Source of the DNA: Desulfobacterales bacterium
Lineage (GTDB): Bacteria; Desulfobacterota; Desulfobacteria; Desulfobacterales; JAAELO01
Assembly (NCBI GenBank): GCA_024226555.1
Contig: JAAELO010000296.1
Span: 1 to 34,131, forward strand
Reading direction: 5' to 3'
Length of the DNA stretch: 34,131 bases
Shown here in pieces: positions 1-34,131 of this stretch. Positions within the stretch are counted from its first letter, which is position 1, and each line of letters opens with the position of its first letter. The translations under genes and the position numbers were made by a program. The notes under the pieces were generated by a model that was given only the letters and a program-made list of their open reading frames with translations, made no database searches and had not been told where the DNA came from.

Positions 1-7
1 ATTCTGG

Positions 8-138
8 AGGAGTCGCTAATAACTGATCTTTTTGCAAAACACATCGTTATAACAAAAATAAAACTGTAGTAAAATCAACCCGTTATTTTTTGTTATGCCT
101 TGTTTTTCATCAAAAATTCTAATTATTAGAGGTTCCCT
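8..138 (+). mobile_element. MITE-like element, variant left end, plus orientation
   Basis: The right end (TTATTAGAGGTTCCCT) and the interior match the 131-bp copies near 11.5 and 14.0 kb. Counting back from the shared CTAATAACTG motif gives the same 131-bp length. The left end is altered to AGGAGTCGCTAATAA. The first 25 bases of the window are identical to 26166-26190, so this variant may extend beyond the window edge. Confidence 0.75.
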
Positions 139-295
139 TAATATTAAATACTTTGGAAGTATAAAATATCAGTTCACCAAGGAAGTGAACCATGGATTCC
201 TCCTGATATTCACCAGGTTCATAATTTTGTTCTTCTTTTTTTATAAACAGGGAAAGATATCTACCTATTAAATTTCTAATAAAATTTTCTATCAT
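119..295 (-). CDS. Small hypothetical protein whose C-terminus lies in a MITE end
   Basis: This 58-codon frame begins at an ATG preceded by GGAAAAG at a plausible ribosome-binding distance. It lies just downstream of the sigma-54 activator gene on the same strand. The product is mixed charged/hydrophobic (begins MIENFIRNLIGRYLSLF) and I recognise no domain. The last residues (KGTSNN) and the TAG stop are encoded by the terminal repeat of the adjacent element, so the frame appears to have been cut and re-terminated by the insertion. It may be a remnant of a longer gene or a chance frame. Confidence 0.3.
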   Translation of the reverse strand: MIENFIRNLIGRYLSLFIKKEEQNYEPGEYQEESMVHFLGELIFYTSKVFNIKGTSNN

Positions 296-340
296 TTGCT
301 TTTCCGTATCTGTTTTATTTAGAGATTCTCTTATAAAAAT

Positions 341-1885
341 TTATTTTCTTGTATAGCTTGAGCTTCTCTTAATATTTAGCTTTTGCATTCGGCTTCTCAG
401 AGTATTGGGGTTTATTTCTAACAGTTCAGCAGCTCCATCTTTGCCTGATATTTTCCCATTGGTCTGTGTTAATGCCCATTTGATGTGTTCTGCAATTGTA
501 TCATCGAGTCCGGGATTAATTTTGTGTGCTACCTGCGGCTCTCCCGGTTTACTCCGGTTTGTATGAATCAGATCCGGGAAAGTTAATGGGTTTCCTTTAG
601 AGAGGATGAGAGCTCTTTCAATAAGGTTTTGAAGTTCCCGTACATTTCCTGGCCAGGGATAATCTGTCAAAGCCTTAAGTTCTCCGGATGCAATCTTTGG
701 TGGAGTTGCTATATTCATCTCCTTACATTTGGTGAGAATAAAGTGTTCCACCATAAGTGGAATATCACGGGTTCTTCTTCTTAAAGGAGGTATGGTTATT
801 GGGAAGACATTGAGCCTGTACCAGAGATCTTCACGAAACTCTTTTTTCTGAACCATATTCTCAAGGTTTCTATGGGTTGCACATATTAGTCTCACATCAC
901 ATTTTACAGGAAAGGTTCCACCCACACGTTCAAACTCTCCTGTCTGGATAACTCTAAGAAGTTTGGTTTGTGCGGAGAGAGGCAATTCTCCAACTTCATC
1001 GAGAAACAAGGTTCCCTTATCTGCTCTTTCAAAAAGACCCTGCCTGGTTTCGACAGCTCCTGTAAAAGAACCTTTTTCATGACCGAATAGTTCGGAATCT
1101 ATGAGGTTTTCAGGAATCGCACCACAATTTAAGCTTATTAGAGGACCGTTTGAACGAGGGGATAGTTTATGGATCTCATTGGCTACTACCTCTTTTCCCG
1201 TCCCTGTTTCTCCCTGTAAAAGTACGTGACTCAAGGTCGGAGCAACCTGTTCAATCATATGTTTGACCTTTTTCAAGCCTCCATCGGCGCCGATCATAAC
1301 ATCCCCTTTGACTTTTCGTGCTTCTTTTTGGAGTTCACGATTATTTTGTTCAAGCTCCATAAAGCGAAGAGCATTAGATAAGGCTATGGCAAAAGGTTCG
1401 TTCACTTCAGTTATGATGTTACCATGGGATGTACTATATCTATCCGGGCCAAAACCCACAAATGTCAGGTTTCCAATAATCTCATCCCTGATCTTAAGTG
1501 CGCAGGTTATGCTGCTGAAATGTTCAAGCCTTTTAAAGTAATCAGCATTGGCAAAATGGGTCATCACCTTTTTGATTTCGTTGTTAATGGGATGAGTCTC
1601 ATCTCTGATCCATGGAGTGGTTTCTGATCTGGATTCTTTTTGCCATTTCTGGACAGTCCTCCATGCAGTATCCGAAATTGGAAATGATCGATTCACTAAT
1701 ATGCCACCACTATCATAAGCACCGGCAATTATCCTGGCGGACTTGGTTTCATATTCATAAACGGTAATACAGATACCATTCAAAGGTAGATGTCCCTTGA
1801 GGTAGACATACACATCAAAAAGGGCTTCATCAATTTGAAGACTACCGCAAATCCTGCGTGTAACCTCACGAAATAAAGTTTCCAT
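341..1885 (-). CDS. Sigma-54-dependent transcriptional activator (GAF, AAA+, Fis HTH)
   Basis: This 514-residue bacterial enhancer-binding protein has three parts. Residues about 1-180 form a GAF-like sensory domain. The AAA+ core carries Walker A GETGTGKE (225-232), the sigma-54 contact loop GSFTGA (272-277; Ser replaces the usual first Ala) and Walker B GTLFLDEVGE (about 291-300). A Fis-type helix-turn-helix lies near residues 470-510. No receiver domain is present, so a small ligand rather than phosphorylation probably controls it. The start ATG follows GGGAG at five bases. It diverges from the CoA-transferase gene, whose promoter has a clear -24/-12 element, so that gene is the likely target. 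The ligand is unknown. Family assignment is very secure; the target is inferred from position. Confidence 0.95.
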   Translation of the reverse strand: METLFREVTRRICGSLQIDEALFDVYVYLKGHLPLNGICITVYEYETKSARIIAGAYDSGGILVNRSFPISDTAWRTVQKWQKESRSETTPWIRDETHPINNEIKKVMTHFANADYFKRLEHFSSITCALKIRDEIIGNLTFVGFGPDRYSTSHGNIITEVNEPFAIALSNALRFMELEQNNRELQKEARKVKGDVMIGADGGLKKVKHMIEQVAPTLSHVLLQGETGTGKEVVANEIHKLSPRSNGPLISLNCGAIPENLIDSELFGHEKGSFTGAVETRQGLFERADKGTLFLDEVGELPLSAQTKLLRVIQTGEFERVGGTFPVKCDVRLICATHRNLENMVQKKEFREDLWYRLNVFPITIPPLRRRTRDIPLMVEHFILTKCKEMNIATPPKIASGELKALTDYPWPGNVRELQNLIERALILSKGNPLTFPDLIHTNRSKPGEPQVAHKINPGLDDTIAEHIKWALTQTNGKISGKDGAAELLEINPNTLRSRMQKLNIKRSSSYTRK

Positions 1886-1909
1886 TTAAACTCCCGAATA
1901 CTCGTTTTA

Positions 1910-1947
1910 TTACGAAATATAACGAATTGTTACACGATATTTCGTAA
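1910..1947. promoter_or_regulatory. Inverted repeat, probable activator (UAS) site
   Basis: A perfect 11-bp inverted repeat, TTACGAAATAT and ATATTTCGTAA, is separated by 16 bp. The spacer holds a second imperfect palindrome (TAACGAATTGTTA). It lies about 50-90 bp upstream of the -24 element, where enhancer-binding proteins normally bind. It also overlaps the predicted minus-strand promoter of the activator gene, suggesting autoregulation. Confidence 0.65.
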
Positions 1948-1954
1948 ATATCAA
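1927..1954 (-). promoter_or_regulatory. Predicted sigma-70-type promoter of the activator gene
   Basis: On the minus strand TTGATA (-35) is followed after 16 bases by TAACAA (-10), about 40 bp before the activator start codon. It is embedded in the inverted repeat described at 1910-1947, so a bound activator could block it. The -10 is a modest match. Confidence 0.4.
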
Positions 1955-1997
1955 GGGAAGAATTTATTAAATAGCCGTTATTACTGCAATATTGATA

Positions 1998-2014
1998 TTG
2001 GCACAGGATTTGCG
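1998..2014 (+). promoter_or_regulatory. Sigma-54 (-24/-12) promoter
   Basis: The sequence TTGGCAC-AGGAT-TTGC matches the consensus TGGCAC-N5-TTGC exactly, with GG and GC dinucleotides at the required spacing. Transcription would start near 2025, leaving a leader of about 130 nt before the CoA-transferase start. A sigma-54 activator is encoded divergently next to it. Confidence 0.88.
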
Positions 2015-2050
2015 ATTACACGTGCCTATAAACATAGTCTTTTTATTAAA

Positions 2051-2130
2051 AGGGAACCTCTAATCAGAATTTTGCTTAAACAAACAAAACTAAAGACTTC
2101 GGTTTTATAGGCAGTGATTAGAGATTCCCT
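2051..2130 (-). mobile_element. MITE-like element, 80 bp, in the 5' leader of the CoA-transferase gene
   Basis: Ends are AGGGAACCTCTAAT and ATTAGAGATTCCCT. The interior, read on the minus strand, matches the left part of the copy near 26.2 kb (ACTGCCTATAAAAC, then CTTTAGTTTTGTTTG), defining a sub-family. It lies between the predicted sigma-54 start site and the start codon, so it would be transcribed as a long hairpin in the leader. Confidence 0.8.
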
Positions 2131-2156
2131 AAAAACCTTAAGATAGTGAGAGTATT

Positions 2157-3848
2157 ATGAATTTGATTGAAACCGCAAAAATATATGGACAGATGGTAAC
2201 ATTTCTTGCAACTAACAACCGCTTTAATCTGAAGTATCTTCCAGATGGGCTTAATAATAGTGACAAATTTCTCTCAGCAGCTGATGCAGCGAGGGTTGTT
2301 CCAGAGGGGGCTGCTGTAATATCTGTAGGAATGGCTGGCCATGCAAGGTGTTCAATCCTTTTTCGGGCAATCAGGGATGGATTCTTAAAGGAACAACATC
2401 CATCAAATCTAACATGGCTAACCGTAAGTGCTCAGGGTGGGCGAAGCAAAACGCCTGGTACTGTTGAGGAAATTGCAGTTCCAGGCCTCATTACAGAGTA
2501 TATAAGTGCCCATGTTGAAACCAGCAGAAAACAACTGGAAATGGGAACAAATAATGAGCTTGAAATTCACATCATGCCCCAGGCTGAGATCACATCAATC
2601 TTAGATTCCCAGAGTTGGGGGGATTGTACATGTCTAAGTGAAACAGGCATAGGAACCTTCCTTGACCCTGAAGCGGGTGGAGGAACTGCTGTAACTCCTA
2701 ACAGCCAAAAGTGCTATGTAAAAAGAGTTGGGGATCAATTGGAGTATAGGTTACCAGAAATAGATGTAGCTCTATTTAATGCCCCATATGCTGATAGAGA
2801 AGGTAATATCTATTTCAAACATGCATCTGCTATTACAGAGATAAAGGAAGCTTCACTCGCTGCGCATTATAATGGCGGCAAAGTAATAGCTACGGTCTCA
2901 AAAATAATCGATAAGGATGAAACAGCAATAGGTCTTTCTGCCAAATTTGTAAGTCATATCGTTGTGAACCCGGAAAGTGAGCAAACTTTTTCCATTAAAC
3001 AGAAAAAATACTGGCCGATGTTTACTGAAGGTGCCAATGAAGACTTTACTAAATCTATCGCAAAAATTCGAAAAATTAATGGTATTGCAAAATACTCTCC
3101 TGTACGTGGTCCCGTTGAGAGCACATTGGCGCGTATGGCAGCTTCGCTATTTGTTGGAGTTGCCAAAAAAGGAAATCTTGTAAATCTCGGAATTGGCCTT
3201 CCAGAAGAGGTCGGGCGACTGGTTTATGAAGGCGGTCTTTTTAATGAGCTTACTTTCTCATCTGAAACTGGTGTATACGGAGGTCTTCCAGCGTCAGGAC
3301 TATATTTTGGCGGTGCTATTAACCCTAAAAAACTTTATTCCTCAAACTGGATATTTAACCATTACAAAACAAATCTTGATATTACTGTTCTTGGCATGCT
3401 TCAGGTAGACTCAAAGGGAAATGTAAATGTTTCCAAAAGAGGTGAAGGGGTCAAAAATTACGTTGGACCAGGCGGTTTTATGAATATCGCTGCCAGTGCA
3501 AAGACCATTATTTTTATAGGTAGCTGGATGGCAAAAGCTAAATTTACACTTGAAGATGGTAAGCTTACCCTTGTAAATAAGGGGATTCCTAAATTTGTTG
3601 ATGAACTTTATGAGATCACATTTAATGCCCAGGAAGCACTTAAAAAAGGAAAAGCCATATATTATGTTACAACTGTTGGTATCTTCAAACTAACTGAAAA
3701 AGGTCCTGAGCTGATTCAGGTAATGCCTGGAATTGATGTAACGCGTGATATTATAGATGCAAGTTCTGCTTCTATTCAGATTTCAAAGAATCTTGAAAAG
3801 GTCCCTGCAAGTATAGCTACAGGGGAAAATTACAAGTTAGCCTGGTAA
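2157..3848 (+). CDS. Acyl-CoA:carboxylate CoA-transferase (YdiF/propionate CoA-transferase type)
   Basis: This 563-residue protein is a fused alpha-beta family I CoA-transferase. It would move CoA between an acyl-CoA and acetate or another short carboxylate through a glutamyl-CoA thioester. The N-terminal half contains the glycine-rich CoA-binding region. The C-terminal half opens around KKGNLVNLGIGLPEEV and carries the SETGVYGG motif, whose Glu370 is the expected catalytic residue. The C-terminal VMPGIDVTRDI segment is typical. The ATG start follows a weak GTGAG Shine-Dalgarno. The gene stands alone, with a sigma-54 promoter upstream and a terminator downstream, so it is probably switched on by the divergent activator in response to a substrate. 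The exact acids used cannot be read from sequence. Confidence 0.9.
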   Translation: MNLIETAKIYGQMVTFLATNNRFNLKYLPDGLNNSDKFLSAADAARVVPEGAAVISVGMAGHARCSILFRAIRDGFLKEQHPSNLTWLTVSAQGGRSKTPGTVEEIAVPGLITEYISAHVETSRKQLEMGTNNELEIHIMPQAEITSILDSQSWGDCTCLSETGIGTFLDPEAGGGTAVTPNSQKCYVKRVGDQLEYRLPEIDVALFNAPYADREGNIYFKHASAITEIKEASLAAHYNGGKVIATVSKIIDKDETAIGLSAKFVSHIVVNPESEQTFSIKQKKYWPMFTEGANEDFTKSIAKIRKINGIAKYSPVRGPVESTLARMAASLFVGVAKKGNLVNLGIGLPEEVGRLVYEGGLFNELTFSSETGVYGGLPASGLYFGGAINPKKLYSSNWIFNHYKTNLDITVLGMLQVDSKGNVNVSKRGEGVKNYVGPGGFMNIAASAKTIIFIGSWMAKAKFTLEDGKLTLVNKGIPKFVDELYEITFNAQEALKKGKAIYYVTTVGIFKLTEKGPELIQVMPGIDVTRDIIDASSASIQISKNLEKVPASIATGENYKLAW

Positions 3849-3862
3849 TAAGCGTTAAAACT

Positions 3863-3895
3863 ATGCGGCAGCAGTGTCGCATTGTTTTATTCTTA
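3863..3895 (+). terminator. Rho-independent terminator of the CoA-transferase gene
   Basis: An 8-bp stem (ATGCGGCA with TGTCGCAT, one G-U pair) and a GCAG loop are followed by a T-rich tract. It begins 15 bp after the stop codon. Confidence 0.75.
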
Positions 3896-4007
3896 TGAAT
3901 ACCTACAAAGATTGATTTACTAATTCAAACCACATATTTCTCAAAAAAACTATTTATAAAATCACCCTACAAATCATACAGGAGTATTTTTCAAAAAGAT
4001 TATAATC

Positions 4008-4037
4008 TTGACAACCCATCAAAAAAACACTTAGATA
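4008..4037 (+). promoter_or_regulatory. Predicted sigma-70-type promoter of the thioesterase gene
   Basis: A perfect TTGACA is followed after 18 bases by TAGATA. Transcription would begin near 4044, about 30 nt before the chosen ATG. Confidence 0.5.
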
Positions 4038-4075
4038 TCCGTTTTATTTAAATTTAAGAATTGGAGTTGAGAAAA

Positions 4076-4561
4076 ATGAGTAACACATGGGTACCACTTG
4101 ATAACATAGATATGGAATGTTTTGCATGTGGTCTTGAAAATAATCACGGTTTGAAAATGAGGTTTGAAACTAATGGCGAAAAACTAAGATCATTTGTTTC
4201 AGTACCTGAACATCTCAGGGGGTGGAGTAATCTGGTTCATGGAGGTGTTATTTCAACTATGATCGACGAAGTAATGTCATGGTCAGCAATTCATCTTCAT
4301 AAGAGGTTTATCCTTACTAAATCTATGACAATAAATTTCAAAAAACCTGTTAAAATAAAAAAAGAGCTAATTGTTTACGGTTTTGTTGTTGAGAAAAAAA
4401 ACGACAGACAGGTTGTCATGGCAGCAGAAATCATTGATGAAAAGGGTGATATTTGCGCATGTGGCACAGGTGAATTTGTCCTGTTCACAGCAGAACAGTT
4501 TTCAAGTCTTGAACTTGTCAAAGAGGAACAAATCAAAGAAATGGCAGCATCATATTCGTAA
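4076..4561 (+). CDS. PaaI-like hotdog-fold thioesterase
   Basis: The protein has 161 residues from the ATG chosen here. GGAG lies nine bases upstream, whereas a TTG fifteen bases earlier overlaps that site. The hotdog 4HBT signature HGGVISTMIDEVM lies near residue 60, followed by the beta-strand region with KSMTINFKKPVK. An N-terminal CFACGLENNHGLKM motif is shared by a branch of PaaI-like thioesterases and might bind a metal. Proteins of this fold hydrolyse acyl-CoA thioesters in the cytoplasm. It is monocistronic between the CoA-transferase terminator and a MITE. Its acyl substrate is unknown; the neighbouring CoA-transferase suggests CoA-ester housekeeping, but that is inference. Confidence 0.85.
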   Translation: MSNTWVPLDNIDMECFACGLENNHGLKMRFETNGEKLRSFVSVPEHLRGWSNLVHGGVISTMIDEVMSWSAIHLHKRFILTKSMTINFKKPVKIKKELIVYGFVVEKKNDRQVVMAAEIIDEKGDICACGTGEFVLFTAEQFSSLELVKEEQIKEMAASYS

Positions 4562-4668
4562 TGCTTAGTTCATTAAAACCGTGCATTCTTTAAAAATTAT
4601 AATGATATTGAATCAACAAGAATGCCGGGGTTTAATCTTTTGAAATTGATTCAATAATTCCACTCTTT

Positions 4669-4762
4669 AGGAAATCTCTAATAACTGATCTTTTTGCGAA
4701 ACACAGATTTATTTTGTTATGCCTTGTTTTTCATCAAAAATCCTACTTATTAGAGATTCCCT
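4669..4762 (+). mobile_element. MITE-like element, 94-bp deletion derivative
   Basis: Ends are AGGAAATCTCTAATAA and TTATTAGAGATTCCCT. The interior keeps TTTTTGCGAAACAC and TTATGCCTTGTTTTTCATC from the 131-bp copies but lacks about 37 bp in the middle. It lies about 100 bp after the thioesterase gene. Confidence 0.8.
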
Positions 4763-5582
4763 TTATTTGATGTTCATCACTTTTAGTATGGAAAAAACAT
4801 CCTTTAATGTGTACGGCTTAAAATGATTTGTCCCTTTCTTATAGGCGTTTATGTTCTGTATATTACAGATAGTATTGATAATTATTTCTATTAATCAATT
4901 TATTTTACACCGATACTAATAACAATTACCCCTGTCCCCTTCAATTTGTTTTTGATTTTTATCAATTATGAGCATTGAATTTCAAATATATAGGTTAGTC
5001 TTTTAATTATTATAAAGACTGAATTTTAGCTTTGTAACTCGGGATCTTATTGAAGCTTTAATATTGTTTCTATCATTTATGTGTAGCAGATAACTTGAAT
5101 ACCTTACATTCTTGATATAAAAAGATCATTAATAGCTTTGTTCAGGGAGCATGTTATTAAAATAACCTGAAAATAATTAAACTCAAATATTTTAAAAATT
5201 ACTCGTTGTTTATATTTTAAATATGCTCTATAAAAGACCGACTGTCCTACCCTAATAAATTCTGAGCAGTCCCTGTTTTATTTCATTTTATGATTTTTTA
5301 ATAAAATAGGTTGCAAACAAGTTATATTTATGGATATAAATAATCACACAGTAAACAATGTTTTTTATAGGTAACCGAGGTCTGATTAGAGATGGGTGTG
5401 ATTTTGGATAAACACGCTTACACCCGCATATTAACTATTGCTTAATCGAAACCGGTATTTTTATGTCAGATATATTATTTATCTCAGGATCTTAATAAGA
5501 TTTTGAGGATTTATCTGATGCAAAAAAGTAGCAAAAAGACAGTTTTCGCTTGGGCACCATGGTAAAAGAAAGTGAGGCGTTT
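4763..5582. other. AT-rich intergenic stretch without a convincing gene
   Basis: About 0.8 kb precedes the lipase gene. No frame with a ribosome-binding site is visible. A short open frame on the minus strand, adjacent to the MITE, lacks a start codon and may be a gene remnant. TTGCAA (5311) and TATAAA with 18-bp spacing could be a weak promoter, and GGGTGT/ACACCC near 5395-5423 forms a loose inverted repeat. Confidence 0.4.
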
Positions 5583-6530
5583 ATGTTCAGAAAAGTTATT
5601 ATCGCTTTAGTACTGATATTATTGGCTTTACCCGTTAGTTCATCTGCAATGGGGAGCTTTACCGCACAGAAGGAAGATAATTCTAAAAAATGTAAAACGA
5701 TATACCCCGTTGTTTTTGCACACGGATTTGGATTTAAAGAGGGTATGCTTGGTTTTCTGGATTATTTTTACAAAGTTGAAGAAGCAATAGTAGCTGAAGG
5801 TGGGGTCACCTTTACACCAACAATAAATGCAATGGATAACGTTGAAAATAAGGCTAAATCTTTTAAGGAGCAGGTTGAAAAATTTATGCTTCTAACAGGT
5901 GCTGAAAAAGTTAATATTATCGGACATTCCCACGGTGGTATTTATACCAGATATGCAATAACTATGCTTGGAATGGAAGATGTTGTTGCTTCACATACCA
6001 GTATTGATGCTCCTCAAAGAGGATCCTCCGGTCCTGATATGGTTCTTGAGATGTGTCAGGCAGTAAATAACATTACAGGATCAGCAAATGGTACAACAGA
6101 AAATATCGTTGGAGATATTGTAGATGCAATTTATGGAAACATTCTTGGAGACAATAATCCAAATAGTGAACAAAACTGTGTAGAATTATCAACTGACTAC
6201 ATGCAGAATGAATTTAATCCTGTTGTGACAGATAGTCCAAAAGTTTATTACCAGAGTTATGCTGGTGTTATAAAATATATATCTCCCTCTAATTCTTGGG
6301 CAATGTTGCTTTGGCCAGCAATTGGACTTCGTGAAGGAGCAAACGATGGGGCCGTTTCAGAATTTTCAGCTAAGTGGGGAAATTACAGAGGTAAATTAAA
6401 AGGCGCATGGTGGAGTAATGGAGTTGACCATATAAAAGTTGTCGGTCAGCCATTTGGAATCACACCAGGATTCGATGCACCTGAATTTTATACTGATGTA
6501 GTTAGAGAGCTTGTAACAACTGGTTACTAA
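5583..6530 (+). CDS. Secreted triacylglycerol lipase (family I, foldase-dependent type)
   Basis: The protein has 315 residues from the ATG after GAGG. The first 22 or so residues form a signal peptide (basic MFRK, hydrophobic core, SSSA). The mature part is an alpha/beta hydrolase resembling Pseudomonas/Burkholderia lipases. It has the oxyanion segment VVFAHGFGF, the nucleophile elbow GHSHGG with Ser116, a probable catalytic Asp in GANDGAVS and a His in GVDHIKVVG. Such lipases hydrolyse long-chain acylglycerols outside the cell after periplasmic folding and type II secretion. The foldase gene follows directly, which strongly supports the sub-family. Two mid-protein cysteines (EMCQAV and EQNCVEL) could form the usual disulfide. 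An upstream ATG at 5559 would put charged residues ahead of the signal peptide and is less likely. Confidence 0.92.
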   Translation: MFRKVIIALVLILLALPVSSSAMGSFTAQKEDNSKKCKTIYPVVFAHGFGFKEGMLGFLDYFYKVEEAIVAEGGVTFTPTINAMDNVENKAKSFKEQVEKFMLLTGAEKVNIIGHSHGGIYTRYAITMLGMEDVVASHTSIDAPQRGSSGPDMVLEMCQAVNNITGSANGTTENIVGDIVDAIYGNILGDNNPNSEQNCVELSTDYMQNEFNPVVTDSPKVYYQSYAGVIKYISPSNSWAMLLWPAIGLREGANDGAVSEFSAKWGNYRGKLKGAWWSNGVDHIKVVGQPFGITPGFDAPEFYTDVVRELVTTGY

Positions 6531-6554
6531 GTGATTTGATTGTTCTAATTATTT

Positions 6555-6593
6555 AATGGGGGGGTGTATTTCATACCCTCCATTTGACTTTTT
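6555..6593 (+). terminator. Hairpin between lipase and foldase genes (attenuator-like)
   Basis: AATGGGGGG pairs with the CCCTCCATT segment (nine pairs, one G-U; the stem may extend past a bulged G), followed by TGACTTTTT. It sits between the lipase stop and the foldase ribosome-binding site. It could end most transcripts after the lipase so that less foldase is made, or simply terminate. Confidence 0.5.
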
Positions 6594-6613
6594 ATACATT
6601 TGGAAAGAAAAAT

Positions 6614-7612
6614 ATGAAAAGAAGAACTTTGTATCTGGTTCTTGTGAGCGTGATAGTTGTTTGTTCTGTTTCTTTTTTTTTATTAAACAGAAAAGATAAA
6701 GAACAAAAAATATATATTTTTGATCAGCATCATAATATTACCCTCAATGATGTTGAGGAATCATTAAAAATTACCCCCTCAAAGGCCAGTAATTCAGTTA
6801 AGATAAACTTAGCCCAAACCTCAATGATTAAGAGTATAGACCATAAGGCGCTAAAATATTTTAAATCCTTGGAGAAGATGTTTCCTGAAAGCAAAGACCT
6901 TGATGAACATTTTAAAATGATTAAAAAATATCTTCTATCGCAATTCCCCCTTGATGAAGCAACATTCATATTTGAAACTTACAAAAGCTACCTCACTTGC
7001 GAGGTTGATATATCTAAAAACATTGATATGAAAAGCATAAACTCTTTCGACCCTCTGGAAGTTATTGAGGCTCTTTCCAATGTTCAAAATCTTAGAAGGT
7101 TAAAGATGGGGGATGATTTAGCTGATGCTCTTTTTGGAGCTCAGGTTAAATCCAGTGAATATTCCATAAGGAAAGCTGCCATTCTGAGAGATGATTCTCT
7201 TTACGGAAATGAAAAGGAAGAAGCACTTCAAACTCTTAATAATGACATGTGGGGGGATGAATCAGATGATGTTGGCAAGAACTTGTCAGCATATAATTTG
7301 TATCAGGAAAAACTAAATATCTATAAGAAAGATATTGAAGAGTTAGGCTCTGAAGAAAAAAGTGAAATGATTAGAAATTTCAGAAAAGATTTTTTTTCTG
7401 AAGACGCTGTTAAAAACCTGGAAGCTGTTGAGAGCAGACGTGAGGAAGAAAAAAACAGGGAGTCACTATATAATGAAAAAGAGAAAGAAATTGTAGATTC
7501 CCAGGACCTTGATGATGATGCAAAAATTGAGAAAATTGAGGCTTTACAGGATGAAATCTTCGGTGACGATGCTGATAATTTCAGGGCACGATTGAAACTT
7601 AGGGTTCAATAA
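6614..7612 (+). CDS. Lipase-specific foldase (Lif/LipB family), membrane-anchored
   Basis: The protein has 332 residues from the ATG after GGAAAG. A single N-terminal transmembrane anchor follows MKRR, as in known Lif proteins, leaving the rest in the periplasm. The middle contains LRRLKMGDDLADALFGAQ, a few residues later YSIRKAAILRD, then EKEEALQTLNNDM. This order matches the conserved core of lipase chaperones. The rest is highly charged and helical, as expected for the extended arms that wrap the lipase. The canonical RxxFDY motif region is recognisable only as a degenerate SIDHKALKYFKSL, so recognition of its lipase may have diverged. It should fold the adjacent lipase before secretion. 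An upstream in-frame TTG at 6584 lies inside the hairpin and is unlikely. Confidence 0.82.
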   Translation: MKRRTLYLVLVSVIVVCSVSFFLLNRKDKEQKIYIFDQHHNITLNDVEESLKITPSKASNSVKINLAQTSMIKSIDHKALKYFKSLEKMFPESKDLDEHFKMIKKYLLSQFPLDEATFIFETYKSYLTCEVDISKNIDMKSINSFDPLEVIEALSNVQNLRRLKMGDDLADALFGAQVKSSEYSIRKAAILRDDSLYGNEKEEALQTLNNDMWGDESDDVGKNLSAYNLYQEKLNIYKKDIEELGSEEKSEMIRNFRKDFFSEDAVKNLEAVESRREEEKNRESLYNEKEKEIVDSQDLDDDAKIEKIEALQDEIFGDDADNFRARLKLRVQ

Positions 7613-7678
7613 AATTCATTAACAAGGGTTTCCCAATATTTTTTTTGGATATAACTAAGTGTTTCGGAAAAATTGAAG

Positions 7679-7694
7679 TTAATAGAGGTTCCCT
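7679..7694. mobile_element. Solo MITE terminal repeat (relic)
   Basis: TTAATAGAGGTTCCCT matches the right terminal repeat with one change. No partner end or interior is recognisable nearby. Confidence 0.5.
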
Positions 7695-8288
7695 TAAATA
7701 AATGTTTAACAGTCAAAAATTTATTCTTAAATCCTTCCCTTTAAAATATATCCTTTTTTTTAATGCATAATATGAAGTACTTTTTACGAATTTAAAAAAC
7801 TCATAGTATTACTTATTTCTGCATCTTAATCATTATTAGTTATAATAGTATTCTTTATTGGTTAATATATTATCTTATTTATTTAGAGCTACCTAATTAT
7901 ATTAGGCAAAATGATATTCACTACATATAAAACCCTTGCATTTTTAATAGGCCCTATATATAATCGATTTTCATTAATGGGTAAATATTATAATTAATGA
8001 TCAGTTTCAATAGAAATATCTATTTTAAATAATATTACTATGAATGCTTTTTGTATTCTGTTTAAATATAAAATCTTTATTTAATTATAAATATAATAAC
8101 TTAAGCTTAATAAAAGGACTTATTATAATAAGTTGTCAATAGTACTTCTGCGTTCAAAAATAGCTTTTAGGATATATTAGCAACTATTTAGAGTGCTTTT
8201 CACCCAGTTACAATTTATGAATATTTCTTAACAATCAGAATTGCGTTTTTTTAAAGACTTAACAGATTTTTTTATAGTGGAATCACAT
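7695..8288. other. Very AT-rich intergenic stretch, no gene seen
   Basis: About 600 bp of strongly AT-biased DNA separate the lipase/foldase pair from the peptidase gene. Both strands are rich in stops, and I see no structured RNA or ribosome-binding site. Confidence 0.4.
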
Positions 8289-8337
8289 GGGAACCTCGAG
8301 TAATGAATTTTGAACAATCAACTTATTAGAGATTCCC
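8289..8337. mobile_element. Minimal MITE-like element, 49 bp
   Basis: GGGAACCTCGAGTAAT at the left and TTATTAGAGATTCCC at the right leave only about 18 bp of interior. It lies 44 bp upstream of the peptidase start, inside its promoter or leader region. Confidence 0.6.
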
Positions 8338-8381
8338 GTAGTTTATTATTTTCCAGTAACCTTTAATAAAGAGGAGTTGAA

Positions 8382-10439
8382 ATGAAAAAGAACTTTCGAT
8401 CTGTCTATGTTTTGTTTTTATCTTTATTGTTTTTAATTGTTAATTCTACTGTTTACGCTGATACAGAGCAAGATGTACTTGCAAAAATTAATGTCTCAGA
8501 AAACGTAAATCTCAGTAGTTATAACGTTCATGCATATTTGCAGGATGCTTCAGGAAAAGATTATGTTCTTGTTAAAACAACAAAAACACAGCTTTTAAAT
8601 TCAGGTAAAGCCTATGAAGTTATTGATGAAATAACAGCTTCTGAAGAAAAAAAATATATAATTGCACTTGAAAGAATTAAGGGCGCAAGAGATAAAGCTG
8701 CTGCTGGTTTCAAAGTTCTGCTTGATGATGGAAAAAATATTATATTAAAACTAACAAAAAGCGAATCTCTTAAACTCGCAAATCTTGGTTTTGAAATTGA
8801 ATGGCTTTCAGAATCCCCACTTGTTTTTAAGAGCACAGTTAGCAAAATGGCTTTATCAGCTACAAAGCTTGCAACAGCATATGATCCGACAGTTGCTGAA
8901 ATGATAGGACTTGTTGATCAAACAAAAGTTTATGATTATACCAGCAAACTTACAGGTGAAGAATCAGTAGTGATTGGAGGATCAAGCTATACAATTACAA
9001 CCAGACATACAAATTCAGGAACTCCTTTGGAAAAGGCAACGCAGTATGTTTATGAATTTATGGGTAATCTTGGATTATCAGTTAATTATCATAACTGGAC
9101 ATACTGGGGTACATCAAATCGCAATGTTATTGCTGAAAAAACCGGAACTGTTTCACCTAATGAGATTGTGTTAGTAACTGCCCACCTTGACAGCTTGCCT
9201 TCCGGATCACTTGCACCGGGTGCTGATGATAATAGCAGTGGTTCTGTTGGTTTGATGATCGCTGCAGAAATAATGAAACAATATGATTTTGAAAGAACTG
9301 TTAGATTTGTATTTTTTACCGGTGAAGAGCAAGGTTTATATGGAAGTAAAAGATATGCAGATAAAGTGGCCTCAGATAGTGATAATATTGTAGCCGTATA
9401 CAATATAGATATGATTGCATGGGACGATGTTGGTGGTCCAACCCTAAGACTTCACACAAGATCAAGTGATAACCCTGGTTATTCAGGTGATATGGTGCTT
9501 GCAAATACCTTTGTTGATGTTGTTAATAACTATAGTATGAGCTCAGTTCTTACTCCTATTATCGATTCTGATGGGGTTACTGCAAGTGATCACTCACCTT
9601 TCTGGAATAAAGGATATTCTGCAATTTTAGCCATTGAAGATGATGTAGATGATTTCTGTGATAATTACCACACAACAAATGATAAATTATCAACACTGAA
9701 TATGACCTATTATACTAATTATATAAAAGCATCTGTTGGAACAATTGCCCATCTTACAAAAGTTGCATCTGAGCCTGAGTTAACAGCAGCTTTTAGCTTT
9801 GCTGCAAATCTACTTGAAGTCACTTTTACAGGTCAAAGTACAGTTCCATCGGGTTCTACAATAGTGAGCAGGCTGTGGAATTTTGGAGATTCAAGCACAT
9901 CTTCTCTTCAAAATCCTGTTCATACATATCCATCAGCAGGTACTTATACTGTAACGCTCACAGTTGAAGACAACAATGGAAATACAAATGTAGCAACCAA
10001 AAGTATTGAGGTTAAAGCTGTTAATGAGTACTGTACTTCCAGTGGAAATAGTAATAACTATGAGTGGATTTCAGAAGTTCAAGTAGGTAGCTTTTCAAAA
10101 ACTTCAGGTGCTTCAGGATATAGTGATTTTACAACTCCAGCGATAAGTCTTTCAACTGGTAATCAAACTGTAACTCTTACACCTGGTTTTAACGGTTCTT
10201 CATATAGTGAATACTGGAAAGTATGGATAGACTTTAATAATGACGGAGATTTCGATGATTCCGGAGAAGAAGTTTTTAGTCAATCAGGAAAATCAAGCGT
10301 ATCAGGTCAAATAACTATTCCTTCCTCAATCACTGGTGAAAGAAGGATGAGAGTTTCAATGAGATATAATCAATATTCATCATCATGTGGAACTTTTGAT
10401 TATGGTGAAGTAGAAGACTATACAATAAGTATTCAATAA
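8382..10439 (+). CDS. Secreted M28 zinc aminopeptidase with PKD and GEVED domains
   Basis: This 685-residue protein starts at an ATG preceded by GAGGAG. A signal peptide ends near VYADTE, and a propeptide-like region runs to about residue 190. The M28 catalytic domain has all expected zinc ligands and catalytic acids: His268 (TAHLDS), Asp282 (GADDNSSG), Glu315-Glu316 (TGEEQG), Asp343 (NIDMIAWDD) and His404 (SDHSP). Residues about 465-545 form a PKD domain (WNFGDSSTSS, then HTYPSAGTYTVTLTV). The C-terminus is a GEVED domain (WIDFNNDGDFDD, then GEVEDYTI) with Ca-binding-like Asp/Asn repeats. It probably releases N-terminal residues from peptides outside the cell, with the accessory domains mediating substrate or surface binding. 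It is monocistronic with a strong hairpin downstream. Confidence 0.93.
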   Translation: MKKNFRSVYVLFLSLLFLIVNSTVYADTEQDVLAKINVSENVNLSSYNVHAYLQDASGKDYVLVKTTKTQLLNSGKAYEVIDEITASEEKKYIIALERIKGARDKAAAGFKVLLDDGKNIILKLTKSESLKLANLGFEIEWLSESPLVFKSTVSKMALSATKLATAYDPTVAEMIGLVDQTKVYDYTSKLTGEESVVIGGSSYTITTRHTNSGTPLEKATQYVYEFMGNLGLSVNYHNWTYWGTSNRNVIAEKTGTVSPNEIVLVTAHLDSLPSGSLAPGADDNSSGSVGLMIAAEIMKQYDFERTVRFVFFTGEEQGLYGSKRYADKVASDSDNIVAVYNIDMIAWDDVGGPTLRLHTRSSDNPGYSGDMVLANTFVDVVNNYSMSSVLTPIIDSDGVTASDHSPFWNKGYSAILAIEDDVDDFCDNYHTTNDKLSTLNMTYYTNYIKASVGTIAHLTKVASEPELTAAFSFAANLLEVTFTGQSTVPSGSTIVSRLWNFGDSSTSSLQNPVHTYPSAGTYTVTLTVEDNNGNTNVATKSIEVKAVNEYCTSSGNSNNYEWISEVQVGSFSKTSGASGYSDFTTPAISLSTGNQTVTLTPGFNGSSYSEYWKVWIDFNNDGDFDDSGEEVFSQSGKSSVSGQITIPSSITGERRMRVSMRYNQYSSSCGTFDYGEVEDYTISIQ

Positions 10440-10457
10440 AAATGTTTGAGTATTAAA

Positions 10458-10492
10458 TTATTCCGGGATACGATTTTTGTGTTCCGGAATAA
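10458..10492. terminator. Long hairpin after the M28 peptidase gene
   Basis: TTATTCCGG and CCGGAATAA pair perfectly, and the inner bases extend the stem with G-U pairs to about 15 bp. No long T-tract follows on the plus strand, so termination is less certain. It could also serve the convergent solute-binding pseudogene. Confidence 0.5.
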
Positions 10493-10523
10493 AATCAACC
10501 CGTTGTTTTTTGTTATGTCTTGA
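10489..10523 (+). mobile_element. Internal fragment of the MITE family
   Basis: Starting inside the hairpin above, AAAATCAACCCGTTGTTT and TTGTTATGTCTTG match the interior of the first copy in the window (near 71-102) with two changes. Neither terminal repeat is present. Confidence 0.55.
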
Positions 10524-10594
10524 TCAATCTGATATATTGATAATCGGTTCTTGAGGCTTGAATGTATTTTATGTTCTTCATAAATTATTTTAGT

Positions 10595-11416
10595 TTATTC
10601 TTTAAAAGCATCCATAATTCTATCTATTTCTCCTGATTTGGTCATTTTATAAACTGTCGCATCAAAACTCTTTCGAAATTTATAAGCATACTGGTGCTTC
10701 CCATTTTTAATTGCAATCTCAGAATAACCTATATATACGGGATCAGTTCCAATAATTGCCCCTATCTTAAATTTTGTATGAAACTTTTTTTTATAAATAC
10801 CTTTAAATGCATTGTAAATACCTGCTTTTTTCATGCGATTTATCTCATAATCAAACGCTCTGCTTTCCATCATAATACAATCACATCTTTTTATTAATAA
10901 CCTACGGATGATTTTTTCCGAACCTTTCAACTCAAATAATTAATCTTACCATCCTTAACCAGAGATCTGAATTTATCACCACCCCATCCATCAAAACCAG
11001 CTACATTACTGATATTTAATCCTTTATAATCCTCAGGCCAATTAGGTTTCGGCTTTTTTAATATATTTTCATTACACACAGCTACAATTGTCTCTGTATA
11101 AAAAGGGAGAGAATATGGATAAAGATAAGGCCAATCATGCCCATGAAAAAAAGCCGGTGCCAAACCGAATCCGTTTCCATGCTCCATCATATATCTACCT
11201 CGTTTCCAGGGAACAGGTGTCATCTTAACTTTAAATCCATCCATTTTTTTGAAAACGGCTTTAAGCACATCGATATACATCCCTTTTGCTTTACCATCCT
11301 CCGCATAACTAAATGGCATATAAGCATCATCAACATAAATATTTACTTCTATATCATTCCCAAATGCATTAAGAGGAAGGAGCATTAAAAAACAGGACAA
11401 TCACTTGAATTTTCAT
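10595..11416 (-). pseudogene. Frameshifted family-3 extracellular solute-binding protein
   Basis: Two adjacent frames together make one periplasmic binding protein (SBP_bac_3 type). The N-terminal half reads from a signal-peptide remnant ending LPLNAFGND through VDDAYMPFSY and PVPWKRGRYMM. The C-terminal half resumes at KGSEKIIRRLL and ends IDRIMDAFKE. A one-base shift near 10933-10943 joins them. A second shift near 11401 separates ATG AAA ATT (preceded by AAGGAG) from the rest of the signal peptide. With two lesions the gene is probably dead, unless these are sequencing errors. No permease or ATPase genes are nearby, so even an intact product would be an orphan binding protein. Two related genes follow at 11.8 and 14.1 kb. 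Confidence 0.75.
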
Positions 11417-11461
11417 TTTTTCTACTCCTTTATAAAAAGGCCACATAACTAAACCAATTGA

Positions 11462-11592
11462 AGGGAATCTCTAATAACTGTTCTTTTGGCAAAATACTTT
11501 GTTATTTCCAAAAAAAACTGTAATAAAATCGGCTCGTTATTTTTTGAAATGCCTTGTATTTTATCCAAAATTCTAATTATTAGAGGTTCCCT
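11462..11592 (+). mobile_element. MITE-like element, full length 131 bp
   Basis: AGGGAATCTCTAATAA and TTATTAGAGGTTCCCT differ at one pair. The interior is very close to that of the copy near 14.0 kb and has the same length. It lies 45 bp upstream of the solute-binding pseudogene start, where its promoter would be. Confidence 0.88.
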
Positions 11593-11826
11593 GAAATGTT
11601 AAATGCTTAAAATAAAAGGTCGCAAGGTTTACTCACCTTCTGCATAATCTGAACGAAAAGAGCTTATGGCTATATTGAATTTCTAATCTTCATCTTCATT
11701 TTCAGGTTTTTTTTACACCACATTTTCCTTGAATAGAAACATGTAGGAATTTTGATATTTTTGAATCATTAATGAATAGCGGATAATCGTTAGAATTTAA
11801 AGCTTTTGTCCAGTTTTCCGTTTCCA

Positions 11827-12658
11827 TTATTTACTATCATATTTAGTTTTTTTAAAAAAAGGTTTGTAGCTCGGAGTTGAATAATTAGGTTGAAATCCAT
11901 ATTTTTTATATATGAGCTTAGCTGCTTCAGACTGGCTGAACTCCAATATTTTGTTGTGAAAAATCTCTAATTTTAGTTTTGAATTTGGAATGTTTCTTCT
12001 GATACATGTGACAATAGGTATTTTGGCTAAAGGGTACTCACGATATTTAAATGATAATTTAGCTTTTTGAAGTTCACTTCCTGTTCGGGCCCAGAAATCT
12101 ATAATATATGAATCCCTTTGTTTCATAAACATTCGCACTAATAACTTCGGCAGTGATGTCCCCTCTAATTTATTTCCTTTAGGAATGATGGACTGAAAAA
12201 AAAATAAACTTTCTTTTGGAACTAAAATAAATTTTCCTTTTAAGTCCTTTTTATAATCAGTTAGCTCCAACTCTTTATCAATATTCTGAAATAGTGTTGG
12301 TTGAACAGTAATTATTGGTTCACATGTACAAAGCATAGTTTCTTCATATTTTTCAGCAATATAATTAACAATTGCAAACAGGTCGATTTTTCCATCCTTT
12401 ATTAATTCAAATATTCGTGATGGAGGATATGAATCATAAGTCAATTTGAATCCCAAATAAGGTTTTATTTTATCAATAATTTCTAAATTAATTCCAGGGT
12501 TATCTGGTGTAGATAGCTCTTTGTTAATACTGGTAAGGAGGAAAGTGCATATAAGCGTATTCCAGTTCCGTAGCTACGATGGAATTTGTTAACACCATTA
12601 TCAGCATAATGACAGGAAACAGCTTTCTTCTATTTGATTTTAAAAAAAACAGATGCAT
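11827..12658 (-). pseudogene. Second frameshifted family-3 solute-binding protein
   Basis: The upstream part starts at an ATG after AGGAAG. It encodes a basic N-terminus, a hydrophobic signal segment (about LFPVIMLIMVLTNSIVA) and the typical first strand AYMHFPPYQY, then hits TAA near 12525. In another frame the coding continues at once with NKELSTPDNPGINLEIID and runs uninterrupted to the stop, including the expected ligand-cleft region and a Tyr-rich C-terminus. A single-base indel around 12524-12530 explains the break, and restoring it gives a protein of about 276 residues. The downstream 209-residue frame alone lacks signal peptide and first strand, so it could not act as a binding protein. 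Like its neighbours it has no transporter partner. Confidence 0.75.
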
Positions 12659-12811
12659 TTTTTCTTCCTAACGTTATCCGTCATATGAGGCGTTGGCAGG
12701 TCGTTAATGCTCCCCATATTGCTATAACAAACCAAATAGAAGGTTTCTATTCGGTTTTAGTTATATAACAGATGGTAAAATAAAGGTACATAGGCACCAT
12801 CAACGGTATTA

Positions 12812-13150
12812 TTATTTTGACACATCAACGACACCAAGTTGGTTAACACCCCACTGGTGCATCATTTCAAGGATCGGAAACGCACTTTTACCAATATCAG
12901 TCAGTGTATATTCCACACGGGGTGGAACTTCCGGGTAAACTTTCCTGAGTATCAATCCATCTCGCTCAAGCTCTTTGAGTTGCTGGGTCAGCATCTTCTG
13001 GCTAACACCGGGGACAACCCTCTCCAGTTCCTTGTAACGTTTGGTTCCATCATTAAGATGCCACAACATAAGGCATTTCCATTTGCCGCTTAGTACATCC
13101 ATTGCAACCTCAACCGGACAATGATATTCCCGGCCATTCCATTCAATCAT
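12812..13150 (-). CDS. HxlR-family winged-helix regulator
   Basis: This 112-residue protein starts at an ATG preceded by GGAGGAG. It has the HxlR layout: a short N-terminus with a conserved Cys11 (YHCPVEVAMDVLSGKWK), the winged helix (YKELERVVPGVSQKMLTQQLKELERDGLI) and a wing with VEYTLTDIG. Members such as HypR and YodB sense electrophiles or oxidants through a cysteine in this same N-terminal position, so a redox or electrophile role is plausible but inferred. It diverges from the VOC-family gene, and the shared intergenic region holds overlapping CGAAC/GTTCG repeats. It likely regulates that gene and itself. Confidence 0.9.
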   Translation of the reverse strand: MIEWNGREYHCPVEVAMDVLSGKWKCLMLWHLNDGTKRYKELERVVPGVSQKMLTQQLKELERDGLILRKVYPEVPPRVEYTLTDIGKSAFPILEMMHQWGVNQLGVVDVSK

Positions 13151-13201
13151 TAAAACTCCTCCAAAAAAAAATATCCAGTTCCCTACTGTTTGACGACAAT
13201 G

Positions 13202-13225
13202 CGAACAAATTGGTTCGTGTCGAAC
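13202..13225. promoter_or_regulatory. Overlapping CGAAC/GTTCG inverted repeats, probable HxlR operator
   Basis: CGAAC-N6-GTTCG-N3-CGAAC gives two overlapping dyads in the divergent intergenic region. A further CGAAC lies at 13281, inside a GTAAT-N9-ATTAC dyad (13274-13292) that overlaps the -10 of the VOC promoter. Confidence 0.5.
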
Positions 13226-13251
13226 AAAAAGGTGCCTTCTTGCGCCTCATT

Positions 13252-13280
13252 TTGAATGATTTATCTTCAAATTGTAATAT
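13252..13280 (+). promoter_or_regulatory. Predicted promoter of the VOC gene
   Basis: TTGAAT, 17 bases, then TAATAT is a good sigma-70-type match. It ends about 45 bp before the start codon. The dyad over the -10 suggests repression by the divergent regulator. Confidence 0.6.
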
Positions 13281-13326
13281 CGAACGCATTACCAAACATT
13301 AAACTATTTTATTAAGGAGTACAACA

Positions 13327-13824
13327 ATGACATACCCAAGAACTTTTTCACATATAGGATTATCCGTTACAAATCTGGAGCAGGCCGTGGATTTCTATAC
13401 AAAGGTGCTTGGCTGGTACATGATTATGGAACCAACCGAGATTGTTGCTGACGAATCTGCCATAGGTGTGATGTGCAACGATGTATTTGGCGAAGGCTGG
13501 GGCAGTTTCAGAATTGCCCACATGTCCACAGGTGACAAGATCGGTGTGGAAATTTTTGAATTCAAAAATGCCGAGAAAAGGAAAAACAACTTTGAATACT
13601 GGAAAACCGGTGTTTTTCATTTTTGCGTACAAGACCCTGATGTTGAAGGTCTGGCAGCTAAAATAGTTGCGAACGGTGGAAAACAACGAATGCCTGTGCG
13701 TGAATACTATCCGAATGAAAAGCCTTATCGAATGGTGTACTGCGAAGATCCCTTCGGAAACCTCATTGAAATTTACTCCCACAGCTACGAATTGACTTAC
13801 TCAGCAGGTGCATATCAGGAATAG
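13327..13824 (+). CDS. Glyoxalase/VOC-superfamily protein
   Basis: This 165-residue protein starts at an ATG with AAGGAG seven bases upstream. It contains two beta-alpha-beta-beta-beta modules of the vicinal oxygen chelate fold. Candidate metal ligands are His in FSHIGLSV near residue 8, His in VFHFCVQD near residue 98 and Glu in NLIEIYS near residue 150. The fold includes glyoxalases, dioxygenases and antibiotic- or electrophile-modifying enzymes, and the reaction cannot be told from sequence. The divergent HxlR regulator with an N-terminal cysteine suggests induction by a reactive metabolite. It is monocistronic with its own terminator. Confidence 0.88.
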   Translation: MTYPRTFSHIGLSVTNLEQAVDFYTKVLGWYMIMEPTEIVADESAIGVMCNDVFGEGWGSFRIAHMSTGDKIGVEIFEFKNAEKRKNNFEYWKTGVFHFCVQDPDVEGLAAKIVANGGKQRMPVREYYPNEKPYRMVYCEDPFGNLIEIYSHSYELTYSAGAYQE

Positions 13825-13842
13825 GTTTGAGCATAAAGATAT

Positions 13843-13876
13843 AAGGCTCGCAATTTATGTGGGTCTTTGTTTTATT
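13843..13876 (+). terminator. Rho-independent terminator of the VOC gene
   Basis: AAGGCTCGC pairs with GTGGGTCTT (nine pairs, four of them G-U) around a 7-nt AT-rich loop, followed by TTTGTTTT-like sequence. It begins about 20 bp after the stop. Confidence 0.6.
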
Positions 13877-13906
13877 TCTCGAAGAATTTTCCTTTGTTCA
13901 ATACCT

Positions 13907-13943
13907 TGTCAGGTTTCGCTTCGCTCTACCCAGACCTACAACT
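13907..13943. repeat. Dispersed palindromic repeat, copy 1
   Basis: The core TCAGGTTTCGCTTCGCTCT, then ACC and GACCTACAACT, recurs at 16286-16321 with a small indel. It is GC-richer than its surroundings and can fold (GTC-GGT against ACC-GAC). It looks like a REP-type intergenic repeat. Confidence 0.65.
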
Positions 13944-13953
13944 GATTTATTGA

Positions 13954-14084
13954 AGGGAACCTCTAATAACTGCTCTTTTTGCGAAATACTTCGTTATTAC
14001 CAAAAAAAACTGTTGTAAAATAAGCTCGTTATTTTTGGTCATGCCTTGTATTTCATCAAAAATTCTAATTATTAGAGGTTCCCT
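13954..14084 (+). mobile_element. MITE-like element, full length 131 bp, perfect 16-bp terminal repeats
   Basis: AGGGAACCTCTAATAA and TTATTAGAGGTTCCCT are exact complements. The interior holds two direct CGTTATT motifs and an A-tract. It starts 11 bp after a dispersed repeat and ends 36 bp from the stop of the solute-binding gene on the other strand. It is the best type copy of the family here. Confidence 0.9.
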
Positions 14085-14120
14085 GAAACCATTTATTTCA
14101 TTTGTAAATGATTGATAGTA

Positions 14121-14849
14121 TCATTTCATCCAATTACTCAGAATTCTATCAAAAGTTCCGTCTTTCCTGATTTCATTCAATGCTTTCTGCCATCTTTCTA
14201 TGGTCAGATCATCAGTCTGTCTGGAAAAAGCTATATATTTGGGTTGTTTCTTAATAGTATAAATAGCCTTCATTTTCTTACGATCAACCCCCAGTAATCT
14301 GGCGTTATAAATTCCTACTATATCAACAGTTGCCCAAAGATCAATACGACCTGCCATAAGTTTTAAAGGGTTACTTTTTTCACTGCCTGCAACTGAATCA
14401 ATATTGGTAAAACCCTCTTTAATGAGAAATTTCTCTGAGGAGTAACCTTGTACAGTACCTATCCTTAATTTTTTTGCTTCTTCCATCCTGTTTATCTTTA
14501 TAAAAGAATTTTTTTTAGCAAAAAATACCAACGATGAAATAGTTATAGGCCCCACCCATTTGAACAGTTCTTCACGTGCCTTGGTGCGTGTTACTGTAAA
14601 CAGGATGATATCAGGTCTGTCCGAAAGATATTTGTAAGCTCTTTTCCAGGGTAATGAACTGATATTATTGTAAACACCGATACGTTGCATAATCTCAGAA
14701 ACTATTTCAGTGGCAAAACCTGTCACTTTTCCGTCTTTAGTGTAACAAAAAGGAGGGTATTCTGAAATATAAACATTTTGAGCCAAAGCACCGTTACTTA
14801 AAATTATACAACAACTTAATAAAAATATAAAAACAATCTTTTTATTCAT
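14121..14849 (-). CDS. Family-3 extracellular solute-binding protein (orphan)
   Basis: The protein has 242 residues from the ATG that follows GAAGGGA. A signal peptide (MNKKIVFIFLL to about NGALAQ) is followed by a single SBP_bac_3 domain: strand YISEYPPFCY, SLPWKRAYKYL, hinge GTVQGYSSEKFL, SGRIDL-like AGRIDLWATVD and C-terminal NEIRKDGTFDRILSNWM. Proteins of this fold bind amino acids or similar small solutes in the periplasm. There is no permease, ATPase or sensor kinase next to it. It is the only intact one of three related genes in this stretch; a conventional ABC role would require a partner encoded elsewhere. An upstream ATG at 14882 would add eleven residues before the signal peptide and is unlikely. 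Confidence 0.88.
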   Translation of the reverse strand: MNKKIVFIFLLSCCIILSNGALAQNVYISEYPPFCYTKDGKVTGFATEIVSEIMQRIGVYNNISSLPWKRAYKYLSDRPDIILFTVTRTKAREELFKWVGPITISSLVFFAKKNSFIKINRMEEAKKLRIGTVQGYSSEKFLIKEGFTNIDSVAGSEKSNPLKLMAGRIDLWATVDIVGIYNARLLGVDRKKMKAIYTIKKQPKYIAFSRQTDDLTIERWQKALNEIRKDGTFDRILSNWMK

Positions 14850-15066
14850 ATCATAATCCCTTCTCAAGAAGATTGGGTGCATTTTTTGAACTGTCCGATA
14901 ATGAGGGCTGAATAAACTGGTGTGATTCGATTATTCTATTTTATTATAAAATCATTAATTAAACAATAATCTGAAATTATTTTCTTTTTTATAGTGAGTT
15001 AGAAAAAGGTTCAAATACCATTGGTCAATAATGTCAAATCTATGGCATGCATCTTTAAATCTATAT

Positions 15067-15408
15067 CTATTCATAAACAATAGATTTTTTAAGATTTTTT
15101 TCTCTGGTATTTTCGCTGATTTTATACAGGTAAATCTGGTCTGGTTTTTTCATATCCAGTTCAGGATTATTTTTACAGCCGATTTGTGTCAGGTATTGTT
15201 TAATAAAGTTTATTTGATGTAATGTAGATCTTTCACTTAAAATCCATCCTATCTCTTCAATATCCACATTGTGTATGTTCAGAAAGCTGTGTTTAGGATC
15301 ATTTGTAAGGCCTACATACCACTGGCTATTACTTCCTCCAAATATTCTCATGCAGCTTATGAATGAACTTACATTACTGATCAGGTCTGGTTTTGAATAT
15401 ACATACAT
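15067..15408 (-). CDS. Small orphan protein resembling a GIY-YIG-like domain
   Basis: This 113-residue protein starts at an ATG ten bases after GGGAG. The central part reads QWYVGLTNDPKHSFLNIHNV, then W, a helix with INFIKQYLTQIGC, and finally DQIYLYKIS. The order Y-V-G-L-T, a downstream His-Asn, a helix and a final Y-x-Y-K strand recalls GIY-YIG nuclease-like proteins. The usual second GIY-type Tyr and the catalytic Arg are not clearly present, so activity is doubtful. It stands alone, with no restriction or mobile gene beside it. The family call is tentative; the coding status is fairly likely. Confidence 0.45.
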   Translation of the reverse strand: MYVYSKPDLISNVSSFISCMRIFGGSNSQWYVGLTNDPKHSFLNIHNVDIEEIGWILSERSTLHQINFIKQYLTQIGCKNNPELDMKKPDQIYLYKISENTREKNLKKSIVYE

Positions 15409-15505
15409 GTTTGATTAACTCCCAATAGTTGTATCAATAAAAAATAAGATTTTTATTTAAGAAGCAGCCCCTACAAAGAAACAAAAAAACCAATTATTAG
15501 AAAAA

Positions 15506-15536
15506 AGGTATGGGAGGGGACAGCTTCATCTCATAC
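15506..15536 (+). other. Stable hairpin in non-coding DNA
   Basis: GGTATGGGA pairs with TCTCATACC (nine pairs, one G-U on the plus-strand RNA) around a 13-base loop. It lies about 60 bp upstream of a plus-strand terminator, with no plus-strand gene in front of it. Confidence 0.5.
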
Positions 15537-15597
15537 CTTCAACGCCTCTTTCATATGTAGTTAAGTGTACTTCTCTTTCACGCGCAAAACTGGTGTC

Positions 15598-15630
15598 TAA
15601 CTGAAGAAAATCTTCAGTTACTGTTTTTTT
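15598..15630 (+). terminator. Strong plus-strand intrinsic terminator without an obvious gene
   Basis: TAACTGAAGA and TCTTCAGTTA form a perfect 10-bp stem with an AAA loop, followed by CTG and seven T. The next gene upstream is on the minus strand, so the terminated transcript would start in the 15.4-15.5 kb gap and may be a small non-coding RNA. Confidence 0.65.
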
Positions 15631-15733
15631 CTTAAAAAATCTTAGAAAAATATTTTTATGACATAAAAAACGGAAGTATTTTTATGTAGACATAAATACT
15701 AAAGTTTATTTATGCAGACCCGGTTCAATTCAC

Positions 15734-15916
15734 TCAACAATCAAGTATGAACGTTGTAATAAACTTGTAAGGCTTACAAACAGGTTCCAAATTTGCAACA
15801 CCTTTTAAGCGAACGTTCTGTCTTGATTTTATTGTGTTTGAGTGAAAAAACTGCCCCGGCGTGTGAAAGAGGCGTTGACGGAATGGATAGGTTTCTGTAA
15901 AAAAGATTACAGGCAT
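15734..15916 (-). CDS. Possible 60-residue protein with good ribosome-binding site
   Basis: AAGGAG lies eight bases before the ATG, which is the main support. The product begins MPVIFFTETYPFRQRLF and shows no domain I know. It overlaps a GC-richer, hairpin-rich island, and its QRLFH-coding DNA is repeated in inverted orientation at 15538-15552, so it may be part of a decayed repeat element rather than a gene. Confidence 0.22.
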   Translation of the reverse strand: MPVIFFTETYPFRQRLFHTPGQFFHSNTIKSRQNVRLKGVANLEPVCKPYKFITTFILDC

Positions 15917-15990
15917 TTGTTTTTCTCCTTGTATGAGAAAGATTCTTGTTCAGAGCCAATGTGGGAGTCTCACCTTCCATGTTGGCTCGC
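15776..15990. other. Structured GC-richer island in AT-rich DNA
   Basis: The stretch contains CTGTAA/TTACAG (15895-15912) and a long hairpin at 15953-15988 where GAGCCAA pairs with TTGGCTC. On the plus strand the latter extends inward by G-U pairs to about 15 bp. The 15-mer TGAAAGAGGCGTTGA (15864-15878) is the exact complement of 15538-15552. It is probably a mobile-element remnant or RNA; no protein is convincing. Confidence 0.45.
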
Positions 15991-16285
15991 GAGTACATCT
16001 GATTTAATACAAACATATTTAACATCTAATATAATCTTTAATTACTTTAAACATAGTCTTTTTATATTTCAAGGGAAAAATCATTTATTTTTTAAAAGTT
16101 TGATTAAACCTCTGTGAATTTTGTTTTTTTGATTAATTTTCAGGAATGAGTCTTGAATAAAAAACCGATCATTTATATCTGAGAATCCCAACTCAAAAAT
16201 AATACAAAATGAAAACATTGTGTTATTTTTTCAGGGAATGACTCGTAGTTATGGTCAGAAAAAGACCTGTATTTGTTGGTTTTTT

Positions 16286-16321
16286 TGTCAGGTTTCGCTT
16301 CGCTCTACCGGACCTACAACT
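16286..16321. repeat. Dispersed palindromic repeat, copy 2
   Basis: This copy shares TCAGGTTTCGCTTCGCTCT and GACCTACAACT with the copy at 13907-13943. It lies in a gap of about 1 kb with few coding signals, and is preceded and followed by T-runs. Confidence 0.65.
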
Positions 16322-16389
16322 ATATTTTTTATAAATAGACCTGTAATTAAAAATATAGTCATTGGTAAAATGAAAATGGGCTGTGATTT

Positions 16390-16409
16390 TTAAAAAGCAT
16401 GGTTATGCT
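16390..16409 (-). terminator. Short terminator of the GNAT gene
   Basis: On the minus strand AGCAT-AACC-ATGCT is followed by TTTTTA, 4 bp after the stop codon. The stem is only five pairs. Confidence 0.55.
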
Positions 16410-16413
16410 ATTT

Positions 16414-16815
16414 TCATTTGATTACCTTAAACATCCCAGGTCCATCTGCATCTCGTGCCTTAAAGCCATATGATTCATAATACTTTGACATTCCCTTTGC
16501 TGACATTAGACCAATAAACGATCCTGGTTTCGCATTGCTTTTTATGAATGACATCAACTCTTCCATCAGCTGTTTCCCTATTCCATTTTTCTGAAGTTCC
16601 GGATGGACAATCAAATCCTGAATGTAGTAATAAAGGCCACCATCTCCAACTATACGCCCAATTCCAACAGTATTATTTTTTTCTGTGGCGACTACAGAAA
16701 ACAAAGATTTATCAAGAGCAACTTCGATTGCCTTCTCATCAGTTGGCCACCATCCAACGGAACTTCTCAATTTTTTGTACTCGGAGATTGTTGGTGATCT
16801 ATGTTCAATTTCCAT
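16414..16815 (-). CDS. GNAT-family N-acetyltransferase
   Basis: The protein has 133 residues from the ATG chosen here; a TTG ten codons upstream is possible but has no clear ribosome-binding site. The GNAT fold is recognisable. Motif A reads LYYYIQDLIVHPELQKNGIGKQLMEEL, with the acetyl-CoA pyrophosphate loop QKNGIG. Motif B ends in KYYESYGFKAR. Such enzymes transfer acetyl from acetyl-CoA to an amine, but the acceptor is not deducible. The opening EHRSPTISEYKKLRSSVGW is typical of a widespread small cytoplasmic branch. It is monocistronic and followed by a short terminator. Confidence 0.88.
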   Translation of the reverse strand: MEIEHRSPTISEYKKLRSSVGWWPTDEKAIEVALDKSLFSVVATEKNNTVGIGRIVGDGGLYYYIQDLIVHPELQKNGIGKQLMEELMSFIKSNAKPGSFIGLMSAKGMSKYYESYGFKARDADGPGMFKVIK

Positions 16816-16876
16816 CAAATGGTTCCAATTTTCAGATGATCTCAAGTTGGTTTTTCGTTTTTTATAAAATTAATAT

Positions 16877-16985
16877 ATAGGGCATCAAGTTTGCTGCATA
16901 TGCAAGGCGTCGAGCTGCGAAGCTGTATGTATTTTATACCGATAGTGGGTCGCAACGTAGCATAATCGATGCTCCATGATATTAG
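16877..16985. other. GC-richer intergenic segment with short palindromes
   Basis: Between the GNAT and nitroreductase genes the composition rises sharply. Visible dyads are TTGCTGCATATGCAA-like, AGCTGCGAAGCT and AGCATAATCGATGCT. It resembles a dispersed intergenic repeat rather than a gene, but no second copy lies in this window. Confidence 0.35.
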
Positions 16986-16991
16986 TAGTTC

Positions 16992-17537
16992 TTAAAAGCT
17001 ATTGTGATGTGTGAACTCTTCTATGGACTTTCTCTCTGGAGACGTCCCTTTATGGTCTGGAAAACCAACTGGAATTAGTGTCACAAGCTCATACCCTTCT
17101 GGAAGATTAATAACTTCACCAGCTTTCTCATGATCAAACCATCCAACTACAACTGTTCCAAGACCTGTTGCATGTGCCTGATTGCAAAGGTTCTGTGTTG
17201 CCAGTCCAAGATCATACATAAACCAGTCCTTACCAAACTTAGATCCAAAGTCCTTCCCTATTTTACCTGATACTCCAACTTTTCCGCAAAGAGCTATTAT
17301 AATAGGAGCTGTAACAATTGCTTTAAATCCTGGGTTTATACTTGGAACAGTCTTTTGAATTTTCTCTTTAACGCTTTGATCCTGTATCAACACAAGTTCC
17401 CAGCACTGATTATTATGCCACGACTGTGTGCATTGAACTGCTTCTAAAAGCTCATTAAGTTTTTCTTCAGGGATTTCATCTGTTTTGTATTTTCTAATAG
17501 ATCTTCTGTCTTTCAATATCTCAACAAACTGTTCCAT
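16992..17537 (-). CDS. Nitroreductase-family flavoprotein
   Basis: This 181-residue protein starts at an ATG after GGGAGG. It has the FMN-dependent nitroreductase fold. The N-terminal LKDRRSIRKYKTDEIP supplies the phosphate-binding Arg residues. The SWHNNQCWELVLIQD and CNQAHATGLGTVVVGWFDH segments are the usual core. The C-terminal PVGFPDHKGTSPERKSIEEF matches the family ending. Such enzymes use NAD(P)H to reduce nitroaromatics, quinones or other electron-poor substrates in the cytoplasm as dimers. Its promoter and neighbours do not reveal a substrate. Confidence 0.92.
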   Translation of the reverse strand: MEQFVEILKDRRSIRKYKTDEIPEEKLNELLEAVQCTQSWHNNQCWELVLIQDQSVKEKIQKTVPSINPGFKAIVTAPIIIALCGKVGVSGKIGKDFGSKFGKDWFMYDLGLATQNLCNQAHATGLGTVVVGWFDHEKAGEVINLPEGYELVTLIPVGFPDHKGTSPERKSIEEFTHHNSF

Positions 17538-17593
17538 TGTTCCTCCCGTTTCAAATCAATATAGGTTGGTAATCTTTGAATTTTTTCTTTGAA

Positions 17594-17623
17594 AGTATCT
17601 TATCTGTAACCAGTATTTGTCAA
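17594..17623 (-). promoter_or_regulatory. Predicted promoter of the nitroreductase gene
   Basis: On the minus strand a perfect TTGACA is followed after 18 bases by GATACT, about 60 bp before the start codon. Confidence 0.45.
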
Positions 17624-17831
17624 GGTAAATCACAGCTTGCAAAAGAAAGGGATTTAAATCGGTAAATATCGAAATATGTGAATAATATCCTATATTTATG
17701 GACATATCTTTTGTTTTATGATATTTCTATAATTAACTAAAACAAACCTAATACCTTATCTAAATAATTTTAATTTATATAAATATAACGAAGAATGCTG
17801 TAAAAATTGTACAATTGAAGTTTATTAACCC

Positions 17832-17860
17832 TTGCACGTGATAAATTCGGGTGTTATAAA
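17832..17860 (+). promoter_or_regulatory. Predicted promoter of the helicase gene
   Basis: TTGCAC, 17 bases, then TATAAA is a strong sigma-70-type match. Transcription would start near 17867, which rules out the in-frame TTG at 17832 as the start codon and supports the ATG at 17913. Confidence 0.6.
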
Positions 17861-17912
17861 CCTTCAGAATTTCTCTGTTTTATATTTTAACTCAATTTCC
17901 AAAAAAGGTTTT

Positions 17913-20030
17913 ATGTACCATTCAAGAAAGAAAAAATCCTACAAGGGGTCAGGCAGGAAACGAAAGCGGTTTATGATAAAGATGAACCCGCAGGTTGATC
18001 CCACAGTCAGCAAGATGTTCACACAGATAGGCGTTCCCGTAGCTTCTGTATTTAAACCAGATAAATTCCAGCTTGATGCAGTTTCTGCCATAAAAAAATC
18101 TGATTGTCTGGTAATGGCTCCTACCGGGTCGGGAAAAACATGGATCGCAGAGGAATCTATACAGCATTTTTTAAAACTTGGTCATAAAATATGGTATGGT
18201 ACTCCTTTGAAAGCCTTAACAAATACAATATATGCAAATTTTAAAAAGAGATTTGGCGAAGAAAATGTTGGTATTTTAACAGGTGACAGAAAAGAGAACA
18301 GAGATGCTCCTTTAGTTATAGGAACAACAGAAATTCTTAGGAATCAGCTCTATGATTCAATGCACAAAGGTACTGATCTTAAAACAGATTTCGTTATACT
18401 TGACGAAGCTCATTTTTTAGGCGATGAAGACAGGGGTGTTGTTTGGGAAGAAATAATGATCTATCTCCCTCCGAGAATCCCACTTTTAATGCTTTCAGCA
18501 ACAATAGGAAATGGTGAGCAGATAGCATCATGGCTACATTCAATCCGTGGCAAAGAGTGCGTTATAATTAATGAGGAAACAAGGCCGGTTCCGTTGTACC
18601 CTCTTTTTTTAAATCCACTGGGAACCTTATATCCTCTTATTGCTAAATCAACTAAGAAGAATAAAACCATGCTCCACAAAAAAGTTGTGGAACATATCAC
18701 GAAAAAGGATGCACCTCAACTTTCTCAAATGAGAGGGATGCCACCAATCGGTGAGATTATGAAAGTCCTCCACAGATTTAACCTTCTTCCTGCTATCTTT
18801 TTTTTGAAATCAAGAGCAGATTGCGATAAAGCTGTTGAACTTTGCAATAGTGAGATTCTTACTAAAGATCTGGATAGAAAAGCTAAATTAAATGAAAGAA
18901 TAGCTGAACTTGTAAAAAATTCTCCACATATGGCAAAGCACAAGCAGTTGTGGATTTTAGAAAACCTTGCTGTGGGTTCACATCACAGTGGTCAACTTCC
19001 AATATGGAAAATCATTATTGAAACCTTGATGTCTGAGGGACTTTTGGATGCTATATTTGCGACATCGACAGTTGCTGCGGGTGTAAATTTTCCGGCAAGA
19101 ACAGTTGTCATCTTTAATTCAGACAGATTCAACGGTATTGAGTTTGCACCCCTGGACTCAAGTCAATTAAGACAGATGACAGGTAGAGCCGGAAGAAGAG
19201 GCATGGATAATATTGGCTTTGCTGTCAATATTCCTGGAAAATTCCTGGACGTCAGGATGATTGCAAAGCTTATAAATGCACCATCAACAAATGTTAATAG
19301 CCAAATTAATATAAATTTTTCAATGGTTCTGAACCTGTTACTATCTCATAAACCTGAACAGATAAAAAAATTATTGGATAATTCTTTTGCTGCTTTTCAA
19401 CTTGCACATGATAAAAAGAAAAGATGGTATAAGAATAGAGATGATAACAGAGAATACCTGTGGAATGATTTTCTTTATCACCTGGATTTTCTTCAGATCG
19501 AAGGATATGTCGATAATATTGGCAATTTAACAGAAGAGGGTGAGTGGACGTCAAAATTAAGAATTGATTCTCCGCTTCTTGTTGCAGAATCTTTAAAAAT
19601 GAATCTTATTCCTAAGGATGACCCGGCTCTTTTAGCTGCAATTATAGCATCATTTGTTAATGAGAGAGAGTTTGATGACGATAAGATAGATAAAAAACAA
19701 GTTCAAAAGAAGCTTTTAACATCTTTCATTCGTATTAAGAGCCAGCTTAAGCCATTTGCTACAGATATGTTTCGAAAAGGTTTCGAAGTTAAACCTCTGT
19801 TTTTAAAACCTGCTATAACCATATACAGTTGGGCAACAAGTACAGACTGGGAAAGAACAGTTAAACAATCAGGTCTTGCTGAAGGTGACCTTGCAAGATT
19901 AATAATGAGGACCGCTGAAAATCTTCGCCATTTTAAGAGTTTAAAGGATAATTTTCCTGAAGTTACTGAAGCTGCTCTTACTTCGGTTGATCTTCTTATG
20001 AAGGAACCTGTTATTTCCTATTATGAATAG
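17913..20030 (+). CDS. Ski2-like superfamily 2 DEAD/DEAH-box helicase
   Basis: The protein has 705 residues from the ATG after AAAAGG. It opens with a very basic stretch (SRKKKSYKGSGRKRKR) likely to contact nucleic acid. The helicase core has motif I APTGSGKT, motif II DEAHFLGDEDRG, motif III SATIGNG, HHSGQLP, motif V ATSTVAAGVNFPAR and motif VI QMTGRAGRRG. The last is characteristic of the Ski2/Mtr4/Hel308 branch. The C-terminal 250 residues are helical and lack the known Hel308 or Mtr4 arch signatures that I can recognise. ATP-dependent RNA or DNA unwinding is expected; the substrate is unknown. It is monocistronic, with its own promoter. Confidence 0.9.
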   Translation: MYHSRKKKSYKGSGRKRKRFMIKMNPQVDPTVSKMFTQIGVPVASVFKPDKFQLDAVSAIKKSDCLVMAPTGSGKTWIAEESIQHFLKLGHKIWYGTPLKALTNTIYANFKKRFGEENVGILTGDRKENRDAPLVIGTTEILRNQLYDSMHKGTDLKTDFVILDEAHFLGDEDRGVVWEEIMIYLPPRIPLLMLSATIGNGEQIASWLHSIRGKECVIINEETRPVPLYPLFLNPLGTLYPLIAKSTKKNKTMLHKKVVEHITKKDAPQLSQMRGMPPIGEIMKVLHRFNLLPAIFFLKSRADCDKAVELCNSEILTKDLDRKAKLNERIAELVKNSPHMAKHKQLWILENLAVGSHHSGQLPIWKIIIETLMSEGLLDAIFATSTVAAGVNFPARTVVIFNSDRFNGIEFAPLDSSQLRQMTGRAGRRGMDNIGFAVNIPGKFLDVRMIAKLINAPSTNVNSQININFSMVLNLLLSHKPEQIKKLLDNSFAAFQLAHDKKKRWYKNRDDNREYLWNDFLYHLDFLQIEGYVDNIGNLTEEGEWTSKLRIDSPLLVAESLKMNLIPKDDPALLAAIIASFVNEREFDDDKIDKKQVQKKLLTSFIRIKSQLKPFATDMFRKGFEVKPLFLKPAITIYSWATSTDWERTVKQSGLAEGDLARLIMRTAENLRHFKSLKDNFPEVTEAALTSVDLLMKEPVISYYE

Positions 20031-20040
20031 ATTTCTATTT

Positions 20041-20056
20041 AGGGAACCTCTAATAA
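20041..20056. mobile_element. Solo MITE terminal repeat
   Basis: AGGGAACCTCTAATAA is a perfect copy of the terminal repeat, 11 bp after the helicase stop. No complementary end is seen before glyQ. Confidence 0.6.
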
Positions 20057-20126
20057 ATCCCAACTCAAATATTTGATTGATACTTTTATAAGATATAAGG
20101 GTGTTAGAAAAATATCGGATTGTTTT

Positions 20127-20138
20127 ACCTAATTAGGT
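20127..20138. promoter_or_regulatory. Perfect 12-bp palindrome upstream of glyQ
   Basis: ACCTAATTAGGT, flanked by TT and GTAA, lies about 165 bp before glyQ. It could be an operator or part of a leader structure. I see no T-box motif, which would also be unusual outside Gram-positive bacteria. Confidence 0.3.
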
Positions 20139-20300
20139 GTAAACGCACGAATTCCGTCCTTATTCTAATATTATTTAAATTATTAATTATTTTAGGTGAA
20201 TAATTTCTTATTTAATGATATTCTTCAAAGTTTAATGCTATTATTACAAGGTCTTTTTATTATGAAGCCCTTTACCTTCAATTATTACTGAGGAATGAAA

Positions 20301-21182
20301 ATGAATTTTCAGGAAATTATACTTTCTTTGCAACACTTCTGGGCAGAGAAAGGTTGTGTACTTATTCAACCAATAGACCTTGAAGTTGGCGCGGGAACTT
20401 TTCATCCAACGACATTATTAAGAGCACTGGGGCCTGAACCATGGAAAGTTGCATATGCTCAACCATGCAGAAGACCAACCGATGGCAGATATGGTGATAA
20501 TCCTATGCGACTTCAACACTACTATCAATATCAGGTTATTATTAAGCCATCTCCTGACAATATTCAGGAACTATACCTTGAAAGCTTAAAGAACCTGGGA
20601 ATCGATTCTCTTGAACATGACATTCGCTTTGTTGAGGATGACTGGGAATCTCCAACATTAGGAGCATCCGGTCTTGGCTGGGAAGTCTGGTTAAATGGAA
20701 TGGAAGTTACTCAGTTTACCTATTTTCAAATGGCTGGAAGTATTGAGCTTTCACCTGTTTCTGTTGAGATCACTTATGGTCTTGAACGTATAGCAATGTA
20801 TCTACAGGAAGTCGATAGTATCTATGACCTAAAGTGGAATGATCAGGTTACATACAGAGAGGTCTATCATCAGCAGGAAGTTGAGCAATCAACTTATAAT
20901 TTTGAGATTGCAAATGTTGATATGCTTCTGGACCTTTTCAATAAATATGAAAATGAAGCTGAAGCCATTTTAAATAAGAACCTTGTTATTCCAGCGTATG
21001 AGTATGGTCTTAAGTGTTCACACACTTTTAACCTTCTTGATGCAAGAGGAGCAATAAGTGTTTCTGAAAGAACGAATTATATTGCCAGAATAAGAAATAT
21101 TGCAAGGGCATGCTCCGCTCTCTATCTAAAACAAAGAGAAGAGATGGGGTTTCCAGCGTTAAATATAATGGATGAGAAATAA
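20301..21182 (+). CDS. glyQ: Glycyl-tRNA synthetase alpha subunit
   Basis: The protein has 293 residues from the second of two close ATGs, the one with GAGG at seven bases. The family sequence is unmistakable: [14 protein letters not shown], then [19 protein letters not shown], then YVQPxRRP-type [15 protein letters not shown]. The alpha subunit carries the class II catalytic site that forms glycyl-adenylate and charges tRNA-Gly in an alpha2beta2 enzyme. Length is normal for the family. glyS follows in the same direction, but a 131-bp MITE fills the gap, starting four bases after this stop codon. Confidence 0.98.
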
Positions 21183-21185
21183 TAA

Positions 21186-21316
21186 AGGGAATCTCTAATA
21201 ATTAGAATTTTGATTGAAATACAAGGCATAAGAAAAAATAACGAGCTGGTTTTACAACAGTTTTTTTTCGAAATAACGCCGTAGTTCGATTAAAAGACAG
21301 TTATTAGAGATTCCCA
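21186..21316 (-). mobile_element. MITE-like element, 131 bp, inserted between glyQ and glyS
   Basis: GGGAATCTCTAATAA and TTATTAGAGATTCCC are exact complements. The interior is the reverse complement of the copy near 14.0 kb. It starts 4 bp after glyQ and ends 21 bp before glyS, so it is transcribed within the operon as a long hairpin. Confidence 0.9.
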
Positions 21317-21337
21317 TAATACAAAAGAGGTTTTGTA

Positions 21338-23416
21338 ATGAATACTCTATTACTTGAAATAGGATCAGAAGAGATACCAGCAGGATATATTATCCCTGCA
21401 TTAAAAGCCCTGCTTGCAAATATTGAAAAACAATTAAAAGATCAAAGAATTTCTCATGGTGAATCAAAATATTATGGAACACCGAAAAGACTTACCATTG
21501 AAATAAAAGATGTTGCAGGGATGCAATCAGCACTAACTTCAGAAGTAACAGGACCTCCTGAAAAAATTGCTTATGATGCTGATGGAAACCTGACAGTACC
21601 CGGAAAGAAATTTGCTGAAAAACTAGGTATTGCTGAAAGTGAGATTGTCTTAAAAGAGACCAAGAAGGGTAAATATCTCTCTGCAATTGTAGAAGAAGAT
21701 GTTTCAGACTCTAAGGATATTCTTGCGAATATACTGCCAGCTGCAATTCTTGCAACTCCATTTCCTAAAACCATGAAATGGGGATCACAGGATGTTTTTT
21801 TTGCAAGACCGATTCGCTCAATATGCGCTATTTTAGGAAGTGATGTTGTTCCTTTTAAGATTGGTGATATTGCAAGTAGTAATAAGATTTATGGACATAG
21901 ATTCATGAGTCCGGACCAAATAGAAGTTACTGATGTTTCAAAATATAGTGATCTTTTAAAAGACGCATTTGTAATAGCAGATATTGAAGAGAGAAAAGCT
22001 CTTGTTGAAACTGCTATTAATGAAAAAGCCAAGAGCATTAATGGAAATATTCTTCCTGATGATGAGCTTGTTGATATCGTTACCAACCTGATTGAGCAAC
22101 CGGAAGTTACTGCCGGAAAATTTGATGATGAGTTTTTAGAACTTCCGGATGAGGTTCTTATTACTACAATGAGGGAACACCAGAAGTATTTTGCAGTTAC
22201 TGATGATAGCGGAAAACTCTTGTCAAATTTTATTGTGGTGAATAATACCAAAGCGAAAGATATGGATCTTGTTTCCAGGGGACATGAAAAAGTTATCAGA
22301 GCAAGGCTTGCTGACGCTCAATTTTTTTACAGAGCTGACCTTGAGAGATCTTTTGACGACTGGATAAAAAGCCTTAAGGGTGTTATGTTCCAGGCAAAGC
22401 TTGGTTCAATGTACGATAAAAGTAAGCGAGTTGCCATACTTGCAAAGTTTATTGCTGAAAAAGTAAAACGATCTGCTGAAGAGACAGAAAATGTAGTAAG
22501 AGCGGCTGAAATATGCAAAGCTGATCTTGTAACATTTGTAGTTGATGAATTTCCTAAGCTTCAGGGTGTAATAGGAAGAATTTATGCAGAGAAAAAGAGT
22601 GAGAATAAAGATGTTTCTACTGCGATCGAAGAACATTACAAACCAGTTCGCTCTGGAGGAGACCTTCCATCAACAATAACAGGTTCAATACTTTCAATAG
22701 CTGATAAAATTGATACTATTTGTGGATGTTTTTCAGTTGGACAGATTCCAACTGGTGCATCCGACCCATATGCATTAAGAAGACAGAGTATTGGTATTAT
22801 CCAGATTATTCAAAAAACCGGTTTAAAGATTTCTTTAAAATCAATTCTGGATGAGAGTACTAAGCTTTACAATATCGAAGGAGATAGTAAAGATAAGATT
22901 GTAACTAATGTTTACTCTTTTATGCAAAGCCGTATTGATCATCTGCTTTCAGAGGATGGTTTTTCAAAAGATATTATTGCTGCAGTTACCAGTGTGTCTG
23001 TTGATATGCTTGATGAAGTAAGAAGTAAAGTTGAAGTACTTCAAAAGCTCACTGCAAAAGATGATTTTGAACCACTTGCTGTTGCTTTTAAGAGGGTTGT
23101 GAACATCATAAAGAAAGCCGATTCTCCCGATTCTTTTGATATTGATCAAACTCTATTTGAACATGATTGTGAAACTAATCTTTACATCAAATTTAAAAAT
23201 ATAAGTAGTGAAGTAACTAAAGCGCTTGAAGTTAGTGATTTTGGGACATCTCTTTCACAAATTGCATCATTGAAAGATAGTGTGGATGACTTTTTCGATA
23301 ACGCTATGGTTATGGTAGATGATATGAAAATCAAAAACAACAGGTTAGCTCTTTTAACAAAGATCTCAGACCTGTTTGCTAATATTGCAGACTTTTCAAA
23401 AATTACAACAAAATAA
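21338..23416 (+). CDS. glyS: Glycyl-tRNA synthetase beta subunit
   Basis: This 692-residue protein has the usual family length. It starts MNTLLLEIGSEEIPAGYI, the hallmark of bacterial GlyS, with AGAGG upstream of the ATG. Family blocks include FPKTMKWG, FARPIRS, TTMREHQKYF and the HD-like domain near GGDLPSTITGSILSIADKIDT, then ASDPYALRRQ. The C-terminus is a helical tRNA anticodon-binding domain. It partners GlyQ in charging tRNA-Gly in the cytoplasm. The ribosome-binding site lies just outside the inserted MITE, so translation initiation should be independent of glyQ. A small protein gene follows after 12 bp. Confidence 0.98.
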   Translation: MNTLLLEIGSEEIPAGYIIPALKALLANIEKQLKDQRISHGESKYYGTPKRLTIEIKDVAGMQSALTSEVTGPPEKIAYDADGNLTVPGKKFAEKLGIAESEIVLKETKKGKYLSAIVEEDVSDSKDILANILPAAILATPFPKTMKWGSQDVFFARPIRSICAILGSDVVPFKIGDIASSNKIYGHRFMSPDQIEVTDVSKYSDLLKDAFVIADIEERKALVETAINEKAKSINGNILPDDELVDIVTNLIEQPEVTAGKFDDEFLELPDEVLITTMREHQKYFAVTDDSGKLLSNFIVVNNTKAKDMDLVSRGHEKVIRARLADAQFFYRADLERSFDDWIKSLKGVMFQAKLGSMYDKSKRVAILAKFIAEKVKRSAEETENVVRAAEICKADLVTFVVDEFPKLQGVIGRIYAEKKSENKDVSTAIEEHYKPVRSGGDLPSTITGSILSIADKIDTICGCFSVGQIPTGASDPYALRRQSIGIIQIIQKTGLKISLKSILDESTKLYNIEGDSKDKIVTNVYSFMQSRIDHLLSEDGFSKDIIAAVTSVSVDMLDEVRSKVEVLQKLTAKDDFEPLAVAFKRVVNIIKKADSPDSFDIDQTLFEHDCETNLYIKFKNISSEVTKALEVSDFGTSLSQIASLKDSVDDFFDNAMVMVDDMKIKNNRLALLTKISDLFANIADFSKITTK

Positions 23417-23428
23417 AAGGAGTTAACA

Positions 23429-23689
23429 ATGGCCGGATTTGATCCAGAATTGGATAAAGTTTTAAAAAAATGGAAAAATGAAGAGACCGGGCTTATTTTA
23501 GCTATCCATAAATATGGAGAAGGTGAGCCTAAACTTCAGATAGGTCCAAGAATTCTTAAGAAGAAAGATGGTACAGACAGAGCACCTTCAAAAGCAGGTA
23601 GATTAACTGTTGAAGATGTTTTATGGTTGTATGAAATTATTGATGAAATCAAAGAAGAGATTTCAGACTTAGCCGACCCAATGGGTTAA
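23429..23689 (+). CDS. Small protein, possibly PC4/YdbC-like nucleic-acid-binding
   Basis: This 86-residue protein starts at an ATG after AAAAGGAG, 12 bp from glyS, so it is probably translated from the same mRNA. It is charged, with a central LILAIHKYGEGEPKLQIGPR, then KKKDG, SKAGRLTVEDVLWLYEIID and an acidic tail. The strand-turn-strand followed by a K/R-G-L-T-x-E helix recalls PC4-like single-strand DNA/RNA-binding proteins, but the match is from pattern memory only. Its conserved-looking place behind glyS hints at a translation- or RNA-linked role, which is inference. Confidence 0.6.
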   Translation: MAGFDPELDKVLKKWKNEETGLILAIHKYGEGEPKLQIGPRILKKKDGTDRAPSKAGRLTVEDVLWLYEIIDEIKEEISDLADPMG

Positions 23690-23762
23690 ATTAATAAGAT
23701 TGCGTACCTGTCGGAATTTTGTTCTGGCAGGTAAACTTTCTCTTAAAGAAAATTTCAGAACT

Positions 23763-24461
23763 ATGGATGCTATTTTAAAACCCCTTCCAGGCAAAATAAA
23801 ACTAAATCCAAAAGATCCCGTTATTATGGTTGCAGTCAAGCCAGACCTCGAGCTATTAACCAAATCCTCTGGCTATAATAAAAACAGTTTCAAGCATATC
23901 TATATGAGCAGGTTTTATCATGAAGATGGGAAACCTTCAGTAATAGGCCCTTTTATGGGTGCCCCTTATGCTGTTATGCTTATTGAGAATATTATCTGCT
24001 GGGGTGCAAAAGAGATTGTTTTTTTTGGTTGGTGCGGAGCTATTTCCGAGGATCTTCAAATTGGTGATATTGTAATTCCTGAAGGAGCTTTTTGTGATGA
24101 GGGAACCTCAAAAAATTATATCGCTAATGATTATGTGGAAACTGATTACGAATTAACCGATAAAGTAAGAAATCTGTTTAGTAATAAAAATATCGATTTT
24201 AAAAGCAAAAAAATATGGACTACCGATGGTGTTTTCAGAGAAACTCCTGAAAAAGTTAAAGCTTTTGCTGAAAAGGGAGCCAGCGCTGTTGAAATGGAGT
24301 TATCTGCTCTTCTCACTGTAAGCAATTATAGAGGAATTAAAGCATCAGCGGTATTAATAGTATCAGATGAAATATTCACAGGTACTTATAACCCAGGGCA
24401 TAAAAGTAAAAGGTTTAAAGAAAACAGACAAATAATAGCTGAAACTTTAAACCTTATATAA
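23763..24461 (+). CDS. Nucleoside phosphorylase / nucleosidase-family protein (PNP_UDP_1)
   Basis: The protein has 232 residues from the ATG used here. An alternative TTG at 23700 would add 21 unconserved-looking residues, and neither has a strong ribosome-binding site. The phosphorylase fold is supported by GPFMGAPYAVMLIENI, a strand ending FFGWCGAI, and the late VEMELSALLTVSNYRG and VSDEIFTG segments. The Met-Glu of VEMELSAL is the usual ribose-contacting pair, and the Asp of SDE is the usual purine-contacting residue. It may cleave nucleosides or methylthioadenosine; specificity is not readable. It appears to be the last gene of the glyQ operon and ends at a convergent MITE. Confidence 0.82.
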   Translation: MDAILKPLPGKIKLNPKDPVIMVAVKPDLELLTKSSGYNKNSFKHIYMSRFYHEDGKPSVIGPFMGAPYAVMLIENIICWGAKEIVFFGWCGAISEDLQIGDIVIPEGAFCDEGTSKNYIANDYVETDYELTDKVRNLFSNKNIDFKSKKIWTTDGVFRETPEKVKAFAEKGASAVEMELSALLTVSNYRGIKASAVLIVSDEIFTGTYNPGHKSKRFKENRQIIAETLNLI

Positions 24462-24476
24462 TACACTTCTATATAT

Positions 24477-24534
24477 AGGGAACCTCTAATAATTAGAATT
24501 TTTTCGGTCAAAAAGCAGTTATTAGAGGTTCACT
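24477..24534 (-). mobile_element. MITE-like element, 58 bp, between convergent genes
   Basis: AGGGAACCTCTAATAATTAG and TTATTAGAGGTTCACT fold into a hairpin with one mismatch. Only about 22 bp separate the ends. It occupies most of the gap between the nucleosidase and pyk stops and could terminate both transcripts. Confidence 0.78.
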
Positions 24535-24542
24535 TTAACGAC

Positions 24543-25997
24543 TTAACCCATAACATCACTAACTGAAAAAACAGAAACCATATTTGTTTGAGATTTAAGA
24601 TTAAATATATTTCCTGCGACAATTATCTGATCAATATCATCAATATAATCCTCTTCCAGACAGCGCTTAACGGACATTTTTATTCTTGCAAATGGATCTG
24701 TTTCCTTATGGAGGTCTTCAATTAAAAGAGCTTCAATACCCCATAACAGCTTCATTTCCCTCGAAACTCTGATATCTGAAGTAATTCCAATTATTGGAAG
24801 AAATGGTCTGTATTTTGATATCATCTGACCTGTATACCCACTTTCAGTGATACATATAATCTTACCACTGTAACAATCCATTTCACAAAACTCTTTTGAT
24901 GCTGAATATACAAGATGTCCAATAATTTCAGAATAAGTTTCATTATCTGAGTCATAATCATCAGGATCCTTACTGGATAAACTTAATGATTCTGAAGTTC
25001 TTATTATTCTCTCCATAATTGCCACAGCATTTTCAGGATAATCTCCCGATGCAGTTTCTGCACTTAACATTACTGCATCTGCACCATCGGCTATTGCATT
25101 ATAAACATCAGATGCCTCTGCTCTTGTTGGAACAGGGTTTTTGACCATGGATTCAAGCATTTGTGTTGCTACAATTACAGGTTTTCCCGCTATGTTGCAT
25201 TTTCGAACCATCTCTTTTTGTGCAGGAATTACATCTTCTGGCGGAATTTCCACTCCAAGATCTCCACGGGCTACCATAATGCCATCAGATGCTTCCAAAA
25301 TAGAATCAAAATTTTCCAAAGCCACGGGACGCTCTATTTTTGCAATCAACTTAATTTGACCATTTCCATAACTCTTTAACAGATCTCTTATATTTTTCAC
25401 ATCTTCAGCGCTCTTAACAAAGGATATTGCTACATATTCCGGGTCAAGCTCAGCAATTAATTTCAAATCCTCTTTGTCCTTTGTGGTAGGGACACTTAAA
25501 GAGATTTCTGTGGATGGGAGATTAACACCCTTTCTTGAGGTAAGGTGCCCTCCTGCCATAATTGTGCAGTTTATCTCATTACCCTTTACATCAACTACTT
25601 CAAGACATATTATACCATCGTTTATATATATCAGTTCACCCTTTTCAACTTCCTTAGGAAGTTCAGGGTAGGATATTGTCACCTTCTCAGCATCACCTTC
25701 TATAATTTCCGTTGTAACAATAATATTTTTCCCAACATTTAATAGAGATCCTTTTCCCTTCATCTCCCCAATTCTGATTTTAGGACCTTGTATGTCACAG
25801 AGTATTGCTAATTTCTTATTTGCTTCTCTAACATTCTTAAATATTTCTCTCTTTTGCTCTGCATCACCATGGGAAAAATTTATTCTTGTACAATCAACAC
25901 CAATTTCTGAGAGTTTTCTTATATCTTCCATGGTATTTGTTGAAGGGCCTAAAGTGGCCAGAATTTTTGATTTTGTAAGTTTGGTTGAGTGTTTCAT
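24543..25997 (-). CDS. pyk: Pyruvate kinase
   Basis: This 484-residue protein is slightly longer than the usual 470-480. The start ATG follows AAGGAG. The N-terminus KSKILATLGPSTN is followed by INFSHGD (substrate loop), the B-domain to about residue 165, KIERPVALENFD with the catalytic Lys-Ile-Glu, and MVARGDLGVEIP with metal-binding Asp. The signature GKPVIVATQMLESM and PTRAEASDVYNA complete the barrel, and a C-terminal regulatory domain follows. It converts phosphoenolpyruvate and ADP to pyruvate and ATP, the last glycolytic step. It is monocistronic, and its upstream region carries a composite MITE. Confidence 0.97.
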   Translation of the reverse strand: MKHSTKLTKSKILATLGPSTNTMEDIRKLSEIGVDCTRINFSHGDAEQKREIFKNVREANKKLAILCDIQGPKIRIGEMKGKGSLLNVGKNIIVTTEIIEGDAEKVTISYPELPKEVEKGELIYINDGIICLEVVDVKGNEINCTIMAGGHLTSRKGVNLPSTEISLSVPTTKDKEDLKLIAELDPEYVAISFVKSAEDVKNIRDLLKSYGNGQIKLIAKIERPVALENFDSILEASDGIMVARGDLGVEIPPEDVIPAQKEMVRKCNIAGKPVIVATQMLESMVKNPVPTRAEASDVYNAIADGADAVMLSAETASGDYPENAVAIMERIIRTSESLSLSSKDPDDYDSDNETYSEIIGHLVYSASKEFCEMDCYSGKIICITESGYTGQMISKYRPFLPIIGITSDIRVSREMKLLWGIEALLIEDLHKETDPFARIKMSVKRCLEEDYIDDIDQIIVAGNIFNLKSQTNMVSVFSVSDVMG

Positions 25998-26094
25998 TTT
26001 GCTCCTTATCTGGTGAATGATTTTAATACATAAAAGAAACCTCTGATTATGTTTCCTTCAGTATTATCTAAAGAATATTTGATAAGTATTAACA

Positions 26095-26342
26095 GGGAAT
26101 CTCTTCTTCTAAGTAACACTTTTTATATATTATGTGTTATTAGGCAGTTAGGTTCCAGAATATCTATTCTGGAGGAGTCGCTAATAACTGCCTATAAAAC
26201 AAAAGGCTTTAGTTTTGTTTGATCGAACTACTTAGGTTATTTTAAAAGATAAAACTGTGTAAAATCGCCTCGTTATTCTTTCTCATACAGAGATTTTATA
26301 AACGCTGTATTTCAAACAAATTTCTAATTATTAGAAGTTCCC
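26095..26342 (+). mobile_element. Composite MITE region upstream of pyk
   Basis: A full element (26173-26342) begins AGGAGTCGCTAATAACTG and ends TTATTAGAAGTTCCC. It is longer (170 bp) than the 131-bp type and shares ACTGCCTATAAAAC and CTTTAGTTTTGTTTG with the copy at 2051-2130. Just before it, TCCAGAATA-TC-TATTCTGGA forms a 9-bp-stem palindrome (26154-26173). Further left, AGGGAATCTCT (26095) may be a second degenerate end. Confidence 0.65.
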
Positions 26343-26351
26343 AATAATATG

Positions 26352-26729
26352 TTACTTTGTGATTTTATCGATGTAGTCACAAATTTTCATTAGATCCGGC
26401 ATGGGTTTAAGGAAGATATTACCCTTTGTCATACCAAGCTTAACAAGATCTTCTGAAAGTGCAAACTCTACAGAACCTGTGTGGATCAGAAACTTTATGG
26501 CAGGATCTATTTCAGATGATCTGATTATCAAAAGATCTCCACTCATCCCTGGTAATCTGAGATCTACAATAACAACATTATATTTTTTAGCAGAAATCAT
26601 TTCAAGAGCTATTTCTGCGCTTTCTGCAGAATCAACCTGATAATCGAAATCCTGTAAAAACTCACTGAGACTTGTACGAATTGAGATCTCATCATCAACT
26701 ATAAGAACATTAATACTGGAATTATTCAT
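26352..26729 (-). CDS. Single-domain response regulator receiver protein
   Basis: The 125 residues are just long enough for one CheY-like receiver domain, with no output domain. The acidic pocket VDDE (Asp12, Asp13), the phosphoacceptor Asp56 in VVIVDLRLPG, the Thr in LIHTGS and the Lys in FLKPMP are all present, so it should be phosphorylatable. Start choice: AAGGA precedes both GTG (26732) and ATG (26729), and the ATG is used here. No histidine kinase is adjacent. The gene lies downstream of the AI-2E-type transporter on the same strand with a 113-bp gap, and its stop is 9 bp from a MITE. It may act in phosphorelay or as a connector. Confidence 0.92.
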   Translation of the reverse strand: MNNSSINVLIVDDEISIRTSLSEFLQDFDYQVDSAESAEIALEMISAKKYNVVIVDLRLPGMSGDLLIIRSSEIDPAIKFLIHTGSVEFALSEDLVKLGMTKGNIFLKPMPDLMKICDYIDKITK

Positions 26730-26842
26730 CACTGAAAATCCTTGTTTTACATACTTTAAAGACTACTGAATTGTATTCATAATTCATTATATAAAATCAT
26801 GGATTCAAGTGTCAAGAAAGCCATGCAAATATAATCCTATTT

Positions 26843-27922
26843 TTAATTACTGTCCTGTTTGTTAAGATAGTGCTCAAATTCCAGATTATAAATATATAGA
26901 AGTACCATAACCAATCCGAAAATCAAGGGACCGTATATCAAACCTATCATACCAAAAAAATTTATACCTCCCAAAATTGAAAAGAAAATCAGAAAAGTAC
27001 TCATATTGGCAGAACCCTTCATAAAAAGCGGCCTGACAACATTATCTAATCCCCCAACAACGACAACACACCAGATAAACACAAAAATTGCCATTCCCGT
27101 ATGTCCTGTTAAAGCAAGATATATAGTTGAAGGAATCCAGATTAATGCAGTTCCAACCACAGGAATCAATGATGCAAAAGCCATCATTACACCCCAGAAT
27201 AACCATGGCAGGTCTGCAATACCAAAAGCAATTGCTCCTGCCACACCCTGTGCAATTGCTGTTGCAAAAGTTCCTAAGAGTACAGATTTTGAAACAGAAT
27301 TTGCTTTTTTAAGTATTTCATCTTCATGGCTGGTTGATAATGGAACCAAATGCAGCACATATTCATAAATTTCCTTTTCATCACGTACAAAAAAGAAAAA
27401 TGAAAATATCATCAATGCGAAACTACCAAAAATACTTATTAAATCACCTGCTAATTCTTTACCATATCCCAATATAAATTCTGCAAATTTTTTACCTGCA
27501 TCAAGTGAAATAGCCTCTAAATCAAGCTTATCAAAACCAGGTATGGTGTTTTTCAAACCAGGTGTTAACTCTTTCAGAGTAGCAATTAAATTTGTAAGAT
27601 TTCCACCTTTAACCCACTCATTGATATTTATAAAGAGCTCGGCAGCTTGTTTAAAAAGAGCAATCATTACTATTGTAAATGGAATAATTACGACAAATGT
27701 TAAAAGCAAACAGGATAATCCTGCTGCAATATTTTTTTTATTTTTTAATTTTTTTTCAATTCTTCTATGCACAGGACCTATTACCGCAGCAAGGATCAAT
27801 GCTATTATTATTGGATTAAGATATGGTTTTAAAATTCCATAGCATGTATAAATACCTAAGAACAAAAGGAAAAAGAGAAAGTAATGTCCATGTTTCGTAT
27901 TTGCATCTTCTTCAGTATTCAT
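26843..27922 (-). CDS. AI-2E transporter (PerM/UPF0118) family membrane protein
   Basis: This 359-residue protein starts at an ATG preceded by GGAG. The topology is typical: two close N-terminal membrane segments (FLLFLGIYTCYGIL and an Ile/Ala-rich second, PIIIALILAAVIGPVH), a third near residues 65-90, a large polar loop, then four or five C-terminal segments. These include the LFWGVMMAFASLIPVVGTALIW and FGMIGLIYGPLIFG regions that mark the family. Members export or exchange small molecules, and a few are implicated in autoinducer or Na+/H+ transport; the substrate here is unknown. Confidence 0.9.
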   Translation of the reverse strand: MNTEEDANTKHGHYFLFFLLFLGIYTCYGILKPYLNPIIIALILAAVIGPVHRRIEKKLKNKKNIAAGLSCLLLTFVVIIPFTIVMIALFKQAAELFININEWVKGGNLTNLIATLKELTPGLKNTIPGFDKLDLEAISLDAGKKFAEFILGYGKELAGDLISIFGSFALMIFSFFFFVRDEKEIYEYVLHLVPLSTSHEDEILKKANSVSKSVLLGTFATAIAQGVAGAIAFGIADLPWLFWGVMMAFASLIPVVGTALIWIPSTIYLALTGHTGMAIFVFIWCVVVVGGLDNVVRPLFMKGSANMSTFLIFFSILGGINFFGMIGLIYGPLIFGLVMVLLYIYNLEFEHYLNKQDSN

Positions 27923-28011
27923 AATTTTTTCTCCATAAAAAGTGGACAGGGTTCATTTTTTATATATCTTATTATAATCGCGTATTTAATAAAAGATTTT
28001 ACTGATTTATC

Positions 28012-28041
28012 TTGTCCATTAATAGTTTTTCCTGCTATAAT
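28012..28041 (+). promoter_or_regulatory. Predicted promoter of the cNMP-domain gene
   Basis: TTGTCC, 18 bases, then a perfect TATAAT. Transcription would start near 28048, about 50 nt before the chosen start codon. Confidence 0.6.
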
Positions 28042-28099
28042 TCATTATTAATTTCGCAGATTTGTGTATCTCACCAAAAGAAAATTTCAGGAGCTAAAA

Positions 28100-28885
28100 A
28101 TGCCAAAGGAAATAAAATCCAATCTTATTAGTGAAGACACAATAGATTTAATTAGTAAATTTCAAATACTTGTTGAGCTTGATAAGGATGAGATCAAAAG
28201 TATCCTTGGAGAGGAAGGGTCGGATTATCAGCGTAATATTGCAAAACTGATGAAATTTAAAGAGAGAGAAATCGTAATAAATGAAGGTGATTTTGATAGC
28301 TGGGTTTTCTGGATCGTAAAAGGTGAATTTGCTGTAGTAAAAGAAAACGTCATTATAACTTACTTTACAATTCCCGGTGAAGTTTTTGGAGAGATGAGTA
28401 TTTTGGATGCAGACCAGAGATCAGCATCTGTTATAGCGAAGACTGAGGGTGTTTGCCTTTGTATAGATATGTCAATTCTAGATAATATAAAAAATGATGA
28501 AATTACAGATAAAATTAAAAAAGGCATCCAGAATATAAAAAATGAACGTTTAAATAATACAACAAAGAAACTTGTTTCTGAAAAACAAAAAATAACTGAA
28601 CAAAAACAGGAACTGGAAAATGAGAGGAAAAGATTAAAAGATATAGAAGTTATGTTAAATGAAAAAATTCAGAGTCTTTTTGACAAAGAGGTAAAGCTGA
28701 CAAATTGGGAAAAGAAACTTGAAGATAAAGAGAAAAAATTTCCAGAAGGCGATGAACAAAATGAAGTGGAAGATGTTGAGGTTGAAAGTGAAAGTAGTGA
28801 GAAGAAAGGTGATATTGAACTGGATCAGATTGATGTAGTAGACAAAAATGATGGCGAGGGAGAAGAAACGATTGACCTGGATTAA
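28100..28885 (+). CDS. Cyclic-nucleotide-binding-domain protein with coiled coil and acidic tail
   Basis: The protein has 261 residues from the ATG after CAGGAG. Residues about 20-140 form a cNMP-type beta-barrel: IVINEGDFDSWVFWIVKGEFAV, then PGEVFGEMSILDADQRSASVIA as the phosphate-binding cassette, with Glu and Arg in the expected places. Instead of a DNA-binding helix-turn-helix, a long coiled coil follows (about 150-220, Lys/Glu-rich heptads). The tail is strongly acidic and ends EETIDLD. It is therefore probably a cytoplasmic ligand-sensing adaptor rather than a CRP-type transcription factor. The ligand (cAMP, cGMP or none) is not determined. It converges on topB with a 14-bp gap. Confidence 0.85.
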   Translation: MPKEIKSNLISEDTIDLISKFQILVELDKDEIKSILGEEGSDYQRNIAKLMKFKEREIVINEGDFDSWVFWIVKGEFAVVKENVIITYFTIPGEVFGEMSILDADQRSASVIAKTEGVCLCIDMSILDNIKNDEITDKIKKGIQNIKNERLNNTTKKLVSEKQKITEQKQELENERKRLKDIEVMLNEKIQSLFDKEVKLTNWEKKLEDKEKKFPEGDEQNEVEDVEVESESSEKKGDIELDQIDVVDKNDGEGEETIDLD

Positions 28886-28899
28886 TTTTCAAAGTTTTA

Positions 28900-31374
28900 T
28901 TAATAGATAAAGGACGTTTCCCAGTTAGTTTTATGCTTTTTGGAAGTGATATTTCCCGGAATTTTAGTAAGTTTCAATCTGGCTTTAAATTCATCGGCTG
29001 TTTTTGGATTAAAAACTAATTCCTCAGTTTCTTTACCTTCAAGTAATATCTTGATAATATCTTCATTAATGTTTTTCCCAGAGATCGTCTTCCATATTAC
29101 AAAACTACAACTTCCACTTGATTCCGGCCAGTTTGCACAACCATAACCTTTTTTACCCTCTATTATTATTCCACCACAAGAGGGGCATAATCCAAATTTG
29201 TTTTCATATTGTATTTTGGGTTTCACTGGTTTTTCATCTGAAAATCCAAAAGTTACCTTCCAATTATCTTTCTCTGATATTCTGAGTTTTGCATTAAATT
29301 TTTTGCCAGCTTTTGAACTGAAACCTGTAATTTCCTTTGTTGTTTTATTCTCTATTAACTGGATGGCGATCTCTTGTGAAATATCTTTTCCTGCAATTTT
29401 TTTCCAGATAACAAAAGGACATCCACTTTTCCAGTTTGAACAACCAAAAGCTTTTTGATTTTCAATGACCTGCCCTTTACAGGCGGGGCAACCTGAAATT
29501 GAATTAGCTGAGTCATGGATTGAATTCACAGGTTCGATCTCTTTAAACTCATTAACAATTTTATCAACAAACATTTTAATATTCTCAATGAAAGGTGCGC
29601 TTTCTGCGTCACCCTGAGCTATACTCTCAAGCTCCATCTCCCACCTTGCCGTTTCCTCAGGAGCAACAAGAAGTTTTGCCGATTTTAATTGTTTAAGGGT
29701 TTCAATAAGGATATTTCCTTTATCTGTTGCAATTACAGTTTTCTTTACCCTTTCAATATACTTTCTTAAAATTAAAGTTTCAATTATCTGAGCTCTTGTG
29801 GCCTGGGTTCCTAACCCTGTTTCTCCCCTATAAATCTTTTTCAGGTCTTTCTCTTCAACATATTTACCAGGGTTTGTCATATCTTTTAAGAGGGTAGCCT
29901 CAGTATAGAAAGGATCGGGTGTTGTTTTTTTGCTTTTAATATCAGTTTTATGAACGTTAAAGTTATCTCCTTTTTCAACTTTAGGAAGATCTTCCTGGTC
30001 TTCCTCATCACTCTTCTTTTTGATAACTTTGTCATCTTTGTATACGTTTTTCCATCCAGGGTTTAAGATTACTTTACCCTTTGTTCTAAAAGTTTCTCCG
30101 CAGGATTCTGTTACGATCTCAGTTTGCTCAAATTCACAATGGTTATGAAATACAGCGGCAAATCGTTTTATTACAAGGCCGAATATTTTATTTTCATCTT
30201 CGTTTGCATCTTTTGGAATTGGTTTAAGGGGTATTAAAGCATGGTGATCTGTTAGTTTTGCATCATTAAAAACTCTTTTATTACTCTTACTAACAAGACT
30301 TAAATCCACACCATTGAAATATTTTTTGTAGATATTGCTGAACTTAACTACAAGGTTTTTTGTCATACCTATGTTTTGACTACCAAGAACTTTTGAATCA
30401 GTTCTTGGGTATGAAAGACATTTTTTTGTTTCATACAGATTTTGAGCAACATCTAGGGTTTTTTTTGCAGTGAAACCAAATTTGGTATTAGCTTCACGCT
30501 GCAGATCAGTAAGTGAAAACAGATCGGGTGGTGGTTGCTTCTTTTTAGCTCTCTTGACAGATTTTACAAGAGCATCCTTGCCTGTTATTATATCCTTAAT
30601 AGCATTGACATCTTCAAGTGTATTAAATCTTGTTTTATTTTTTTTAAACCATATACCTTTATATTTCTGAGATCCTTCTATATTTCTAAATTCACAATAG
30701 AGAAGATAGTAAGGCTCTGGTTTAAAATTTTCCCTTTTTTTGCACCTGGTAACAATTAAAGATAAAACAGCAGTTTGAACTCTTCCCACAGAGAACAGAT
30801 CATTCATTTTGAGAGTGGCTGCACGACTGCTGTTCATTCCCACAAGCCAGTCGGCAATTTGTCTGCATTGCCCTGCTTTCCACAATCTGTCATATGATGT
30901 GGATGGTTTTAGGTCATTTAAGCCATCTTTTATAACTTCTGCTGTTAAAGCCTGACTGGTCCAGAACCTTGAAATGTTTACCTTTCCTTCACCACTCTCG
31001 TTTAGGTATTTGGTAGCAATAAGGATGGTCCTTGCGATAACCTCGCCTTCTCTTCCTGCATCAGTGGCAATAACAAGGTTTTCTATTTTACTTTTTGAAA
31101 TAATGGTTTTTATAGTTTTTAACTGGCTTTTGGTTCTTTCTACGGGTTTATATTTAAAGCTCTCAGGTATTACAGGAAGGGTTGCAAAATTCCACTTTTT
31201 CCATTTTTGATCATAATCATCTGGTTCAAAAAGTTCAACCAAGTGACCAACAGCCCAGGTGATGATGTACTTGTCATCTTCAATATAACCATCTTTTCTT
31301 CTGGGGTTTTTTAATATAGCTTTTGAGAAATCTCTGGCTACAGATGGCTTTTCGGTAAGTATTAACGTTTTCAC
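28900..31374 (-). CDS. topB: DNA topoisomerase III
   Basis: This 824-residue type IA topoisomerase starts at GTG after GGGGAT. The N-terminal TOPRIM domain (LTEKPSVARDFS, then ATDAGREGEVIART) holds the metal-binding acids. The catalytic Tyr322 lies in CLSYPRTDSK. The barrel runs to about residue 600. The C-terminus carries two zinc-ribbon-like repeats with paired cysteines (CPACKGQ...FGCSNWKSGC and CPSCGGI...GYGCANW), each followed by a KxISGKxI-type repeat typical of topoisomerase C-terminal modules. It decatenates single-stranded DNA at replication and recombination intermediates. It lies 16 bp after the CoA hydrolase-GNAT gene, so the two are likely cotranscribed. Confidence 0.95.
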   Translation of the reverse strand: MKTLILTEKPSVARDFSKAILKNPRRKDGYIEDDKYIITWAVGHLVELFEPDDYDQKWKKWNFATLPVIPESFKYKPVERTKSQLKTIKTIISKSKIENLVIATDAGREGEVIARTILIATKYLNESGEGKVNISRFWTSQALTAEVIKDGLNDLKPSTSYDRLWKAGQCRQIADWLVGMNSSRAATLKMNDLFSVGRVQTAVLSLIVTRCKKRENFKPEPYYLLYCEFRNIEGSQKYKGIWFKKNKTRFNTLEDVNAIKDIITGKDALVKSVKRAKKKQPPPDLFSLTDLQREANTKFGFTAKKTLDVAQNLYETKKCLSYPRTDSKVLGSQNIGMTKNLVVKFSNIYKKYFNGVDLSLVSKSNKRVFNDAKLTDHHALIPLKPIPKDANEDENKIFGLVIKRFAAVFHNHCEFEQTEIVTESCGETFRTKGKVILNPGWKNVYKDDKVIKKKSDEEDQEDLPKVEKGDNFNVHKTDIKSKKTTPDPFYTEATLLKDMTNPGKYVEEKDLKKIYRGETGLGTQATRAQIIETLILRKYIERVKKTVIATDKGNILIETLKQLKSAKLLVAPEETARWEMELESIAQGDAESAPFIENIKMFVDKIVNEFKEIEPVNSIHDSANSISGCPACKGQVIENQKAFGCSNWKSGCPFVIWKKIAGKDISQEIAIQLIENKTTKEITGFSSKAGKKFNAKLRISEKDNWKVTFGFSDEKPVKPKIQYENKFGLCPSCGGIIIEGKKGYGCANWPESSGSCSFVIWKTISGKNINEDIIKILLEGKETEELVFNPKTADEFKARLKLTKIPGNITSKKHKTNWETSFIY

Positions 31375-31390
31375 TTAAATCCCCAACAAT

Positions 31391-33250
31391 TTAAAAAGTA
31401 CATTTCAAAACCAGAAATTCATCTTCATACTCTGTTTGAATCTGATTTTCAAGTGTATGGAATAGTTTTATCATTCCCTTATTATTTGGAGATGTATAAG
31501 CTTTTAAACCTTTAATCCCATTTTCTCTTGCAGCTTTTGCAAGTTTTTCAAGGAGACACTTTGCTATCTTGTGACCCTGCCACTCTTTGCTAACTGAAAA
31601 AGCTACTTCAGCCATATTATCAGTTGGATCAAGTAGATATTCACCAACAGCTATAACTTTACCAAAACCAAATTTTCCGGTGAGTCCTAGAATTGTAAGA
31701 TCTTTAATAAAATCTATTTCAAACGTAAAATCCACCTCATCATGCACAAAGCTTTTCTTTTCATAGAAAAACCTTGAAACAACATCTTTTTTATCAAGGC
31801 TATAGTAATGTTCCTGAATTCTTCTCTCATCAACTGGCTTTGCTGGTCTGAACCTTACAATTTCACCATTAATCATCTTTCGCTCTTCAAGCTTCAAAGG
31901 ATAAATTCCATGGATAGAATCCGATTGACTTCTTTTTGAATCTATAAGACCTGCTTTTTTAGCTTCTGAAAAGAGTTCATCCCTAAAATCAGGGTGCGCG
32001 ATACTTATAAGGGCTATAGCTCTCTCTTGAAGGCTCTTTCCAAAAAGATTTACAACTCCATATTCAGTTATAATATATTCAACATCACCTCTTGGAACTA
32101 CAACTGCGGTATCATTAAGAGATGGCACAATCCTGCTTGCTGTCCCTTTTAGTGAAGTTGATTTAAGCATTATTATAGCTTTTCCACCATCTGATCTTAA
32201 AGCACCTTTAATAGTTTCAAGCATACCTGTAACACCTGAAAAATTATTAAATGTCATGCCATCTGCAGCAACCTGACCTGTTAAATCAATTGCCATTGCG
32301 ACATTAAAGGATACCATTCTCTTATTCTGAGAGATGATATTTATATCATTCACATAATTTGATGGGTGAAATTCAATACTTGGATTATCATCAAGGAATT
32401 CATAAAGGTGTTGTGTTCCAATTGCACAACTTGCAATTATTTTACCTTCATTGATACCTTTCATCTTATTGTTAACAATACCTCTTGATACAAGGTGCAT
32501 TATACCATCTGTTAAGTGCTGTCCATGAATTCCAAGATCATTTTTTTCTGAAAGTGCTAAAAGAACTGCCTGGGGCGCTTCCCCAAGACTTATATGCATA
32601 GTTGAACCATTTTGAATTAGTTTTGATGCATGGAGTGCTATCATTTCGGCTGTTTTATCTTCAGGATATTCGCCAATTGTAATTATATCCTCTTCGTGTT
32701 CAATAAAAACATCAACATCGTTTACATGTATAAAGCTTCTTCCTAAAACACGAGGCATTTTAGGATTAACCTGTGCAATTACAAGGTCAGCACTAAGAGC
32801 CGCAGATAAGGTGATGTCAACAGAAACTCCAAGACTCATCCAGCCAAAATCATCCGGAGGTGTAACTTGTATAAGGGCAACATGGATTGGTAATAGTTTC
32901 TGATTAAATAACCTTGGAATATCAGATAGATTTATAGGTGTAATAAAACGTCTGTTATTTTCAAATGTTTTTGACTTTGCTGAACCAAGATAGAAAGATC
33001 TTATGTTAAAATTCTGTGCACTTGACTCCCTCGCCATTTCAGAAAGAGGAGTACTTTCATTACTGAAAAGACGAACAATTTCAATATCTGTAAAAGATTT
33101 AGCTTTCCTTCCAAGCTCTTCGATCAGGTGCTGTGGCTCACTGCAATAGGAACTGATAAAAACTCTTTGTCCGGACTTTATAAGTTTTACAGCATCCTGG
33201 ACATTCCTTCTGTTCTCTACATAATAATCTGTCCAATATCTGGAGGTCAT
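31391..33250 (-). CDS. Acetyl-CoA hydrolase/CoA-transferase fused to a GNAT domain
   Basis: The protein has 619 residues from the ATG used here; the GTG nine bases earlier is part of its AGGTGA ribosome-binding site. Residues about 1-430 form an acetyl-CoA hydrolase/4-hydroxybutyrate CoA-transferase-type domain pair. Glu293 in IEFHPSNYVND is the expected catalytic glutamate, and AADGMTFNNFSGVTG is the CoA/oxyanion region. Residues about 455-619 are a GNAT acetyltransferase domain (MAEVAFSVSKEWQGHKIAKCL, with the acetyl-CoA loop QGHKIAK). The first domain would move CoA between acids. The second may be regulatory or acetylate the fusion or another protein, as proposed for related lysine acetyltransferases. 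The gene diverges from a TetR regulator and is followed by topB. Confidence 0.9.
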   Translation of the reverse strand: MTSRYWTDYYVENRRNVQDAVKLIKSGQRVFISSYCSEPQHLIEELGRKAKSFTDIEIVRLFSNESTPLSEMARESSAQNFNIRSFYLGSAKSKTFENNRRFITPINLSDIPRLFNQKLLPIHVALIQVTPPDDFGWMSLGVSVDITLSAALSADLVIAQVNPKMPRVLGRSFIHVNDVDVFIEHEEDIITIGEYPEDKTAEMIALHASKLIQNGSTMHISLGEAPQAVLLALSEKNDLGIHGQHLTDGIMHLVSRGIVNNKMKGINEGKIIASCAIGTQHLYEFLDDNPSIEFHPSNYVNDINIISQNKRMVSFNVAMAIDLTGQVAADGMTFNNFSGVTGMLETIKGALRSDGGKAIIMLKSTSLKGTASRIVPSLNDTAVVVPRGDVEYIITEYGVVNLFGKSLQERAIALISIAHPDFRDELFSEAKKAGLIDSKRSQSDSIHGIYPLKLEERKMINGEIVRFRPAKPVDERRIQEHYYSLDKKDVVSRFFYEKKSFVHDEVDFTFEIDFIKDLTILGLTGKFGFGKVIAVGEYLLDPTDNMAEVAFSVSKEWQGHKIAKCLLEKLAKAARENGIKGLKAYTSPNNKGMIKLFHTLENQIQTEYEDEFLVLKCTF

Positions 33251-33396
33251 ATTAGTCACCTGTTAATGATTAATTTTTAAGGGTTGGGCTAAAAAGTGGA
33301 ATAACAAACATAATTATGATATAACATATTTATTAATACAGTACAATTACAGATTTATTTACTTTTATTTAATTCGTGTTGTTCAAGGCTTGGAAA

Positions 33397-34026
33397 ATGG
33401 GTATAAAAAGTAGAAAAGAGAGAGAGAAAGAGCAAAAAAGACGTCTGATCTTAAATGCGGCAAAGAAACTGTTTTCAGAAAAAGGTTTCAGTAAAGCAAC
33501 AATGGAAGAGATAGCAAAGGAAGCCGAGTTTAGCCCCGGTACTCTTTATCTATATTTTAAAAATAAAGATGAGCTTGATGCATCGTTGTCAGTTGAAATA
33601 CTTGAATTCTTATCTGATAAACTTCATGAGGTTGTTGAAAATCAGGAACTGGATCCTTTACAAAAATTATACGCTTTGAAAGAAAAAGTTTTTGAAGTTT
33701 ATAACTATGACCCTGATCTACTTGTTAGTTTGTTTCATCTGAAAACAAGGAAAACATTTCAACACCTTACACGGAAACTTGTTGAAAGAATTGATACATT
33801 ATCACGGGATGCCCTAAAAACCCTTGCTAAGATTTTTGATGAGGGGATAAATAAGGGTGTTTTTATAGAAAAACATCCTAATGAGCTTGCTGATATTTTC
33901 TGGTCAATTTATTCAGGTGTTGTACTTTGGGAGGATAGCAAAAAATTCTTAAATGAGGATAAGAATTTTATAATGGAGACTCTTGAAACAGCTATAGATA
34001 TTTTTATAAAGGGTGTATTAAAATAA
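33397..34026 (+). CDS. TetR/AcrR-family transcriptional regulator
   Basis: The protein has 209 residues from the ATG, with AAGG eight bases upstream; an in-frame TTG at 33376 is less likely. The N-terminal helix-turn-helix is clear: RRLILNAAKKLFSEKGF, then TMEEIAKEAEFSPGTLYLYFKNKDEL. The remaining 150 residues form a helical ligand-binding domain with a plausible hydrophobic pocket. It diverges from the CoA hydrolase-GNAT gene across 146 bp and is a natural candidate repressor for it, perhaps sensing an acyl-CoA as FadR-like TetR members do (inference). It ends shortly before an intrinsic terminator. Confidence 0.93.
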   Translation: MGIKSRKEREKEQKRRLILNAAKKLFSEKGFSKATMEEIAKEAEFSPGTLYLYFKNKDELDASLSVEILEFLSDKLHEVVENQELDPLQKLYALKEKVFEVYNYDPDLLVSLFHLKTRKTFQHLTRKLVERIDTLSRDALKTLAKIFDEGINKGVFIEKHPNELADIFWSIYSGVVLWEDSKKFLNEDKNFIMETLETAIDIFIKGVLK

Positions 34027-34036
34027 AGTTGTTTAT

Positions 34037-34050
34037 AGGGAACCTCTAAT
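34037..34050. mobile_element. Solo MITE terminal repeat
   Basis: AGGGAACCTCTAAT, 10 bp after the TetR stop, matches the family end. AGGGAACC occurs again at 34117. No complementary right end is present before the window edge. Confidence 0.5.
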
Positions 34051-34063
34051 TAAAAACAAAAAA

Positions 34064-34092
34064 AAGCTGAATTAAAACAATTCAGCTTTTTT
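34064..34092 (+). terminator. Rho-independent terminator of the TetR gene
   Basis: AAGCTGAATT and AATTCAGCTT pair perfectly around AAAAC, flanked by A-runs and T-runs. The A/T symmetry allows action on both strands. Confidence 0.85.
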
Positions 34093-34131
34093 ACTCTGAT
34101 TTCTAATTTTAAACTTTAGGGAACCAGATCG

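Follow-up and report, generated by a model that had tools for sequence, protein, structure and literature searches.

What is a long inverted repeat doing between the two genes of glycyl-tRNA synthetase, and how did it come to lie there? In the Desulfobacterales assembly GCA_024226555.1 we analysed one stretch of 34,131 nt (contig JAAELO010000296.1; the window), in which glyQ, encoding the alpha subunit (20295–21182, + strand; PF02091, 500.7 bits), precedes glyS, encoding the beta subunit (21338–23416, + strand; PF02092, 652.6 bits). The nearest named GlyQ is that of a Desulfobacula MAG (79% identity). As set out below, the 155-nt spacer between the two genes (21183–21337) very probably records the landing of a non-autonomous transposon (MITE), mobilised in trans by an IS5-type enzyme, which acts as a passive spacer in the operon and belongs to a hairpin family spread through the phylum.

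The element between glyQ and glyS

The focal element measures 129 bp (21187–21315), two fewer than the 131 bp given in the initial annotation, and is placed on the + strand by the sense strand of the family model R1 (146.9 bits on + against 55.2 on −). Its left terminal inverted repeat, GGGAATCTCTAATAA (21187–21201, +), is paired at 15 of 15 positions with the right repeat (21301–21315, −), which is its exact complement, so that the perfect ends first described were confirmed. The element begins 4 bp after the glyQ stop codon and is followed, 11 bp further on, by the GAGG Shine-Dalgarno motif of glyS (21327–21330, +), in agreement with the original placement between the end of glyQ and the glyS ribosome-binding site. 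In the predicted fold, a small 6-bp ACAAAA/TTTTGT hairpin (21321–21336) starts 5 nt past the element and holds this GAGG in its loop. The inner core, approximately delimited by alignments and fold (21208–21295, +), comprises 88 nt here and about 100 nt in other genomes, and contains a second stem, the conserved motifs AAGGC and AACGC and, in the focal copy, a shortened apical part. The whole element is predicted to fold at −44.1 kcal/mol (z −8.4; none of 200 shuffled sequences folded as well), which bears out, as a prediction, the long hairpin proposed initially.

The sequences bordering the element are ATAATAAA on the left (21179–21186, +) and ATAATACA on the right (21316–21323, +). This copy has no exact 4-bp target duplication, with TAAA on the left against ATAA on the right. 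The 8-bp flanks agree at seven of eight bases, a likeness to which we attach no evidential weight because it is reached by 0.4% of random pairings and by 1 of 74 copies.

Both genes are present in all seven nearest relatives (L017–L023), with gaps of 2, 73, 2, 1, 69, 202 and 54 bp, respectively. The comparison of glyQ–glyS spacing that the initial annotation had called for thus gives 1–2 bp in three of the seven (L017, L019 and L020), and the insertion sits where these three have almost no spacer. This empty site is deduced rather than seen in a sister strain, since the short-gap relatives share only 75–79% GlyQ identity and the second nearest relative (L018) has a 73-bp gap. The remaining four have spacers of 54–202 bp that lack an element of the focal type; long glyQ–glyS spacers without the element are also tolerated. 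When the family model was run against the seven loci at E up to 10, the only match was one of 11 bits in L021, outside the gap.

The repeat family and its candidate transposase

The exact end GGGAAYCTCTAATAA occurs 1217 times (605 + 612) in the 7.69-Mb assembly, compared with no occurrence of the reversed-pattern control, and 26 ends with up to three mismatches are found in the window against 2.2 expected. The focal sequence itself recurs at no fewer than 40 other places in the assembly, with 82–93% identity over most of its length. A sample of 1,483,539 bases, chosen partly for holding matches, yielded 241 paired elements, usually 128–130 bp long, of which 239 had both flanks; an exact 4-bp target duplication borders 113 of these 239 copies, compared with 6.0% for mismatched flanks, the commonest being TATA, TTAA, TTTA and TAAA. 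Insertion would accordingly duplicate 4 bp of a TA-rich target. Terminal inverted repeats, target duplication, a short non-coding sequence and many dispersed copies are the hallmarks of a MITE, and the family displays all of them. The family, its target duplications and the 1–2-bp gap in three of seven nearest relatives together back the earlier view that a mobile element interrupts glyQ–glyS.

Other copies in the window were recognised from end pairs and the family model, together with flanks where a duplication is given. Two 129-bp copies carry TGAA duplications (11463–11591 and 13955–14083, both −), a diverged copy spans 130 bp (8–137, −) and a longer diverged copy 170 bp (26173–26342, −). 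Copies with internal deletions are 92 bp (4670–4761, −, TTTA duplication), 78 bp (2052–2129, +) and 56 bp (24478–24533, +) long, and the end search found a solo end upstream of glyQ (20042–20056, +). In the copies at 26173–26342 and 8–137 the end has diverged to AGGAGTCGCTAATAA, and the TATTCTGG/ATTCTGG flank ahead of it is identical in both; the copy at L097:72 has this flank too, and a sub-family with a longer end is possible.

A candidate for the mobilising enzyme comes from G001, a genome of the same order, in which an insertion sequence (L293/L311) with the ends GGGTTTCTCTAATAATT and GGGCACCTCTAAAAATC and TTAA on both sides encodes a 339-aa IS5-family transposase (NF033581, 1.1e-83; PF01609; PF05598). 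Counting G001, homologues were found in three of the eight genomes searched: L312 in G190 (75% identity, one internal stop, similar ends, flanks TATA/TTCA) and L313 in G338 (70% identity, similar ends, ATAA on both sides). None was found in the other five (G000, G110, G485, G441 and G505), although G110 has GG-ended elements. Because the ends of the focal family closely resemble these IS5-family ends in related genomes, an IS5-type transposase, encoded in relatives, most likely cuts and pastes the element in trans. Like the family, IS5-family elements of the NF033581 type have ends of the form GGG..CTCTAAxAAT and a 4-bp TTAA/ATAA duplication; unlike it, they carry a transposase and have no hairpin core.

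We also considered an autonomous copy in this genome, and searches of PF01609 hits, transposase homologues and long interiors gave none. A search of the assembly for the IS5-type transposase gave no homologue at 1e-10, the assembly's six PF01609 hits all lack such an end at up to three mismatches in their loci, and in the 1.48-Mb sample no long interior is repeated behind unpaired ends, apart from self-overlaps of one place. The same sample also holds two long pairs of ends, 563 and 3195 bp, whose 4-bp flanks are equal. The partner transposase of this genome's elements has been lost, lies outside the assembled sequence or has diverged beyond recognition.

The ends of the family are therefore similar, not identical, to those of an autonomous element in related genomes. 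The interior is not derived from the insertion sequence, as it would be in a type I MITE: on inspection, the end and the few bases that follow it are common to the two, but not the core, and the family for this reason fits type II. In the available text of PMC10969869, type II bacterial MITEs are described as derived from insertion sequences, with homology confined to the ends. The present family is like them in being short, A+T-rich and non-coding, with many copies, inverted repeats, target duplications and IS-like ends; unlike them, it has a conserved, covarying hairpin core under different ends and duplication lengths, across the phylum.

A hairpin core under changing ends

The covariance model R1, built from 26 copies of this genome and five of G001, recovered related elements at E up to 0.001 from 139 of 291 genomes of the order, nearly all full-length among the matches listed. 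A second model, R2, which was trained on the finds of R1 (20 sequences of other genomes and five of this one), was positive in 206 of 291 genomes of a class draw, where all matches listed came from the same order, and in 64 of 296 genomes of a phylum draw, of which 57 belong to other orders; the two draws overlap and both include this genome, and the E-values are rough. Six genomes, with 150 candidates scored in each, hold at least 41, 60, 34, 18, 44 and 97 matches, respectively. The sole check outside the phylum, a set of 80 glyQ loci (624 kb, by their titles mostly from other phyla), gave one match, L044, at E up to 1. Rfam models at their gathering thresholds gave no match in the window; the focal element had only sub-threshold matches, as did, in a scan of seven loci, the elements belonging to L216 and L219. 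Narrow queries against plasmids, phages and IMG/VR, made with the element of L198, the element of L194 and a single exact pattern, were negative. In the titles and abstract openings that we searched, with subscription journals mostly outside reach, there was no pointer to this family or to MITEs in Desulfobacter, Desulfobacteraceae, Deltaproteobacteria or Desulfobacterota, nor to glyQ, glyS and MITE together. MITEs of Thiomargarita are the subject of PMC4853749, as far as its accessible text goes.

Among 81 copies of other genomes, which are mainly top-scoring ones with several taken from each genome, the ends fall into classes that go with duplications of different length, with chance rates taken from mismatched flanks. 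Ends starting with GG have an exact 4-bp duplication in 20 of 26 cases and a 6-bp duplication in none (chance for 4 bp, 6.6%), whereas ends starting with GTG, or one-base variants, have an exact 6-bp duplication in 23 of 49 and a 4-bp duplication in none (chance for 6 bp, 3.2%). GAG-start ends show 5 bp in two of six, 6 bp in one and neither in three. Different classes occur within single genomes (G185 and G317). The end-trimmed cores nevertheless match across classes: in a 67-sequence set, L265 (GG) and L239 (GTG) are 89% identical over 85 bp (E 1e-27). One conserved core of about 100 nt thus rides on different ends, with target duplications of different length. Because the focal core matches the other cores only weakly (best E 0.003), we place the focal family in this group through a chain to G001 (52 bp at 85% identity) and through the models.

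Several further structures accompany these classes. Four elements of G185 (L271–L274) form a related hairpin with GTTTCCATCCATAAAT ends that keeps the outer stem and a GCGT motif; its top differs, being GC-rich with GTAC...GTACGCC repeats, and the apical part also varies. Palindromes of 35–45 bp that consist of ends only are found at L278 (G048:C1:1183760–1183795), L284, L285, L300 and L304, two of the five with exact duplications (L278, 36 bp, TATTTA; L304, 35 bp, TAAA); they stem either from bare ends that transposed or from elements whose core was lost through slippage. No transposase could be assigned to the GTG and GAG classes: five large open reading frames scanned near unpaired GTG ends comprise one AICARFT/IMPCHase, one peptidase M24 and three that match no Pfam family.

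Symmetry of the ends of a transposon is expected, because one transposase must bind both, but symmetry of the core is not. In a set of 25 sequences the hairpin has 57 pairs, with 91.6% of cells paired and 34 pairs changed on both sides, and its covariation score is 0.367 against 0.123 (sd 0.008) for shuffled and 0.05–0.08 for slid alignments, in a structure drawn from one member and with shuffles that ignore relatedness. RNAalifold on a 31-sequence set was more modest (25 pairs, four with changes on both sides). The same stems also covary when subfamilies of this genome are compared. The two strands are not equivalent: of 66 copies of other genomes, all 66 have the more stable fold on the model's strand (mean −58.4 kcal/mol, against −45.8 for the complement), and this genome's copies average −37.9 in sense and −32.8 in antisense. 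In the core, departures from Watson–Crick pairing are GU rather than AC in a ratio of 43:15 after merging similar sequences (p 0.0003) and 44:16 with the one-member structure, an asymmetry that is exposed to the relatedness of copies and to strand-biased C-to-T mutation, which is a possible cause of it. The excess is smaller when pairs are taken from antisense folds (30:13, p 0.014), stands at 32:18 in the ends (other genomes, p 0.06) and is weak in this genome's copies (terminal repeats 20:21, inner stem 18:7).

The uniform strand preference and the excess of GU over AC in the core suggest, at the level of predicted folds, selection on one strand in single-stranded form, as RNA or as ssDNA. 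We tentatively advance a wider reading, which may well prove wrong: the core of about 100 nt would be the functional unit, its hairpin selected single-stranded on one strand, moving across the phylum as it takes on the ends of two or more, probably three, kinds of transposon (marked by 4-bp, 6-bp and perhaps 5-bp duplications), with the glyQ–glyS copy as one landing. Integron attC sites are a precedent for hairpins that act as ssDNA.

Possible consequences for the operon

Crude calls of open reading frames (90 aa or longer) place the 149 sampled copies of 115–135 bp as follows: 76 between same-strand genes, 30 between divergent genes, 21 between convergent genes, 12 at edges and 10 in or over open reading frames. 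The focal copy is among the 20 same-strand copies that leave no more than 150 bp of other spacer. Copies show no orientation bias, with 43 sense and 33 antisense in this genome (p 0.30; 12:8 in the tight gaps) and 17:22 in other genomes (from 74 copies, including 13 at edges or over open reading frames). Such a bias had been considered as a possible pointer to a function in operon mRNA, and the 30:17 seen in the first half of the sample was gone in the full sample.

Two observations concern gene ends. Among codirectional copies, the 4-bp duplication is kept in 2 of the 13 that lie within 5 bp of the upstream stop codon and in 43 of the 63 others (p 0.001), a tentative contrast whose idea was drawn from part of the same data. 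An element landing after TA completes a TAG stop with its first G (G000 junctions, e.g. L131:8903 and L114:11376); the first base is G in 80 of 81 copies of other genomes, and a G-start may reduce the harm of insertion at gene ends.

Could the copy nevertheless have been adopted as an intercistronic control, its hairpin being cut by an enzyme of RNase III type or shielding half of the message, and so setting the GlyQ:GlyS ratio? The low z-score of the predicted fold is consistent with this, and among 138 copies the focal one has the 19th-ranking fold on the sense strand. There are also precedents in print: the available text of PMC2229807 and PMC10969869 describes bacterial MITEs as hairpins in transcripts, with RNase III cutting Correia elements and ERIC changing transcript levels in Yersinia. 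ERIC and Correia/NEMIS resemble the focal family by description, as hairpin MITEs of roughly 100–160 bp with reported effects on mRNA processing or stability; unlike it, they are reported with TA-type ends and from Neisseria and enterobacteria (PMC2229807). Cleavage or stabilisation of the mRNA by the focal hairpin is possible. As an account of why the element is there, however, adopted control seems unlikely: nothing examined sets this copy apart from hundreds of others, orientation bias is absent, no close relative shows the insertion kept, and four of the seven nearest relatives have spacers of 54–202 bp that lack it. The altered subunit balance proposed in the initial annotation accordingly found no support, the copy being one of hundreds that show no preferred orientation. 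Partial termination within the hairpin, also suggested there, would lower glyS and is very improbable; a long stem closed by G–C pairs and a T8 tract within the element would suit it, but the stem is followed by ATAATACAAAAG rather than a T run, and a simple consensus scan of the element found no promoter-like or terminator-like site. That the spacer is old host sequence, a leader or riboswitch, can be dismissed despite the missing clean duplication and the 54–202-bp spacers of four relatives with both genes, since the same sequence stands at so many other sites in the assembly, which contradicts it, and no Rfam model matches at gathering.

The parsimonious reading is that of a tolerated MITE insertion that is read through. 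RNA polymerase would continue across the element, probably a passive spacer in the operon, so that the mRNA would carry it folded into a 129-nt hairpin, and glyS would be translated from its own Shine-Dalgarno motif. Any shift in the GlyQ:GlyS ratio, through loosened coupling or cutting by a double-strand RNase, would be a side effect and not the element's reason to exist. A known precedent is the MITE Chunjie of Geobacter uraniireducens (Chen et al. 2008), of 178–235 bp and inserted in an operon, whose description bears a title stating that the insertion leaves operon structure undisturbed (as given in the available text of PMC10969869); the likeness to the 129-bp focal element is one of description, both being MITEs within an operon.

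The focal insertion is well supported and, as a MITE lying in an essential operon, ordinary; the surprising part is not the insertion itself but the family, with its conserved, strand-asymmetric hairpin core on different transposon ends. MITEs are usually viewed as deletion leftovers whose ends are best conserved; in this family, comparison between genomes shows varying ends around a hairpin middle that is kept. Should this be confirmed, the family would be an example, open to testing, of a selfish structured core able to change from one transposase to another. The hundreds of copies, some of them within operons, offer a natural experiment on the tolerance of long hairpins in essential mRNAs.
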